From contig NZ_CP035704.1 in assembly GCF_004168365.1 (NCBI RefSeq), forward strand, positions 4,030,001 to 4,094,000: a stretch of 64,000 nt of DNA, read 5' to 3'. The position numbers and the translations under genes were made by a program. The notes under the pieces were generated by a model. The model ran no database searches, was not told the DNA's origin, and saw only the letters and a list, made by a program, of their open reading frames with translations. This stretch comes from Pseudolysobacter antarcticus (GTDB taxonomy: Bacteria; Pseudomonadota; Gammaproteobacteria; Xanthomonadales; Rhodanobacteraceae). This document shows positions 1 to 64,000 of the stretch, piece by piece (position 1 is the first letter of the stretch; every line of letters begins with the position of its first letter).

Positions 1-128
1 TGCGATACGCCCGCGTCATTCGCGTACAACGCGAGATTTTCGAGATCGTCGAAACGCCATGGCCGCAGGCGGCACACACCGCAATCGATTTCGATGTCGC
101 CGCTGGAACTGGAGTGGGCTGTATTCAT
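1..128 (-). CDS. GNAT family N-acetyltransferase, 5' part only
   Basis: Reading the minus strand from an ATG at 128, the frame stays open to the window edge and gives 42 codons. After about 17 residues it contains CRLRPWRFDDLENLALYAND, which matches the opening of RimJ/RimL-type GNAT acetyltransferases: a beta strand ending in LRPW, then DD.E.L..YAND. These enzymes move an acetyl group from acetyl-CoA to an amine of a protein or small molecule. The catalytic and CoA-binding part lies outside the window, so substrate and completeness are unknown. The gene is divergent from the ABC exporter. The ribosome-binding site is weak (ATAGGCAGC before the ATG). Confidence 0.72.
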   Translation of the reverse strand, partial: MNTAHSSSSGDIEIDCGVCRLRPWRFDDLENLALYANDAGVS

Positions 129-495
129 GCTGCCTATCATATGCGAGGCGAGAAACAAGGTCGAAGCTTGTTTTCGGGAAGCATGTTTTCGACTTGCAAT
201 CGTATTTTGTCTGCAATCTTTGCTGAAACTGCAAACGCATTATACGACAGTCGCATGCAATCGCCGATTAACGTCCGTCCCGCGACCATGCAATTTTGCA
301 CGACGCGCCTGCTAGAGTTTCACCACGCAAAAACACGTCGTTCTGCACGCGACCAAGCATGATCGAGGCAACCGCAAATTTACCGGTGATCGCGTGACCA
401 TCCCGCTGCAAATTAGACCGCGAGAAATCTGCATCAGGATTTTCTGCCACGAATCCTTGCCGTCGATTCATGCAACGCATCGAAAGGCCGATTGA
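129..495. other. Intergenic region between divergent genes
   Basis: These 367 bases separate the start of the GNAT gene from the start of the ABC exporter. Short open frames occur on both strands, but none has a recognisable domain or a convincing ribosome-binding site. The region must hold the promoters of both genes. I could not assign -35/-10 boxes with confidence. A GAAAGG shortly before 496 probably serves as ribosome-binding site for the exporter. Confidence 0.5.
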
Positions 496-2298
496 ATGAG
501 CACATTCCATTTTGAATACCAGAAAAAACCCGACGACGTAAAAATGCGGCTGGAAGATTGGCGGCGAATAGCGCGTTATCTCGTGCCGGAGTGGCGCCCG
601 ACCTTGCAGCTGCTTTTCTGTATCGTGGCGGCAGCGGTACTGGTCGTGATCCCCGGCTTGCTGACGCGCGAAGTCATCGACACCGCCATCCCCGGACACG
701 ACTTTCCGCGGCTCTGCCTTCTTGTCGCGGGCATGATCCTGGCTCCCCTTGCCGCCAGTCTGCTCGGGGTCTGGCAAAGCTATATCGCGACCCGGTTGGG
801 ACAGGATGTGATGTTCGACATTCGCAATCAGATGTACGACCGACTGCTGCGGCAATCACTGCGGTTCTACACGAATACGCGCTCCGCCGAAGCCCTCTCA
901 CGCCTGCAAAGCGATGTCGGCGGTATCCAGTCTGTCGTGAGCGGCACCGTCGTCAATCTTGCGAGCAACGTGCTCACCGTCGTGGCAACGGCGGTCGTGA
1001 TTTTCCATCTGGACTGGCGCCTTGCGCTGGTCGCGCTGGCGATATTGCCGATCTTCATTCTGCCCACGCGCAAGGTCGGGCGCGCGCGCGGACAAATCGC
1101 CGGGCGCGCGCAAGAGGGCATTGCGGATTTCAGCTCCTACGTCCAGGAGCGTCTTTCCATCGGCGGATTTTTGCTGATGCGCCTGTTCGGCGCGCAGGAT
1201 GTCGAACGCGCGACGTTTCGACGCAAGGCCGGCGCAATGCGCGATCTGGCTATCGAGCAAAGTTCGCTGGGACGCTGGTTCCTGATGTTCCTCATGTCGT
1301 TCGCCAGCATCGGGCCGGCATTGATCTATCTGGTTGGCGGCTGGGAGGCGATATCCGGCGCGATCACCACCGGCACGGTGGTGGCGTTCGTCACGTTTCT
1401 CGGGCGCCTTTATGCACCAGCATCAGCGCTGGTGAATGCGCAAGTGGATCTGATCAGCGCGACGGCTTTATTTCGCCGCATATTCGGCTATCTGGATCTT
1501 CCGGTCGAAGTCGACGAGCCGCTGGTGCCGGTTGCCATCGCCGATGCATGCGGCGCGCTGTGCTTCAAATCGGTATCACTGGCCTACGACAGCGCGGCGG
1601 CCAGATTTGCGCTCGACGATATTTCCTTCGAGGTTCCGGCCGGAAAAATGGTCGCATTGGTGGGGCCCAGCGGCGCCGGCAAAACCAGTGTGACCTACCT
1701 CGCCACGCGTCTCTATGATCCGACCGCGGGCAGCATCACTTTTGATGGCGTGGATTTGCGCGCCATCGACCTCAAGACATTGGCGCGATGGACCGCCAGC
1801 GTCACGCAAGAAGCGATCTTCTTCAACGCCACGGTCAAGGACAGTCTGCTGTACGCCAAGCCGGACGCCACCGACGAGGAAATCGAAAGCGCCTGCCAGC
1901 TCGCGCAAGTGCATGAGGTGATTGCCGCGCTGCCCGAAGGGTTGATGACCTTCATCGGCGAAAAAGGCTACAAACTTTCGGGCGGCGAAAGGCAGCGGCT
2001 GGCACTCGCGCGCATCGCGCTGCGAGATCCGAAACTGATCATTCTGGACGAGGCCACGTCCTCGCTCGATTCACGTTCGGAAGCCCAGATCAGCGATGCC
2101 TTGAAAATACTTTTGCAAGGCCGCAGCAGCTTGGTCATCGCGCACCGCCTCAGCACCATCATTCGTGCCGATCTAATTCTGGTGATGGACAACGGACGCA
2201 TTGTCGACCGAGGCACGCATGCCGAACTTTTGTCCCGCCAAGGCCTGTATGAAAAGTTGTACCGCGAACAATTCATGACCCACGCCAGTGTGGAATGA
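496..2298 (+). CDS. ABC exporter, fused permease and ATPase (MsbA-like)
   Basis: A 600-residue half-transporter that should work as a homodimer in the inner membrane, exporting a lipid, peptide or drug. The first 330 or so residues form a six-helix ABC membrane domain, with hydrophobic segments starting near residues 35 and 75. The ATPase follows, with Walker A GPSGAGKTS near residue 390, signature LSGGERQR near 494, Walker B LIILDEATSSLD near 513 and H-loop AHRLST near 551. Length and order match the MsbA/heterodimer-free exporter type. ATG at 496 is preceded by GAAAGG. Substrate cannot be read from sequence. The next gene starts about 160 bases later, so cotranscription is possible but not shown. 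Confidence 0.9.
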   Translation: MSTFHFEYQKKPDDVKMRLEDWRRIARYLVPEWRPTLQLLFCIVAAAVLVVIPGLLTREVIDTAIPGHDFPRLCLLVAGMILAPLAASLLGVWQSYIATRLGQDVMFDIRNQMYDRLLRQSLRFYTNTRSAEALSRLQSDVGGIQSVVSGTVVNLASNVLTVVATAVVIFHLDWRLALVALAILPIFILPTRKVGRARGQIAGRAQEGIADFSSYVQERLSIGGFLLMRLFGAQDVERATFRRKAGAMRDLAIEQSSLGRWFLMFLMSFASIGPALIYLVGGWEAISGAITTGTVVAFVTFLGRLYAPASALVNAQVDLISATALFRRIFGYLDLPVEVDEPLVPVAIADACGALCFKSVSLAYDSAAARFALDDISFEVPAGKMVALVGPSGAGKTSVTYLATRLYDPTAGSITFDGVDLRAIDLKTLARWTASVTQEAIFFNATVKDSLLYAKPDATDEEIESACQLAQVHEVIAALPEGLMTFIGEKGYKLSGGERQRLALARIALRDPKLIILDEATSSLDSRSEAQISDALKILLQGRSSLVIAHRLSTIIRADLILVMDNGRIVDRGTHAELLSRQGLYEKLYREQFMTHASVE

Positions 2299-2455
2299 CT
2301 GTTGCAGGAAAATCCCTGGCGCACGCTGTGCTGATTTTGTGATCAAGACCATCCCTGACCGCAGCGCGATGGAGCGTTTTTCCCGATTATTCTGCCGATA
2401 CGATCGCAAGAATTTTCCGCAGTACAATCGCGGCAAACCTCACCGGACAGACGCA

Positions 2456-2974
2456 ATGCAATCGGGTAGCAAGATAGATGTTGTCGAAGCCGATATCACA
2501 TCGCTGAATGTCGACGCCATCGTCAACGCGGCGAATGAATCCCTGCTCGGCGGTAGTGGCGTGGATGGCGCCATTCATCGTGCCGCCGGGCCGGAATTAT
2601 TGGCCGAATGCCGCACCCTGGGCGCCTGTCCCACGGGCGAAGCGCGCATTACACGCGGTTATCGATTGCCGGCCAATTTTGTCATTCACACGGTCGGCCC
2701 GGTCTGGCGCAACGGCCATCACGACGAACCGATATTGCTCGCCAACTGCTATCGCAACAGCTTGCGACTGGCTAGCGAAAACGCGATCCGTAGCCTTGCA
2801 TTTCCGGCTATCAGTTGCGGTGTATACGCGTATCCGATCGAGGCTGCGGTGAGCATTGCCGTACGCGAGGTGCGGCTGTGGCTGGATGCATACGCGCTGC
2901 CCAAGCGCATCGTATTCTGCTGCTTTACTGCTATTGTCGCCGCGCAATATCGCCGCGCCCTGGAAATTTCATGA
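2456..2974 (+). CDS. Macro-domain protein, probable O-acetyl-ADP-ribose deacetylase / ADP-ribosyl-hydrolase
   Basis: A 172-residue single macro domain of the YmdB/MacroD class. The ligand-binding signatures are near the N-terminus (VNAANESLLGGSGVDGAIH) and later (PAISCGVYAYP). Such proteins remove ADP-ribose from proteins or deacetylate O-acetyl-ADP-ribose in the cytoplasm. The open frame extends upstream to 2288, inside the exporter, but homology begins only at the ATG at 2456, so that start is chosen. The usual GGGGVDG is GGSGVDG here, a mild change. Its stop overlaps the start of the next gene (ATGA), which suggests translational coupling to the DUF6498 membrane protein. Confidence 0.88.
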   Translation: MQSGSKIDVVEADITSLNVDAIVNAANESLLGGSGVDGAIHRAAGPELLAECRTLGACPTGEARITRGYRLPANFVIHTVGPVWRNGHHDEPILLANCYRNSLRLASENAIRSLAFPAISCGVYAYPIEAAVSIAVREVRLWLDAYALPKRIVFCCFTAIVAAQYRRALEIS

Positions 2975-3657
2975 TGCCGACATCGCCGGATTCGAACCCC
3001 ACCGTCGTGCCACGCGCCGCGGCCAGCGCGCAGGATACGGCGAGCCTGATCGCGATCATTGTCGCCAACGCCTTCGTGATCGGCATCGCCTTCATCCAGC
3101 ATTGGCCGCTCGGCACCTTGTTGTGGCCGTACTGGATTCAGAGCGTGGTGATCGGCATTTTCAATTTTCGCCGCATGTGGCTGCTGAAGAATTTTTCCAG
3201 CGCGGGCATGCTCGTCAACGGCTCCAGTGTTTCCGCGACTTCCGCCACGGCCAAATTCACTGCCGGATTTTTCGCGCTGCATTACGGTGGCTTCCACTTG
3301 GTGTATCTGTTTTTCCTGTTCGCGATCGCGCCCTTCCCGCATGGCCAGGGGTTGTGGATTTTGCTCGCCGCGGCAACGTTCGGCATCGGCCAATATCACG
3401 CGTATCGCCAACATCTGATCGAGGATGCACGCGGCGAGAGCAATATCGGCGCGCTGATGGCCACACCCTATCTGCGCATTCTGCCGATGCATCTGGTCAT
3501 CATGCTTGGTGCGATATTGCGTGGCAGCGGCTGGATACTTGTGCTGTTCGGTGTACTGAAAACCGCTGCGGAAATTTTCGGCATCCGCGCCGAGCGCAAG
3601 ATGCTGGCGAAGATCAAGGACGCGAGCGAAGCCGTGCCTGTTGCACCGACTCCGTGA
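2971..3657 (+). CDS. DUF6498-like integral membrane protein
   Basis: A 228-residue membrane protein of unknown function. After a short polar N-terminus there are several hydrophobic helices (roughly residues 20-45, 90-130, 150-165 and 175-200). The segment WPYWIQSVVIGIFNFRRM is typical of DUF6498 proteins. The ATG at 2971 overlaps the macro-domain stop; a second ATG follows at once at 2974. The frame is open further upstream, but that part lies inside the macro-domain gene. It is probably cotranslated with the macro-domain gene. The family call rests on recall of the WPYW motif. Confidence 0.65.
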   Translation: MMPTSPDSNPTVVPRAAASAQDTASLIAIIVANAFVIGIAFIQHWPLGTLLWPYWIQSVVIGIFNFRRMWLLKNFSSAGMLVNGSSVSATSATAKFTAGFFALHYGGFHLVYLFFLFAIAPFPHGQGLWILLAAATFGIGQYHAYRQHLIEDARGESNIGALMATPYLRILPMHLVIMLGAILRGSGWILVLFGVLKTAAEIFGIRAERKMLAKIKDASEAVPVAPTP

Positions 3658-3680
3658 TTGCAAATTTCAAATCTGCATAA

Positions 3681-3713
3681 CGCAAAACGCCAGCGCGAAG
3701 CCGGCGTTTTGCG
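3681..3713. terminator. Bidirectional intrinsic terminator
   Basis: A perfect 11-bp inverted repeat, CGCAAAACGCC at 3681-3691 and GGCGTTTTGCG at 3703-3713, lies between the convergent ends of the DUF6498 gene and fba. The A/T tracts are inside the stem rather than a separate T-run, so efficiency is uncertain. Confidence 0.6.
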
Positions 3714-3733
3714 ATCGGATCAAGCGCAATCGA

Positions 3734-4744
3734 TCAGCCGGCTTTATGCCACTGACCCAACGCGGCCAAGCCATTTTCGCGCGCTCGTTGCGCCACGGTT
3801 TTCTGCGCGTCGTCGAAATTCGCACGCATGTCCTTGGCCCAGAGTTTCATCGCTGCCTGCTGCATCGCGCGGCCATAGCTGAAACTCAGCGGCCATGGAT
3901 GCGGGCCCATCTGGTTCATCGCATTCAGATGCGCGGTGGCCTGCTCGTCCGACTGCCCGCCCGACAAAAACACGATGCCCGGCACCGTCGCCGGCACGCT
4001 GGCCTTGAGGCAACGCACGGTGGCTTCGGCGACTTCATCGATATCGGCCTGCTCTTCGCAGCCCTTGCCAGAGATCACCATGCTGGCTTTCAGGATGCTG
4101 CCTTCGAGCATGATGTTGTGCTCGTACATCGCGCCGAACAGGCTGCGCAAGGTGGCTTCGGTGACGTCGTAGCAAATCTCGATATCGTGATCGCCATCCA
4201 TCAATACTTCCGGTTCGACCATCGGCACGATGCCGGCTTCCTGGCACAACGAGGCGTAACGCGCGAGCGCGTGGCAGTTGGCGTCGATGCAGGTCGCGCT
4301 TGGCGCGTCATCACCGATCGTGATCACGGCGCGCCACTTGGCGAACTTGGCGCCGAGCTTGGCGTATTCAGCAAGACGCTCGCGCAAACCATCCAGACCT
4401 TCGGTGACGAGTTCGCCCGGAAAACCTGCAAGCGACATCGGGCCTTTATCGACCTTGATGCCCGGCAAAATGCCGTTATCGAGCATGAGTTTGGTGAACG
4501 GCACGCCAGCGCGTGTCGACTGACGAATGGTTTCGTCGTACAGGATCGCGCCGGAAATATGATCACTCAGATTCGGCGTAGTCAGCAGCATCTCGCGATA
4601 CGCGCGGCGATTCTCTTCGCTGTTCGGCAGGCCGACCGCCTCGAAGCGTTTCTTGATGGTGTTGTTAGACTCATCAATCGCGATGATGCCCTTACCCGGG
4701 GCGACCATGGCCTGGGCGATGCTCTCAAGCTGTTCGATACTCAT
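3734..4744 (-). CDS. fba: Fructose-bisphosphate aldolase, class I
   Basis: A 336-residue aldolase that splits or forms fructose-1,6-bisphosphate through a Schiff-base lysine. The N-terminal APGKGIIAIDESN and the catalytic stretch LEGSILKASMV (lysine near residue 219) are diagnostic of class I, eukaryote-like aldolase rather than the zinc-dependent class II enzyme. C-terminal GIVFLSGGQSDEQA fits the phosphate-binding loop. The length is close to the family's 340-360. Starts at ATG 4744. It is the last of the glycolytic genes on this strand and lies 170 bases downstream of the small membrane-protein gene that follows pyk, so it may have its own promoter. Confidence 0.95.
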   Translation of the reverse strand: MSIEQLESIAQAMVAPGKGIIAIDESNNTIKKRFEAVGLPNSEENRRAYREMLLTTPNLSDHISGAILYDETIRQSTRAGVPFTKLMLDNGILPGIKVDKGPMSLAGFPGELVTEGLDGLRERLAEYAKLGAKFAKWRAVITIGDDAPSATCIDANCHALARYASLCQEAGIVPMVEPEVLMDGDHDIEICYDVTEATLRSLFGAMYEHNIMLEGSILKASMVISGKGCEEQADIDEVAEATVRCLKASVPATVPGIVFLSGGQSDEQATAHLNAMNQMGPHPWPLSFSYGRAMQQAAMKLWAKDMRANFDDAQKTVAQRARENGLAALGQWHKAG

Positions 4745-4914
4745 GACTCACTCCGTGGGATCAATCGGGTCGCGGGGCAGTGCCTCGCTCGTGCGACGCG
4801 CAATGGCGGCACTCAGGGGCGCGAATTATAGGCCAGAATGCATCGGCTTGCTCGGCCCAAGCTGCAAAACATTATCTGACAAACGCTTTTTTTGGTTAAC
4901 CAAATAGCGGGACT

Positions 4915-5250
4915 TCACTGTCCACCGATGTGTTTTAGCGCCCCTTGTTCGAGGTAAAAAGGCACGTTTCCAAACCAGATAATGCCCTCATCCTTCTTGA
5001 TATACAGATCTGCCTTGGGACTTTGCGACAAAGTTTTCTGCAGCTTCTGAAGCACATCGGACTCGGGCAACCCTCGCCACTCGGTTTCTAAAACCCTCAT
5101 AAGATTTTGCAGTGCATCAGCTGAGGAGTCCGCACTCTGACTCACGTAACTCAATGTTAACGATCGATCAATCCACAAATACGCCAACATGACATTGGCC
5201 ATGACGGACACACACAAAAACGCCAGCGTTACCCAAGTGGCTTTGGTCAT
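4915..5250 (-). CDS. Small single-pass membrane protein, possible Imm58-like immunity protein
   Basis: A 111-residue protein with one N-terminal transmembrane segment (about residues 5-24, ending LAYLWIDRS) followed by a soluble, periplasm-facing part containing LTLSYVSQSADSSADALQNL. The hydrophobic anchor, then ID.S.TLSY..QS pattern, resembles what I recall of the Imm58 immunity family, but this is not certain. The ATG at 5250 overlaps the pyk stop (ATGA); a TTG at 5253 is an alternative. A sampled 60-base line is about 45% GC, lower than pyk. No toxin gene is visible beside it. Function is otherwise unknown. Confidence 0.6.
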   Translation of the reverse strand: MTKATWVTLAFLCVSVMANVMLAYLWIDRSLTLSYVSQSADSSADALQNLMRVLETEWRGLPESDVLQKLQKTLSQSPKADLYIKKDEGIIWFGNVPFYLEQGALKHIGGQ

Positions 5251-6716
5251 CAAAGATCGCCCAACCCTTCCGCCGCCCCATTCGGCCCGACCTTGAGGAG
5301 CTTGAGCGTGTTGGTGCCGCCGCCGCGACCGGTGTGATCGCCAAGCGTGACGATGACGCGATCGTTTTCGGCCAACCGACCGAGCGTGAACAGATGCAGG
5401 ATCGCCTCGTGCACGGCGCTGGTCGGTTCGAGTTCCTGCGGATCAAAATCGATCGGATAGACATCGCGATACATCAGCATGCGTCGCCGCGCCGCGCCGT
5501 TGCGCGACAGCGCGAAGATCGGCACCGCCGAGCGATAACGCGACAACCACTGCGCCGTGCCGCCGGACTCAGTCAGGGCCACGATCGCACGCACGCCGAT
5601 CTGGCTCGACAAGAACATAGCGCTCATCGCAATCGCCTGATCGCTGCGATCGAGCCGGTGCGACGACGGTGCAAACTCGTCGCGCGACTCGAACTGGCGT
5701 TCCGCGCCGAGGCACACGCGACGCATCGCCGCGACCGCTTTATCCGGGTGTTTGCCGGCCGCACTTTCCTGCGACAACATCACCGCGTCGGTGCCATCGA
5801 TCACGGCGTTGGCGACGTCGAGCACTTCGGCGCGCGTCGGAATCGGCGACTCGACCATCGACTGCATCATCTGCGTCGCGGTGATCACGATCTTGTTGCG
5901 CGCGAGGGTTTCGCGGATGATTTTTTTCTGCAGGCCGGGCAATTCGGCATCGCCGATTTCCACACCAAGATCACCGCGCGCGACCATCACCACATCGGAT
6001 GCATCGATGATCTCACCAAGCACATCGATCGCTTCGGCGCGTTCGATTTTCGCCACCAGCGCGGCATCGCCGCCGGCCTGACGCAGCAAGGTGCGCGCCT
6101 GATTCATGTCGGCGGCGGAACGCGCAAACGACACCGCGAGAAAATCTGCGCCCATCTGTGCGGCGAGTTTGATATCGCTGCGATCCTTGTCGGTCAGCGC
6201 GTCCACGCTGAGGCCACCGCCCATGCGATTGATGCCTTTGCGATCCGACAGCCAGCCGCCGTGAATCACGCTGGTATGAATGAGCGTACCGTCGATGCGC
6301 AGTACCATCAGTGCGATCAGGCCATCGTCGAGCAGCAGCGTGTCGCCAGGTTTCACGTCGCGCGGCAAACCGAGATAACTCACGCCGATTCCGGCGATCG
6401 TGCCGGCATCGGCGTCAGCGCGGCAATCGAGCACGAACGGTTGTTCGGGTTCGAGAAAAACCGGGCCACTCGCAAATTTTTCGATGCGGATTTTCGGGCC
6501 TTGCAAGTCCGCCAGAATCGCGACTTCGCGCCCGAGTTCCATCGCCATCTCGCGCACCAGCCGCGCGCGCTCGATATGATCCTCGGCGCGTCCGTGCGAC
6601 AAGTTCAGGCGCACCACGTCGACGCCCTCTTCGAGAATCTTGCGCAGCATGCCGGGCGCATCGGTGGCCGGCCCCAGCGTGGCGATGATCTTGGTACGGC
6701 GACTCGGTGTCAGCAT
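5250..6716 (-). CDS. pyk: Pyruvate kinase
   Basis: A 488-residue enzyme converting phosphoenolpyruvate and ADP to pyruvate and ATP, the last step of glycolysis. The N-terminus RRTKIIATLGPATD, the metal/substrate loop MVARGDLGVEIG near residue 285 and the ITATQMMQSM motif near residue 320 are all intact, followed by the C-terminal alpha/beta domain. Length is normal for the bacterial type. Starts at ATG 6716 with GAGG a few bases before it. The stop overlaps the downstream small membrane-protein gene. Confidence 0.96.
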   Translation of the reverse strand: MLTPSRRTKIIATLGPATDAPGMLRKILEEGVDVVRLNLSHGRAEDHIERARLVREMAMELGREVAILADLQGPKIRIEKFASGPVFLEPEQPFVLDCRADADAGTIAGIGVSYLGLPRDVKPGDTLLLDDGLIALMVLRIDGTLIHTSVIHGGWLSDRKGINRMGGGLSVDALTDKDRSDIKLAAQMGADFLAVSFARSAADMNQARTLLRQAGGDAALVAKIERAEAIDVLGEIIDASDVVMVARGDLGVEIGDAELPGLQKKIIRETLARNKIVITATQMMQSMVESPIPTRAEVLDVANAVIDGTDAVMLSQESAAGKHPDKAVAAMRRVCLGAERQFESRDEFAPSSHRLDRSDQAIAMSAMFLSSQIGVRAIVALTESGGTAQWLSRYRSAVPIFALSRNGAARRRMLMYRDVYPIDFDPQELEPTSAVHEAILHLFTLGRLAENDRVIVTLGDHTGRGGGTNTLKLLKVGPNGAAEGLGDL

Positions 6717-6816
6717 GATGCGGGCCTCTGCAATGGGAGCCTGCTAAGTTAGCACAAGGTTTTGCCGCTGGAGCACACGCGGCTCGACGATCGGCGTGAG
6801 ATGCGCGCGACGATCA

Positions 6817-7452
6817 TCAAAGCAGCAGCGCGGCGAGCTCCTGTGGTGTGCTCGCGATCTCGGTCGCGCCAGCGCTTTCGAGTTCATCCCGATTACCAAA
6901 TCCCCACAACACGCCGATCGCACAAACGCCGTTGGCCAGCGCGCCCTCGATATCGAAATAACGATCGCCGATCATCGTGGTGTCGGCAGAGTCGGCGGAA
7001 AAATCGGCCAGCGCGCGTGCGATTAATTCGGCCTTGCCGGCATGCAAACCATCACCATCGGGACCGTAGACTCGCGCGAACGCCGCACCGAACGGCGAGT
7101 GATCGATGATCTTTTGCGCTTGCGTCTGCAACTTGGTGGTGACGATGGCGAGTTGATGCCCGGCCGCATGCAAGGCGCTGATGAGCTCGGGCATTTCGTC
7201 ATACACCGTGTGCTCGGCCCAGCCTTCGCGATCGAAACGCGTGCGGTAGTGGCCGATCGCGGTTTCGGTTAGCGCGGGATCGTCGCCGAGCACGGTTGGA
7301 AACGTCACGCGCAGGGGTGGGCCGATCCACGTGCGCAGGATTTCTGCCGACGGTGGCGCGAAATCCATCTGCGCGAAGGCGTAGCGCATCGAACCGGTAA
7401 TGCCGGCTTCGGAGTCAATCAATGTTCCGTCCAAGTCGAAAAGATAGAGCAT
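6817..7452 (-). CDS. HAD-family hydrolase, phosphoglycolate-phosphatase-like
   Basis: A 211-residue haloacid-dehalogenase hydrolase. Motif I is FDLDGTLIDSE at the N-terminus with the nucleophilic Asp, motif II is in VTTKLQ, and motifs III/IV appear in DGLHAGKAELI and MIGDRYFDIEGA. A small helical cap between motifs I and II fits the Gph/PpaX-type phosphatases, which dephosphorylate small metabolites such as 2-phosphoglycolate. The open frame extends upstream to 7587, but homology begins at the ATG at 7452, which has GAGG upstream, so that start is used. It lies between pyk and the metalloprotease gene on the same strand. Confidence 0.88.
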   Translation of the reverse strand: MLYLFDLDGTLIDSEAGITGSMRYAFAQMDFAPPSAEILRTWIGPPLRVTFPTVLGDDPALTETAIGHYRTRFDREGWAEHTVYDEMPELISALHAAGHQLAIVTTKLQTQAQKIIDHSPFGAAFARVYGPDGDGLHAGKAELIARALADFSADSADTTMIGDRYFDIEGALANGVCAIGVLWGFGNRDELESAGATEIASTPQELAALLL

Positions 7453-7648
7453 GGGTGGGTCAGCCTCGAATCGGTTGGGTGCGTGATTTGTAGATACGTG
7501 GCGCCGAGAAACGCGACGCATTGATTGCTGCGCGGAGCGTAACGCGCGCTGCTGGAAACACGCAAACGGGATTCGGGACGAGGCCAATCCCGACGGGTTT
7601 TCGGCGCCGTCAGCGCACCGTCTAGAACCGCGTCAATCCGCGCGCGAG

Positions 7649-9070
7649 CTATTCGAAACCGTTGCGAAACAGCAGGTCTTCCGCACCGCGCGTGAGGCTC
7701 AACACAAAGCCATCGGTAGTGCTGCTATCGACATGCAGGCTGAACGCGCCCGCTGGCGCGTTCCAGCTTTCGCCAACCTTGAACATCGAGCCTTCGTTGT
7801 TCGACACATTGGCCGGCGGAATATCCGTATCCACGCTCCACGAGGGTTCCGCTCGCGTCTGGTCGACTTCGTGGATGATGACCGCATCGCCGGCGAGGTT
7901 GGATTCATAACTTGCGGCGATCTTCTTGCGCGCCTCGATAACGTAATAATGCGTTGTTGCAGCGCCCGGCAAACTCACCTGGATCATCTGCAAATGCGTC
8001 GAACCGATCAGGCTGGCGCGATCGAGTTGCAGGTTCGGATAATTGCCCGGCAAGCTGATGACAAGCTTGCGCGCAGCGTCGATCCAGCCGAGCTTGTCGC
8101 GATCATAGACATTGATGTGTTTCGGTTGTGCACCGTACGTCGTATCGCTGGCCGCGTTGTGCCAGGCATCACTCATCACATCCCACGGATTGTCGTAGGG
8201 ATCGGTGTCGAGATCGGAATTGTTGGCGTGCGGCAAGCCGAATCCATGACCCATTTCATGCGCCAGCGGCGCCTCGTTCTGGTAGCCCCACGGCGGCTCC
8301 CACGTCACGCGCCACGAACCGGTCTTGCCGTCGAGCGTGGTGTAGCGGCTGCCGCCCCACGCGCAACAATCGAGATTATCGTTGAACATCTGATTGATGC
8401 CGACGAACAGCGAAAAATTCACCGTACTATCCGCCGCCGCCGTGCAATCGCTGAAAAGCTGGCTGAGATTGGCGCTGCCATTCGCCGGGATATAAAACGC
8501 GCGCGGATGCGGCAGCACAAACCAGCCATACGCCATGCTGCCGGCGACATTGACCTTGCCGTACGAAACGGTGCGCCAATAGTCGTCGAGCCGGCCGCTC
8601 TGGTTCGACAGCATATTGCCGAAATACGTCAGATCTTTTGGCTCAGTTACGTTGTCGCTGAACTTGCACAGGATCGACACCCACGCTTGCGTTCCGATCA
8701 CGGCGTTCGGCGCATTCATCGCATCAATCGCGGCATCGATCGGCACCATCGATTCCACGGCGAGCAATTCGGGCTGCGTTTTATCGGCCAGCAATTGCGC
8801 CGGCATGACCGCGATACGTTTGCCCTGTAGCCGATAGAGATCGCCCGCCGCGCGGCGCGCGCGCGCAGGATCGAGTGCGATACGCCGACCATCGTCAGTC
8901 ACCAAAGTCACGAGCAACGGCGAGGTGCGATCAATCGCATCCGGCGCGGCATCGCCCCAGACCAGTTCGAGCTGACCGCGTAGCAAAGCGTCCGGCGCGG
9001 CACGCGTGAGACCTGGCATAACGAGGCAGAACAGCAGTGCGGCGCACAGAATCCAGCGATACAACATCAT
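7649..9070 (-). CDS. Secreted metzincin-like zinc metalloprotease
   Basis: A 473-residue exported protein with a clear signal peptide (hydrophobic core LCAALLFCLVMPG, cleavage near TRA-AP). Near residue 268 it has HEMGHGFGLPH, a full HExxHxxGxxH zinc site, followed about 20 residues later by WDVMSDAW, a Met-turn. This places it among metzincin-type peptidases (gametolysin/M43-like); the exact family is not certain. It ends in LLFRNGFE, a short tail shared with the DUF2961 protein at 17957. ATG at 9070 (second ATG at 9067) follows GAGGAAG; the open frame upstream is ignored because the signal peptide begins here. It sits between pgk and pyk without an evident metabolic link. Confidence 0.85.
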   Translation of the reverse strand: MMLYRWILCAALLFCLVMPGLTRAAPDALLRGQLELVWGDAAPDAIDRTSPLLVTLVTDDGRRIALDPARARRAAGDLYRLQGKRIAVMPAQLLADKTQPELLAVESMVPIDAAIDAMNAPNAVIGTQAWVSILCKFSDNVTEPKDLTYFGNMLSNQSGRLDDYWRTVSYGKVNVAGSMAYGWFVLPHPRAFYIPANGSANLSQLFSDCTAAADSTVNFSLFVGINQMFNDNLDCCAWGGSRYTTLDGKTGSWRVTWEPPWGYQNEAPLAHEMGHGFGLPHANNSDLDTDPYDNPWDVMSDAWHNAASDTTYGAQPKHINVYDRDKLGWIDAARKLVISLPGNYPNLQLDRASLIGSTHLQMIQVSLPGAATTHYYVIEARKKIAASYESNLAGDAVIIHEVDQTRAEPSWSVDTDIPPANVSNNEGSMFKVGESWNAPAGAFSLHVDSSTTDGFVLSLTRGAEDLLFRNGFE

Positions 9071-9239
9071 GGCTTCCTCGTTTTCAGTGAGCGTAAGCTC
9101 AAGCAAAAAATCTGATACTCGCAACGATCAGCGCGTATTTTTCGATTCCAACTTTAGCATTCGCATGTCTGCGATAAGGCGCACGGATTCGCAGTTTGCA
9201 TGCACGGCGCGATACACAAACTGCCAACACGGGTTTCGA

Positions 9240-10415
9240 TCAATTCGCGCGTGCCTTGAGCGCGACGACCGCCGGCAATTCCTTGCCTTCGAGAAATTCG
9301 AGGAATGCGCCGCCGCCAGTGGAGATATACGAAATTTTTTCCGCGACGCCGTATTTTTCCACCGCGGCAATCGTGTCGCCGCCGCCGGCAATCGAAAACG
9401 CGTTCGAGTCTGCGATCGCATGCGCGAGCGTTTCGGTGCCGCCGCCGAATTGATCGAACTCGAATACGCCGACCGGGCCGTTCCACACCACCGTGCCGGC
9501 TTGCGCGATCATCGCCGCATAACGCTTGGCGGTGTCGGGGCCGATGTCGAGAATCATGTCATCAGCCGCGACATCGGCGACCTGTTTGACGGTCGCAGCA
9601 GCATCGGCGGAAAACGCTTTCGCGACGACGACATCGCTCGGAATCGGTACGTCCGCACCACGCGCCTTGGCGTCGGCAATGACTTTTTTCGCAGCGTCGA
9701 GCAGATCGTTTTCGACCAGCGATTTGCCGATCGCAAAACCGGCGGCGGCGATAAACGTGTTGGCAATGCCACCGCCGACGATGAGCTGATCGACCTTCGC
9801 CGCGAGCGTTTCGAGCAAGGTCAGTTTGGTCGATACTTTCGAGCCGGCGACGATCGCTAGTAACGGTCGCGCCGGATGCAACAGCGCCTTGCCGAGCGCA
9901 TCGAGTTCGGCGCTGAGCAGCGGGCCGGCGGCAGCAATCGGCGCGAAGCGGATCACGCCATGCGTGCTCGCCTGGGCGCGATGCGCGGTGCCGAATGCAT
10001 CCATCACAAACACATCGCACAACGCCGCATATTTTTTCGCCAGCGCCTCGTCGTCCTTGCCTTCGCCGATATTCATGCGGCAATTTTCCAGCAGCACAAC
10101 TTCGCCGGCGGCGACCTCCACGCCATCGAGATAATCACGTTGCAGGCGCACCGGCTGGCCGAGCGCATGCGCCAGCCACTCAGCGACTGGCTGCAAAGAT
10201 TCGGATGCCTCGAAGCTGCCTTCCTTCGGACGCCCGATATGCGACATCACCAACACCTTGGCGCCCGCATCGCGCGCGAGCTTGATCGTCGGCAACGCGG
10301 CTTCGAGGCGCTGCGTGGCCGTGATCCGGCCATCCTTGAGCGGCACGTTCAGATCCTCGCGGATCAGCACGCGTTTGCCGCGCAGGTCGAGATCGGTCAT
10401 GCGGATAAAGGTCAT
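9240..10415 (-). CDS. pgk: Phosphoglycerate kinase
   Basis: A 391-residue glycolytic enzyme interconverting 1,3-bisphosphoglycerate plus ADP with 3-phosphoglycerate plus ATP. Visible signatures are [14 protein letters not shown] at the N-terminus, [11 protein letters not shown], the hinge region [13 protein letters not shown] and, near the C-terminus, the nucleotide loop [19 protein letters not shown]. The length matches the bacterial monomer. Starts at ATG 10415. A plausible sigma-70 promoter lies 54 bases upstream. Confidence 0.97.
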
Positions 10416-10468
10416 TTCGGCTCCAGAGGCGAGGCGCGATCCGGCTGGCTTGCCGCTCGCGACCTCGC

Positions 10469-10496
10469 ATTATGCCGTCATGAACTGCGCATGCAA
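10469..10496 (-). promoter_or_regulatory. Candidate sigma-70 promoter of pgk
   Basis: On the minus strand TTGCAT (10496-10491) is followed after 16 bases by CATAAT (10474-10469), close to the sigma-70 consensus and 54 bases before the pgk start codon. It also lies just downstream of the YXWGXW gene, so pgk may be transcribed independently of that gene. Confidence 0.4.
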
Positions 10497-10520
10497 AACG
10501 GCATGCGCGTGTCTTGCGGG

Positions 10521-10838
10521 TTAACGATGACGCGCCCAATAGCCGTCATGGAAACGCCAGTTCGGCCCGGCGTGTTCCCAGTACGCGGCGCGATATTCGT
10601 AGCCCGGACGTCCGCGCACCCAATAGCCATTCGCCCACACGTGGCGATGACCATCCCAGCGCCAATATCCCGGCGCCCACACATAACCAACCCGCGCAGC
10701 GGGCACCACTTCAACTGCACGCTCCGGCGGCGCAACGCCGATATTCACGCCGAGAAAAACCCCGGCAGCGGCAGGTTGCGATAAGACGGCGGTAGCGAGT
10801 CCGCCAGCGACGATCAGCGATAAGATTTGCTTGCGCAT
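10521..10838 (-). CDS. YXWGXW-repeat periplasmic protein
   Basis: A 105-residue small exported protein with a signal peptide (LSLIVAGGLATAVLSQPAAAG). The mature part is rich in Trp, Tyr, Gly and His, with near-repeats such as YVWAPGYWRWDG, HVWANGYWVRGR and WRFHDGYWARHR. This is the YXWGXW repeat pattern of small proteobacterial envelope proteins of unknown function. ATG at 10838 has a strong GGGAGA ribosome-binding site 5 bases upstream. It lies upstream of pgk on the same strand, but no functional link is evident. Confidence 0.82.
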   Translation of the reverse strand: MRKQILSLIVAGGLATAVLSQPAAAGVFLGVNIGVAPPERAVEVVPAARVGYVWAPGYWRWDGHRHVWANGYWVRGRPGYEYRAAYWEHAGPNWRFHDGYWARHR

Positions 10839-11386
10839 AAAGTTCTCCCGAGTAGTTGGACCATGACGCCAGTTTCTGGTGTCGTGATCCGAAAAACGTT
10901 CGGGAGATAGTGGCGTTGACGGGTGTCTGCCGCGCGTTCAGGTTTCGGCAAGCAAGCGCAAGCGCCTCAATAGATGTGTGGAATATAAAATTACCTCCAC
11001 GACTTGGACTCTCGTCGACATTCTCAATGCTGATTCGCATACCGGCACGCATCACCACATAGACCCAAGAGGCACCCAATCAGGAGGCAAAAGCCCATTG
11101 CGGGCTGGACTCGGATTTCATGTGTCAATGCAAGATCAGACCTCTCTAAGACCCCGTCCCTAAAATCCTCTACGCACCGCAATCTTTTGAACGCATAGAG
11201 AAGATAAAGACGCACGGCAAGCTGGCGAAGGCCGCCGAACATTGGTGATCCAGCACTTACGCGCCATGCATAAGTGCGACTCCAACCGCTGGCACCGCCG
11301 ATCGAGTAAAGTTCGGTTTGAAACCGAGGCTTTGGTTCAGCAATTTCTTTGCGGCTGAGCCGCAGCAGTTTCGTGGGAGAGTAAAA
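10839..11386. other. Long intergenic region without a supported gene
   Basis: These 548 bases are richer in A+T than the flanking metabolic genes. The best open frame is a minus-strand stretch at 11024-11242 with a hydrophobic segment (MGFCLLIGCLLGLCG) but no ribosome-binding site or recognised family. A short inverted repeat, GCACTTA (11253-11259) and TAAGTGC (11271-11277), could form a hairpin. A second small stem, GCGGC/GCCGC, lies shortly before 11387. I see no tRNA or transposon end. Confidence 0.4.
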
Positions 11387-11860
11387 ATGAACTTTGGTGA
11401 ATGGCTAGGGGTAATCAGCTTACTCGTTGCGTTGCTTGGAACACGGCAGCAGCGAGGAGAGATAGGTTCCGCGACAAAAGTGGCGAGCACCAAATTCAAA
11501 GCAGAAATCAACAAATATGCCGCAGCAAGACGAAACAAACTTACTGCGATGATCGACTGTCCTAGTTTCTTTCTAGCTGACGTATTGTTCAAAATTGGTG
11601 CCCTCGGAATACTTTTTTGGACCATTTTTTCAGTGAATGGCGCGACCGTGACTTCGGAAAATGGGCTAGCCCTAAGAGCGGGCTTCAATGCGGCCGCGCA
11701 TATGGCCGTAAGCCTTCTAGTAGGGATAATTTTCGGTACACTCCTGAATGTCTATTCGGCCGTAAAGGAAAGAATGCGGCTCGCAACATTGGCCGGTTTA
11801 AGTCCCGCCTCCGCATTCGGTCCTCGTACACAAGTTGCTGCGCCTAGCAGTATTGATTGA
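11387..11860 (+). CDS. Hypothetical membrane protein, A+T-richer than neighbours
   Basis: A 157-residue protein with no recognised family. It has an N-terminal hydrophobic stretch (EWLGVISLLVALLG), a polar segment with many Lys/Ala residues, and two further likely membrane helices (about residues 67-87 around IGALGILFWTIFSV, and 104-122 around AVSLLVGIIFGTLL). ATG at 11387 is preceded by GGGAGAG at good spacing; an upstream ATG at 11318 has no such site. One sampled 60-base line is about 45% GC, unlike the glycolytic genes around it, which may mean horizontal gain. It sits alone between the unassigned stretch and the SDR gene. Confidence 0.55.
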   Translation: MNFGEWLGVISLLVALLGTRQQRGEIGSATKVASTKFKAEINKYAAARRNKLTAMIDCPSFFLADVLFKIGALGILFWTIFSVNGATVTSENGLALRAGFNAAAHMAVSLLVGIIFGTLLNVYSAVKERMRLATLAGLSPASAFGPRTQVAAPSSID

Positions 11861-12173
11861 ATAAGCACAGCCAGAGCGCTAGCGTGCAGCCAAGGATCGC
11901 GTCTTGTAATCACACATAACCTTGCGCGCGAGATCTTCTGACCATTGCAGTACGCAAACTCAAATGATCGCCATTTGCTTGTAGTGAACTTGCATCTGCA
12001 ATGACGGCGTTTTGATCTGTCGCTCATATTCGTACTTTCGACATTTGCCGGCCAGAATCCCCGAAGTTCATTCGAAACCGGGCAAAATACGCCGTTGGCG
12101 GCGCGCAGTCTGCGAATCGCCCCGCGCACTACGCGCAGCCCCCTGCCCACTCGATGACGGAATACGCTTTGTG
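11861..12173. other. Intergenic region upstream of the SDR gene
   Basis: These 313 bases between the hypothetical membrane protein and the SDR gene hold no convincing gene. Open frames on both strands give arginine-rich translations typical of non-coding frames. The promoter of the SDR gene should lie here, but I could not define it. Confidence 0.4.
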
Positions 12174-13745
12174 ATGATGAAAACGGCCACCCCGCAACCG
12201 CCGGATGCGGCTGACCTTGCGCTGCTCGAACGCCTGCGTGCGGCGGCGGAACTGCTCGAAGCGGTCGCTGCCGACCGTGGTCTGCTGGAACGATTACCCG
12301 ACGATGACTGCAAGCGCTTGAACCAGGCGGTCGCTCGGGTCTATGCCCCCGACCCGGCCGTGCGCCGGCAAAAACGCAAGACCGCCTTACGCGAGCGCAA
12401 CAAGGAGCAGATCCGCGTCGAAGAGGCTCTGCTCAACCAGACCGGCATCCGCACGCTGCGCCGCAAGCCCGTGTTCACCACGCCGAACGTGTTTCCACCC
12501 AAGGGCTTCACGGCGCACGACAGCGATAGCGATGAGCCGCAGCAACGCGAAACGATCGAGCCGCAGCATTGCTATGTCTGCAAGCAAAAATATTCGACCA
12601 TCGATGTATTCTACGACCAGCTCTGCCCGACCTGCGCTGCGTTCAATTTCGCCAAGCGCAGCGAGCTGGCCGACCTGCACGGCCGCGTTGCATTGCTGAC
12701 CGGCGGTCGCGTAAAGATCGGCTATCAGGCCGGACTAAAACTGCTGCGCGCTGGCGCCGAACTGATCGTGACCACGCGCTTTCCGCGTGATTCCGCAGCG
12801 CGCTACGCCGAGGAAGAAGACTTCGGAGAATGGGGCCATCGCTTGCAGATTTTCGGCCTCGACTTGCGCCACACGCCGAGTGTCGAGGCGTTCTGTCAGG
12901 AACTGGTCGCGACCCGGACGCGTCTTGATTTCATCATCAACAACGCGTGCCAGACCGTGCGCCGGCCGCCCGAGTTCTACGCGCACATGATGGACGGCGA
13001 AACCGCCGCGCTGCACGACACACCGGAACGCGTGCGCAAACTGGTCGGCCATTACGAGGGCCTGCGCAGTTCGCAGATCCTGCCCGATACGCCATCCGCG
13101 CTGGCGGCGCGTGGTGGTGGCGCATCGGCGATTCCCGGACTGACGCGTGCCGCCGAGCTGTCGCAGATTCCGCTGCTCCCCGAGGAATTGCTGGCACAGT
13201 CGCACCTATTCCCCGAAGGCCGCCTCGACCAGGATCTGCAGCAGATCGACCTGCGCGGCCGCAATTCATGGCGTCTGCAGATGGACGAAGTGCCTTCGGT
13301 CGAACTGCTCGAAGTGCAACTGGTCAACGCGATCGCGCCGTTCATCATCAACGCGCGCCTGAAACCGTTGATGCTGCGCACACCGGGGCGCGACAAGCAC
13401 ATCGTCAACGTGTCTGCGGTGGAGGGCCAGTTCTACCGCAACTTCAAGACCACCAAACACCCGCACACGAACATGGCGAAGGCCGCGCTCAACATGATGA
13501 CGCGCACCGCGGCGACCGATTACCACAACGACGGCATCCACATGAACAGCGTCGACACCGGGTGGGTGACCGACGAGGATCCGGCGGAAATCGCTGCGAA
13601 AAAGGTGCTGGAGGAACGCTTCCATCCACCGCTCGACATCCTCGACGGTGCCGCGCGGATCGTCGATCCGATCATCAGCGGCATTAATACCGGCGAGCAC
13701 GTGTGGGGGAAATTCTTGAAGGATTACAAGCCGACGGATTGGTAA
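12174..13745 (+). CDS. SDR-family protein with N-terminal zinc ribbon, catalytic Tyr replaced
   Basis: A 523-residue protein. Residues 1-125 are charged and helical. Residues about 131-155 hold two CxxC pairs (CYVC and CPTC), a likely zinc ribbon. From residue 175 a Rossmann fold of the short-chain dehydrogenase type begins, with TGGRVKIGYQAGLKLLRAGA as nucleotide-binding motif, then FIINNACQT and NVSAVEGQ (the catalytic Ser position). In the active-site helix HTNMAKAALNMM the lysine (about residue 435) is kept, but the usual tyrosine four residues before it is Thr. A tandem ATG at 12174/12177 is used; GTG at 12171 is an alternative. Substrate is unknown. It is transcribed against the flanking glycolytic genes. 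Confidence 0.75.
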   Translation: MMKTATPQPPDAADLALLERLRAAAELLEAVAADRGLLERLPDDDCKRLNQAVARVYAPDPAVRRQKRKTALRERNKEQIRVEEALLNQTGIRTLRRKPVFTTPNVFPPKGFTAHDSDSDEPQQRETIEPQHCYVCKQKYSTIDVFYDQLCPTCAAFNFAKRSELADLHGRVALLTGGRVKIGYQAGLKLLRAGAELIVTTRFPRDSAARYAEEEDFGEWGHRLQIFGLDLRHTPSVEAFCQELVATRTRLDFIINNACQTVRRPPEFYAHMMDGETAALHDTPERVRKLVGHYEGLRSSQILPDTPSALAARGGGASAIPGLTRAAELSQIPLLPEELLAQSHLFPEGRLDQDLQQIDLRGRNSWRLQMDEVPSVELLEVQLVNAIAPFIINARLKPLMLRTPGRDKHIVNVSAVEGQFYRNFKTTKHPHTNMAKAALNMMTRTAATDYHNDGIHMNSVDTGWVTDEDPAEIAAKKVLEERFHPPLDILDGAARIVDPIISGINTGEHVWGKFLKDYKPTDW

Positions 13746-13803
13746 ACACGGCTGGCGTTGCGGTGCCGGTTGCGCGGTCGTTTTGCAGCGCAAATACAAA
13801 AGA

Positions 13804-13838
13804 CAAAAAAATCCCCCGCATGCGAGGCAATGCGGGGG
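13804..13838 (-). terminator. Intrinsic terminator of gap
   Basis: A 9-bp perfect stem, CCCCCGCAT (13813-13821) and ATGCGGGGG (13830-13838), is followed on the minus strand by a run of T from 13812 down to about 13805. It sits just after the gap stop codon and also lies in the convergent gap with the SDR gene. Confidence 0.8.
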
Positions 13839-13874
13839 CCGGTTTTACGCAGATTTTTTAACGTGCAGATTCGA

Positions 13875-14888
13875 TCAGCGTGCAGCGATCAGCGCGAGCG
13901 TGGTATCGAGCATGCGGTTCGAGAAACCCCATTCGTTGTCGTACCACGACAGTACCTTGACCATCGTGCCGCCCATGACTTTGGTCAGCGTGGCATCGTA
14001 GACCGAGCTGCGTGGATCGTGATTGAAATCGACTGAAACCAACGGCTTGGTATTGACGCCGATGATGCCCTTGAACGCACCTTCGGAGGCTTCTTTCATC
14101 ACCGCGTCGATTTCTTCTTTGCTGGTAGCGCGTGCGGCGACAAAACAAAGATCGACCACCGAGACATTGATGGTCGGCACGCGCATCGAGAAACCGTCGA
14201 GCTTGCCGTTGAGTTCCGGCAACACCAATCCGACTGCCGCGGCGGCGCCGGTTTTGGTCGGGATCTGGCTCATGGTTGCCGAGCGTGCGCGACGCAGATC
14301 GCTGTGGAATACGTCGGTCAAAACCTGATCGTTGGTGTAGGCGTGAATGGTCGTCATCAAGCCATGCACGATGCCGATTTTTTCGTGCAGCACTTTCGCC
14401 AGCGGCGCGAGGCAGTTGGTGGTGCATGACGCATTCGAAATCACCTGATGCGCGGCGGTCAGGGTGTGATGATTGACACCGTAGACGATCGTGCCATCGA
14501 CATCTTTATCGCCGGGTGCGGAGATGATCACCTTCTTCGCACCGGCCGCAATATGCGCGCCAGCCTTGGCCTTGCTGGTGAAAAAACCGGTGCATTCGAG
14601 CACGACATCGACACCCAGTGCGCCCCACGGCAACTTGGCCGGATCACGCTCGGCGAACACCTTGATGCGATCGCCCTTGATGATCAGATCGCCGCCATCC
14701 ACCTCGACTTCATGCGGAAAACGACCATGCGCGGTGTCGTAACGCGTGAGGTGCGCGTTGGTTTCGGCGTCGCCCAGATCGTTGATCGCGACCACCTGGA
14801 TTTCGTGCGTGCGATTCGATTCGTACAACGCGCGCAGGATATTGCGACCGATGCGACCGTAACCGTTGATGGCGACTTTAATGGGCAT
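13875..14888 (-). CDS. gap: Glyceraldehyde-3-phosphate dehydrogenase
   Basis: A 337-residue enzyme that oxidises glyceraldehyde-3-phosphate to 1,3-bisphosphoglycerate with NAD. The N-terminal [13 protein letters not shown] is the Rossmann motif, and [18 protein letters not shown] contains the active-site Cys near residue 155. The C-terminal [13 protein letters not shown] is also canonical. Starts at ATG 14888 with GGAG upstream. tkt ends 45 bases upstream, so the two may share a transcript, and a terminator follows the stop. Confidence 0.97.
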
Positions 14889-14933
14889 GTAGCGACTCCA
14901 GGCAGTGAGGCGAGTGGGCGGGTATTTTAGCGC

Positions 14934-16928
14934 TTAAAGTAGTGCTTTCGCAGCAGCCAGCACATGTTCGGCGGTGATGCCGAAATGCTTGTACAGAGCT
15001 TCCGCCGGCGCCGATGCGCCAAAACTGTCAATGCCGATCACAGCGCCATCCAGCCCGACATATTTGCGCCAGAAGTCGGTAACGCCCGCTTCGACCGCGA
15101 CACGTTTGCGACACCAGCCCGGCAATACGCCTTCGCGATATTCCAGCGGTTGCGCATCGAACACGTCAGTACTCGGCATCGAAACCACGCGCACACCTAT
15201 ACCTTGCGCATCGAGTTCGCGCGCGGCGTGCATCGCGAGTTCGACTTCGGAACCGGTCGCCATGAGGATGATCTGCACCTTGGCATTCAGCGGATCGAGC
15301 AGCACATAACCGCCACGCGCGATATCGGCCAATTGGGTTTTGTCGCGCAGCTGATGCTGCAGATTCTGACGCGAGAAAATCAGGCAACTCGGGCCATCGC
15401 GGCGCTCGATCGCGGCCTTCCACGCGACCGCCGATTCCACCGCATCACAAGGCCGCCAGACATGGTTGTTCGGGATGTAGCGCAGGCTCGCCAGATGCTC
15501 GACCGGTTGATGCGTCGGGCCGTCTTCGCCGAGGCCGATCGAGTCATGCGTGAACACGTGGATCGCGCCGGCTGGAATCAGCGCGCTCATGCGCAACGCG
15601 TTACGCGAATAATCCGAGAACACGAGGAAAGTGGCGTCATACGGAATCAGCGCGCCGTGCAGCGCGATGCCGTTGCTGATCGCGCTCATGCCGAATTCGC
15701 GCACGCCGTAATAAACGTAGTTGCCGTTCTCGTCGCCGAGCTTGATATCACGCGAGCCTTTCCACAACGTGAGGTTGGAATGCGCGAGATCGGCCGAACC
15801 GCCGATCAGTTCCGGCAACAGCGGGCCGAACGCATCCAACGCCATTTGCGATGCCTTGCGTGACGCAACGACCGGGCCTTCGTGTTGCAGTTTCACGATA
15901 TACGCCTGAGCGCTGAGCTCCCAGCCGTGCGGCAGATCGCCGTTGATGCGGCGCTGCAATTCGGCGGCCAGATCGGGATGCGCATTTGTATACTTTGCGA
16001 ATACCGCGTGCCAGGTTTGTTCGCGCGCCTCGCCTTTCAACTGCGCATTCCACGAGGCGTAGATTTCCTGCGGAATGACGAACGGGGCGTGGCTCCAACC
16101 GAGCGCGGCGCGCGCGCCGGCGATTTCCTCGGCACCGAGCGGCGCACCGTGCGCGCCTTCGGTGCCGGCCTTTTTCGGCGCGCCAAAACCGATCACGGTC
16201 TTGCAGCAGATCAAGGTCGGCATGTCGTGCGTTTTTGCCTGCGCGATCGCGGCATGCACGGCGTCGGCATTGTGGCCATCGACGTGACGAATCACCTTCC
16301 AGCCATACGCCTCGAAACGCGCGGGCGTGTCGTCGCGAAACCAGCCGACCACCTTGCCGTCGATCGAAATATCGTTATCGTCGTAGATCGCGATGAGCTT
16401 GCCGAGCTTAAGCGCGCCGGCCAACGAGCAGACTTCGTGCGAGATGCCTTCCATCAGGCAACCGTCGCCGAGCAGCACGTAGGTGTGGTGATCGACCACA
16501 TCAAAACCGGGCTGGTTGAAACGCGCCGCGAGCACCTTTTCCGCAAGCGCCATACCGACCGCGTTGGCCAAACCCTGACCGAGCGGGCCGGTGGTGGTTT
16601 CGACGCCCGGCGTTTCGCTGTACTCGGGATGCCCGGCGGTTTTCGAATGCAGTTGGCGGAAGCGCTTGATCTGCTCGATCGGCAAGTCGTAACCGCTCAG
16701 GTGCAACAGAGAATACAGCAGCATCGAGCCATGCCCGTTCGACAATACGAACCGATCGCGATTGAACCACTTCGGATTTTTCGGGTTGTGGCTGAGGAAA
16801 TCGTTCCACAACACTTCGGCGATATCCGCCATGCCCATCGGCGCGCCGGGATGGCCGGATTTGGCGGCTTCGACCGCGTCCATGGATAACGCACGGATGG
16901 CGTTGGCGAGCTCTCTACGGCTGGTCAT
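14934..16928 (-). CDS. tkt: Transketolase
   Basis: A 664-residue thiamine-diphosphate enzyme that moves two-carbon units between sugar phosphates in the non-oxidative pentose-phosphate pathway. It shows the N-terminal [16 protein letters not shown], the ThDP/Mg motif [14 protein letters not shown] near residue 155 and the central [17 protein letters not shown] near residue 470. The full length of the bacterial enzyme is present. The ATG at 16928 ([14 protein letters not shown]) is chosen over an upstream in-frame ATG at 16982, because homology starts here. gap follows on the same strand. Confidence 0.97.
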
Positions 16929-17005
16929 GCGGAACTCTCTGGTAGGGGAATCGGGGGCGGCGCGGGCCACGCAGGGCGGCATTGTCGCCGATGTGCGCCG
17001 ACCTT

Positions 17006-17028
17006 GTCGCGCGGAGATCTCGCGCGAC
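17006..17028. promoter_or_regulatory. Perfect inverted repeat upstream of tkt
   Basis: GTCGCGCG (17006-17013) and CGCGCGAC (17021-17028) flank GAGATCT, 78-100 bases before the tkt start and about 200 bases before the divergent outer-membrane protein gene. It could be an operator or a leader hairpin. No regulator is known from the sequence alone. Confidence 0.35.
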
Positions 17029-17230
17029 CGCCATGTTCAGGCATCTAAAGCCCGACTGAACAGCAAAATCCGCGAGCGGAACTATTTTCTGTACCGCTGA
17101 GTCTTGAAATGCCAGGACGATGACCATAACTTGATTGCCGTCACCACAACCGCGCCATTCAAAGAGTTTCAGCGCGCGGTTTTGGAAAATTTGAGTCACA
17201 GATTTTTTTATCAATAAGCAGGAGAAAGTC

Positions 17231-17821
17231 GTGAAAAAAACCCTATTGGCCATTGCCTTGGCGACCACCGGTTTCGCCGCGCTGTCGACATCGAGTTTCG
17301 CCGCGGATGCGGCCTATAACGGCGGTTATTTCATCAACGGCGGTGTCGGCCGCACCGAAGTCAACAAGAGTCCGTTCGATACCAACGATACCGGCTACAC
17401 CCTCAACGGCGGTTATCGCTGGGGCTTGTTCGGCGTCGAAGTCGGTTACACGGATTTGGGTTCGTACAAACAGAATGTCACGGTCGGCACCACGCCTTTG
17501 AGCCTGAAAGCCAAGGTTCATGGCCCAACCGTTGGCGGCAATGTACATATTCCGGTCGGCGACAATTTTTACGTGAGCGGTCGCGCCGGCGTTTATCACT
17601 TCGACGGCAACGCGCAACTCGGCGGCCTCGACAGCATCGGCAACGCGGTCATCGTGCGCACCAGCACTGACGGCTACAAGCCTTACGGCGGCGTTGGTGT
17701 CGGTTACGATTTTTCGAGCAATGTCAGCCTCGGTGTGAACTACGATTACTACAGCGCGAAAAAGAGCGATTTCGATCTGAGTTCCAAGATGCTTTCGGTG
17801 AATGCCGAGTACCGTTTCTAA
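17231..17821 (+). CDS. Outer-membrane beta-barrel protein
   Basis: A 196-residue protein with a signal peptide (KKTLLAIALATTGFAALSTSSFA, cleavage before ADAAY) and alternating Gly/aromatic strands through its length. It ends in VNAEYRF, the terminal aromatic signature recognised by the BAM complex. The pattern YTLNGGYRWGLFGVEVGYTDLG resembles OmpA-N-terminal/Ail-type eight-strand barrels. No ligand can be inferred. The start is GTG at 17231 with AGGAGAAA upstream. It is divergent from tkt across a 302-base region, and a strong terminator follows. Confidence 0.85.
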   Translation: MKKTLLAIALATTGFAALSTSSFAADAAYNGGYFINGGVGRTEVNKSPFDTNDTGYTLNGGYRWGLFGVEVGYTDLGSYKQNVTVGTTPLSLKAKVHGPTVGGNVHIPVGDNFYVSGRAGVYHFDGNAQLGGLDSIGNAVIVRTSTDGYKPYGGVGVGYDFSSNVSLGVNYDYYSAKKSDFDLSSKMLSVNAEYRF

Positions 17822-17879
17822 ACAGTAAACCCCGCACTCCTCCAGTACGAAAAGTCCAGGACGGACTCCACAGGTTCAT

Positions 17880-17905
17880 GGCCCGCCGGATGCGGGCCTT
17901 TTTTT
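17880..17905 (+). terminator. Intrinsic terminator of the beta-barrel gene
   Basis: GGCCCGC (17880-17886), loop CGGAT, GCGGGCC (17892-17898), followed by seven T residues (17899-17905). A textbook rho-independent terminator 59 bases after the stop codon. Confidence 0.9.
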
Positions 17906-17956
17906 GCGCGCTCGATTTTTCGGCGCGATCACAAGCTGTTCGCCGACGCCGATTGT

Positions 17957-20023
17957 TCAAGGCGACGGCAGATCAAAGCCATCGCGAAAAATCCCATCCG
18001 TCGGTGCGCCCCATAAGGCATACGCCGATTCGCTGAATTGTGTGGCGGCGCTGGGCGCGCCGAATAGCGGGATGACTTCGATCGCAAAACTGCTGCCCGC
18101 GGCGACACCTGACAGCGGTGCATCCTGATCCTGCCAATAGCGCAGCGGATCGGCGGCGGCATACGGGAAATATCCGGCTGTCACTCCATTCACCTTGATT
18201 TGCGCCGGTACGCTCGCCATCTGTACATCGAGCACACGGCGCAAGCGCAGCGGTATCGCTGACATCGGCAAATCGAAGTGGAAACTGCTGCTGCCATCGA
18301 CCAGATGACAGCTCGTGGCGCTGCGCGATGTCGGCGGCTCACTCTCGTAATTCGCGCCGTTCAAAGCGCTGCAAGTCGCACTGACAGGATGCTGATAACC
18401 AAAACGCGACGACGCATTCGCGGCACCCACGTCGAACTGCGCATATGGCGACAACAACACTTGCCGCTGTCCATAACCGTAGAACACCACGTTGGCGCAA
18501 GTCGGTACGGACTGGTTCGGCGCCGCGCCCGGCTCCAGACGAAAATCCAGCGCGTTTTGCCAGGTCAAACTGTCGCCCAGCAGTAACCGCCACGCATTCG
18601 TGGTGGCGCTGATATCGACATGGCTCGCGCCGGAAAATGCCTGCGAATATTCGCGCATGCCGTTGCCGCCGCCGTCGAAATAGAATCCGCCGTTGAAAAA
18701 ATCCTCAAGCCCGGTGCCATACCAATGCGGCTGCGCTGAGCCGTCGATGTAAACCCGCTCATCGCCTTCGAGATAACCCGCATCGGTCACGCCGTTCGCG
18801 TGATACTCGCCGCTGATGCCGACGATGCGCCCGGCACCGAATTGCGTCAGCAACACCAAGTCGGAAGCAACGCCGCATTGCTGACTTTGGGTCGCGAAAA
18901 ACGGCGCAGCATCGGCCGGCACAATCGTGTTATCCAGTGTCAGTTCGCTATCGACGCTGGTACTCGCGGCCAGCGTGTTATCGGCTACCAATGTGACTTG
19001 CACGGACTGCCGGAATGGCATCGGAAACCATGCGTATACCCAGCCCGAAACATCCTCGCCGAGCAACACACCGCGCGGTGGTGTGAGCGTAGTTGTAGGC
19101 GTCGCGAAAAATGCCGATAGCGGCAAATCGATGCTGCTCGACCCATCGATATCTACGCGCAGATGCAAGCTGTCGTAGGCGTTGCGTGGTACGTGCAAAC
19201 GCAGGCCACGCAACCAACCGCTGCCATTTTGCATGAGCAAGGTATGGCTATCTCCCGCCGAAAATGCCGTTGTCGCTGACAGCGCAGCCAAGCCACCGGC
19301 CCACGGATCATCACCGTGATGCGCGAGAAAATTCGTGAGGGCGGGAAATGTGCTGGCCGCGGAAAAACTACTGCCGACCGTGCCGGGCGGCAGACGGTGA
19401 TACTGGAATTGATACCACAGCAGATGCTGATAATCGGGATCGCCGCCGAGTACCGGAATGCACGGATTCGGCAGCCCTTGCACATCGCTCAAGCTGATGC
19501 GTAAACCCTGCGCATACGTTATGGGCACGTAACTCACATAACCGCCACTGGAGCTGCTCCGATCGCTCACGAGCGGTGGCTGGAACGGCACGGTACTGCC
19601 ATCGAACAACGCCGCGAGCGGCAAGCTCAGAGTCGGCGTACTGGCGCCGTCGAGATAAATCTTTGCGCTGATCGCCGGATCGATGCAGCGGCTCATACCA
19701 TCGCCGGTGGTTAGCCAGAATCGCGTGAGCGCACCGGCACCAAGATCATCGAATATCGTGATTTCACCGCCGCTCGAATACAGCCCGCGATTCGGATACG
19801 GATTATTCGCCAGCGGCGTCGGCGCGGAAAAACCATCGCGATCGTAACGACAGCCGCCGTAACAATGCGATGAGTGTTCCAGCACCATGTCGCTTGGATC
19901 GAGACGCGCCAATAGACTCGGTCTCGTCCAGTACTGCCACGGCAAATCTTGCGCGAACGCGACGCGTGACAAACACGTCAGCGCAACACCGCAAATCCAC
20001 ACAAGGCGCAAAGAACCGCGCAT
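17957..20023 (-). CDS. Secreted DUF2961 (GH172-like) protein
   Basis: A 688-residue exported protein with a signal peptide (LRLVWICGVALTCLSRVAFA). The mature protein contains the pattern seen in DUF2961/glycoside hydrolase family 172: YSSGGEITIFDDLGAGALTRFWLT near residue 85, a later EGDERVYIDG and GTGLEDFFNGGFYF near residues 425-450. GH172 enzymes act on fructans and arabinofuranosides. Whether this one is a hydrolase is not shown. Two beta-rich barrels joined in tandem fit the length. The tail GIFRDGFDLPSP resembles the FRNGFE end of the metalloprotease at 7649. It is convergent with the beta-barrel gene. Confidence 0.78.
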   Translation of the reverse strand: MRGSLRLVWICGVALTCLSRVAFAQDLPWQYWTRPSLLARLDPSDMVLEHSSHCYGGCRYDRDGFSAPTPLANNPYPNRGLYSSGGEITIFDDLGAGALTRFWLTTGDGMSRCIDPAISAKIYLDGASTPTLSLPLAALFDGSTVPFQPPLVSDRSSSSGGYVSYVPITYAQGLRISLSDVQGLPNPCIPVLGGDPDYQHLLWYQFQYHRLPPGTVGSSFSAASTFPALTNFLAHHGDDPWAGGLAALSATTAFSAGDSHTLLMQNGSGWLRGLRLHVPRNAYDSLHLRVDIDGSSSIDLPLSAFFATPTTTLTPPRGVLLGEDVSGWVYAWFPMPFRQSVQVTLVADNTLAASTSVDSELTLDNTIVPADAAPFFATQSQQCGVASDLVLLTQFGAGRIVGISGEYHANGVTDAGYLEGDERVYIDGSAQPHWYGTGLEDFFNGGFYFDGGGNGMREYSQAFSGASHVDISATTNAWRLLLGDSLTWQNALDFRLEPGAAPNQSVPTCANVVFYGYGQRQVLLSPYAQFDVGAANASSRFGYQHPVSATCSALNGANYESEPPTSRSATSCHLVDGSSSFHFDLPMSAIPLRLRRVLDVQMASVPAQIKVNGVTAGYFPYAAADPLRYWQDQDAPLSGVAAGSSFAIEVIPLFGAPSAATQFSESAYALWGAPTDGIFRDGFDLPSP

Positions 20024-20079
20024 GCCACTCTCTCGATCCGACCGCTCGATCGCATCATACGACGGTCAATCGTAGGTCC

Positions 20080-21369
20080 CTAATGCGCCTCGCCAGTCAG
20101 CGCCACATCAGGGGTATCCGGCAGCTCACTGCGCGATATCACCACCGCAGTGGCGAGGTCGCCAGTGACGTTAAGCGCGGTGCGGCACATGTCAAGAAAT
20201 CGGTCGACGCCAAGGATCAGGCCGATCGATTCCGGTGGTACATGCAGATAACCCAGGATCATTGCGATCACAGGCAACGATCCCGCCGGCACACCTGCTG
20301 TACCGATGCTGCCGACGATGCATAAACCCATCACCATCGCTTGTTGCGCGACGCTCAGATCGACGCCGTAACACTGCGCGAGAAATATCGTGGTGAGGCC
20401 CTCGAACAGCGCCGTGCCGTGATGATTCGCACTCGCGCCGATGGTCAGCACAAAACGCGCGACTTTCGGCGGCAGCTTGAGATTTTGCTCGGCGACCTTG
20501 ATCGTGGTCGGCAAGGTGCCGGTGCTGGATGCGGTGGAGAACGCGGTGAGAATCGCTTCCTGACTCTCGCGGAAAAATTTCAGCGGGCTCATGCGGCCCA
20601 CGGTTTTTACCCACAGCGCGAGTATCACGAACATGTGGATCGCGATCGCCAGGATCACCGTGATCGCGTATTTGCCGAGCTTGCCGAGCAGATCCCAACC
20701 GAAGCGCGCGCTCAGCGCAAACATCAGCGCGGCGACCGCGTACGGCGTCAGTTTGATCACGAGCCCGATCAAGGTCATCACGAGCTCGTTCAGACCTTTC
20801 ACCATCTGACGGAAGGCTTCGGTGGCCGGCGTCGGCTTGAGCACCATCGCGATGCCGAGCATGAGCGCAAAAAACATCACCGCGAGCAATTGATCGTCAG
20901 CCGCCGCATGCACGACGTTTTTCGGCACGACGCCGAGGATCAGCTCGACGCCGGAAAGGCTCGGATGCGCGTCGGCAATCGCGCGGGCCTTGTCGCTCGA
21001 GCCGTGGATCACAGCGGCAAGCGTGGCCGGATCGAGCCCGACCCCGGGCTTGATCACATTCACCACGACCAGGCCAACGCCGATCGCAATCGACGTCACC
21101 ACGGCGGTGTAGACCAGCATGCGACCGCCGACACGCCCGAGACTGGCGATGTCGCCGAGTTCGGTGACGCCGAGGATCAGCGCGGTAAACATCAGCGGCA
21201 ATACCAGCATGAACAGCAAGCGCAAAAACAACTGGCCGACCGGTGCGGCGATATAGTCGATCAAACCCGTGACGAAGCTCGAGTCCTGGCCGAACTTGTA
21301 CGCAGCGAGACCCGCCAGCGTTCCGGCGACAAAGCCGATCAGCACTTTGGTATGTAGCGCAAGTTTCAT
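20080..21369 (-). CDS. Dicarboxylate/amino-acid:cation symporter (DAACS family)
   Basis: A 429-residue inner-membrane transporter of the GltP/DctA type, which takes up C4-dicarboxylates or acidic amino acids with Na+ or H+. It has about eight membrane helices and the two re-entrant hairpins. The HP1 tip is seen as AFSTASSTGTLPTTIKVAEQ, and FVLTIGASANHHGTALFEG corresponds to helix 7 with the NMDGT motif of the family, here NHHGT. ATG at 21369 (MKLALHTKVLIGF) is preferred to the upstream ATG at 21396. No sensor or regulator gene is adjacent. Confidence 0.9.
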   Translation of the reverse strand: MKLALHTKVLIGFVAGTLAGLAAYKFGQDSSFVTGLIDYIAAPVGQLFLRLLFMLVLPLMFTALILGVTELGDIASLGRVGGRMLVYTAVVTSIAIGVGLVVVNVIKPGVGLDPATLAAVIHGSSDKARAIADAHPSLSGVELILGVVPKNVVHAAADDQLLAVMFFALMLGIAMVLKPTPATEAFRQMVKGLNELVMTLIGLVIKLTPYAVAALMFALSARFGWDLLGKLGKYAITVILAIAIHMFVILALWVKTVGRMSPLKFFRESQEAILTAFSTASSTGTLPTTIKVAEQNLKLPPKVARFVLTIGASANHHGTALFEGLTTIFLAQCYGVDLSVAQQAMVMGLCIVGSIGTAGVPAGSLPVIAMILGYLHVPPESIGLILGVDRFLDMCRTALNVTGDLATAVVISRSELPDTPDVALTGEAH

Positions 21370-21489
21370 GATGTGCTGCGTCCGAATCCGATCCAAGGCG
21401 CGCAGTGTGCGAGAGCAAGGGGACGAAACGCAAACGAGCGACGCGGATTACACGTCACGCGCGCCGATGTGGCGATGAATCAACGCCGA

Positions 21490-23232
21490 TCAGATGCGTG
21501 TCGGATACAATGGCGGCAGTACCGAATCGGTTTTATTTTGGACGTCTGGATGGCCAAATGAAATCAGGCCGGCGAATGCCTTGGCGACACGTTCGGCCAA
21601 ACCTGCGCCATTGCCATCGCCGTAGCGCGCGCGTTCGAGCAGAACCAGGGATTCGCGTTGCGATGTATCGCCCACCAGTGCCGCAAGCTCGCCGAGGCTG
21701 CGCAGGTCGGGGCGGTACAAACGTGCCCAGCGCAGCAATGCTTGCGCCGCCGCATCGAGGTCGTTGCGTCCGCACGCGGCGCGAAATGCGTTACGCGGCT
21801 TGCTGTCATCGATCGTGGTCGCGACCGCGTCGAGTTTGTTGGTCGCGGCATGGCTGGCGCGACGCTGGCGCAAATACCAGAACAATCCGCCCAGCGCACT
21901 GAACGTCCACAACAGCAAACTCGCGAGCGCCAGCCAGCGCCATGTTTGTGCCTGATTCTGCGCTGCGATCAACGCCGCAGAATCTGTGGCCGAGGACATT
22001 GCATCCGCAGCCGACTGCGGCGGCGTCGATGCATTTGCCACAGGCGCAGCACCCGCCGCAGGCAGCACGTCGATCTCCTGCGCCGGCACGCTCGCGACAG
22101 CGGCGCGATCATGCTCGGTGTCCCACCAGCGCACTTCGACCTCGGGCAATTTGAGCTTGCCCGCACGTGTCGGCACGATCGCGAATTTTCGATCGCGCTC
22201 GCCGTATTGCCAGGTGCCGTCATCGCGCGTGCGCGTCGCGGATTTGTCCGGATACACTTCGGCGCCATCAACGCTGCCGAGATTCAGTTCGGGCAATTGT
22301 TCGAAGCCCAAGCCCTGCGCCTTGAGGTGCAAGTTCAACGTGATCGGCTCGCCGACACGCACGCTGCTGGTCGCATCCACACCGTCGGCGGTCAAAGTCA
22401 TGCTGGCGGCGGGCAACCACGGACCGGTGCCGGAATCAGCCGGTCGCGCACGCACATCGAGCTGCAACGCATCGGAATGCGCGGCGACAATACGGCCACG
22501 ATTGAAGAAACTGTTCGGATCGTTTGCGTCCTGCGCACGCCCGCGAAAATTGACTGCGGGTAAGGTCACCGCACCGCTTTTTTCTGCCGTAATCGCATAA
22601 TGGCGTTCGAGGATATTGTAGTTGCGGCCATTCAAGTTGCCCTGGTATTGCTTGTCCTGTCCGAGCTTTTTGACCACGATGCCGTCGAGGTGCGGATCTT
22701 CGAGGTTGCCTTCAGTCAGGTTCACCGCGTAATACAGTTTCAGCGTCGCGCGCACTTGCTGTTGCACATACGGCGCATGCGGGTCGACCGTGAGTTCGAC
22801 CATCACATCGCTGACCGGTTTGCCGCTCGCATCGGTGCTGCTGGAGGCCGCCATCGCTTTCACGATCACGCTCAAGGCTTGGGTGCGGGCGCCGCCGATA
22901 TTCAGCGAGGGGATCGTCAGCGTGCCTTCACGTTTGGGTTGCAAACCGACTGCCCACAACACCTTGCTGCTGCTCTGGCCGTTGATGATGTTGATCGAGG
23001 TGCTGCTCGATTTGCCGAGGATGTCAAAATCTTTTTGCAGTACCGTGATATCGGGGTCGCTGTTGCTGGTGCTGCCTTCGAGCTCGACATTCAAGGTCAG
23101 CGTTTCGCCGAGCTGCACGGTATCGCGATCGATCGTCGCGCGCGCACTCGCCGCGTGCGCGCTGACGCCGCCGAGCAATCCGACCAGTAAAAACATCAGC
23201 GCCAAAGTCATGCGCAAGATTAGCGATTTCAC
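21490..23232 (-). CDS. batD: BatD-family membrane protein
   Basis: A 580-residue protein with a signal peptide (ending VSAHAASA), a long beta-rich periplasmic part made of repeated Ig/oxygen-tolerance-type domains, one transmembrane helix near residues 430-455 (LALASLLLWTFSALGGLFWYL) and a cytoplasmic tail. This architecture matches BatD, the last protein of the Bat (Bacteroides aerotolerance) system. Its role is structural or protective in envelope stress, but the mechanism is unknown. The start is GTG at 23232, overlapping the stop of the batB/C gene as GTGA, so translation is probably coupled. Confidence 0.88.
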   Translation of the reverse strand: MKSLILRMTLALMFLLVGLLGGVSAHAASARATIDRDTVQLGETLTLNVELEGSTSNSDPDITVLQKDFDILGKSSSTSINIINGQSSSKVLWAVGLQPKREGTLTIPSLNIGGARTQALSVIVKAMAASSSTDASGKPVSDVMVELTVDPHAPYVQQQVRATLKLYYAVNLTEGNLEDPHLDGIVVKKLGQDKQYQGNLNGRNYNILERHYAITAEKSGAVTLPAVNFRGRAQDANDPNSFFNRGRIVAAHSDALQLDVRARPADSGTGPWLPAASMTLTADGVDATSSVRVGEPITLNLHLKAQGLGFEQLPELNLGSVDGAEVYPDKSATRTRDDGTWQYGERDRKFAIVPTRAGKLKLPEVEVRWWDTEHDRAAVASVPAQEIDVLPAAGAAPVANASTPPQSAADAMSSATDSAALIAAQNQAQTWRWLALASLLLWTFSALGGLFWYLRQRRASHAATNKLDAVATTIDDSKPRNAFRAACGRNDLDAAAQALLRWARLYRPDLRSLGELAALVGDTSQRESLVLLERARYGDGNGAGLAERVAKAFAGLISFGHPDVQNKTDSVLPPLYPTRI

Positions 23233-25217
23233 GGGTGTTGCTCCTTGTCGCCGCCTTGTACACGGCGCTGATATTCGAGTTGGAATTTACGTCGCAGCAA
23301 ACCGCCCGGATCATCGGGAATGCGCTCCAACCATTGCTGCATCGCCTGCTCTTTTTCGGTCGGCGCGATTTCCTCGCGCACCGCCGCGGGCTTGCCGTCT
23401 TTTTGTTGCTGGCCCGGCTCGCCTTGCTGCAAGGCCTTGTCCATCGCCTGTTTGTATTGCTGCTGTTTTTGTTTTTCGTCGGCGGCCTTGGCGTCGGCGG
23501 ATTGTTTGTCGCCTTGCTGCGCGCCGTCTTTTTCGTCGCCAGATTTTTCATCGGCAGACTTGTCATTTTTTGCCGCGCCGGATTTTTTCTTCTCGGCCTC
23601 GGATTTTTCTTTTTGATCCTGCGCGTCGTCGCCGGATTTTTGTTGTTGATCCTGCTGCGCATCGTCGGATTTCTGCTGGGCATCCTTGTCCGCGCCGCTT
23701 TGCTGATCCTTGTTCGTGGCCTGTGATTTATCCTGCGGCGAGGATTGGCTGTCGCCCTTGCCGCCGTCCTGCTGATCCTTGCCTTGATGATCTTTCGAAT
23801 CTTTCTGGCCTTGCTGATTTTTGTCCTGCTGCTGTTTCTGCTTTTGTTTTTCCAGCCACGCCTTGATCGCCTGTTGATTCTTTTCGGCGTCTGCCATTCC
23901 CGGTTGTTGTTTGAGCGCGGCGTCGTAGGCAGCCAGCGCTTCTTCGTAATGTTTCTGGCTCGCCAGCGTATTGCCGAGATTGTATTGCGCATCCGCGCTG
24001 CCAGCGGCCTGGAACGATTGCGCGGCGCGCTCATAATCGCCAGCGCGATACGCCGCCGCACCACGCAACGCCGGATCTTGCGCAAGCGCTTGCGCGGATT
24101 TTGCGTCACCGGCCTTGAGCTGTTCGGCGGCTTGTTGATCTGGCCGCTGCCACAGATCCGCCCAACCCATCGCTTGCGACGGCGTGCTGTGCAGCGTCAA
24201 CAGCAGCGGCAAAATCAACAACCAGCCGCGCCGAAATCCGAGCGCACACAACGGCACCAGCAACAGCAGCAACCACGGCCCGCGATCCTGAAATCGCGGA
24301 CTGACCGCATCAGTGATGCTCGCGTCGCTATCGCCTGCTGCTGCGCCATCGTGCGCACCGAGCAACGCATCGAGATCGGCGCTATCGACACTCAGCGCGG
24401 CGTAGCGTCCGCCGCCTGCACTGGCCAACGCTTGCAACTCGGCAATCTGCAACTTGGGAATCACGACATTGCCATTCGCGTCCTGCAGAAATCCACCACG
24501 CGGCAATGCCACCGGCGCGCCTTGCTCGGTGCCAACGGCCAGCACCGAGATACGCACGCCGCTAGCCAAGGCGCGCTTCGCCGCATCGACGCCGTTACTG
24601 CTGGCCGAGTCGGCGAACAGCACAACATCGCCCGTTTTCAGGCCCGCCTGATGAATGAGTTTTACCGCGCGATCGATCGCATGCGCGGTGTCGTTGCCTG
24701 GCACCGGCATCACACCGGGATCAAGCGGTTCGAGCAGATTGGCAACCGTGTTGGCATCGTCGGTGAGTGGCGCGACGACAAACGCATCACCGGCGTAGGC
24801 GAGCAGCGCGAATTGTCCATCGCTGCCACGCTTGAGCAGATCGCTGATTTTGTAACGCGCGCGTTCGAGTCGGCTTGGCTTGAGATCGCCCGCGAGCATG
24901 CTCGGCGCAAGCTCCAACGCGATGACATGCGCAGCCCGATTTTGAAACAGCGGTTGCGGCAAACGCTCCCATGCTGGACCAGCCAAAGCCAATGCGGTGA
25001 TGACCCAGCATATGGCAATCAACCCACGCGGCAAGCCGGTCGCGGTATTCGTATCGCGCTCGATCAGATACTCCAGCAGATGCGCGTCGACGACGTTGCG
25101 CCACGCGTCGCCCGCACTGCCGAACTGGCGCAGCGCACGCAGCAACAGCGGCAACAACAACAGCGCCAGCAACCACCACGGACGCAGAAAATGAAACTCG
25201 TGCAGCGTCTCAATCAT
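23229..25217 (-). CDS. BatB-BatC fusion: VWA domain plus TPR and charged Q-rich tail
   Basis: A 662-residue inner-membrane protein. An N-terminal helix pair (LRPWWLLALLLLPLLLRAL) is followed by a von Willebrand A domain from about residue 90 to 280, then a helix near 310-330, then TPR repeats around residues 385-445 (YRAGDYERAAQSFQAAG, YNLGNTLASQKHYEEALAAY). A long tail rich in Gln, Lys, Asp and Ser follows (residues about 450-600). VWA plus TPR equals BatB plus BatC in one chain. The metal site, usually DxSxS, reads ELAPS, so it is probably degraded. ATG at 25217 overlaps the batA stop (ATGA). Confidence 0.88.
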   Translation of the reverse strand: MIETLHEFHFLRPWWLLALLLLPLLLRALRQFGSAGDAWRNVVDAHLLEYLIERDTNTATGLPRGLIAICWVITALALAGPAWERLPQPLFQNRAAHVIALELAPSMLAGDLKPSRLERARYKISDLLKRGSDGQFALLAYAGDAFVVAPLTDDANTVANLLEPLDPGVMPVPGNDTAHAIDRAVKLIHQAGLKTGDVVLFADSASSNGVDAAKRALASGVRISVLAVGTEQGAPVALPRGGFLQDANGNVVIPKLQIAELQALASAGGGRYAALSVDSADLDALLGAHDGAAAGDSDASITDAVSPRFQDRGPWLLLLLVPLCALGFRRGWLLILPLLLTLHSTPSQAMGWADLWQRPDQQAAEQLKAGDAKSAQALAQDPALRGAAAYRAGDYERAAQSFQAAGSADAQYNLGNTLASQKHYEEALAAYDAALKQQPGMADAEKNQQAIKAWLEKQKQKQQQDKNQQGQKDSKDHQGKDQQDGGKGDSQSSPQDKSQATNKDQQSGADKDAQQKSDDAQQDQQQKSGDDAQDQKEKSEAEKKKSGAAKNDKSADEKSGDEKDGAQQGDKQSADAKAADEKQKQQQYKQAMDKALQQGEPGQQQKDGKPAAVREEIAPTEKEQAMQQWLERIPDDPGGLLRRKFQLEYQRRVQGGDKEQHP

Positions 25218-26218
25218 GTCGCGAGCGCCCGCGAGAAACGCACATCGCGCAAGCGTGGCGCGATGACGCCGGCAGCGGCCAGCAGCAGCGCGAGTGCGAG
25301 CGGCCAATAGAACAATTCGTCGACCGGGCGGAAATGCTCACTGTCCGCCGCGGACGGTTCGAGCTGATCGATCTCGTGATAAATCTGCGCGAGTTCTTCG
25401 GTGTTGCGCGCACGATAAAAACGCCCGCCGGTTTTCTGCGCCATTTCGCTGAGCATGCCGACATCCAGATCGGCCGATGGATTGACCACCTGGCTGCCGA
25501 AAAAACTGTCGACGCGCATCGCTTCTGCACCGATACCGATGGTGTAGATGCGCACATGCTCGCTCGCCGCAACCTCGGTCGCCTTGTGCGGATCGAGTTC
25601 GCCGGAGTTGTTGACGCCGTCGGTGAGCAGGATCAGCACGCGCTGATTTTGCGGGCGCGCATGGAGGCGCTTCACCGACAATCCGATCGCATCGCCGATC
25701 GCGGTTTCGCGCCCGGCCAAGCCGACCGCGGATTCGTTGAGCTGGGTCAATACGGTGTTGCGATCGAACGTGAGCGGCGTCATCAGGAACGCCTGCGAGC
25801 CGAACAGCACGAGCCCAATGCGATCGCCGATACGCCGCTGGATGAAATCGCCAGCGATGGCCTTGACTGCATCGAAGCGCGTCGCAGCCTGGCCACCGAG
25901 CGCCATGTCGCGCGTATCCATGCTGCCCGAGGTATCCACGGCCAGCAGCAGGTCGCGACCGCTGCGCGGCAGATCGACGATATCGCCAACCCATTGCGGC
26001 CGCGCCGCAGCGGTCAGCAAGGCCAGCCAGACCAATGCCGCGAGCACGCTGCGCAGGCGCGGCACCGGACTGGCGCCACGTGCCTGATCCAGCGCGAGAC
26101 CGCCGTACGGCAGGCGCAGTGCGGCACTCGGCACGTTCGCCGCTGGCGATCGTAACCACGCGATCAACAGCGGCAGCGGCAATGCAAAAAATACCCAGAG
26201 CCACGCCCACTCAAGCAT
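25214..26218 (-). CDS. batA: BatA-type VWA membrane protein
   Basis: A 334-residue protein with a membrane helix at the N-terminus, another near residues 55-72, a VWA domain, and a C-terminal helix (FYWPLALALLLAAAGVIAP). The MIDAS motif is intact (LLLAVDTSGSMDTRDM near residue 95), with later conserved VLILLTDGVNNSGE. It is the metal-binding VWA subunit of the Bat system and is thought to face the periplasm together with BatB. It overlaps both neighbours by a few bases, giving a tightly packed operon. Confidence 0.92.
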   Translation of the reverse strand: MLEWAWLWVFFALPLPLLIAWLRSPAANVPSAALRLPYGGLALDQARGASPVPRLRSVLAALVWLALLTAAARPQWVGDIVDLPRSGRDLLLAVDTSGSMDTRDMALGGQAATRFDAVKAIAGDFIQRRIGDRIGLVLFGSQAFLMTPLTFDRNTVLTQLNESAVGLAGRETAIGDAIGLSVKRLHARPQNQRVLILLTDGVNNSGELDPHKATEVAASEHVRIYTIGIGAEAMRVDSFFGSQVVNPSADLDVGMLSEMAQKTGGRFYRARNTEELAQIYHEIDQLEPSAADSEHFRPVDELFYWPLALALLLAAAGVIAPRLRDVRFSRALAT

Positions 26219-26690
26219 GTGAGCTCCTCAGCACGGCACAGGTCCAGCGACGTGTGAGGGCGATCAACGCCGGCGCGTCAAACGGCTGCGCCGGACGATA
26301 CGGCGCATCCAGCAACACGCGACCGATCCCGGTACGAAATTCTTGCGTGCCTGCGGCGGTATCAAGATGATCGAGCCACGCATCGCCACTCAGTGCCACA
26401 GCGTGCGGCATGCGCAGCAGCGTGACTCGGCGCAAATATTGCGATAAATCGGCAGCGAGTTTCAGGTGATTCTGCTGACCGTGAAACGAGGTGACAATGT
26501 TTTCAAATTCCGCCAGCGCGCGAACGCTGCGCCGCCGTTGCCGCCAGCGCGGCACGCTGAAACGCACAATCAACGCAATCATTACGAACAGCACGAATGC
26601 CAGCAACCACCAGCCCGGCGCGGGCGGCCACCACGACGGATCGGGCGGCAGATGGATATCCTGCAGGACTGGCGCGTCGTTCGGATTCAC
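26211..26690 (-). CDS. DUF4381 domain membrane protein
   Basis: A 159-residue protein beginning with a short Pro/Trp-rich stretch (LPPDPSWWPPAPGWW) and one transmembrane helix (LLAFVLFVMIALIVRF), then a cytoplasmic helical domain. This is the layout of DUF4381, which is regularly found between DUF58 and batA. Function is unknown, probably an assembly partner of the Bat complex. The start is GTG at 26690, overlapping the DUF58 stop as GTGA. The 3' end overlaps batA by 8 bases. Confidence 0.85.
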   Translation of the reverse strand: MNPNDAPVLQDIHLPPDPSWWPPAPGWWLLAFVLFVMIALIVRFSVPRWRQRRRSVRALAEFENIVTSFHGQQNHLKLAADLSQYLRRVTLLRMPHAVALSGDAWLDHLDTAAGTQEFRTGIGRVLLDAPYRPAQPFDAPALIALTRRWTCAVLRSSHA

Positions 26691-27637
26691 GCGCTTTTCT
26701 CCAGCGGCACGGCGCCAGAAAGCAGGCGCGCAAGTTCGCGATCCGGTTCATCGCGGGTGTCGATGCGGATCGACGGCAACGCACGTTTTTGCAACAAGCC
26801 GAGCAAGCCGTCGCGCCGTTCGGCAAACGTTTGCGACCATTGCTCACGCACGTTTGCACGTGCGAAATCGAATAACCTCGTATTGCCGCCGCTGCGCACG
26901 GCGTAGCGCCCTGGCGGTGGTGCGCTGAGCTCCAGCGTGTCGCTCAGAATCACGGCGGCAATATCGCAATGTTGCGCGAGCAATGACAACGGCGCCAGCG
27001 CGTCGGCATCGGCACTGAAGCCATCGCTAAGCAGCAATACGCGCGTGCCAGGCTTGGCCAATCGGCGTGCGCGTTTGAGTGCTTCGGATAACGGCGAGAT
27101 CGTATCGCTCGCGGCGTTGTCCCAATCGCGTAACGCGCGCAATACTGCGAGTGCGCTGCGTGGGCCACCGCCGGGTTTGATTTCTGCATGAATGCCACCG
27201 CCGAAACCGAGCGCGCCGACGCGGTCGCCGCCCTGCACAGTCGCCCATGCTACCAGCGCCGCGGCGCGCGCCAGTTGCACCGATTTGAAACGCACACGCG
27301 TACCGAAATGCAGCGACGGATTCTGATCGACGATCAGCAATACGCTGCGTTCGCGCTCCTCCTCAAACAGCTTGGTGTGCGGACGTCCACTGCGCGCGGT
27401 GACGCGCCAATCCATGTGACGGATATCGTCGCCAGGTTGATAGATACGCGACTCGCGATAATCGACACCGCGTCCGCGAAAACGCGAACCGTGCGCGCCG
27501 GCCGGCACGCTGCTGACTCTTCGCGCCAGCGCCGAGGCCAGACTGCGCGCGCGCAAACGCAACGCGATCAGGGTTTCGAGCTGCACATGCACGGCAGCGT
27601 CGCGCGTACGCGCAGAATCGGTCTCAACAACCATCAT
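26687..27637 (-). CDS. DUF58 domain protein of the Bat operon
   Basis: A 316-residue cytoplasmic protein. SRFRGRGVDYRESRIYQPGDDIRHMDWRVTAR near residues 50-80 is the DUF58 signature, and a VWA-like fold follows (LLIVDQNPSLHFG). DUF58 proteins almost always sit next to moxR and are presumed clients or partners of the MoxR ATPase. Tandem ATG codons at 27637 and 27634 are both possible starts. The gene begins 5 bases after the moxR stop. Confidence 0.92.
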   Translation of the reverse strand: MMVVETDSARTRDAAVHVQLETLIALRLRARSLASALARRVSSVPAGAHGSRFRGRGVDYRESRIYQPGDDIRHMDWRVTARSGRPHTKLFEEERERSVLLIVDQNPSLHFGTRVRFKSVQLARAAALVAWATVQGGDRVGALGFGGGIHAEIKPGGGPRSALAVLRALRDWDNAASDTISPLSEALKRARRLAKPGTRVLLLSDGFSADADALAPLSLLAQHCDIAAVILSDTLELSAPPPGRYAVRSGGNTRLFDFARANVREQWSQTFAERRDGLLGLLQKRALPSIRIDTRDEPDRELARLLSGAVPLEKSA

Positions 27638-27642
27638 TCAAC

Positions 27643-28686
27643 TCAAGGCAAGGGCACACGTGCCAGCAGTTGCGCGATCAGGCGATCGCTATCGACGCCT
27701 TCGGCTTCGGCTTCGTAGGACAACAGCACACGATGGCGCAGCGTATCGGCGGCGACCGCATGGATATCTTCCGGCGCGACATAATCGCGGCCGTTGAGCC
27801 ACGCATGCGCGCGCGCGCAGCGATCCAGCGCCATCGTGCCGCGCGGACTTGCACCGAAATTCACCCAGCGCTTGAGGTCGTCGCCATACAGCTGCGGCGT
27901 GCGCGTGGCGAGCACCAATTGCACCAGATATTCTTCGAGCGCGGGCGCCAGATACAACGACAATACCTCTTCGCGCGCAGCGAATATCTGCGCCTGCGTC
28001 AGCAAACGTTTCGGTGCACTGGTGGGGTGCAGTTCGGCGCGCGCGCGATTGCGCGTGAGCTTGAGAATCGCGGCCTCGGCGGTGGCGTCGGGATAACCGA
28101 CACGCACATGCATGAGAAAACGATCAAGCTGCGCCTCGGGTAACGGATACGTGCCTTCCTGCTCGATCGGGTTTTGTGTCGCCATGACGAGAAACAACGG
28201 CGGCAACGGATAAGTGACGCTGCCCACCGTCACCTGACGCTCGCCCATCGCTTCGAGCAAGGCAGATTGCACCTTCGCCGGCGCGCGATTGACCTCATCG
28301 GCAAGTATGAAATTGTGGAATACCGGGCCGCGCTGGAATTCGAAACGGCTTTCCTGCGGACGATAGATTTCGGTGCCAGTAAGGTCGGCTGGCAATAGAT
28401 CCGGCGTGAACTGGATGCGGTGGAAATCGCCTTCGAGGCGCGCGGCGAGTTCCTTGATCGCGGTGGTTTTGGCCAGCCCCGGTGCGCCTTCCACAAGCAA
28501 ATGGCCATCGGCAAGCAAGGCGATCAGCAGGCGATCGACCAGCGCGGCCTGGCCGATGATGCAACGAGAAAGTTCGGTGCGCAGTGTTTGGAACGCCACT
28601 GAAAGGTTAGTTTCCTGCGCTGGAGTGATCCGATCAGGCGCGACGGGAGCGGGTGAGAGGTCGGAGGCGATATCAGGCATATCCAT
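27643..28686 (-). CDS. moxR: MoxR-family AAA+ ATPase
   Basis: A 347-residue ATPase of the MoxR class, thought to act as a chaperone that helps fold or insert metal-binding VWA proteins. Walker A is EGAPGLAKTT near residue 72, Walker B is in FILADEVNRAPAKVQSALLEAM near residue 135, and the MoxR signature VMATQNPIEQEGTYPLPEAQLDRF follows (read in two parts). The first gene of the Bat operon; the operon promoter should lie in the 203 bases upstream. Starts at ATG 28686 (MDMPDIAS), without a strong ribosome-binding site. Confidence 0.95.
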   Translation of the reverse strand: MDMPDIASDLSPAPVAPDRITPAQETNLSVAFQTLRTELSRCIIGQAALVDRLLIALLADGHLLVEGAPGLAKTTAIKELAARLEGDFHRIQFTPDLLPADLTGTEIYRPQESRFEFQRGPVFHNFILADEVNRAPAKVQSALLEAMGERQVTVGSVTYPLPPLFLVMATQNPIEQEGTYPLPEAQLDRFLMHVRVGYPDATAEAAILKLTRNRARAELHPTSAPKRLLTQAQIFAAREEVLSLYLAPALEEYLVQLVLATRTPQLYGDDLKRWVNFGASPRGTMALDRCARAHAWLNGRDYVAPEDIHAVAADTLRHRVLLSYEAEAEGVDSDRLIAQLLARVPLP

Positions 28687-28889
28687 TGTGTCGGGCTAGG
28701 TTCTTGGGTTGATGTTCGCGTGCAGCGGCAAGCATGGTATCAATTGCGATGCGGTATTGTTTCAACGGCTTCGCGACACCCTATATTTCGCGCGATCATG
28801 CCGCGGGAAACAAGAGCAAGAGAGCAAGCCGGCTCGGCGTGCAGTTAGGACAGCGCCTGGGCGAAAAAGTTTAGCGGCGACAGCTTTGT

Positions 28890-30056
28890 TCAGGAAATGC
28901 TGGCGAGAAGCTCAGTTGAAGTGAGCGGTTTGCCAATCAGGAAACCCTGCGCGTAATCGCAGCCGAGCTGCCGCAGTTGCTGCAACTGGGCGTCGGTCTC
29001 GACTCCCTCGGCAACGATGTCGGCGTCGATCGCGCGTGCGACAGCGATAATCGCCTGCACCATGGCGAGACAACGCGGCTGATCCAGATCGTGGGTGAAA
29101 TTCTGCTCCAGCTTGATGGTATCGAAAGCCAGCCGGTGCAAATGCGAAAAATTGGAATACTCAGTGCCGAAATCGTCTACAGCAACGCGAATGTTTACCG
29201 CGTGGCAGCGCTGAATAAGTTCTTCAATCTGGTGGTAATCCAGAAAAACGCTTTCGGTGACTTCGAGCCTGATCCATGCCGTATCGATTCCGTGTCTTAC
29301 AGCGGAGGCAATAATCTGATCGACGAAGACTGCGCTGCTTAGGGCACGCCCAGAAACATTCAGCGCAATGTATGGCATAGGCGAGCAACCGCAATCCGCG
29401 AGCGCACGCAGTGCGATGCACACTCGTTGCAGGGCATAGTCGCCCAGCACCACGATCAACGAGGTTTCTTCCGCCAGCGCTATAAACTGCTTGGGCATGA
29501 GATCGCCGAGATCTACATGCGGCCAGCGCATGAGTGCCTCATAACCCACGATACGACCGTCGGCAATTGCGCCAATGGGTTGCCACAATATTTCCAACAC
29601 GCCCTGCTCAAGTGCTTCACGCAATTGCGCTTCCAGACGAAGTTTGGCGATAGCGGAAGTCACAACGGAGGCGCTTGGATCGGTGTGCCCTGTATCAGCA
29701 ATCACGTCCGACTCGATCAATTCCAAGGCGACTCGAAAGCGCGAAAGTTGTCGCTGTAACAGTGCGCGCACGATCGGATCGGTATTGTCCAATCGTTCTA
29801 CAATTTGCTCACGCTTGATAATTTGCAGTACGCAGTCGGTCATTGCGCTTGCTGTCAATCGCCGCATACCGCCATCGATCAACTCCATTTCCCCGAACAT
29901 TTCGCCGCTGCTCAGCGTAACGACTGGTATTTGAACTCCATCGCGACGAATGGAAATTTCGACACTGCCGCTCACAATCAGGAAAGCATCTAATGGCATA
30001 TCGCCGCAACGATAGGCTTTTGCGCCTTTCTCAAGTGTCTTGCGGTACGAGCTCAT
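28890..30056 (-). CDS. Cyclic-nucleotide-binding domain fused to EAL phosphodiesterase domain
   Basis: A 388-residue cytoplasmic protein. The N-terminal 110 residues form a cNMP-binding (CAP-like) beta barrel, with FLIVSGSVEIS and SGEMFGEMELIDGG. From residue 150 an EAL domain follows with EALMRW, LNVSGRAL, EVTES, VDDFGTEYSNF, IKLEQNF, EGVET and QGFLIGKPL, so the metal and catalytic residues for c-di-GMP hydrolysis look present. No GGDEF domain accompanies it. It suggests cAMP or cGMP control of c-di-GMP breakdown. ATG at 30056 is used; TTG at 30065 is an alternative. It lies downstream of the large lipoprotein and pil operon on the same strand. Confidence 0.88.
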   Translation of the reverse strand: MSSYRKTLEKGAKAYRCGDMPLDAFLIVSGSVEISIRRDGVQIPVVTLSSGEMFGEMELIDGGMRRLTASAMTDCVLQIIKREQIVERLDNTDPIVRALLQRQLSRFRVALELIESDVIADTGHTDPSASVVTSAIAKLRLEAQLREALEQGVLEILWQPIGAIADGRIVGYEALMRWPHVDLGDLMPKQFIALAEETSLIVVLGDYALQRVCIALRALADCGCSPMPYIALNVSGRALSSAVFVDQIIASAVRHGIDTAWIRLEVTESVFLDYHQIEELIQRCHAVNIRVAVDDFGTEYSNFSHLHRLAFDTIKLEQNFTHDLDQPRCLAMVQAIIAVARAIDADIVAEGVETDAQLQQLRQLGCDYAQGFLIGKPLTSTELLASIS

Positions 30057-30107
30057 CGAAACCAATACTCACAACAAAGACAGGAAAATTTTCCATCCCT
30101 TTTTAAG

Positions 30108-30132
30108 CAAACGGGGCCTCAATTCGGCCCCG
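30108..30132 (-). terminator. Possible terminator after the Ig-like lipoprotein gene
   Basis: CGGGGCC (30112-30118) and GGCCCCG (30126-30132) form a 7-bp stem in the gap between the lipoprotein stop and the EAL gene. On the minus strand it is followed by TTTGCTTAAAAA, so the T-run is imperfect. Confidence 0.45.
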
Positions 30133-30168
30133 CTTGTATTACTTCAGCAACTCAATATAGCTAGGGCA

Positions 30169-33100
30169 TCAAGGGCATGATGCGGCGGTGCAAATAAAGT
30201 TCGCTGTGCAGGTGGCATCAGCCCCGGCGGTGAAATTGGCGTTCAGCCCGCTGGTAGTACCACAACCTCCGGTCCAGCCGAAGAATTGGGTTGCGCCGCT
30301 TGGAACCGCTTTCAGCGAGACTTGGGTTCCCTTGTCAAATGAGTATCCGCAACTTGCCGAGGTCGCTGTGCCGGCAATACTGCACCCACCCGACGATGGT
30401 AGCGTCAATTCCGTACCGGAAACGGTGACGCTCCCCTTGACTATGTGACCAGGATCTCCTGCATTCTGCAGATTCACGGTCACCTGTGTTTGCGGTATCG
30501 CATCACAGCCGGTGGCGGTCTTGTCGGTTAGGCAAATATCCCTACCGGTGACATTGACAATCGCGGTCGCCCCGTCTGCGGCGGTGAAGGTGCAGGTGGC
30601 GGTTTTAGGCGTTTTCGCCGCATCAAGACCAGTTGCGGAAATATCTACATGACTGGTACCTGCCGTTCCTGTCGGAAGCACTGCCGATGCTGCCGCCCCT
30701 TGCGTGCAGACTACACTTATCGCGACATTCTGAATTGCATTTCCATGATCGTCGGTAAGTGAAAGCAAGACTGAACCGCCATCGGTAAGCGCAGACGGTG
30801 ACGCTTGCAATACTGGTGCACCGCCGACCGCGATCTTGACCGTTTTTTGCTGTCCATCTGCGGAGATAACCACGTCTGGCGCCGTTGTTCCGGTATTGGT
30901 CAAACCGCTGGTTACGACGATACCCGTCGCACAGCCGCTCGCGTCAGTCGGACTCATAAAGAAGCCGCTGGACTGACCCACAGCGGGAGGTGCTGGGGGA
31001 TCGATGGTTGCGAAACCACTACCGGTATTCTCAAACGCGAAGCCAATCACTTGCTGTGCCATCGGTTGGATGAGCGCATCGGTCACGCAAACTAGAATAG
31101 TTGTAGTGGTATTGCCGACGATACTGGACGGTACCGATAGCACAGCTGGTGCAACGCCGGGATAACCGGAGGCGGCAACATCGCCAATAGTCTTCGTACC
31201 GCTCGCTGTAGTGGCAGTACCCTGTGCCCACACATAGGCATATTGGCCCAAATGCGACGCGGCATAGGTCATGGAAGCGGACGCGACACCCACTGAGTTC
31301 GTTGTGACAGCAGCCGTGATATTGCCGGCGGTAGCATGACCAATTACATATGGAATTACGCCAAAATTATTTACCGACACACCCGTGTCATCGTTAGGAT
31401 TAAACGGTGATGCAACGGTGAGCTGGGTATCTGTTTCGACGGACTGAATTTTTCGCGAGCTTTCGAGATCACGATTGCCAATCGGCGCTGCATAGCCATC
31501 AAATGTTGTCGAGTGGCCAAACACAAGCAAGGTATCGCCTGGCCCCGCACCACCACCGGCTGTTTTGAAATGACCGCTAGCCAGATCTGTGAAGATCGTG
31601 CCATTTTCCTTCGGATCACCAGACGCGCCCGTGATGAGGAAGTTCCCCGAACCGAAATTTATGCTGTTCGAGGCAGGCGCATCCACCAGACCAAAATTGA
31701 TTACGGTACCGGGTAACACCGGATTACCGGCTCGGTCCGTAGCAGTAGCGCTCTGGACAATGCTGTAAGTGGCATTAGGATCGCCGGGGGTGGTACTTGA
31801 GCTACTGACCTGACCTGATATCGAATTTACAGTGAGGCCATTGACCACCGGCGAGGAGATTGCGATGCTGAAAAGTTTGCCATCCGAAACGATCATGGTA
31901 ATCGTAGCGCTCACGGGATCCTGTATGCCGGTATCCACATTGTTGTCGGAGCGATCAGCTGTTGCCTTTATCTGAATCGGACCAGTTTGTGTTCCAGCAA
32001 TAAATACGACATTGGCAATACCGCCCGAAGTATGGGTTCGCACGCTTGTGGCACCCTGCGGGGACGACACACCGGCAGCGTTGACCGCGGACAAACTTGC
32101 GTGCCCCGGATTATCGCCAATGATATCGAATTGGATATTGTCATAAGCATTATTGCCAGAGCCTGGATCAGGAACCGGTACGGAGGCACCGGTCTGCACT
32201 ACGGCAGTAATCGTCGAACTGCTAGTACCACCGGATGTGGATGTATATACCGCATTAGTTTGGGTGGATAGCGATACCGTAGCCGGCAGCGGAGGAACCG
32301 TGCTGACAATATTCACCGTGACGCTGGCACTTATCGTCTGACCACTATCGGGATCTACTGCGGTCACGATCAACGTCGCCACACCAGGAGTGCCCTGCGC
32401 ATGGATGAATACCGTACCTTGTCCGCCGGTTACGTTTACCGGGCCACTGCCGAGCTCGGTCAGAAATTCGTTGCCCTCTGCAGTTGGCGGAATCTTGGTT
32501 GCACCAACCCAAGGCGTTGCTGGATCATCCAGTATCGAAAATGCCGCAATCTGCAATGGCGCTATTGAGGTATTGTCTTTTTCAGTACCGGTGATCAACT
32601 GACCACTCTGATGCCTGCGCGTAATTGTCACCTCGCCCATATACGGCGAACCAATAAACGGAAAATCACCAGCGTTTGGATTTAGCGGCAGGGTTATTGT
32701 GCTTGGGCTAAGAGTCAGGCGCTGATCAGTTGTGCTACCGCTAACAGTGATATCAACCGCAGTGCTAATAGTGGATTGCGCGGTATTTACAGTCGAGAAA
32801 ACCAGATGAGCGCCGCCTGTGTTTACACCGCTACTGAATCGGAATGCAGCAACTCCTCCAGTAGTTACGCCACTAGCAGTCGAGCTACCTACCGTTGCGC
32901 TACCGTTCGTGATCACGCCAATTGCTGTCGGCGTTAGCAAGGCATTGATAGATGTGCCATCTTTGGCTAGTGAATTATCAGAATTCCTCGCCGTAATCGT
33001 GATATCCACGAAATTATTGGTTGATATCGTACCGGTTGCTGATGACGCCGTGAGTGACGCCACCTGTGCTGAACCTGGCGGTGGCTGAAATGCGCCACCC

Positions 33101-33180
33101 GTACCGCCACCACCGCCGCCACAACTTGTCAGTGTCAGGGCGATCAGCAGCAAGCTGAGCTTGTTGATCAAGGCCTTCAT
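30169..33180 (-). CDS. Large Ig-like-domain lipoprotein downstream of pilQ
   Basis: A 1003-residue secreted lipoprotein. The signal peptide ends in a clear lipobox (ALTLTSC) followed by a glycine run; Gly after Cys does not favour inner-membrane retention, so outer membrane is expected. The body is a chain of beta-rich, Ser/Thr/Gly-rich modules resembling bacterial Ig-like (Big/invasin) domains. The C-terminal 80 residues include GYSFDKGTQVSLKAVPSG and FFGWTGGCG, an InlB-type/bacterial repeat module with paired cysteines. It starts 54 bases after pilQ ends, so it is likely cotranscribed with the pilus operon. Codon use looks somewhat less GC-rich than pilQ. An adhesin or pilus-associated surface role is inferred, not shown. 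Confidence 0.8.
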   Translation of the reverse strand: MKALINKLSLLLIALTLTSCGGGGGGTGGAFQPPPGSAQVASLTASSATGTISTNNFVDITITARNSDNSLAKDGTSINALLTPTAIGVITNGSATVGSSTASGVTTGGVAAFRFSSGVNTGGAHLVFSTVNTAQSTISTAVDITVSGSTTDQRLTLSPSTITLPLNPNAGDFPFIGSPYMGEVTITRRHQSGQLITGTEKDNTSIAPLQIAAFSILDDPATPWVGATKIPPTAEGNEFLTELGSGPVNVTGGQGTVFIHAQGTPGVATLIVTAVDPDSGQTISASVTVNIVSTVPPLPATVSLSTQTNAVYTSTSGGTSSSTITAVVQTGASVPVPDPGSGNNAYDNIQFDIIGDNPGHASLSAVNAAGVSSPQGATSVRTHTSGGIANVVFIAGTQTGPIQIKATADRSDNNVDTGIQDPVSATITMIVSDGKLFSIAISSPVVNGLTVNSISGQVSSSSTTPGDPNATYSIVQSATATDRAGNPVLPGTVINFGLVDAPASNSINFGSGNFLITGASGDPKENGTIFTDLASGHFKTAGGGAGPGDTLLVFGHSTTFDGYAAPIGNRDLESSRKIQSVETDTQLTVASPFNPNDDTGVSVNNFGVIPYVIGHATAGNITAAVTTNSVGVASASMTYAASHLGQYAYVWAQGTATTASGTKTIGDVAASGYPGVAPAVLSVPSSIVGNTTTTILVCVTDALIQPMAQQVIGFAFENTGSGFATIDPPAPPAVGQSSGFFMSPTDASGCATGIVVTSGLTNTGTTAPDVVISADGQQKTVKIAVGGAPVLQASPSALTDGGSVLLSLTDDHGNAIQNVAISVVCTQGAAASAVLPTGTAGTSHVDISATGLDAAKTPKTATCTFTAADGATAIVNVTGRDICLTDKTATGCDAIPQTQVTVNLQNAGDPGHIVKGSVTVSGTELTLPSSGGCSIAGTATSASCGYSFDKGTQVSLKAVPSGATQFFGWTGGCGTTSGLNANFTAGADATCTANFICTAASCP

Positions 33181-33234
33181 TATTTCGTCTCCGTGCTCGC
33201 GTAAGGGTTATATTTCCACCACAGCGGGCGGGGG

Positions 33235-35502
33235 TTATTTAAGGGTATCGCTAAGAATACGTGGGGTGACGAAGATCAGCAGCTCCGCCTTGTTGTTCGA
33301 GTTTGATTTATCGCGAAACAAGAGGCCAACAGCCGGCAGGTCGCCAAGAAAAGGTACCTTGTTTACATTTTCGATCTTGGTCGCTTCATACACGCCACCG
33401 AGCACGACGGTCTGGGCATTGTCTACCAGGACGGATGTATTGATTTCGCGTGTATCAATCTGCGGTACTACACCACCGCCAGGAATCGAGATGAACGAAT
33501 TCAGACTGTCCTTTTTAACGTGCATGGCAAGATATACACGATTGTCGGCGGTAATCGTGGGAGTCACACGTAGCTCGAGCACGGCATCCTTGAACGCTAC
33601 GGTGGGAAGCGCAGATGAACTTCCGGTACTGGCGGCCTGAATGGTCAAATAACCAATCTCGGTGCCCTGTTTGATGATCGCTTCCTGATTATTGGCCGTG
33701 ATTACACGCGGACTGGAGATGACTTCGCTACGGCCTTCTTTTTGCGAAGCTGACAGCTCCAGATCAAGCAGATAGTCGGCTCCGAGAATCGCTAGGCCAA
33801 AGCTGCCTGACGGTGTCGACGCAGGTAGGTTGACGTTCAACGCGTTCGCCAGCGATGGCACCAGAACGCCGCCGCCGATCGCACCCGCTGCGCCAACTGG
33901 CAAGCTTCGCCCTGTACCTGTAGAACGACTCACAAGAGCGGCGTTGGTCATCTGGTCAGCACCGGAAAGCGTACCCGAGGTACTGATCACATTGCCGTTG
34001 CCATCCTGATGTGCGCCGCTGATGCCGAACTTGGCACCCAATTCACGTGAGAAATTATCCGACGCGATGACGATGCGCGACTCGATCAAGACTTGACGCA
34101 CCGGACGATCGAGCAACGCAATGAGTTCGCGCACATCCCTGATGCGATCGGGCGTGTCGTTGACCAGCAAGGTATTAGTGCGCTCATCGAAAGACACAGT
34201 GCCGCGTTCGGAAAGGAAACCTCGCGCACTTGGAGCCGCTGAACCACCAGCACCGCCGGCTGTTGCGGTCTTGCTCTGATCCGTTAACAGTCCGGCGATA
34301 TCCTTCGCGTGGCCATAACTGATCGGAATATAGTCTGAAATGAGTTCGGCTTGCTGCTCGAGTTTCTGCCGCGCGGCTGCAATGGATTGCTCCCGATCCG
34401 CGATTTGTTTCTGCGGAGCTACCCAGATCACGTTACCTTTGCGACGCTTGTCCAGATCCTTGGCTTGCAATACCAGATCCAATGCCTGATCCCACGGCAC
34501 ATTGATGAGACGCAAGGTGACATTGCCTTGCACGGTATCCGATACCACGATGTTGAGATCAGACACATCGGCGATCAACTGCAGCACCGAACGTGTCGGG
34601 ATATCCTGGAAATTGAACGTGACACGGCTGCCGTTGTATTCCGGCTCCTGATTTTTGTCTTTCTTGTCCTTGGACTTGTCGCGCGGCAGCGCAATTTCGA
34701 CGATGTACTGATTGCCCGTTTGATACGCGAGCTGCTCAAAAGGCGATGCGGCGCTGATCTCGATGCGCGCTCCACCGGCATTCGGTTTGATGTCGAGCGC
34801 ATGCACCGGCGTGGCGAAATCCATCACATCCAGATGCTGCGCCAGCTTGGCGGGCAGATGTGCATTACGCACATCGATCACGATCTTGTCACCTTCGCGG
34901 CGCAAGTCCGCAGCAGCACCAGCAGCGGAAAAATCCACGATGATTCGACCTTCACCAGCTTTGCCACGGCGGAAGTCGATATTCGAAATATCCGGGCTGC
35001 CGGCAAGAGCGACTGATTTGGTCGGATCCGTGCTGGCCATTGCGGCCGTTACCGGCGTATTGCCGCCAGAAGTGCCCACAGCCAAGACCAGATTACTGCC
35101 TTCGACGCGCGTCTCATAAGTACTGGGATGGAACAGATCAACCACGACACGGGTACGTCCGCCGGCTTCAACAATCGAGATGCCGCTGGTGGCACCTGTG
35201 CCGATATCGATATGGCGTTGGGTAACAGCATTATGCGTTGCAGCCAGATCGAGGGCGATACGCGGCGGCGCTTCCGTCGCGAAAACCTGCGGCGGCGGCG
35301 GCGGCGTGGCGAGTTTCAAAGTGATCTCGACCTTGCCGCCCGGCAGAGCGACGTAACTGACATCTTGCAAGACGTTTTCCGCATATGCGGATACGCTCAC
35401 ACCGATGCCGAGCAACAATGCCAACAACACGCCCAAGCGCGGCATCGTGAGGCGGGTCAGCGCTCGCGCGTGTACATGAATTTTTTCAACGGTCGCGGTC
35501 AT
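33235..35502 (-). CDS. pilQ: Type IV pilus secretin PilQ
   Basis: A 755-residue outer-membrane secretin through which the pilus exits. A signal peptide (LGVLLALLLGIGVSVSAYA) precedes two AMIN-type beta domains (residues about 40-260), then a secretin-TonB short N domain with VTFNFQDIPTRSVLQLIADVSDLN, one N1 domain, and the secretin core (about residues 470-755) with VPFLGDLPAVGLLFRDKS. A short poly-proline stretch follows the first strand. ATG at 35502 has GGGAG upstream. It is the last classical gene of pilMNOPQ, with the large lipoprotein gene directly behind. Confidence 0.95.
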   Translation of the reverse strand: MTATVEKIHVHARALTRLTMPRLGVLLALLLGIGVSVSAYAENVLQDVSYVALPGGKVEITLKLATPPPPPQVFATEAPPRIALDLAATHNAVTQRHIDIGTGATSGISIVEAGGRTRVVVDLFHPSTYETRVEGSNLVLAVGTSGGNTPVTAAMASTDPTKSVALAGSPDISNIDFRRGKAGEGRIIVDFSAAGAAADLRREGDKIVIDVRNAHLPAKLAQHLDVMDFATPVHALDIKPNAGGARIEISAASPFEQLAYQTGNQYIVEIALPRDKSKDKKDKNQEPEYNGSRVTFNFQDIPTRSVLQLIADVSDLNIVVSDTVQGNVTLRLINVPWDQALDLVLQAKDLDKRRKGNVIWVAPQKQIADREQSIAAARQKLEQQAELISDYIPISYGHAKDIAGLLTDQSKTATAGGAGGSAAPSARGFLSERGTVSFDERTNTLLVNDTPDRIRDVRELIALLDRPVRQVLIESRIVIASDNFSRELGAKFGISGAHQDGNGNVISTSGTLSGADQMTNAALVSRSTGTGRSLPVGAAGAIGGGVLVPSLANALNVNLPASTPSGSFGLAILGADYLLDLELSASQKEGRSEVISSPRVITANNQEAIIKQGTEIGYLTIQAASTGSSSALPTVAFKDAVLELRVTPTITADNRVYLAMHVKKDSLNSFISIPGGGVVPQIDTREINTSVLVDNAQTVVLGGVYEATKIENVNKVPFLGDLPAVGLLFRDKSNSNNKAELLIFVTPRILSDTLK

Positions 35503-35519
35503 CTTGCACTCCCCAGCGT

Positions 35520-36062
35520 CTATTTCTCATCCATGGCGAGTGCCACTGGATGTTCCATCCAGCCACCGACGCCATTTGGCAGCAGTTCAACTAGATCAAT
35601 GTGGTCTTCAGCAATCGAGTTAATGCGACCGTTGTTTTGGCCCATGTAATTGCGCGCGTGTACTCTGTGAATCACACCGTCAGGATCCTTGATCAAACCT
35701 TCCATCTGCGCTCCTGAGCCCAGCGTTCCCATCATTTTTAACGCATCCAACGGAAACGCCTCCAGCGCTTCGTGCGCATGATCATCCGGATGCAACCCGG
35801 CCTGCGTTACTGCTTGGGCCTGCTGCTGTTCTTCGATGCTCGGACTGAAAGGATCACGCAGATCCTGATCCTTATATTCGAAGTTCTCGAATGTCTTGAT
35901 AACTGGCAAAGGGTCGAGCGGCGCGCCGCGCTTGGCTTTTTCCTGCGCGGTCCATTGTTCCAGATCAGCGGTGCCGGATGAGCACGCCGACAAAGTAAGG
36001 ATCAAGGTCAGGGATGCGCTGCCGAGAATAAATTTCATGCTTTGCTGTGCGCGCATGTTCAT
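35520..36062 (-). CDS. pilP: Type IV pilus assembly lipoprotein PilP
   Basis: A 180-residue inner-membrane lipoprotein linking PilNO to the PilQ secretin. The lipobox is in LILTLSACSSG and is followed by a flexible linker. The beta domain near the C-terminus contains the typical GTLGSGAQMEGLIKDPDGVIHRVHARNYMGQN (read in two parts). The ATG at 36062 overlaps the pilO stop (ATGA). A later ATG at 36038 would give a shorter signal peptide and is also possible. Confidence 0.93.
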   Translation of the reverse strand: MNMRAQQSMKFILGSASLTLILTLSACSSGTADLEQWTAQEKAKRGAPLDPLPVIKTFENFEYKDQDLRDPFSPSIEEQQQAQAVTQAGLHPDDHAHEALEAFPLDALKMMGTLGSGAQMEGLIKDPDGVIHRVHARNYMGQNNGRINSIAEDHIDLVELLPNGVGGWMEHPVALAMDEK

Positions 36063-36709
36063 TTCACTCCCGGCTTCGCAGCAGCATCTGCAGCTTCATC
36101 TTCTTCGACATAACGGTAGGTTTTGACTGTGCCCTCCAGCACCAGATCGCCCGAACCTCCGGCTTTGCCACGCGTGGGCGTGGTGCTCGGCTTCAGGGCT
36201 ACATCGTGCATGGTCAAAATCACCACTCGCGGCAAAGTGGCGACACCGCTGATGAAATTGCCGAACTGATGATAGGTGCCGATCATGCGCAGCTTGATCG
36301 GTTTCTCTGCGTAAAACTCTTTCGGCGTCTCCGCACCAGGTTCGAACAATTCCGTTTCGATACCGGATGCCAGCGCAGTCTGCGAGATATCCTCCAGCAG
36401 CTTCGGCATTTCGGTTTTGCCAGGCAACTGACGCAACATCTGGCGCAAAATGGCCTCGATGTCTTTCAGCTGTTGCTCCAAAGCCTCAAGATTGACCACG
36501 CGGCTTTGTTTCTTGATGAAATCCTTGCGCAGCCCATCCTCCTGGATCACATAACGATCGAGCTCTTCTTGTTGGTTGCTGATTTTGAAATACCATCCCA
36601 AGAACAGAATCAGCACGAACAACAACACCGCAAAGAATGTCTTGATCGCTACCGGCCAAGCGCCAATATTATTTCGGTCCAGATTGCTCAGATCAGAAAA
36701 AAAGCTCAT
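36059..36709 (-). CDS. pilO: Type IV pilus alignment protein PilO
   Basis: A 216-residue bitopic inner-membrane protein that pairs with PilN. It has a short cytoplasmic N-terminus, one helix (FAVLLFVLILFLGWYF), a coiled-coil (residues about 50-95) and a ferredoxin-like periplasmic domain containing YAEKPIKLRMIGTYHQFGNF. The C-terminal 20 residues are rich in Ala, Asp and Glu. Start and stop overlap pilN and pilP as ATGA. Confidence 0.95.
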   Translation of the reverse strand: MSFFSDLSNLDRNNIGAWPVAIKTFFAVLLFVLILFLGWYFKISNQQEELDRYVIQEDGLRKDFIKKQSRVVNLEALEQQLKDIEAILRQMLRQLPGKTEMPKLLEDISQTALASGIETELFEPGAETPKEFYAEKPIKLRMIGTYHQFGNFISGVATLPRVVILTMHDVALKPSTTPTRGKAGGSGDLVLEGTVKTYRYVEEDEAADAAAKPGVK

Positions 36710-37430
36710 GACTTGCCTCCCGCGACAGGTGTGGCAGGTGTTGTCGGGGTTGCCGCCGCCGGTTTCGGAGTGGCAGATGCCGGCGGCGTGATGGGTGTTG
36801 TCGGCGGTGGAGCGGCTGGTGCTGCGGGCGGGTTTGCTGGCTTGGCCGGCGCAGCCCCACCCGTCGCATCTTGCTCCGTCTGTTCTGTTCCAGCCTTGCG
36901 CAATTTCACATCCAAGCCGAACAGGAAGCGATTTTTCTTGTCATCGCCTTTCGCCTCACTCTTTTTCAGATCCGCGTGCGACAACCACTGCGAAGCGTCG
37001 AGGCTCCTCATGTAATTGGCAACGCTGGCGTTGGACTGCGCATGCCCTTCCAATGTGAGAATGTCGCCGCTCTGTTTGAGCCCACTCAGTCGCGCACCAT
37101 CCGGTATGGTTTTTACGAGCTCGTCAAACAGATGCACCATTTGCGAACGGTTGGCCTGCAGCTGCTCGATAATTTGCTTGCGCGCGAGCAAACGGGCTTT
37201 TTCCTTGTCGAGCTTGTCGATCTTGACGATCTTGGCATCAAGCAGCTTGTTCTCGCCTTCGAGATAATGATTGCGGGCTTGCTGGTTATCGATGCGCGAA
37301 TCCATGAACAGCATCGCACCCAGAAAAACCAGCACTGCTGCCACAAGCGACGCGCCGAGCACCATGTAAAACTCGCGCTCGCGCTGTTTGCGTCGCGCTG
37401 CGCGCCACGGTAATAGATTGATTTTAGCCA

Positions 37431-37431
<1 letters not shown>
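36706..37431 (-). CDS. pilN: Type IV pilus alignment protein PilN, with long Pro/Ala tail
   Basis: A 241-residue inner-membrane protein. The N-terminal INLLPWRAARRKQRE is the motif that docks into the PilM groove. One transmembrane helix (MVLGASLVAAVLVFLGAMLF), a coiled-coil and a small periplasmic domain follow. The last 55 residues form an Ala/Pro/Thr-rich, probably disordered tail not found in short PilN proteins. It starts at ATG 37431, which shares a base with the pilM stop. Confidence 0.94.
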
Positions 37432-38513
<1,082 letters not shown>

Positions 38514-38737
38514 TTAGGAGCGAAACGTACACCATTACATTAAATCGGATGTGTGACTGAATGCAACGTTTTTTAAACGCCCCGGCAAATACATCGAATC
38601 CACAAGGACTTAACATCTCGTTTTGGAGCCATTAATCCGGCCAGCCGCACCGACCGTTCAGCAAGCTCGCGGCGTAGGCTTTATACTTTCCGCCCTAGCG
38701 ATCAGCAGTTGATCGCCCATGAGCAGCCCCACTCTCC

Positions 38738-41245
38738 ATGCGCTTGTTCCTAAGACTGATTCGATACGCGTTGATTCTCGCCGTCAGCGGAGTTCTGCTG
38801 GCCGTTATCGGCGTCACCGTGGCGTACTGGCTGATCGCGCCGGGCCTGCCTTCCGTGGAAGCGCTGCGCGATGTTCGCCTGCAGGTGCCACTCAGGGTGT
38901 ACTCGGCCGATGACAAGCTGATTGCGACGTTCGGCGAGACCCGACGCATTCCGGTCAAGATCGCCAACGTGCCCACGCTGGTCAAGGAGGCGTTCATCGC
39001 GGTCGAGGATGCGCGTTTCTACGAACACCCGGGTTATGACTGGCAAGGCATCGCGCGTGCGGGTTGGTTGATGCTGAGCACCGGCAAGTTCAAGGTCGCT
39101 GGCGGCAGCACGATCACGCAACAGGTGGCGCGCAATTTCTTTTTCAGCTCGGAAGTGAGCCTCACGCGCAAGATCTCGGAGATCTTTTTCGCCGTGCGCA
39201 TGGAACACGAACTCAGCAAGGACGAGATTCTCGAGCTGTATCTGAACAAGATTTTTCTCGGCAATCGCGCTTACGGTGTCGGTGCCGCCGCCGAGTTCTA
39301 CTACGGCAAGACCCTCGATCAGCTGAGCCTAGCCGAATGCGCCGTGCTCGCATCGATCCCGAAGTTTCCGTCCAGCGGCAATCCGCTGAATCGCCGCGAA
39401 CGCGTGCTGGAACGTCGCAATTACGTCCTGCAGCGTATGCTCGATAACAGCTTCATCAGCGCCGAACAGTTCAAGCAGGCCAGCACCGAAATCGATCAAT
39501 CCTACGCTCACGAGCCGCCAATCGAGGCCGAAGCACCTTACGTCGCCGAACTGGTGCGCCAGGAAGCAATCAAGCGCTTTGGCAACGATGCGCTAACCGA
39601 AGGCTACGTCATCCGCACCACCCTCGATTCGCACATGCAGGATGGCGCCAATCGTGCTGTGCATGACGGTCTCATCAGCTACGATTTACGCCACGGTTTT
39701 CGTGGTGCCGAAGCACACCTGGACATCCATCCCGGCATGCAGCCGGCGGAGCTGGACAAACTTCTGGCGCTGTATCACCCGATTGCCGGGCTGGTGCCTG
39801 GCGTAGTAACCGAAAGCGCAGAAAAATCCGCCACGGTTTACCTGGTCGACAGCCAGAGCGTACCGATCGATCTCGAAGCCATCGATTGGGCGCGCCCGTA
39901 TCAGGACGACAGCCATCGCGGCGCGGCGCCGAAAAAGGTCGATGCAGTACTCAAGCCCGGCGACGTGATTCGTCTCACGCGCAATGCCGATGGCAAGTGG
40001 AAACTAGCCCAATTGCCGCTCGCGCAAGCGGCGTTGCTGGCACTCAATCCTGCAAACGGCGCGATCAAGGCGATGGTTGGCGGCTTCAGTTTCGGTCGCA
40101 GCAAGTTCAATCGCGTGACCCAGAGCAATCGCAATCCGGGTTCAAGTTTCAAGCCGTTCCTGTATGCCGCGGCGTTCGATCATGGCTTTACTCCGGCCTC
40201 GATCATCAACGATGCGCCTTTGGTATTCGAAGATCCGTCCAAGCCAAACGGCCTGTGGACGCCGAAGAACGACGACGACAAATTTGAAGGTCCGATGCGC
40301 TTGCGCGAAGCGATGGTGCTGTCGAAAAACCTGGTCTCGATCCGCCTGCTCGATGCGATCGGTGTGCATTACGCGCGCGAGTACATCACGCGATTCGGCT
40401 TCACACCCGAGCAAATTCCCGAAAGCCTGTCGATGGCGCTCGGCACCGCATCGGTCTCGCCGCTAACCATGGCGCGCGGCTACGCGGTTTTCGCCAACGG
40501 CGGTTTTCTGATCGATCCGTATTTCGTCGACAGCATTTACGACCGCGACGGCAAGGAAGTTTTCCACGCGCATCCGGCGTTGGCATGCCGACGCTGTGCC
40601 GAGCGTGCGCAAGACAATGGTCGTGTGGTCAAGGTCGACCCTGCGGTCGTCGCCGCCAACGCCCTAGGCGTGATCGAACCGGCGACGGCGACAACGACCG
40701 CGGCGGCGCCAAGCGCCAATACGACCGCACCGAATCTCGCGCCGCGCGTACTCGATGCGCGCGTCGCCTACCTGATCGGCTCGCTCATGCACGATGTGGT
40801 TCGGCGCGGCACGGGGGCTGGCGCGATGGTGCTCAAGCGCAACGATCTGGCTGGCAAAACCGGTAGTACCAACGATCATCGCGATGCGTGGTTCAACGGC
40901 TATAACGCCGATCTCGTCACTGCGACGTGGGTCGGTTTCGACGACTTCACCTCGCTCGGTCGCGTCAACGGCGTCGGCGAATTCGGCGCGCAGGCCGCGC
41001 TGCCGATCTGGATCGATTTCATGCGCACGAGTCTGCAGGGCGTCAAAGAACAACCCTTCGAAATGCCGACAGGCATCGCCAGTGCGCGCATCGATCCGGA
41101 CACCGGCACGCTCGCCTCCGGCAACGATACGCACGCCATACTCGAGGTGTTCAAGTCCGAGGATATTGCGCATCTGGCGGCGAATGAAAATACGCCGACC
41201 GAAACTTCGAAACAGGACGAGAAAGCCGCCTACGACGTATTCTGA
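38738..41245 (+). CDS. mrcA: Penicillin-binding protein 1A
   Basis: An 835-residue bifunctional peptidoglycan synthase. After an N-terminal membrane anchor (IRYALILAVSGVLLAVIGVTVAYWLI) comes a glycosyltransferase domain (GT51) with AFIAVEDARFYEHPGYDW and the GGSTITQQVARNFF stretch. An OB-like insert is followed by the transpeptidase domain with RNPGSSFKPF (SxxK serine), SKN in VLSKNLVSIRLL, and KTGSTNDHRDAWF. The total length matches the class A enzyme. Divergent from pilM, a gene order common in gammaproteobacteria. Its stop overlaps the next start (TGATG). Confidence 0.95.
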   Translation: MRLFLRLIRYALILAVSGVLLAVIGVTVAYWLIAPGLPSVEALRDVRLQVPLRVYSADDKLIATFGETRRIPVKIANVPTLVKEAFIAVEDARFYEHPGYDWQGIARAGWLMLSTGKFKVAGGSTITQQVARNFFFSSEVSLTRKISEIFFAVRMEHELSKDEILELYLNKIFLGNRAYGVGAAAEFYYGKTLDQLSLAECAVLASIPKFPSSGNPLNRRERVLERRNYVLQRMLDNSFISAEQFKQASTEIDQSYAHEPPIEAEAPYVAELVRQEAIKRFGNDALTEGYVIRTTLDSHMQDGANRAVHDGLISYDLRHGFRGAEAHLDIHPGMQPAELDKLLALYHPIAGLVPGVVTESAEKSATVYLVDSQSVPIDLEAIDWARPYQDDSHRGAAPKKVDAVLKPGDVIRLTRNADGKWKLAQLPLAQAALLALNPANGAIKAMVGGFSFGRSKFNRVTQSNRNPGSSFKPFLYAAAFDHGFTPASIINDAPLVFEDPSKPNGLWTPKNDDDKFEGPMRLREAMVLSKNLVSIRLLDAIGVHYAREYITRFGFTPEQIPESLSMALGTASVSPLTMARGYAVFANGGFLIDPYFVDSIYDRDGKEVFHAHPALACRRCAERAQDNGRVVKVDPAVVAANALGVIEPATATTTAAAPSANTTAPNLAPRVLDARVAYLIGSLMHDVVRRGTGAGAMVLKRNDLAGKTGSTNDHRDAWFNGYNADLVTATWVGFDDFTSLGRVNGVGEFGAQAALPIWIDFMRTSLQGVKEQPFEMPTGIASARIDPDTGTLASGNDTHAILEVFKSEDIAHLAANENTPTETSKQDEKAAYDVF

Positions 41246-41886
41246 TGCGCCGCCACGCTCGCGAGCACGAACAAGATCACGGCACGTTGCGCACGCAGCA
41301 GCAACGTCGGCGCATCGCGGTCGAAGCGGCGCGGTTGATGAGCGAAGAAGGCATCCGCGATTTTCATCTGGCCAAGCGCAAAGCGGCGGCGCATCTCGGG
41401 ATTTTCGCCGAAACCTATTTGCCAAAGAACAGCGAAATTGATGCCGCGCTACGCGAGCATCAGCGCCTTTTCCAAGCGGATACACAGCCGCAGCTTTTGC
41501 AGCAACGCCGCGAAGTCGCGCTCGAAGCAATGCGGTTTTTCGCCGCGTTCGAGCCGCGCCTAGTCGGTGCAGTGCTGGATGGCAGCGCCGATGAGCATTC
41601 GGCAGTTTGTCTGCATTTGTTCAGCGACGATCCGCGCACGCTGCAAAATCTACTCGATGAAAATCATATTCCGTACGACGAGGAATCGCGCTTCCTGCGA
41701 CTGACTCGCGAAGACGCCGACGAATTCCCGGTGTATCTTTTTTCGGCGGACGAGATCGCTATCGACCTGACCCTGCTGCCACTCGACCTGCTGCGCCAAG
41801 CGCCGCTGAGCCGCATCGACGAAAAGCCGATGAAACGTGCTTCGCGCGGCGCGCTGGAACTTCTACTCGCCGAGAAAACCGACTGA
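41245..41886 (+). CDS. Conserved hypothetical protein coupled to PBP1A
   Basis: A 213-residue soluble protein without a confident family. The N-terminal 75 residues are very charged and helical (RQ/RE-rich). The middle part, LVGAVLDGSADEHSAVCLHLFSDDP, faintly resembles a nucleotidyltransferase fold (strand, GS-turn, then acidic strand), but the normal catalytic Asp pair is not there. Starts at ATG 41245 inside the PBP1A stop, so it is translationally coupled. Role unknown; a link to cell-wall synthesis is only suggested by position. Confidence 0.7.
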   Translation: MRRHAREHEQDHGTLRTQQQRRRIAVEAARLMSEEGIRDFHLAKRKAAAHLGIFAETYLPKNSEIDAALREHQRLFQADTQPQLLQQRREVALEAMRFFAAFEPRLVGAVLDGSADEHSAVCLHLFSDDPRTLQNLLDENHIPYDEESRFLRLTREDADEFPVYLFSADEIAIDLTLLPLDLLRQAPLSRIDEKPMKRASRGALELLLAEKTD

Positions 41887-41930
41887 ATTGGTTGCCGAAA
41901 AATCCGATTCGCCAAAAGTCGAATCTCCAT

Positions 41931-41962
41931 AAAAAAAAGCCCCGCACAAGTCGGGGCTTTTT
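41931..41962. terminator. Bidirectional intrinsic terminator
   Basis: GCCCCG (41939-41944) and CGGGGC (41952-41957), flanked by eight A residues on one side and five T residues on the other, lie between the convergent ends of the hypothetical gene and gltA. They can terminate in both directions. Confidence 0.88.
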
Positions 41963-41978
41963 AGTAACTCGCGAACGA

Positions 41979-43271
41979 TCAGCGCGTAATGATCGGCTTG
42001 TACTCGCGAGTCGGTGCGCCGGTATAAATCTGGCGCGGACGACCGATCTTGGCATCGGCGGATTCATGCTGTTCCAGCCAGTGCGCGACCCAGCCGGCAG
42101 TGCGCGCAATCGCGAACATCACGGTGAACATTTCGGTTGGAATGCCGAGCGCCTTGTAGATGATGCCGGAATAGAAATCGACGTTCGGGTACAACTTGCG
42201 CTCGATGAAATACTCGTCCTTCAACGCGACTTGCTCCAGCGCCAATGCCACGTCCAGCAGCGGATCGGAGACGCCGAGTTCTTTCAGCACCTCGTGTGTC
42301 ATTTCGCGAATGATGGTCGCACGCGGATCGAAATTCTTGTACACACGATGGCCGAAACCCATCAGGCGGAAACCAGAATTCTTGTCCTTGGCGCGATCCA
42401 CCGCTTTGGCAACATTCTTGACGTCGCCGATCTCGGCGAGCATTTTCAGCACGGCCTCATTGGCGCCGCCATGCGCCGGTCCCCACAACGCGGCGATGCC
42501 GCCCGCGACGCACGCATACGGATTCGCGCCGGTGGAACCGATCAAGCGCACGGTCGAGGTGCTCGCGTTCTGCTCATGATCGGCATGCAGGATGAACAAC
42601 AGATCCAGCGCCTTCGCCGCCACCGGATTGAGCTTGAGCGGCTCGCTCGGCACCTCGAACATCATCGTCAGGAAACGCGTCACGTATTCGAGATTATTGC
42701 GCGGATAGCGGATCGGCCAGCCGATCGAATAGCGATAACACGCCGCCGCAATCGTCGGCATCTTGGCCAGCAGGCGGATCGCTGAAAGGCGGCGCTGGGC
42801 CGGATCATTCATGTCCAGGCCGTCGTGATAAAACGCTGCGAGCGAACCAACCGACGCGCACAACATCGCCATCGGATGGGCGTCGTAATGAAAGCCGTTG
42901 AGGAAATTCTTCTGCGACTCGCGCATCATCGTGTGATGCGTCACCTCGTGGTCGAACGCGGTGAATTCCGCCTGCGTCGGCAGTTCGCCGTTCATGAGCA
43001 GATACGATACTTCGAGAAAACTCGACTGCTTCGCCAGCTGCTCGATCGGATAGCCGCGATACAACAGGATGCCTTGATCGCCATCGATGAACGTCACCGC
43101 ACTTTTGCACGCCGCGGTCGACATGAAACCCGGATCGTAAGTGAAGTAGCCGGTCTCCTTGTTCAACTTGCCGATGTCCAGCGCCGGATCGCCCAAGGTG
43201 CCGGTAACAACGGGCAAGGTGGTGCTTTTATTGGACGCAGAATCGGTCAGTACAACGCTCTTGTCAGACAC
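41979..43271 (-). CDS. gltA: Citrate synthase
   Basis: A 430-residue type II citrate synthase that joins acetyl-CoA and oxaloacetate, the entry step of the TCA cycle. [23 protein letters not shown] at the N-terminus, the catalytic His region [17 protein letters not shown], and [14 protein letters not shown] near residue 310 are all canonical. The start is GTG at 43271 with AGGAGG five bases upstream. rpmE2 lies upstream on the same strand, a neighbourhood I know from xanthomonads. Confidence 0.96.
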
Positions 43272-43633
43272 AGCAGCCTCCTGAGGCTTGGTTTCGGGCT
43301 ATCGTTGACCGGCGTACAGCGCCAGTCGCTTGCATAATCGAATGCAACGCAATGAAGTCGATGATTATGCGCGTCGACCCGCAATGCGGCAGTGCAGCGA
43401 ATTATCGCACAAGCGTTTGATTGCGGTATGTACACGCAACGTAAAGCGCACCCCGAACGCGCCAAACGGAAGGCACTTGACAGCGTTTTCCAATCGAGAA
43501 AACCCGGATGGCAGACACGCAAAAGCGCGACTGACGGTCAACGTCAATCGCGCTTTCGATCAATGCTCGACGCAAACTGCGAACTCACTCGTGGGCGGAA
43601 TCGCCACGGTGAATTCGCCGGCAGCAGAAACTC
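43272..43633. other. Intergenic region between rpmE2 and gltA
   Basis: These 362 bases hold the rpmE2 terminator-like hairpin at 43522-43556 and the leader of gltA. On the minus strand CATAAT around 43360 could be a -10 element for gltA, but no clear -35 box fits. Short open frames have no family support. Confidence 0.4.
43521..43556 (-). terminator. Terminator-like hairpin after rpmE2
   Basis: AAAGCGCGA-C-TGACG (43522-43536) pairs with CGTCA-A-TCGCGCTTT (43542-43556): 14 of 15 positions match around a 5-base loop. On the minus strand it ends in TTTT. It lies 78 bases after the rpmE2 stop. Confidence 0.65.
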
Positions 43634-43879
43634 TTACTTCTGCGCGTAGCGCTGGCGGAACTTGTCGACGCGACCGCCCACATCCATCACCTTGTGCTTG
43701 CCGGTGTAGAACGGGTGCGACTTGCTCGAAATTTCCACCTTGATCAGCGGATATTCCTTGCCATCTTCCCACTTGATCTTGTCCTTGCTGGTCATCGTCG
43801 ACCGGGTCAGGAACGCAAAGTTGGCAGAGGCATCCTGAAACACCACGTCGTGCGATTGGGGATGGATGTCTGCTTTCAT
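43634..43879 (-). CDS. rpmE2: 50S ribosomal protein L31 type B
   Basis: An 81-residue ribosomal protein. [20 protein letters not shown] and [19 protein letters not shown] identify the type B form, which lacks the zinc-binding cysteines of type A and is often used under zinc limitation. The open frame extends upstream, but homology starts at the ATG at 43879, with GCGGAG before it. Divergent from the mscK-like gene. No Zur box was recognised in the 163-base gap. Confidence 0.95.
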
Positions 43880-44042
43880 ATTAGTGCTCCGCGTAGGGCT
43901 GCAAAAAAAGAGGCGCATAGTAGCTTTTGCGGCCCGCCCGCGCAAGTCATGGTCATCAGAATTACGCCCAGCGATTCAGCACGAGCTAGGCTTGGCGGCG
44001 CATAATCGGCAACTCAATATTAGCAGGCACCGCCAAAACCGC

Positions 44043-47000
44043 ATGCATTTGTATCGCAGAATCCTGTTTTTGCCGCTACTCGCCGCACTCGCCATCGCGG
44101 TACACGCAGCACCTCCCGCGCCGCCTGCTAGCAGCAATACCGCGCCGGCTTTGCCCGCATCCCAGGCCGATGCGATCAACGCGGCGATCACAGCATTGCC
44201 GCGCAAGCACGATCTCAGCGCAGCGCAACGCAAACAGGTCGAAGAACTGCTGCGCGATGCGCTGAACGACGATCAGCGCGCCGATGCCGAGCAGACAAAA
44301 CTGCAGTCCTTGCGCGACACACCCACGCCATCGGCCAACGCGCCACGCAACAGCGATGCAACCGCCGCCGGCGATGCCACGACCTCGCTCGCCGACTGGC
44401 GCGCCAAACTGCCAGCGCAAGCCACGATCGCGCAATTCAGTGATCTGCTCGAACAGGAACGCGGCGCATTGACCACAGCGCAAGACGCCATTCGCTCGCT
44501 AGACGAAGAAGTACAACAGCAAACCCAGCGCCCCGACGCGCTACGCGATGAACTCGCGCAAGCCCATGCGGAAGCCGATCAGGACGCCGCCACCACGCCG
44601 CGCCTGCCGAACGCGCCAGCCAGTCTGGCCGAAGCCGCGCGGCTCGCAGCGAAGGCCACTCAGCGTTACCAGCGGAGCCATCTCGCCGCACTGGAAATGG
44701 AACAGCGCACCTACGAGGCGCGCATGCGTACGCTGCAGAACCAGCGCAGCGATCGCCGCAGCGAGGTCGATGAACGCAGCCAGCGCGTCAGCATGCTCGA
44801 AGCCATCGTGCTGGATCGCGCCAGCTCGGCGGTGGCGGACATTCGCGTGCGGCTGCAACAAACCAGCGATCAATATGCCAACGGCCCGGCACCGCTGCAA
44901 CACGCGGCCAGCGCCAATCTCGCGCTCGGCGAAGAACTCGTCGCCGCGGTAAAACGCCTTGGCGAAGTACGCGATCTGAAAACGCGTTACAGCGGTCAAC
45001 GAAGTGAAACCGAACTGGCGGCCAAGAACACCGAGGATCGGCTCAAGGCTGGCGGTGTGAGCGAAGCGGTCGGCCTCATTCTGCTGTCTGAACGGCGCAA
45101 GCTGCAACCGCTGCCGGCGTTGCGCCGCGAACTGGCCGAGCTGCAGAGCGAACTCGCGCAAGCCAAGCTGCGGCTTGTGGACCTGCGCGAAGAACAGGAA
45201 GGCCTGCGCGGCTTGAAACCGCTACCGATACGCGCGCCCGTTGTCGGCCCGGATCCGCCAAGCGCCGGCCCGGCCGACAACCCCGATACGATGGGCGATG
45301 ACCTGTCGCAGTTGCTCGGTGCGCGCGCAGACTTATTGCCGCGTCTGATCGGTGCGCAATCGCGACTCGTGACCACACTCAGCGATACCGAACAACAACT
45401 CGTCGGCCTGGTCAGCAGCACCACCGCGTTGAACACGACACTCAACTCACGCCTGCTATGGACACCGAGCCACGCGCCGATCAACGCGACCTGGGACAAC
45501 CAGTTCCTGCAGACCGCACAGCAAGTATTCAGCACCAACCACCTGCAATCGTTGCGCGATATCTGGCACGACTTCAGCGCTGCGGGTGTCGGATTTGTCG
45601 CCGCGCTGATCGCACTGCTCGGCGCCGCGATATTTGCGCAATTACGCGTGCCGGCGTTGCTCGATCGCATCGCCACGCCGATGCGGCGCATCCGTACCGA
45701 TCGTTATCGCTGCACGTTGAATGCATTGGTTCTGACCCTGCTCGCCGCACTACCGTTGCCGCTGTTGTTGTGGCTGGTCGGGCGCGTATTGCAAGCGGCA
45801 CGTGGCGGCGAGCCGCTCGATAACGCGCTCGGTGTCGCGCTGATTTCGCTGGCGCTGCCGCTGTATACATTGGTGTTTTTGAGTTGGCTGATCCGCGAAA
45901 CAGGTCTCGCGCACTTGCATTTTCGCTGGCCGCGCGCGCGGCGCAACGCCTTGCGCGCGTTATTGCCTGGCCTCGCCGGCATCGTGCTCATCATCCAGTT
46001 CGTGCACACCGTTTTGAATCTGGTCAATACCGATAAAATTGATGCCACGTTCGGGCGTGCGATCTTCATCCTTGGCGCTTTCGGCATCGCCGCACTCACG
46101 TGGCGCGCGCTGCGTCCGGGTGCGGTGTGGTCGCAACGCGGCGCAGTACAAGCCGAACCGATCCGCCTGCGTCAGCTGACGCGCGGTGTACTCAGCGCAT
46201 TTTTCGTTGGCTGCGGCGTGCTCGCAATCGCCGGTTATTATTTCACTGCGTTCACGCTGGTCGAGCGCATGCTTCAATCGTTCGGCGCGGCACTCGCGGT
46301 GTCGGTATTGCATGGACTGGCGGTGCGCTGGCTCATGCTCGGCGAACGCCGTCTCGCCCTCAAACGCATGGAAGAACGCCTCGCCGAAGATCAGCGCAAC
46401 GCACAGGCGAACGCCGAGCCGGATGCGGCAAACGTCGAAGTGTTGCCGGATGTGGAAGAAACCGAAACGACGATCGCCAGTCTCGGCGAGCAAACCCGTC
46501 GTGTTGTGCGTGTACTGACGCTGCTGCTGCTGACGATGTTGCTGCTGCTGATCTGGTCGGATGTGGCGCCCGCGTTATCGTTTCTCGACACGGTCAGCAT
46601 CTGGAAAGCCACGCACCTGACCGAAGGCAAGGAAGTCGTCGATTTCAGCCTCACCCTGCGCGCCGTGTTGCTGTCGTTTGTCGTGCTGAGCCTGACCTGG
46701 GTCGCCACGCGCAACCTGCCCGGCCTGCTCGAAATCGGCGTGCTGCGCCGGCTGAATGTCGACGCGCCAACGCGCTACGCCATCACCAGTCTGGTGCGGT
46801 ATCTGATCGTGTTGTTCGGCGTAATTGTCGGCGTCGGTTTTCTCGGCGTGCAGTGGGCGAACCTGCAATGGCTCGCCGCCGGCCTGACCGTCGGTCTGGG
46901 TTTTGGCTTGCAGGAAATCTTCGCCAATTTTGTCTCCGGTCTGATCGTGTTATTCGAGCGCCCGTTCCGCATCGGCGACGTGATTACCGTGGCGAATGTC

Positions 47001-47495
47001 GAAGGCACGGTCGCAAAAATCCGCACGCGCGCCACCACCATCGTCGACTGGGACAATCGCGAAGTCGTCGTGCCGAACAAGACCTTCATCACCGATCGCC
47101 TAGTCAACTGGACCTTGTCGGATTCGATCACGCGCATCGTGATCAAGGTCGGCGTGGCTTACGGCAGCGATCCGGCCAAGGTGCAAAATCTGCTGTTGAG
47201 TCTCGCGACCGAACATACACTCGTGCTGAAAGATCCCGCGCCAAATTGCTGGATGACTGCGTTCGGCGATAGCACGCTGGATTTCGAACTGCGCGCGTTC
47301 GTCGCCGAGATCGCGCAACGCAATCGCGTGCGCACCGACTTGCAATTCCGCATCAAAGCCGCGTTCGATGCGGCCAAGATCGATATCGCCTTTCCGCAGA
47401 TGGATTTGTGGGTGCGCAACGCACCGCCGGGAACGGCCGGACTGGATGCCGTATCGTCGCTGGACACGCAGACCAAGCCGATCGGGCCGGCTTGA
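44043..47495 (+). CDS. MscK/KefA-type mechanosensitive channel
   Basis: An 1150-residue inner-membrane protein. A signal peptide (FLPLLAALAIAVHA) precedes a periplasmic coiled-coil region of about 480 residues. Around ten membrane helices follow from residue 510 on, and a C-terminal MscS channel domain starts near residue 920, with WLAAGLTVGLGFGLQEIFAN and FERPFRIGDVITV as the pore helix and beta-domain signatures. Channels of this kind open on membrane tension and release solutes after osmotic downshock. ATG at 44043 is chosen because the upstream open frame to 43866 runs over rpmE2 and lacks a signal peptide. Length and order match MscK. Confidence 0.9.
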   Translation: MHLYRRILFLPLLAALAIAVHAAPPAPPASSNTAPALPASQADAINAAITALPRKHDLSAAQRKQVEELLRDALNDDQRADAEQTKLQSLRDTPTPSANAPRNSDATAAGDATTSLADWRAKLPAQATIAQFSDLLEQERGALTTAQDAIRSLDEEVQQQTQRPDALRDELAQAHAEADQDAATTPRLPNAPASLAEAARLAAKATQRYQRSHLAALEMEQRTYEARMRTLQNQRSDRRSEVDERSQRVSMLEAIVLDRASSAVADIRVRLQQTSDQYANGPAPLQHAASANLALGEELVAAVKRLGEVRDLKTRYSGQRSETELAAKNTEDRLKAGGVSEAVGLILLSERRKLQPLPALRRELAELQSELAQAKLRLVDLREEQEGLRGLKPLPIRAPVVGPDPPSAGPADNPDTMGDDLSQLLGARADLLPRLIGAQSRLVTTLSDTEQQLVGLVSSTTALNTTLNSRLLWTPSHAPINATWDNQFLQTAQQVFSTNHLQSLRDIWHDFSAAGVGFVAALIALLGAAIFAQLRVPALLDRIATPMRRIRTDRYRCTLNALVLTLLAALPLPLLLWLVGRVLQAARGGEPLDNALGVALISLALPLYTLVFLSWLIRETGLAHLHFRWPRARRNALRALLPGLAGIVLIIQFVHTVLNLVNTDKIDATFGRAIFILGAFGIAALTWRALRPGAVWSQRGAVQAEPIRLRQLTRGVLSAFFVGCGVLAIAGYYFTAFTLVERMLQSFGAALAVSVLHGLAVRWLMLGERRLALKRMEERLAEDQRNAQANAEPDAANVEVLPDVEETETTIASLGEQTRRVVRVLTLLLLTMLLLLIWSDVAPALSFLDTVSIWKATHLTEGKEVVDFSLTLRAVLLSFVVLSLTWVATRNLPGLLEIGVLRRLNVDAPTRYAITSLVRYLIVLFGVIVGVGFLGVQWANLQWLAAGLTVGLGFGLQEIFANFVSGLIVLFERPFRIGDVITVANVEGTVAKIRTRATTIVDWDNREVVVPNKTFITDRLVNWTLSDSITRIVIKVGVAYGSDPAKVQNLLLSLATEHTLVLKDPAPNCWMTAFGDSTLDFELRAFVAEIAQRNRVRTDLQFRIKAAFDAAKIDIAFPQMDLWVRNAPPGTAGLDAVSSLDTQTKPIGPA

Positions 47496-47559
47496 TTTTC
47501 AATCTGAGCATTGCGCAGTCTCGTGCTAATGTTCGTGCCACACGCCGACGGAGCTCGAC

Positions 47560-49497
47560 ATGCGCTACTTCTCGCTGCTGCTGCTTGTCCCGCCACTATG
47601 TGCGCTCGCCGCCGTGCCGGCGCCGGAACGCGCATTCACGGATCCGCACTCGCTTACCTCGCTCGCCAATCCGCAAGCCGGGCCGGTGCCAATCGCCGAT
47701 CTGTTTTTCGCGCGCGGCAATGCCGGCGCGGCGTGGTCGCCGGACGGCAAGCAGGTTGTCGTCTCGACCAATCTCACCGGTCGCTACAACTTGTGGAGAG
47801 TGTCGGCGGCTGGTAGCTGGCCGATCCAATTGGCGCAATCCGACGATTCACAGACTGGCGCAGTCTGGTCGCCCGACGGCAAGTGGATTGCGTTCCAATC
47901 CGATCATGGTGGCGGCGAAATCTTCGATCTCTACGCGGTACCAGCCAATGGCGGCGCAGTCGTTGATCTGACCAACAGCGACGACATCTCCGAAGCTTCA
48001 GCCCGCTGGTCGGCGGACGGCAAATCGCTCGCGTTCGAACGCAAACCAAAAACCGCTACGGCGACCGACATCGCGGTATTCGACTGGGCCACGCGCAAAG
48101 TGCGTGAACTTACGCACGAGGCAACGGCTGACCACCTTTGGCAACTCGTCGAATGGAGCAACGATGGCCATTTCATCTACGCGAATCGCATCAACGCTGA
48201 TTTCACCGACGCCAGTGCGTGGCGCATCGATTTCGCCACGGCCAAGGCCGAGGAACTAACGCCGCACAAGGGCCATGCGCTGATCGGGGTGAGTGCGGTG
48301 TCGCCCGATGGCAAATGGCTGGCGCTGACTTCGAATGCACGCAGCGGGCGCAACGAGGCTGCGCTGTTCGATATCGCCAAACGCAACTATCGCTGGCTCG
48401 AACCAAGTCCGTGGGAAACCGAGTCCGGCGAATTTTCCCCGGACGGCAAGCAATTGTCCTGGAAGCTGAACGCCGATGGGCGCACCGATATATTTTTATA
48501 CAATATCGCTAATGGAAAAAGTGAAAAAGTGGATTTGCCATCCGGCCTGAACACCGCCGATGGCCGCAGTTTTGCCAGCGATGGACGTTTGCTGCTAAAA
48601 CATCAGGCGAGTAATACGCCGTCTGCCTACTGGATCGTCGGCCACGACGGCAAAGCGACGCAACTGACGTACTCCGCCCTCGCCAGCCTCGATTCCGCGG
48701 CGCTACCGACCGCACAACTGGTGCACTACAAGAGCTTCGACGGCACGCTGATCAGCGCCTTCGTCTGGCTGCCATTCAACCTGGCGCGCGACGCCCATGC
48801 GCCCGGCGTGGTCCTGCCACACGGCGGTCCGCCCGACCAAACGGTCGACAGTTTCAACCGCACCGCCACCGCACTCGCATCGCGCGGCTATGTCTGCATC
48901 GCGCCGAACGTGCGCGGTTCTACCGGTTACGGTATGGCGTTCCAGCAAGCCAACCTCAAAGACCTCGGCGGCGGCGATCTGCAGGACGAAGTCTATGCAG
49001 CAAAATTCCTCATCGCGAGCGGTTATGTAGATGCACAGAAAATCGGCATGACCGGAGGTTCCTATGGCGGCTACATGACGTTGATGGCGCTGGCGAAGAC
49101 GCCAGACGTGTGGGCTGCGGGCGTCGAACAATACGGCATCATCAGCTGGTTTACGATGAGCGAGCACTCAGACCCCGCCTTGAGCCAAGTCCTCAAATTG
49201 CTGCTCGGTGATCCGGTCAAGGACAAGAAAATCTACGATGCCACGTCGCCGATCACGTTCATCAAGCAAATCCGCTCGCCAATGCTGGTGCTGCAGGGCG
49301 AGAACGACATCCGCGTACCGAAAGAGGAAGCCGAGCAAGTCGTCGCCAGGATCAAGGCGCAGGGCGGCACAGTGGATGTGCATTACTATGCTGACGAAGG
49401 TCACGGCTTTGACAAGCGCGAAAACTTGATCGACGCGCTGCAGCGCACGGTCGCCTGGTTCGATCGCTATCTGAAGGGCAATACGATCGCAAAATAG
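47560..49497 (+). CDS. Secreted S9-family serine peptidase
   Basis: A 645-residue exported peptidase with a signal peptide (LLLLVPPLCALAAVPAP). Residues about 50-390 contain WD40-like/TolB propeller repeats (WSPDGKQVVVSTN, WSADGKSLAFER, FSPDGKQLSWK). The alpha/beta-hydrolase domain follows, with nucleophile in TGGSYGGYM (Ser near 500), Asp in ENDIRV (about 581) and His in DEGHGF (about 613). This is the acylaminoacyl-peptidase/prolyl-oligopeptidase group, which degrades short peptides in the periplasm. Convergent with the nucleoside hydrolase gene. Confidence 0.93.
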   Translation: MRYFSLLLLVPPLCALAAVPAPERAFTDPHSLTSLANPQAGPVPIADLFFARGNAGAAWSPDGKQVVVSTNLTGRYNLWRVSAAGSWPIQLAQSDDSQTGAVWSPDGKWIAFQSDHGGGEIFDLYAVPANGGAVVDLTNSDDISEASARWSADGKSLAFERKPKTATATDIAVFDWATRKVRELTHEATADHLWQLVEWSNDGHFIYANRINADFTDASAWRIDFATAKAEELTPHKGHALIGVSAVSPDGKWLALTSNARSGRNEAALFDIAKRNYRWLEPSPWETESGEFSPDGKQLSWKLNADGRTDIFLYNIANGKSEKVDLPSGLNTADGRSFASDGRLLLKHQASNTPSAYWIVGHDGKATQLTYSALASLDSAALPTAQLVHYKSFDGTLISAFVWLPFNLARDAHAPGVVLPHGGPPDQTVDSFNRTATALASRGYVCIAPNVRGSTGYGMAFQQANLKDLGGGDLQDEVYAAKFLIASGYVDAQKIGMTGGSYGGYMTLMALAKTPDVWAAGVEQYGIISWFTMSEHSDPALSQVLKLLLGDPVKDKKIYDATSPITFIKQIRSPMLVLQGENDIRVPKEEAEQVVARIKAQGGTVDVHYYADEGHGFDKRENLIDALQRTVAWFDRYLKGNTIAK

Positions 49498-49570
49498 CCG
49501 TCCGTGGCGCGCACTACTGCTCGCTACCCTGCTCACCCTCAGCGATGGCTGGGGTGTGCTTCAATACACC

Positions 49571-50506
49571 TCAAGCATCGCTTCGCCCAAGCGCCGTCGC
49601 CAGCATCGCCTCGAACCGCGTCTGATCCACCGCCAACACGATATCCGCATTCGGTGTATTGCCGCCGCGTTGCTCCCAATCGACCACGGTTGCGCCGCGC
49701 GTGAGCGCGCCCTGCAATTCAATCGCGACATAACGCCGCTCGACTTTCGTGACGATGCCCGGATCGAGTGCCACGGCCATCGCCAGAGCGTCGGCAGTGA
49801 GCATTTTTTCGCGTCTTTCGCCTTGCGCAAACAGCAGGGTCTTGTGCGAAATGCTGCGATAAAAAATCGCGCGTTTGTCCGTGCCCGCCAGCAGCGCATT
49901 CCAGCGAGAGAAATCGATGCCGTGCGCCATCGTCGCTTCCCAGTCGACCAGCGTGAACTGCGGCCATTCCGAGAACACGATGTGCGCGGCTTCGGGATCA
50001 AAAGCGATATTGAACTCGGCCGGAATCAAACGCGTATTGCCACGCCCGGTCACCGCGCCGCCCATGATGACGAGGCGTGCGACGCGCGTCGGCAAGGTCG
50101 GATCGAGACGCAAGGCGAGCGCAAGATTGGTCAGCGGCGCGAGCGCCACGAGAGTCAACTCACCGGCATGCTCATGCGACAAACGCAGGATCGCCAACGC
50201 CGCGTGCTCGCTGCTCGCACGACTCGATGCAGCGGTGTAAACGGTATCGCCAAAACCATCAAGGCCGTGCACGAACGCCGCATCTTCCGCCGGCAAAACC
50301 AGCGGCGATGCGCAGCCCGCAAATACCGGTGTATCGGCACCGATCACTTCGACCAGCTTGAGCCCATTTGCCACAGTGTGATTCAGGCCGACGTTGCCCG
50401 CGGCGATGCTCAGGCCGACCACATCGGCGTGCGCGTGCGCCATCAGAATGGCGAGTGCATCGTCGACGCCGGGGTCGGTATCAATCAGGAGTTTTTGACG
50501 TGTCAT
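49571..50506 (-). CDS. Nucleoside hydrolase (IUNH family)
   Basis: A 311-residue enzyme that hydrolyses ribonucleosides to base and ribose in salvage. The N-terminal LIDTDPGVDDALAI is the calcium-binding DTDPGxDDA motif. A conserved LVALAPLTNLALALRLDP stretch and VIMGGA follow, as does EFNIAFDPEAAHIV. The purine or pyrimidine preference cannot be read. Starts at ATG 50506 with AGGAAAT upstream. The methyltransferase-recG group lies upstream on the same strand. Confidence 0.93.
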   Translation of the reverse strand: MTRQKLLIDTDPGVDDALAILMAHAHADVVGLSIAAGNVGLNHTVANGLKLVEVIGADTPVFAGCASPLVLPAEDAAFVHGLDGFGDTVYTAASSRASSEHAALAILRLSHEHAGELTLVALAPLTNLALALRLDPTLPTRVARLVIMGGAVTGRGNTRLIPAEFNIAFDPEAAHIVFSEWPQFTLVDWEATMAHGIDFSRWNALLAGTDKRAIFYRSISHKTLLFAQGERREKMLTADALAMAVALDPGIVTKVERRYVAIELQGALTRGATVVDWEQRGGNTPNADIVLAVDQTRFEAMLATALGRSDA

Positions 50507-50542
50507 CGTTTTGATTTCCTCAAGCAGTAACGCGGTACGGAT

Positions 50543-51286
50543 TTATTTTTGTGCGATCACGACGATGCGCGAATGGCTGATCCACGGAATTTTTTGTGGC
50601 GCGACATACAAGCTAGGCGCGGCAAAACCGACAGCGCGCAAACGCGCGAGAATATCGCGACCGTAATCGCGAAACGCGAGTATGCCTTCACCGCCGCGCA
50701 GCGGATCGCGATGGTAACTCGGCGCCAGCAAATGTTCGATCGCACCATCGCGCAAATACGCGCGCTCGACGGTGTTCTCGCTGTCGAATAGCGGAACCGT
50801 GAACAGCAGATACCCGCCCGGACGCAGCACACGATGCAGTTCGGCCAAGGCCAGCGTATCGTCCGGCACGTGCTCCAGCACTTCGGTGTGCGTGATCAGG
50901 TCGAAACTCGCATCGGCATAACTCAGGCGCTGCATGTCCTCGAAATAGACGCCATCGCGCATCTGGCCTGATGCCAGATCAGCAAAATATTCGGAGACTT
51001 TCAAACTGCGCGCACACCGCTGCAAATACGCCACGAGCGGGCCGCGCGCGGAAAATTCGCAGGCGTCACTTTGGGCAAGATCGAGACACTGCGCAGACAA
51101 TGCCCAGCCCATCGCGATATGCACCGCGCTAGCCGCACAACGCAGGCAACGCACGCCGGTTTCATCGCGGTTGATGCGCACAAAAATACTCGGCCCGCAG
51201 AATGGGCATCGTGCATACGCCAGCGCAAAATCGCGCCATTGCAGCGCGGCCAGACCGGAGCGCAAACGTGCCAGCACTCGCATCAT
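50543..51286 (-). CDS. Zinc-ribbon class I SAM methyltransferase
   Basis: A 247-residue protein. Near residue 25 two cysteine pairs (CPFC and CLRC) form a likely zinc ribbon. The methyltransferase core has a degenerate glycine motif (CEFSARGPLVAYL) and standard later motifs: LSYADASFDLITHTEVLEHVPD and LRPGGYLLFTVPLF. It is of the Methyltransf_11 type, with no identifiable substrate. The long open frame upstream, to 51931, lies antiparallel to nothing real and overlaps recG; the start is the ATG at 51286 overlapping the recG stop (ATGA), or 51283. Coupling to recG is likely. Confidence 0.83.
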   Translation of the reverse strand: MMRVLARLRSGLAALQWRDFALAYARCPFCGPSIFVRINRDETGVRCLRCAASAVHIAMGWALSAQCLDLAQSDACEFSARGPLVAYLQRCARSLKVSEYFADLASGQMRDGVYFEDMQRLSYADASFDLITHTEVLEHVPDDTLALAELHRVLRPGGYLLFTVPLFDSENTVERAYLRDGAIEHLLAPSYHRDPLRGGEGILAFRDYGRDILARLRAVGFAAPSLYVAPQKIPWISHSRIVVIAQK

Positions 51287-53403
51287 CACGTCCCAGCGTA
51301 ACGCGCGGCGCCGCCGACCCAGCGTGTGATCAAACGCTCGGCCTGCTGCGGATATTTTTCCAGCAATACCGCACCGACTTCCTGCACTGCCGGCAATAGT
51401 TTTGCATCGCGCAACAGATCGGCGATACGAAATCCGATGCGCCCGGTCTGACGCGTACCGAGCAATTCGCCGGGGCCGCGCAACTCCAGATCTTTCTCGG
51501 CGATGCGAAATCCGTCGGTGGTTTCGCGCATCACTTCGAGCCGTTGCCGCGCGGTGCCCGACAGCGGCATTTGATACAGCAATACACAGCTCGATGCCTG
51601 ACTGCCGCGACCGACCCGACCGCGCAATTGATGCAGTTGCGACAGCCCGAGACGCTCGGCATTTTCGATCACCATCAGGCTCGCATTCGGCACATCCACG
51701 CCGACTTCGATCACCGTAGTCGCGATCAGCAACGCGAGTTCGCCGTTCTTGAACGCCGCCATCACCGCTTGTTTTTCGGCGGGTTTGAGGCGCCCGTGTA
51801 CCAGCCCGATACGCAGCTCCGGCAACGCCGCGGTGAGTTCGGCATGGCTCACTTCGGCAGCCTGCGCTTCGAGCACATCCGACTCTTCGATCAAGGTGCA
51901 AACCCAGTACGCTTGCCGGCCTAACGCGCACGCGGCGCGAATACGCTCGACGATTTCGCCGCGCCGCGCATTGCTGATCGCGACCGTCGTCACCGGCGTG
52001 CGCCCGGGCGGCAATTCGTCGATCACCGACACATCCAAATCGGCATATGCAGTCATCGCCAAGGTGCGCGGAATCGGCGTCGCGGTCAGCACGAGCTGAT
52101 GCGGAATGCCGTCACCGGTTCGCCCTTTGTCGCGCAATGCCATGCGTTGATGCACGCCGAAGCGATGTTGCTCGTCGATGATGGCGAGGCCGAGATGGCG
52201 AAACTCGACACCTTCCTGCATGAGTGCGTGCGTGCCGATCACGATGTCGGCATCGGTCTTCAATGCGTCGAGGGCAGTGCGTCGCGCGCGGCCCTGCACC
52301 TTGCCCGCCAGCCAGATCACCTTGATGCCGAGCGGTTCGAACCATTGCAAAAAGCTGCGCAGATGTTGCTCGGCGAGCAACTCGGTCGGCGCCACCAAAG
52401 CCACTTGTGCGCCGGCTTCGATCGCATGCAGCGCGGCCAACGCGGCGACCACGGTCTTGCCCGATCCGACATCGCCCTGCACCAGTCGCAACATCGGTTT
52501 TGCACTGGCCAAATCACGCGCAATTTCATCGAGCACACGCTGTTGCGCACCGGTCAAAGCGAACGGCAATTGCGCAATAAACGCGCCGCGTTGTTCGCCG
52601 CCGCCACGCAATACCGGCGCCCGACGCTCGCGAATCTGCGCGCGCAAGCGTTTCAGGCTCAGGTGATGCGTGAGCAATTCCTCGAACGCGAGGCGTTGTT
52701 GCGCCGGATGTTCGCCGATCGCGATCTGCGCGAGATTCGCTTGCGGCGGTGGCCGATGCACAAACAGCAACGCATCGCGCAACGATCCAAGCCGATATTT
52801 CGCGCACAACTCCGACGGAATCAATTCGAGACTCGCCGCATCCGGCAATAATTTCAGCGCGCGTTCGATCACGCCGGCGAGGCGTTTGTGACCCAAGCCT
52901 TCGGTGGTCGGATAAATCGGCGTGAGACGATCCTCGACCACACTGATAGCATCGTCGAGCAGGCGCTCGTATTGCGGATGCACGATCTCGAAACCCTGCG
53001 CGCCATGCCGCACTTCGCCGTAACAACGAATGCGCGTACCGGGTTTGAGCTGGTCGGCTTGGGAACCACGAAAATGAAAAAATCGCAGCACCAAGGTCTG
53101 GTTGGATCCATCGCTGATCGCCACGCGCAACTGCGGACGAAAACGAAATCCGCGCTCGACCGCATCGACCCGGCCTTCGATCTGCGCCTGGTCACCCGGG
53201 CGCAGATCCGCGATCGCGGTGATGCGGGTTTTATCTTCGTACCGCAGCGGCAGATGGAACCACAAATCCTGCAGCCGCTCGATGCCGAGTTTCGCCAGCG
53301 TCGCCTGCAGCGCCGGGCCAACGCCGGACACGCTGGCTACCGGCAGCAACCCGGGATCGCCACCCGCAGCGGCAACCACGCTGGTTTTTTTCGTCACCGC
53401 CAC
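51286..53403 (-). CDS. recG: ATP-dependent DNA helicase RecG
   Basis: A 705-residue helicase that reverses stalled forks and processes branched DNA. It shows the N-terminal wedge domain with LQDLWFHLPLRYEDKT, Walker A in GDVGSGKTVVAALAAL, Walker B as IIDEQHRFGVHQR, motif III VLTATPIPRTLAMT, and motif VI in QLRGRVGRGSQASSCVLLY. The length matches the family. ridA lies 30 bases upstream on the same strand; spoT, often seen next to this pair, is not here. Its stop overlaps the methyltransferase start. Confidence 0.97.
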   Translation of the reverse strand: MAVTKKTSVVAAAGGDPGLLPVASVSGVGPALQATLAKLGIERLQDLWFHLPLRYEDKTRITAIADLRPGDQAQIEGRVDAVERGFRFRPQLRVAISDGSNQTLVLRFFHFRGSQADQLKPGTRIRCYGEVRHGAQGFEIVHPQYERLLDDAISVVEDRLTPIYPTTEGLGHKRLAGVIERALKLLPDAASLELIPSELCAKYRLGSLRDALLFVHRPPPQANLAQIAIGEHPAQQRLAFEELLTHHLSLKRLRAQIRERRAPVLRGGGEQRGAFIAQLPFALTGAQQRVLDEIARDLASAKPMLRLVQGDVGSGKTVVAALAALHAIEAGAQVALVAPTELLAEQHLRSFLQWFEPLGIKVIWLAGKVQGRARRTALDALKTDADIVIGTHALMQEGVEFRHLGLAIIDEQHRFGVHQRMALRDKGRTGDGIPHQLVLTATPIPRTLAMTAYADLDVSVIDELPPGRTPVTTVAISNARRGEIVERIRAACALGRQAYWVCTLIEESDVLEAQAAEVSHAELTAALPELRIGLVHGRLKPAEKQAVMAAFKNGELALLIATTVIEVGVDVPNASLMVIENAERLGLSQLHQLRGRVGRGSQASSCVLLYQMPLSGTARQRLEVMRETTDGFRIAEKDLELRGPGELLGTRQTGRIGFRIADLLRDAKLLPAVQEVGAVLLEKYPQQAERLITRWVGGAARYAGT

Positions 53404-53433
53404 GGCAGTTTCGCGCGAGAATTTCGGCGGCGA

Positions 53434-53823
53434 TCAGGCCTGATCCAGCACCAGAATCGCATCGATCTCGACCTGCGAACCTAGCGGCAACTGCGATACG
53501 CCAATCGTCGAGCGCGCCGGATACGGTTCGCTGAAATAGCTCGCCATGACCTTGTTCACTTCGGCGAAATTGGCCAGGTCGGTCAGATAAATTCCGACTC
53601 TTGCGATCTGCTCGAACGAACCGCCGGCGGCGCTTACCACGGCTTTCAGATTTTCGAAAATGCGCGTGGTCTGTACCTCGATCGAACCCTCGACAAGTTT
53701 GCCGGTGGCCGGATCGATCGGCGTCTGCCCCGACAGATACACGGTGTTGCCGCAGCGCACCGCCTGTGAATACGGGCCGATAGCTTTCGGGGCGTGATCG
53801 GAATGAATGATTTTGCGCGTCAT
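53434..53823 (-). CDS. ridA: RidA-family enamine/imine deaminase
   Basis: A 129-residue protein that hydrolyses reactive 2-aminoacrylate and related imines released by PLP enzymes. [23 protein letters not shown] at the N-terminus and [23 protein letters not shown] at the C-terminus (including the Arg that binds the carboxylate) are intact. ATG at 53823 (MTRKIIHSD) is chosen; an upstream open frame has no homology. Upstream of recG with 30 bases between, so probably cotranscribed. Confidence 0.94.
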
Positions 53824-53950
53824 GGCTGGCCCAACCTTGCAATGGAAAAACCCGATTCTATCTGGCGCGGTGTCACATGGGCAGAGACACGTGCGGCTCA
53901 CGACGATTCTCGTGCTGCGTGGCATGTGCGGAAACCGTTATCCTCTCGCC

Positions 53951-54886
53951 ATGCCCGAAGCCATCCTGCTGCGTCTCGACGCCGTCATCATCGCCGTAAC
54001 AGCGCAAATTCCGCGCGTGCTCAGCGTGCGCGATGCGAGCGCTGCGGATGCATTGCCGAGTGGGCCGCTGGATCTGGAAACCCATCTCACGCTTGAGCGT
54101 GGCGTGCGCGAAAGAGTCGCCGAGCAGAGTGGATTCCAGCTCGGTTACGTCGAGCAACTTTATACATTCGGCGATCGCTATCGCGATCCGTGCGAACGCG
54201 CGGGCGGCCCGCGCGTGATTTCCAGCGCCTACATCGCACTCGTGCGCGAACACGCCTTGCCCGATGGTTTTGCCGCGCACTGGCAGGATTGTTACGCGTA
54301 TTTGCCGTGGGAAGATTGGCGTCGCGGCCGGCCGGCGCTGATCGATGCGGCACTCGCGCCAGCGCTGCATCGCTGGGCCGGACGCGACAAACGTCGCCGC
54401 GAAAGAGTCGACCTGACGTTCGGCTTGGAATCCGCGCCGTGGGATCCCGAACGCACGCTGGAACGCTACGAATTATTGTGGGAAGCCGGCATCGTGATCG
54501 AGGCCGCGCGCGAAAATATCGCCGCGCAGGAATTGCCCGCCGCAGCGGTTGGGCGCGGCATGGCGCTCGATCATCGGCGCATTCTGGCGACTGCGCTCGG
54601 TCGCTTGCGCGGCAAGATCAAATATCGCCCGGTGGTATTCGAATTGCTGCCGGCAAGTTTTACCTTGCTGCAGCTTTTGCACGTGGTCGAGGCGCTGGCC
54701 GGCAATCGCCTGCACAAACAGAATTTCCGCCGCCTCGTCGAAAGTGCAGGTTTGGTCGAAGGCACCGGACAACTCGATCACGCCACGGGTGGCAGGCCGG
54801 CGGAGTTGTTCCGTTTCCGTCACGAAGTTTTCCGCGAGCGACCGGCACCGGGCGTGTATTTTCCGGGCGCTTGGTGGGGTCGATAA
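53951..54886 (+). CDS. NrtR-like Nudix transcriptional regulator
   Basis: A 311-residue protein with an N-terminal Nudix-like fold and a C-terminal winged helix. The segment LETHLTLERGVRERVAEQSG is at the Nudix box, but the usual REUXEEXGU reads ERVAEQSGF, with the first and third catalytic acidic positions altered. GYVEQLYTFGDRYRDP is the typical NrtR extension. The C-terminal LHKQNFRRLVESAGLV fits the DNA-binding helix. NrtR repressors sense ADP-ribose and control NAD genes; none lies next to it. ATG at 53951 is preferred to 53807. Divergent from ridA. Confidence 0.78.
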   Translation: MPEAILLRLDAVIIAVTAQIPRVLSVRDASAADALPSGPLDLETHLTLERGVRERVAEQSGFQLGYVEQLYTFGDRYRDPCERAGGPRVISSAYIALVREHALPDGFAAHWQDCYAYLPWEDWRRGRPALIDAALAPALHRWAGRDKRRRERVDLTFGLESAPWDPERTLERYELLWEAGIVIEAARENIAAQELPAAAVGRGMALDHRRILATALGRLRGKIKYRPVVFELLPASFTLLQLLHVVEALAGNRLHKQNFRRLVESAGLVEGTGQLDHATGGRPAELFRFRHEVFRERPAPGVYFPGAWWGR

Positions 54887-54908
54887 AACTATTTGGCGCT
54901 GAAAATAT

Positions 54909-55832
54909 TCAGCGTCTGGTGCCTAGATAAACGCCGACGGCTGCGAGCGCAAATCCCGCGAGCTTGAGCAGCGACATGTGCTCGCCGAGCAACACAAAAC
55001 TCATCACCGCAGTGACCGGTGGCACGAGGTAAAACAACGCCGCCACCGCCGTCGCCGCACCACGTCGCAACAGCACGAACAACAACGCAAACGTCGCCAC
55101 CGAATTGACCAGCACAAGCCACGCGCTGGCCAGATAAAATGCAGCGCTGCCATCGAACTCGAAATGCTCCCACCACCACGCCAACGGCAGCAACAACAGC
55201 ACCGCGACAACATGCTGAATGCACAGACCGATGCGCAAATCCACGTTCGAGCCGTGCCGTTTCTGATACAGCGTGCCGATGCAGATGCCGAACAATCCGA
55301 TCGCCAGCGCGACATACGCCATGCTGCCGACGTTCGCCGAATCGACGTGGTCGGCGACCACCAGCAACACGCCGCCGAGACCGAGCACAAATCCGAACCA
55401 TTGTGCCTTGCTCACCGGATCGCCGAGCGCACGCGCGAGCAACGCCACGCCGAGCGGCATGATGCCGATCACCAGCGCCGCGGCGCCCGCGCTCGCGCCG
55501 AGTTTGATGCCGGCATACACGCCGCCGAATTGCAGCGCTAGCGAAAACAATCCGACCACGGCGCTGTGCAATGTCTCGCGCAACGATGGCCACGGCAGTC
55601 GCGCGACCAGCGCAAGCACGGCAAAGATCAGCGCCGCCGAACCGAAACGCACCACCAGCAAGGTGAACGGTGCGCCATGCGCGAGCGCGAGTTTGCCGGC
55701 GAGATAACCCGTGCTCCACAGCACGACAAAACTGATCGCCGCGATGCTGTTGGCGGAGTCTGCGGATGACGGCGGCGGCACCGACGCGGGCGGCGCGACA
55801 AGCGGCGACGAAGATTTTTCCGAAGCTGACAT
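54909..55832 (-). CDS. EamA-type DMT-family permease
   Basis: A 307-residue inner-membrane protein with ten predicted helices in two EamA repeats (first around residues 30-140, second around 170-300). WSTGYLAGKLALAHGAPF and LLVVRFGSAALIFA are in the first repeat; ALFYLVPPVTAVMSFVLLGEH is the hallmark end of the second. Drug/metabolite exporters of this type carry amino acids or other small molecules; the substrate is not known. ATG at 55832 has AGTGAGGC upstream; an in-frame ATG at 55841 is less likely. Convergent with the NrtR-like gene. Confidence 0.88.
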   Translation of the reverse strand: MSASEKSSSPLVAPPASVPPPSSADSANSIAAISFVVLWSTGYLAGKLALAHGAPFTLLVVRFGSAALIFAVLALVARLPWPSLRETLHSAVVGLFSLALQFGGVYAGIKLGASAGAAALVIGIMPLGVALLARALGDPVSKAQWFGFVLGLGGVLLVVADHVDSANVGSMAYVALAIGLFGICIGTLYQKRHGSNVDLRIGLCIQHVVAVLLLLPLAWWWEHFEFDGSAAFYLASAWLVLVNSVATFALLFVLLRRGAATAVAALFYLVPPVTAVMSFVLLGEHMSLLKLAGFALAAVGVYLGTRR

Positions 55833-56055
55833 ATGCCTCACTGTGCTCGTATTTTGTCTGGTGCGGCGCGCTCATTCCGAGCGGCGGAAAACCCGATGCA
55901 TCGGCGCCACGGCAGTACGATAAACTGAGCGCCCGACAGACCGCTGCGACTGCATCGAGAATTACCATGTCGAACCCGCTCGATCAATTCCACCTTGGTG
56001 CATGCGACTGCATCACGGTTCACATGCAGCGCCGGCAAGTAGCGCGACCCAGCCG

Positions 56056-57504
56056 ATGAATCGCCTGCGTTTTTCACCGCGCGGCTTGATGACGCGACTC
56101 GCGTTGTTCTACGCGGTGCTCGCGCTGATCGCGCTGGTGCTAGTGAAATGGACCTTGCTGCTCAGCGAATTCAGCGAGCTCAAGGATGAAATTGCGCGCG
56201 GCAGCCTGATAACCAGCATGAGCGCCGAAACGCTCGACCTCAGCCAGGATTTTGATACGGCCAACACGCCCTCCGCGCGCTCGCTGGAGCACGCGCTCGA
56301 ATCGTTCTTGTTGCATCTGGAACGCCCACGCGATCGCCTCGGCAATGAGCCTTCGTTCATCATGACCGAGCTCGCGGCGCAACCGCTGGCGGCGGCGATC
56401 CTCGATCCAAACGGCGCCTTGCTCGCGAGTGCGCCGCGCGATGGTCGTTGGCAGGCGCAGATCGCAGCGTCTGCTGATCCGCTATGGAAAAACTTGTCGA
56501 CCAACGATGCGCCAATCCTGATCGTCAGCGAAGATTCGCCGCGTCTGTTGCGACGTTACGCCGCACCGATTCGCGATTCCGCCCATGTTCTACGCGGCGT
56601 GCTGGTGCTCGAATTGCGCTTGCCGGTGCCTTGGCGCAGCTTGAGTTTCGACTGGAATTTCGAGTGGCCGATTTTGATCGCGTATCTGCTGTTGTTCGGC
56701 CTCGGCTCGGCGTTGTTCCTGTCGCGTTATGTGACGCGCCGCTTGAATCGGATCGCGAGCGCGGCGCACGCGTGGAGTGGCGGCGACTTTTCCGAAATCA
56801 TCCAGGATCAATCCGCCGATGAACTTGGCGTACTCGCGCGCGACCTGAATCGCATGGCCTCCGAATTGCGTGCGCTGGTGCAGACACGTGCGCGCCTCGC
56901 CAGCATTGAGGAACGCCAGCGCCTCGGACGCGACCTGCACGACACCGTGAAACAGAAAGCCTTTGCGCTGCAAATGCAACTCGCCGCCGCGGCGCGTCAC
57001 GCCGACCCGGGCGACCGCACGCGCATCGAGGAAGCGCGTCGCATCACCGAGGAAATCCAGCGCGAACTGATGCTGATCCTCGATGAAATGCGCCTGCCGG
57101 AAAATTCCGCTCACGCCGCCGCTACGCTCGAAGCGCAGATCGCCGAACGCAGCGATGCCTGGGCGCGGCGCAGCGGTATCGCCCTGCATCGGCTGGTCGA
57201 CGATGCGCGCGACGTATCCGCCGCGCATGACGAGGCCGTGTTGCGCATCATCGACGAGGCGTTGGCCAACGTCTGGCGTCACAGTCATGCGAGCGAGGCC
57301 CGCCTGAGCCTGCAGCGCGAGGAAAGTCAGTTCATACTTCGCATCGTCGACAACGGTCGCGGTGGCGCCGCCGAACGCAGCGCCGGCATGGGAATTCGCA
57401 ATATGCGCGAACGCAGCGCCGCATTGCCGGGCGGTCGTTTCGCATTGAGCAGCACTGACGGCGGCACCACGATCACGGTATGCTGGAACTTGCCGATTCA
57501 GTGA
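56056..57504 (+). CDS. NarX/LiaS-type sensor histidine kinase
   Basis: A 483-residue inner-membrane kinase. Two transmembrane helices (around residues 14-35 and 195-215) flank a periplasmic sensing part of about 160 residues. A HAMP domain follows (RRLNRIASAAHAWSGGDF), then a HisKA_3 dimerisation helix with RLGRDLHDTVKQKAFALQMQ, where the His is phosphorylated, and a HATPase with DNGRGG and GMGIRNMRER. The ATG at 56056 (MNRLRFSPRG) is chosen; an upstream in-frame ATG at 56002 is less likely. The signal is unknown. The response regulator follows at once. Confidence 0.92.
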   Translation: MNRLRFSPRGLMTRLALFYAVLALIALVLVKWTLLLSEFSELKDEIARGSLITSMSAETLDLSQDFDTANTPSARSLEHALESFLLHLERPRDRLGNEPSFIMTELAAQPLAAAILDPNGALLASAPRDGRWQAQIAASADPLWKNLSTNDAPILIVSEDSPRLLRRYAAPIRDSAHVLRGVLVLELRLPVPWRSLSFDWNFEWPILIAYLLLFGLGSALFLSRYVTRRLNRIASAAHAWSGGDFSEIIQDQSADELGVLARDLNRMASELRALVQTRARLASIEERQRLGRDLHDTVKQKAFALQMQLAAAARHADPGDRTRIEEARRITEEIQRELMLILDEMRLPENSAHAAATLEAQIAERSDAWARRSGIALHRLVDDARDVSAAHDEAVLRIIDEALANVWRHSHASEARLSLQREESQFILRIVDNGRGGAAERSAGMGIRNMRERSAALPGGRFALSSTDGGTTITVCWNLPIQ

Positions 57505-57536
57505 AAAACCATGCGCGAGAAAAACAAGTGAGTGCC

Positions 57537-58199
57537 ATGAACGCCATCAAAAAACACAGCGCGATCCGCGTCGTTATCGTCGACGATCATGTTCTGGTGC
57601 GCCAGGGCATCCGCAGTTTTCTCGATACCGAACCGGACCTCAACATCGTCGGCGAGGCCGGTGATGCCGATACCGCGATCGCAGTATGCGCCGCCGAAAA
57701 ACCCGACGTCGTGCTGGTCGATCTGGTCATGCCCGGCGGTGGTGTCGAAGCCGCCCGCGGCATCAAACAGACCAGTCCGAATACCGCGATCATCGTGCTC
57801 ACCTCGTTCGAGGATGACGCGCGCATGCTCGAAGCGATCCAGGCCGGCGCGCTTTCATATTTGCTGAAAGACATCGCCGCCGAAGACCTCGCCACCGCAG
57901 TGCGGCTGGCCGCGCGTGGCGAAGCCACGCTGCATCCGCGCATCGCCGCACGTTTGGTCAGCGCGGTACGTAATCCCGCCGGCGGCGGTTCCGCACTCGC
58001 CGATATCCTGAGTCAGCGCGAGCGCGATGTGCTCATGCTGATCGCCGAAGGCATGAGCAATATCCAGATCGCCACGCGCTTGGAAATCGGCGAGAAAACG
58101 GTCAAGACGCATGTCAGCAATCTGCTCGGCAAACTCGGCGTGAATGATCGCACGCAGGCTGCTGTGTTTGCTTGGCGGCGTGGGTGGGTGAGTTCTTGA
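57537..58199 (+). CDS. LuxR/NarL-family response regulator
   Basis: A 220-residue two-component regulator. The receiver has VVIVDDHVLVRQG, the phosphorylatable Asp in VVLVDLVMPGG, Thr in IIVLTSF and Lys in YLLKDI. A LuxR helix-turn-helix follows (LSQRERDVLMLIAEGMSNIQIATRL and TVKTHVSNLLGKLGVNDRTQ). It is the partner of the preceding kinase. ATG at 57537 is used; GTG at 57531 and an ATG at 57480 within the kinase gene are alternatives. Downstream A+T-rich genes begin 37 bases after its stop. Confidence 0.94.
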   Translation: MNAIKKHSAIRVVIVDDHVLVRQGIRSFLDTEPDLNIVGEAGDADTAIAVCAAEKPDVVLVDLVMPGGGVEAARGIKQTSPNTAIIVLTSFEDDARMLEAIQAGALSYLLKDIAAEDLATAVRLAARGEATLHPRIAARLVSAVRNPAGGGSALADILSQRERDVLMLIAEGMSNIQIATRLEIGEKTVKTHVSNLLGKLGVNDRTQAAVFAWRRGWVSS

Positions 58200-58202
58200 A
58201 CT

Positions 58203-58231
58203 GCGGCGATAATTCATATCGGCCGTTAGGC
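58203..58231 (+). other. attC-like half-site (right end, GTTAGGC core)
   Basis: GCGGCGATAATTCATATCGGCCGTTAGGC at 58203-58231 (quoted here in two parts, first 11 then 18 bases in thought) resembles the right half of integron attC sites: a GGC-TAATTCA-type L' region followed by the core site GTTAGGC (58225-58231, matching GTTRRRY). The next gene starts five bases later, as in integron cassettes. I found no matching left half (GCCTAAC) upstream, so it could be a secondary integration point or chance. Confidence 0.35.
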
Positions 58232-58236
58232 ATCAA

Positions 58237-58836
58237 ATGGAGATCAAGGATACTCATCCATATGTAAGAGCGATGGAGCAGATCAAACGTCGAGTTGACA
58301 CAATCAACGCTTGCTCAGATGGTCGCGTTCGCCTTTCTGGACCGCCGCGCGTGGAATGTGCAGCACTGCAACTCCGCATGGTTCTTGAGCTAATCGCGCT
58401 TGCTTCTTTGGCAGCAAACAAGGAGTTGTTCCAAAAACAGTCGATACGCTTCGAAAAGCGCTGGCACCCCGGCGAGATCATCAAAGACCTAGAAAAGCTC
58501 AACCCCAGGTTCTATCCCATTCCATTTCGGTCGAGCGAGCCTGACGATTCAGGAGTGCGCAGTCATCTACCGTTTGACCGTTTTCTGTCAAAAGATAAGC
58601 TCGTTGAGGTGCATGGCAGATGCGGAAATGTTTTGCATGCACGCAATCCATTCGGCAAGCCAATAGACTATGAGAAGTTCCTCTTAGATGTCCTCGCGTG
58701 GACAAACGATGTCACTTCCTTGTTAAACACTCACGAGATCTGGCTTCTTGGTGATGACCACTTTCACGTTGTGAATATGACAGAGGAAGGCAACGACGCC
58801 GTTCGCATGTATACGTTTCAGCGTTCGGATGTCTAA
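58237..58836 (+). CDS. Hypothetical protein in a cassette-like position
   Basis: A 199-residue soluble protein with no family I recognise. Residues about 20-80 look helical (QIKRRVDTINACSDGRVRLS, then LRMVLELIALASLAANKELF). The C-terminal half is mixed and contains DVLAWTNDVTSLLNTHEIWL. A sampled 60-base line is about 45% GC against about 60% for the two-component genes before it. The start follows GTTAGGC by five bases, and the stop TAA lies inside GTCTAAC (58831-58837), which fits RYYYAAC. These are features of integron cassettes. No ribosome-binding site is clear. Confidence 0.65.
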   Translation: MEIKDTHPYVRAMEQIKRRVDTINACSDGRVRLSGPPRVECAALQLRMVLELIALASLAANKELFQKQSIRFEKRWHPGEIIKDLEKLNPRFYPIPFRSSEPDDSGVRSHLPFDRFLSKDKLVEVHGRCGNVLHARNPFGKPIDYEKFLLDVLAWTNDVTSLLNTHEIWLLGDDHFHVVNMTEEGNDAVRMYTFQRSDV

Positions 58837-58866
58837 CTCCAGCATCAAGCCCCTTAGGAGAGTTCA

Positions 58867-59343
58867 ATGCAGGACCAAGACCTTGAGTACGTCGGCTTTT
58901 GGCCGCGCGTCGGCGCGAGCATCCTCGATACAATCATACTCATGCTCATCACCGGGCCACTTTTGATCGCAATCTATGGATGGTCCTACTTCACCGCTCA
59001 GAGTAAATCATTAATTGCCGGGCCTGCAGATTTCCTTATTTCCTGGGTATTCCCCGCTATTGCTGTAATTCTTTTCTGGTCGTATAGGCAAGCCACTCCT
59101 GGAAAGATGGTTATTGCTGCGCGTGTCGTGGACGCAGAAACAGGACGAAGTCTTTCCATAGCTCAGTCGATTGGTCGCTATCTTGCGTACTTCGTCGCCA
59201 TGCTTCCTCTGTTTCTCGGAGTCATCTGGATCGCTTTCGATCCAAAGAAACAGGGCTGGCATGACAAACTCGCCGGTACTGTTGTCGTTCGCTCGCGGCA
59301 CCGCGGTCCAGAGCCAGTGCGGTTTCGCGGAGCTAATAATTGA
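58867..59343 (+). CDS. RDD-family membrane protein
   Basis: A 158-residue membrane protein. The N-terminal YVGFWPRVGASILDTIILMLITGPL is the RDD pattern with Arg-(Ala/Val)-x-Ala-x-x-x-Asp, and ATPGKMVIAARVVDAETG plus DPKKQGWHDKLAGTVVV are the conserved C-terminal elements. There are three likely helices. The function is not well established; some RDD proteins are ion transporters. ATG at 58867 is preceded by TTAGGAGAG, a strong ribosome-binding site. It is A+T-richer than the surrounding genes, like the gene before it, and separated from it by only 30 bases. Confidence 0.88.
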   Translation: MQDQDLEYVGFWPRVGASILDTIILMLITGPLLIAIYGWSYFTAQSKSLIAGPADFLISWVFPAIAVILFWSYRQATPGKMVIAARVVDAETGRSLSIAQSIGRYLAYFVAMLPLFLGVIWIAFDPKKQGWHDKLAGTVVVRSRHRGPEPVRFRGANN

Positions 59344-59421
59344 ATTAAACCAAGCTGCATAATTCGCGATGAAACATTCCACACGCAGGAACCGTGAGCG
59401 CCCCACAACATAGCCGTATCA

Positions 59422-60273
59422 CTACATCTTCGGCAGCCACATGCCCATCAGTGCGCCGAAAATTCCCACGCCCATCGCCACGGTGAGCACGAACAATCCC
59501 GCTGCAAAGGCGATGCGTACCACGGCGTTATCGCGGCGCTGCACCGCGAAATAGACTTCGAGCACGGCCAGCGGCAGCAGAGTTTGGGCGAACGACAAAA
59601 CGCTCAAGGTCGGGCCGGTGAATGTGTCTGGATCAAAACCGGCAGGGCCGTGATTGAGCAGAATCCAGAACATCAATCCGATGCGATAGAACCACACGGC
59701 GTTGGCGACCAGATACAGGCGCAGCGCCCAGCGGCGGTGCACGACAAGTTGCCGCGCGAGCGCATGGCGCAGCGCCATGATCGCGCAGAGCCAGATCAGC
59801 AATGCGCCGAACGTGCTGCCAAGATGCTGCGGCAAATCGCCGACGCTGCCGCGAATCCAGAGCATGTACAAACCGGCAAGGCTGGTGGTGCAGACGGCTA
59901 GCAAAAACACGCGCCCGTTCCAGCGATGCAACGCCGGTGCGCGTTGCCGCACCATCGGAATCAACTGGATCAGCCCGCCGATAACGATGATGACCGCGAG
60001 AAAAATATGCATCACGATAGCAAAGTTGCCCGCGCTATCGCCGGGTATGTAGCCATGCGGCATGACCTTGTTCAGCACCAGCCAGTCGCCACGCGCAGCA
60101 GCCGCGCCGTAGAGAAACAGCAAGTAATAGACGAACATCAATTGGCCGATCGCGGCCACGACAAACCAGAAAACCACAGCGGCTTTCAGCGCGATGCTGG
60201 CGAAGGTTTGTGCCGTGTGTTTTTTGCCGTTGATCGCCGTCGTTGCCGGAATATCCAAACGCTGGTTGGTCAT
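59422..60273 (-). CDS. DUF2306 membrane protein
   Basis: A 283-residue integral membrane protein with seven or eight helices. NFAIVMHIFLAVIIVIGGLIQL, ALHRWNGRVFLLAV and HRRWALRLYLVANAVWFYRIG contain conserved His, Arg and Asn residues typical of DUF2306, which looks cytochrome-b-like in its histidine placement. Function unknown. ATG at 60273 (MTNQRLD) follows AAGGCGAG; the open frame upstream to 60297 is not needed. A short open frame ends by ATGA overlap at this start. Confidence 0.82.
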   Translation of the reverse strand: MTNQRLDIPATTAINGKKHTAQTFASIALKAAVVFWFVVAAIGQLMFVYYLLFLYGAAAARGDWLVLNKVMPHGYIPGDSAGNFAIVMHIFLAVIIVIGGLIQLIPMVRQRAPALHRWNGRVFLLAVCTTSLAGLYMLWIRGSVGDLPQHLGSTFGALLIWLCAIMALRHALARQLVVHRRWALRLYLVANAVWFYRIGLMFWILLNHGPAGFDPDTFTGPTLSVLSFAQTLLPLAVLEVYFAVQRRDNAVVRIAFAAGLFVLTVAMGVGIFGALMGMWLPKM

Positions 60274-60482
60274 TGAAGGCTCGCCTTGTCGTGCCACATC
60301 CGCGCCTGTTGCGCCGTGTAACTCTGGTCGAACGCGCAGACACGGAAAACTGATTTGCGACGAACGACGGTTATGCGGTTATCGACGACGACCGGTGCCG
60401 ACGAACCACCCGGGGCGATACGAACATTCATCGAATTCGGGCCGACTTCCAACGTTTCGCGCGGGCAAAACTCGACGTTCAT
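60270..60482 (-). CDS. Possible small gene overlapping the DUF2306 start
   Basis: A 70-codon frame running from ATG 60482 to a TGA that overlaps the DUF2306 start codon (ATGA). The translation, starting MNVEFCPRETLEVG, looks like a soluble beta-rich peptide with repeated Val (SAPVVVDNRITVVRRKSVFRV) and matches no family I know. The overlap is the type seen in coupled genes here. Against it: the start lies only 15 bases from the divergent LytS-type kinase start, which leaves no room for promoters, and codon bias is not decisive. Confidence 0.3.
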   Translation of the reverse strand: MNVEFCPRETLEVGPNSMNVRIAPGGSSAPVVVDNRITVVRRKSVFRVCAFDQSYTAQQARMWHDKASLQ

Positions 60483-60497
60483 TGCTATCGTTATGCA

Positions 60498-61580
60498 ATG
60501 CCTGCCACCGCTGCCAAAACCAATCCAAAAGGCTTCGCCCGAATCCTGAGTTGGCGTCGCGTCAAGGTCGCGCTGATTGCGTCGCTGCTGCTCAGCGTGT
60601 TGCTGATGCCGGGCTGGAAACTTTCGTACGCGCTGCTATGGGGCCGCTTCCTTTTTGTCGGCCTGATGCTGTTGCTGACGTTTGGACTTTTCGAGGTCTG
60701 GCCGGCGCGTCTTCCGACATGGTTTGCGCGGTGGGCTTTGCAAGTTCTGGCGGTGGCATTCGCGGTGCCGTTCGCGGTGTTCGCGGCGTATTCGCTGACG
60801 ACGATCGGCTTGCAGCCGTCGTGGTGGCACGATGCGGATCGTCTGAGCGGATTCGGCGGCATGACCGTACTCGGTTTGTTGTCGGCGCCGTGGATTGTGG
60901 TCGCGGCACTGCTGCGCCAGATCAGAGGCGAGGCGGAGCGACAAGCGCTGGCCTTTGATCTCGAGCGCAGCGAGTTCGAGCGCCAGGCGCTCGACGCGCG
61001 GCTGCGTCTGCTGCAAGCGCAGATCGAGCCGCATTTCCTGTTCAACACGCTGGCGAATGTGCGCGAACTCGTCGATGCCAGATCGCCGCATGCATCCAGC
61101 GTGCTCGACAGCCTGATCGCGTATCTGCGCGCCGCGGTGCCGCGCCTGCACGAACCGGCATCGACACTCGCGCAGGAACTCGACCTCGTGCGCGCCTATC
61201 TCGAAGTCATGCATATGCGCATGCCTGATCGGCTGCAATTCACGCTGCACGCGGACGATGCTGCGCTACCGCTGTTCTGCCCGCCGATGACATTGTTGAC
61301 GCTAGTCGAAAACGCTGTGCGCCACGGCATCGATCCGGCCGAAGACGGTGGCCGCGTCGAAGTTCGGGTACGTGTGCACGAAGGCCGTTGCCTCGCCAGC
61401 GTGATCGATACCGGCGTCGGTCTTGCGCCCGTTGGCAACAGCCTCGGCACAGGATTGGTGAACTTGCGCGAACGCTTGCAACTTGCGTTCGGCGGCGATG
61501 CGCAGCTGCGCTTGTCGGCGCTCGAACCGCACGGCGTGTTCGCGGAACTGGATTTCCCCGCGATACGGAATGCAACTTGA
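60498..61580 (+). CDS. LytS/YpdA-type sensor histidine kinase
   Basis: A 360-residue kinase with an N-terminal four-helix membrane part (residues about 25-150, e.g. VALIASLLLSVLLMPGW and LQVLAVAFAVPFAVFAAYSL). A short linker is followed by the His_kinase domain with LQAQIEPHFLFNTLANV, where the histidine is phosphorylated, an N-box TLVENAVRHGI and G-boxes IDTGVGLAPVGNSLGTGLVNLRERL (read in two parts). Likely regulates the LytTR regulator encoded immediately downstream, whose start overlaps this stop. Signal unknown. Confidence 0.93.
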   Translation: MPATAAKTNPKGFARILSWRRVKVALIASLLLSVLLMPGWKLSYALLWGRFLFVGLMLLLTFGLFEVWPARLPTWFARWALQVLAVAFAVPFAVFAAYSLTTIGLQPSWWHDADRLSGFGGMTVLGLLSAPWIVVAALLRQIRGEAERQALAFDLERSEFERQALDARLRLLQAQIEPHFLFNTLANVRELVDARSPHASSVLDSLIAYLRAAVPRLHEPASTLAQELDLVRAYLEVMHMRMPDRLQFTLHADDAALPLFCPPMTLLTLVENAVRHGIDPAEDGGRVEVRVRVHEGRCLASVIDTGVGLAPVGNSLGTGLVNLRERLQLAFGGDAQLRLSALEPHGVFAELDFPAIRNAT

Positions 61581-62362
61581 CAAGCCAACGTCCAACCGCG
61601 TTGATCGCCGATGACGAACCGCTGCTGCGCAAGGCGCTCGCGCGCGGTCTCGCGCAGGAATGGCCCGAGTTGAACGTGATCGCGCAGGCGCGCAATGGCC
61701 GGGAGGCAGTCGAGCAGTTCGAGGCGCAGCAGCCGGATATTTGTTTTCTCGACGTGCACATGCCGGGCGTGTCGGGCATCGAGGCCGCGCGCTTGATTGG
61801 CCGGCGCGCACATCTGGTTTTCGTCACCGCTTATGACACGTACGCCGTGCAGGCGTTTGAACACGGCGCGCTCGACTATCTCGTCAAACCCGTCGAGTCC
61901 GCACGCCTGAGCGATACCGTCGCACGACTCAAGGATCGCCTGCGCGCCTCGCCGCCATCGATCGACACCGATGCGCTGCTCGATCAACTCGCCGCGCGGC
62001 TGCGCAAGAACACGACGCCGGCGTCACTAAACTGGCTGCGCGTTTCGGTCGGTCAATCGCTGCGACTGGTCGCGATCAATGACATCGATTATTTGCGTTC
62101 CGACGAAAAATATACGCGTGTGGCTTGGCGCGCAGACGACGGAAAACCGAACGAGGGGCTGATCCGCACGCCGCTGAAGGACCTGCTTGCGCAACTTGAT
62201 AGCACGCAGTTCGCCCAGGTGCATCGCGCCGTCGTCGTCAACCTGCGCGCGATCAGCCATGTCACGCGCGATGCCAACGAGACCGCCGATATTCATCTGA
62301 AAGGCCGCAGCGAAGTGCTGCCGGTGAGCCGCAGCTATTTGCATTTATTCCGGCAGATGTAA
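61577..62362 (+). CDS. LytTR-family response regulator
   Basis: A 261-residue regulator. The receiver has ALIADDEPLLRKALA, phosphorylated Asp in DICFLDVHMPGVSG, VFVTAYD and DYLVKPVE. The C-terminal LytTR DNA-binding domain has SVGQSLRLVAINDIDYLRSDEKYTRV and QVHRAVVVNLRAIS. No ATG lies in the right place; TTG at 61577 gives the expected N-terminus and overlaps the kinase stop (TTGA), so it is chosen. The frame is open upstream only through the kinase gene. Likely coupled to the kinase. Confidence 0.9.
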   Translation: MTSQRPTALIADDEPLLRKALARGLAQEWPELNVIAQARNGREAVEQFEAQQPDICFLDVHMPGVSGIEAARLIGRRAHLVFVTAYDTYAVQAFEHGALDYLVKPVESARLSDTVARLKDRLRASPPSIDTDALLDQLAARLRKNTTPASLNWLRVSVGQSLRLVAINDIDYLRSDEKYTRVAWRADDGKPNEGLIRTPLKDLLAQLDSTQFAQVHRAVVVNLRAISHVTRDANETADIHLKGRSEVLPVSRSYLHLFRQM

Positions 62363-62384
62363 TCGATTCTGGCGTACCGCCGAA

Positions 62385-63683
62385 TCACGTGGGCCGCAAA
62401 ATATGGCGCTGATCATTCGCCGCAAACAACGTCAGTTCCTGCGGTCGCAACTTCACGCTGCTGCCTTGTTGCAGCGCAAGTCGATGCAACTCTGCTGGCG
62501 GCAATTCGGCTTCGAGGGTTTGCGCGAACGCGGCGATTTTCAATTCGATACGGAACACGCTGCCCGCGGCGTAAATGTGGCTGATCGTCGCAGCGAGTCC
62601 GGGTTCGATCGGTGCGAGCAGTCGCCAGTGTTGCGGACGCACGAACGCGAGTGCTGCACCGTCCGGCAAATTACTACTGGAATCGCTGCATAAAATTTCA
62701 TTGCCGACATGCACGGCGCCGTGTTCGATGCGGCATTCAAAACGATTGGCGCGGCCGATGAATTCGTAGACGAACGGCGTCGCCGGTTCATCGTAAACAC
62801 GTTCCGGCGTGTCGATCTGCTCGATGCGACCGCGGTTCATCACGACCACACGATCGGACAATTCCAGCGCTTCTTCCTGATCGTGGGTGACAAAAATGCT
62901 GGTGAGTTTCATCTCCTCGTGCAGATGGCGCAGCCAGCGTCGCAGCTCCTTGCGCACTTGTGCATCGAGCGCGCCGAACGGTTCGTCGAGCAGCAGGATT
63001 TTCGGCTCGACCGCGAGTGCACGCGCGAGCGCAACACGCTGCCGCTGACCGCCGGAAAGCTGCGCCGGAAAGCGTTTTGCGAGATCGGCAAGCTGCACTC
63101 TTTCGAGCAACTCGGTGACTCGCTTGGTGATCTCGATTTTGCTCGGTCGCTCGCGGCGCGCACGCACGCGCAAACCGAACGCGACGTTCTCGAACACGGT
63201 CATGTGGCGGAACAATGCGTAATGCTGAAACACCAGGCCGACGCCGCGCTCGCGCACGCTGATCGCCGACAGATCGCGACCGTCCGCAAGCATGCTGCCG
63301 CTGTCCGGGAAATCCAGCCCTGCGAGTATGCGCAGCAACGTGGTCTTGCCCGAACCGGACGGCCCGAGCAAGGCCAGAAATTCGCCTTCGCGAATATCCA
63401 GATCGATGCCATCGAGCGCGGTGAAGCCACGAAAATTCTTGTGGATGCCGCGTAATTCAATGCTCATCGCGCCGGCCTCGTCGGCGGGCGATTTCGGTTT
63501 CGATCCACGCGTGGGTTCGGGCGAAATTTGCTCATGTGCAGAGCTTGCCACGGATTGCGTTGCCGTGGCAGCTCGCAGCGCGACGACCTGTGCATCACGG
63601 CGCGATACGGTCGGCGCCGCTGCGGCGTGCGCCAGCACATCGCCAGAAAACTCGGAAATCAGTGCCTGCATCGGTTCGTTCAT
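62385..63683 (-). CDS. cysA: Sulfate/thiosulfate ABC transporter ATPase CysA, with N-terminal extension
   Basis: A 432-residue frame; the canonical CysA begins at the internal ATG at 63467 ([12 protein letters not shown]), giving 360 residues. It powers sulfate import with CysTW. Walker A is [13 protein letters not shown], signature [14 protein letters not shown], Walker [13 protein letters not shown]-loop [12 protein letters not shown], and a C-terminal TOBE domain follows. ATG at 63683 overlaps the cysW stop (ATGA) and would add 72 residues rich in Ala, Ser and Pro. Both starts have a weak ribosome-binding site (AAAGG and GAGG). The shorter start fits the family, the longer one the operon spacing. 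Confidence 0.9.
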
Positions 63684-64000
63684 GGATTGCGCCTTTGTGC
63701 GGCCAGCGCGTCGCCGTACTTCCACTCGAGCAGCGTTTTCAGCGCGAGTGTGAGCAGCGCGAGCAAGGCCAGCAGGGAAGCGACGGCGAACGCGCCGACG
63801 AAGTTGTATTCGTTGTACATGATCTCGATTTGCAGCGGAATGGTATTGGTCAATCCGCGAATATGGCCGGACACCACCGACACCGCGCCGAACTCGCCCA
63901 TCGCGCGCGCATTGCACAACAGCACGCCATACAGCAGCGCCCATTTGATGTTGGGCAAGGTCACGCGAAAAAATGTCTGCCAGCCGCTGGCGCCGAGCAT
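63680..64000 (-). CDS. cysW: Sulfate ABC transporter permease CysW, C-terminal part
   Basis: The last 106 codons of an inner-membrane permease cut by the window edge; the ATG at 64000 is internal. [20 protein letters not shown] contains the EAA loop that contacts Cys[24 protein letters not shown] and [20 protein letters not shown] match CysW, which forms the membrane channel with CysT. Upstream of cysA with an ATGA overlap, as expected for the cys operon. Confidence 0.92.

Follow-up and report, generated by a model that had tools for sequence, protein, structure and literature searches.

Proteins of the SDR superfamily share a fold, and several of its branches depart from the classical active site. 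In mitochondrial 2,4-dienoyl-CoA reductase the Tyr column is held by Ser and the Ser column by Ala, pteridine reductases (PTR1/FolM) carry a basic residue where the glycine motif has its middle Gly, and NmrA/HSCARG-type NADP sensors have a Rossmann fold without SDR catalysis. Lyase-, dehydratase-, epimerase- and transferase-type chemistries also occur among SDR-fold enzymes. As to the cofactor, it is established for SDRs that an Arg after strand 2 favors NADP(H).

The plant enzyme eugenol synthase is described as being without the SDR Tyr, and its equivalent Lys is essential, the Lys132Ala variant having 0% activity (PMC1991597). Escherichia coli FabG is reported to be active with S138A, Y151F and K155A, single and combined; the same paper cites other SDRs in which triad residues are needed, and the FabG result is therefore not general (PMC7973133). 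It further names human peroxisomal enoyl-CoA reductase as having Phe at the active-site Tyr, and its authors state that, where alternative sites had been put forward for a few triad-less SDRs, they found no tests of them (PMC7973133). Many triad-less SDRs have a structure but no assigned reaction.

In this study we analyzed a gene on a 64,000-nucleotide stretch of DNA from Pseudolysobacter antarcticus (NZ_CP035704.1, positions 4,030,001 to 4,094,000), hereafter called the window. Its product belongs to a family of widespread bacterial oxidoreductase-like proteins in which the usual catalytic Tyr is lost and a replacement motif is strictly fixed.

Materials and Methods

The homolog searches covered bacterial genomes, plasmids, phages and viral contigs. 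The protein alignment contained 122 rows, consisting of 120 of the 133 proteins extracted by tblastn together with L138 and L139, two sequences of greater divergence that were found later. Rows with identical last 300 residues were dropped from the 133, as were L106, L002 and L003. The sequences of L138 and L139 were extracted by a regular expression on HPHTNM, and their discovery was independent of the motif. One scan gave 212 relatives, 80 of which were taken as loci; the scan behind these 80 loci used six patterns that included part of the HPHTNM motif, and the other locus searches were run without the motif. The 122 rows are unevenly related, and counts over them are not counts of independent events. 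Structures were predicted with AlphaFold for the whole protein and for its core, and compared with known folds by VIA-align.

Results

Gene and family assignment

The gene occupies positions 12174..13745 of the window on the + strand, as do all protein features given below. Its open frame starts with an ATG at 12174, ends with a stop codon at 13743-13745 and encodes 523 residues; on the basis of the frame, the matches and the dN/dS values it was annotated as the coding sequence of a zinc-ribbon SDR-fold protein without the catalytic Tyr. Over 12174 to 13745 the sequence matched a single place in the assembly, at 100% identity, and the gene is thus present in a single copy.

The 523-aa protein matched the Pfam families adh_short with 55.3 bits (cut-off 26.6, E-value 7.9e-15) and adh_short_C2 (PF13561) with 53.4 bits (cut-off 27, E-value 3.4e-14), and all 31 family members that were tested against Pfam matched both at an E-value of 0.1 or better. 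At E-values up to 1 the protein matched these two families only, neither of them NmrA-like. None of the best 25 of 162 NCBIfam matches was above its curated cut-off, the best one reaching 63.5 bits where 303 would be required, and PADLOC gave no defense-system match. Among solved structures there was no near match: the best one found with the single sequence had an E-value of 5.6e-8, by way of the SDR core alone, and the family profile matched a large SDR at 1e-19. No paper on a zinc-ribbon HPHTN SDR family was found in a literature search whose scope left most subscription journals outside. The family is real and conserved, and it is without a name in any curated family.

The structure prediction suggested in the earlier note gave an SDR fold in both models. 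The mean pLDDT and the pTM were 62.3 and 0.60 for the whole protein, and 65.4 and 0.73 for the core. With VIA-align the whole-protein model matched the classical SDR fold with a best Z of 21.1 (rmsd 3.3, 216 aligned residues) and the second model with a best Z of 22.4 (rmsd 3.1, 223 aligned residues), the Z values lying at 20-22 overall; SDR families absent from the VIA list are not thereby excluded. Both models agreed on strand 5 and helix F, with the helix starting at residue 430 in each, and both were unreliable in the insertion and in the loop ahead of helix F. As the pLDDT of the active-site loop (residues 416-432) was under 50 in the whole-protein model, the geometry of the HPHTN residues was not argued from it.

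From the N- to the C-terminus, the protein consists of a variable helical region, a CxxC ribbon and then the SDR core, which begins at strand 1 and carries the TGGRVKIG and NNACQT motifs, an insertion, N385, VNVSAVEG and HPHTNMAK. Its fold makes it an SDR-superfamily member, yet it lacks the Tyr, the Ser and the TGxxxGxG by which classical SDRs are recognized.

Cofactor motifs

The glycine motif TGGRVKIG (residues 176-183; 12699..12722), which the earlier note had taken as the Rossmann motif, is indeed present but does not follow the normal TGxxxGxG pattern: the middle Gly is lost and the other Gly residues are retained. In the 122-row alignment the Thr, the first Gly, the Arg and the last Gly were found in all rows, and position 181 was Lys in 121 of them and Gly in L104. 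The loss of the middle Gly in 121 of the 122 rows could weaken cofactor binding.

At the end of strand 2 stands Arg202 (12777..12779; 122/122), a residue expected to favor NADP(H). Because strand 2 does not end in an acidic residue and every row has Arg202, NADP(H) would be a more likely cofactor than the NAD proposed earlier. The sequence NNACQTVRR (residues 256-264; 12939..12965) corresponds to the NNAG motif of SDRs, with a family-specific Q-T coming next; N257, A258, Q260 and T261 were found in all 122 rows, and position 259 was Cys in 114 and Ala in 8. Asn385 in helix E (13326..13328), conserved in 121 of the 122 rows, is the counterpart of the structural and catalytic SDR Asn.

Active-site positions

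The segment HTNMAKAALNMM carries K436, with T432 four residues ahead. Both the alignment and the models place Thr432 at the Tyr position, Lys436 at the position of the SDR lysine and the motif HPHTNMAK (residues 429-436; 13458..13481) at the start of helix F. H429, P430, H431, T432, N433, M434 and K436 were each found in all 122 non-identical homologs, and A435 in 121; the invariance of HPHTNM-x-K extends over identities from ~89% down to ~41-45% and over several phyla. A catalytic Tyr in a YxxxK arrangement occurred in 0 of 122 rows, with Thr taking its place in all of them, and the Tyr position of divergent, FabI-type SDRs (K-7) is held by His429 in 122 of 122. The exchange of Tyr for Thr and the retention of the lysine, both noted earlier in the one protein, thus hold for all rows, and since T432 and K436 are each found in 122 of 122, T432 is not a matter of chance or of a sequencing error.

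The Ser position, by contrast, had been read as present, and this was not borne out. In the alignment to solved SDRs (NVSAVEG against NISSLAG), S414 of the motif VNVSAVEG (residues 411-418; 13404..13427) stands one residue ahead of the catalytic-Ser column. The column itself is occupied by Ala415, which is Ala in 120 of the 122 rows and Ser in the remaining two, L104 and L138. Because both Ser-bearing rows still have the Thr, the Tyr appears to have been lost first; these two long-branched rows suggest that its loss preceded the changes of the Ser and the Gly. Across the stretch from strand 5 to helix F (residues 403-445), 19 of 43 columns were invariant in the 122-row alignment.

The same genome has 25 other PF13561 matches, of which 23 have Tyr at K-4 and one (L162) has a FabI-like Tyr at K-7. 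Another SDR of the genome, L177 (C2:2923587-2924312), has Asn and Arg for Tyr and Lys (VSNTIRGAV) and lies shortly after a normal SDR gene. Tyr-less SDRs are therefore a minority in this genome, but not unheard of.

Putative zinc ribbon, N-terminal region and insertion

Ahead of the fold lies a CxxC-x14-CxxC zinc-ribbon-like motif (C133, C136, C151 and C154; 12570..12635), a putative metal site. The four Cys of this ribbon, which the earlier note had pointed out, were each found in all 122 rows, so that both CxxC pairs are present throughout. In the predicted models, both of low confidence overall, short strands and a helix surround the Cys residues. Pfam matches of the ribbon were weak only, to the Spt4 zinc finger in 1 of 31 members and to DUF2039 in 2 of 31. 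The ribbon region (residues 128-162) had 6 invariant columns out of 35.

The N-terminal region (residues about 10-96; 12201..12461) is helical in the whole-protein model and poorly conserved, with 0 of 127 columns invariant among residues 1-127 of the 122 rows. The insertion (residues about 262-376; 12957..13301) lies between strand 4 and helix E and ends with DLR..NSW. It adds ~100 residues ahead of helix E: 128 residues separate N257 from N385, whereas about 24 lie between the two Asn in classical SDRs. Its loop (residues 277-350) had no invariant column out of 74, and D359, N364, S365 and W366 were conserved in 122 of 122 rows.

Genomic neighborhood

In the window, the SDR gene faces a GAPDH gene on the minus strand and a transketolase gene, and the PGK gene lies on its other side. 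On the minus strand in between, at 13838-13813, there is a hairpin that resembles a terminator and has a T run; it probably serves GAPDH. A promoter scan from 11700 to 13950 found nothing on the + strand. The glycolytic genes remarked on in the earlier note are thus real at this place, but they are not common to the other loci, as they recurred in none of the clustered homolog loci. Beyond clade-level synteny, no conserved operon or pathway neighbor was found in the clustered loci, nor in 25 wider loci except for a leucine-rich-repeat (LRR) gene. Elsewhere in the window, a minus-strand frame at 7649-9124 carries a zinc-metalloprotease-like motif (HEMGHGFGLPH) and had no Pfam match up to an E-value of 0.001, and a 688-residue frame at 17957-20023 (minus strand) matches DUF2961 (PF11175).

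The LRR gene (PF13516) lies directly downstream of the SDR gene in three divergent members: L155 (3822-4979, minus strand; Verrucomicrobiota-derived locus), L158 (6241-7416, + strand; Acidobacteriota-derived locus) and L107 (7083-7493, + strand; Deinococcus), the last being a short and apparently truncated frame. Among 20 SDR-bearing genomes or records it was found in three, each time beside the SDR gene, and this 20-genome search gave no match in the window's own genome. No plasmid carried it at an E-value of 1e-10. Elsewhere it was found in 1 of 396 genomes, the LRR query genome itself, and in another draw in 2 of 308, namely the query genome and a 30% match (L192) that had no SDR neighbor by motif scan. 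This association suggests a protein partner in the divergent branch; it is no direct evidence on the genome of the window.

Distribution and selection

Occurrence of the gene was patchy across the genomes sampled. Matches were present in 35 of 147 genomes of its own family and, in an even draw over its own phylum, in 2 of 299, one of them the window's genome. Of the phyla of three further genomes, that of G299 (locus titled Acidobacteria) had matches in 12 of 247 genomes, that of G300 (Verrucomicrobia in the title) in 4 of 194, and that of G301 (Gemmatimonadales in the title) in 48 of 200, several with two copies. From the last phylum 20 loci were fetched, so that only part of its matches was read; it may be a main reservoir of the family. 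Among 72,556 plasmid records four carry the gene (Deinococcus, Tsukamurella and two Streptomyces). The Tsukamurella homolog (L108:5710-7176, + strand) is carried by a 67.6 kb plasmid, where a nucleoside hydrolase gene is adjacent to it and a gluconokinase gene is nearby. A phage or viral origin was considered and rejected, with no match in phages and none confirmed in viral contigs.

A tree built from 60 rows did not gather the Lysobacterales in one neat clade, and some of them interleaved with Acidobacteriota and other MAG rows; horizontal transfer and misbinned MAG contigs could both contribute to this mixing. L104 and L138 were placed on long branches at one end of the midpoint-rooted tree. 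The pairwise dN/dS values were 0.081 for L111, 0.062 for L113, 0.088 for L004, 0.095 for L028 and 0.146 for L060 (389-391 codons), and the gene is under strong purifying selection.

Discussion

We propose, with belief and doubt in equal measure, that the protein is a catalytically active NADP(H)-dependent SDR-fold oxidoreductase with a rebuilt active site, in which Lys436 and the HPHTN loop replace the Tyr and Ser. The Rossmann core would bind NADP(H), with Arg202 and the Arg and Lys of TGGRVKIG near its phosphates, and Lys436 would hold the nicotinamide ribose as in other SDRs. His429, His431 and Thr432 of the HPHTN loop may take over substrate positioning and proton relay from Tyr and Ser, the large insertion ahead of helix E may act as a substrate cap, and the four-Cys ribbon may pack as a structural zinc site or a partner surface. 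Because the Tyr is absent, the most likely reaction class would be a reduction, either of a C=C bond or of an electrophile for which little acid assistance is required. That Lys436, Asn385 and the strand-2 Arg are kept, and that a new motif is fixed at the Tyr and Ser positions, argues for a working rebuilt site. Moreover, since the Lys and Asn385 are kept and the Tyr, Ser and Gly are swapped for residues that are almost equally fixed, the changes point to rebuilding and not to decay. Conservation is highest in the motifs of the cofactor site and the active site, in keeping with a ligand-binding site that is in use, and the family members probably do a real chemical job rather than being broken enzymes. 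Against an active enzyme counts that no substrate, operon or pathway link was found.

The earlier note had preferred a sensor or an RNA- or protein-binding factor to a dehydrogenase. The residue change alone does not support this, given that Tyr-less eugenol synthase and FabG mutants are active, and because published Tyr-less SDRs can be active the loss of the Tyr is weak evidence for a sensor. We consider it rather unlikely that the protein binds NADP(H) without catalysis, as a sensor or scaffold whose core would read NADP(H) or a metabolite and whose ribbon and N-terminal helices would relay the signal to a partner, either protein or RNA. The missing catalytic Tyr (0/122) and Ser (2/122), the extra ribbon and long helices, and the LRR gene downstream in three divergent members, with the partner that it suggests in that branch, speak for such a role, and the strict conservation of the pocket would fit a ligand sensor as well. 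However, invariant columns are far denser around the active site (19/43 in 403-445) than in the ribbon region (6/35 in 128-162) and are absent from the N-terminal region (0/127), the Lys and Asn that are retained are not obviously needed by a pure sensor, Pfam gave no NmrA-type match up to an E-value of 1, and no conserved regulator neighbor was seen in the loci compared.

Less probable still is a reaction of the non-redox or internal-redox kind, carried out with bound NADP(H) by an SDR-fold lyase, dehydratase, epimerase or transferase. The His-Pro-His-Thr-Asn site, the acidic E417, Q260-T261 and N364-S365-W366 suggest a crowded polar pocket that would suit it, but the epimerase/dehydratase families of Pfam were matched only weakly, and in 6 of 31 members. 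That an ordinary SDR takes its catalytic Tyr from elsewhere is very improbable. The only candidate, Y421 of YRNFK, does form a literal YxxxK with K425, which is found in 122 of 122 rows; it was rejected because it is Tyr in 112 rows and S, G, T, N or A in the other 10, stands only six residues past the Ser column instead of about thirteen, and because K436, not K425, takes the Lys position, as judged by helix F and by aligning the protein to solved SDRs. The alignment of homologs thus revealed neither a normal YxxxK nor a Tyr elsewhere that takes the catalytic place, the two outcomes that the earlier note had said would refute its reading of the active site. A decaying pseudogene or an annotation artefact, which might be suspected from the patchy distribution (35 of the 147 own-family genomes), is refuted by the dN/dS values of 0.06-0.15 and by frames that are open in relatives across several phyla, and we attach next to no probability to it.

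For the study of triad-less SDRs the family offers a natural experiment, with 212 relatives in one scan, some of them in culturable bacteria, and one alternative motif in every row examined. L104 and L138, which keep the Ser (and, in L104, also the normal Gly), let the replacement site be tested by mutation.

Among known systems, eugenol synthase and the PIP family are likewise without the Tyr and rely on the SDR Lys (PMC1991597). Eugenol synthase differs in being a plant enzyme with phenolic substrates, and the NmrA-type Pfam match is absent from the protein studied here. We know of no ribbon or HPHTN motif in eugenol synthase. The NmrA/HSCARG-type sensors are set apart by the same lack of a Pfam match and by the SDR Lys and Asn that are kept here. 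Human peroxisomal trans-2-enoyl-CoA reductase (1yxm) was matched by fold with a Z of 21.3 (rmsd 3.7, 235 aligned residues) at only 17% identity across those residues and, to our knowledge, has neither a ribbon nor an HPHTN motif. The 2,4-dienoyl-CoA reductases (PDB 1w6u and 4fc6) have the SDR fold in common with the family, and the catalytic Tyr of the mitochondrial enzyme (Tyr199) presumably corresponds to Ser414. Pteridine reductases keep YxxxK, unlike the family described here; an SDR of the same genome with a pteridine-reductase look (L171) has TGAARRVG and likewise keeps its YxxxK (VYCMAK). With the classical SDRs FabG, tropinone reductase and gluconate 5-dehydrogenase the family shares the fold, the first and last Gly, NNA, the helix-E Asn and the Lys, and it differs from them in the missing Tyr and Ser, the Lys for the middle Gly, the ~100-residue insertion, the ribbon and a length of 523 against about 250 residues. 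We tentatively suggest, somewhat short of an even call, that it represents an SDR lineage of its own, whose Ser-Tyr-Lys triad has given way to an invariant His-Pro-His-Thr-Asn-x-x-Lys with a new proton-relay chemistry. The site would be combined with a zinc ribbon and, in one branch with members in Deinococcota, Verrucomicrobiota and Acidobacteriota, the protein would have an LRR protein as its partner.
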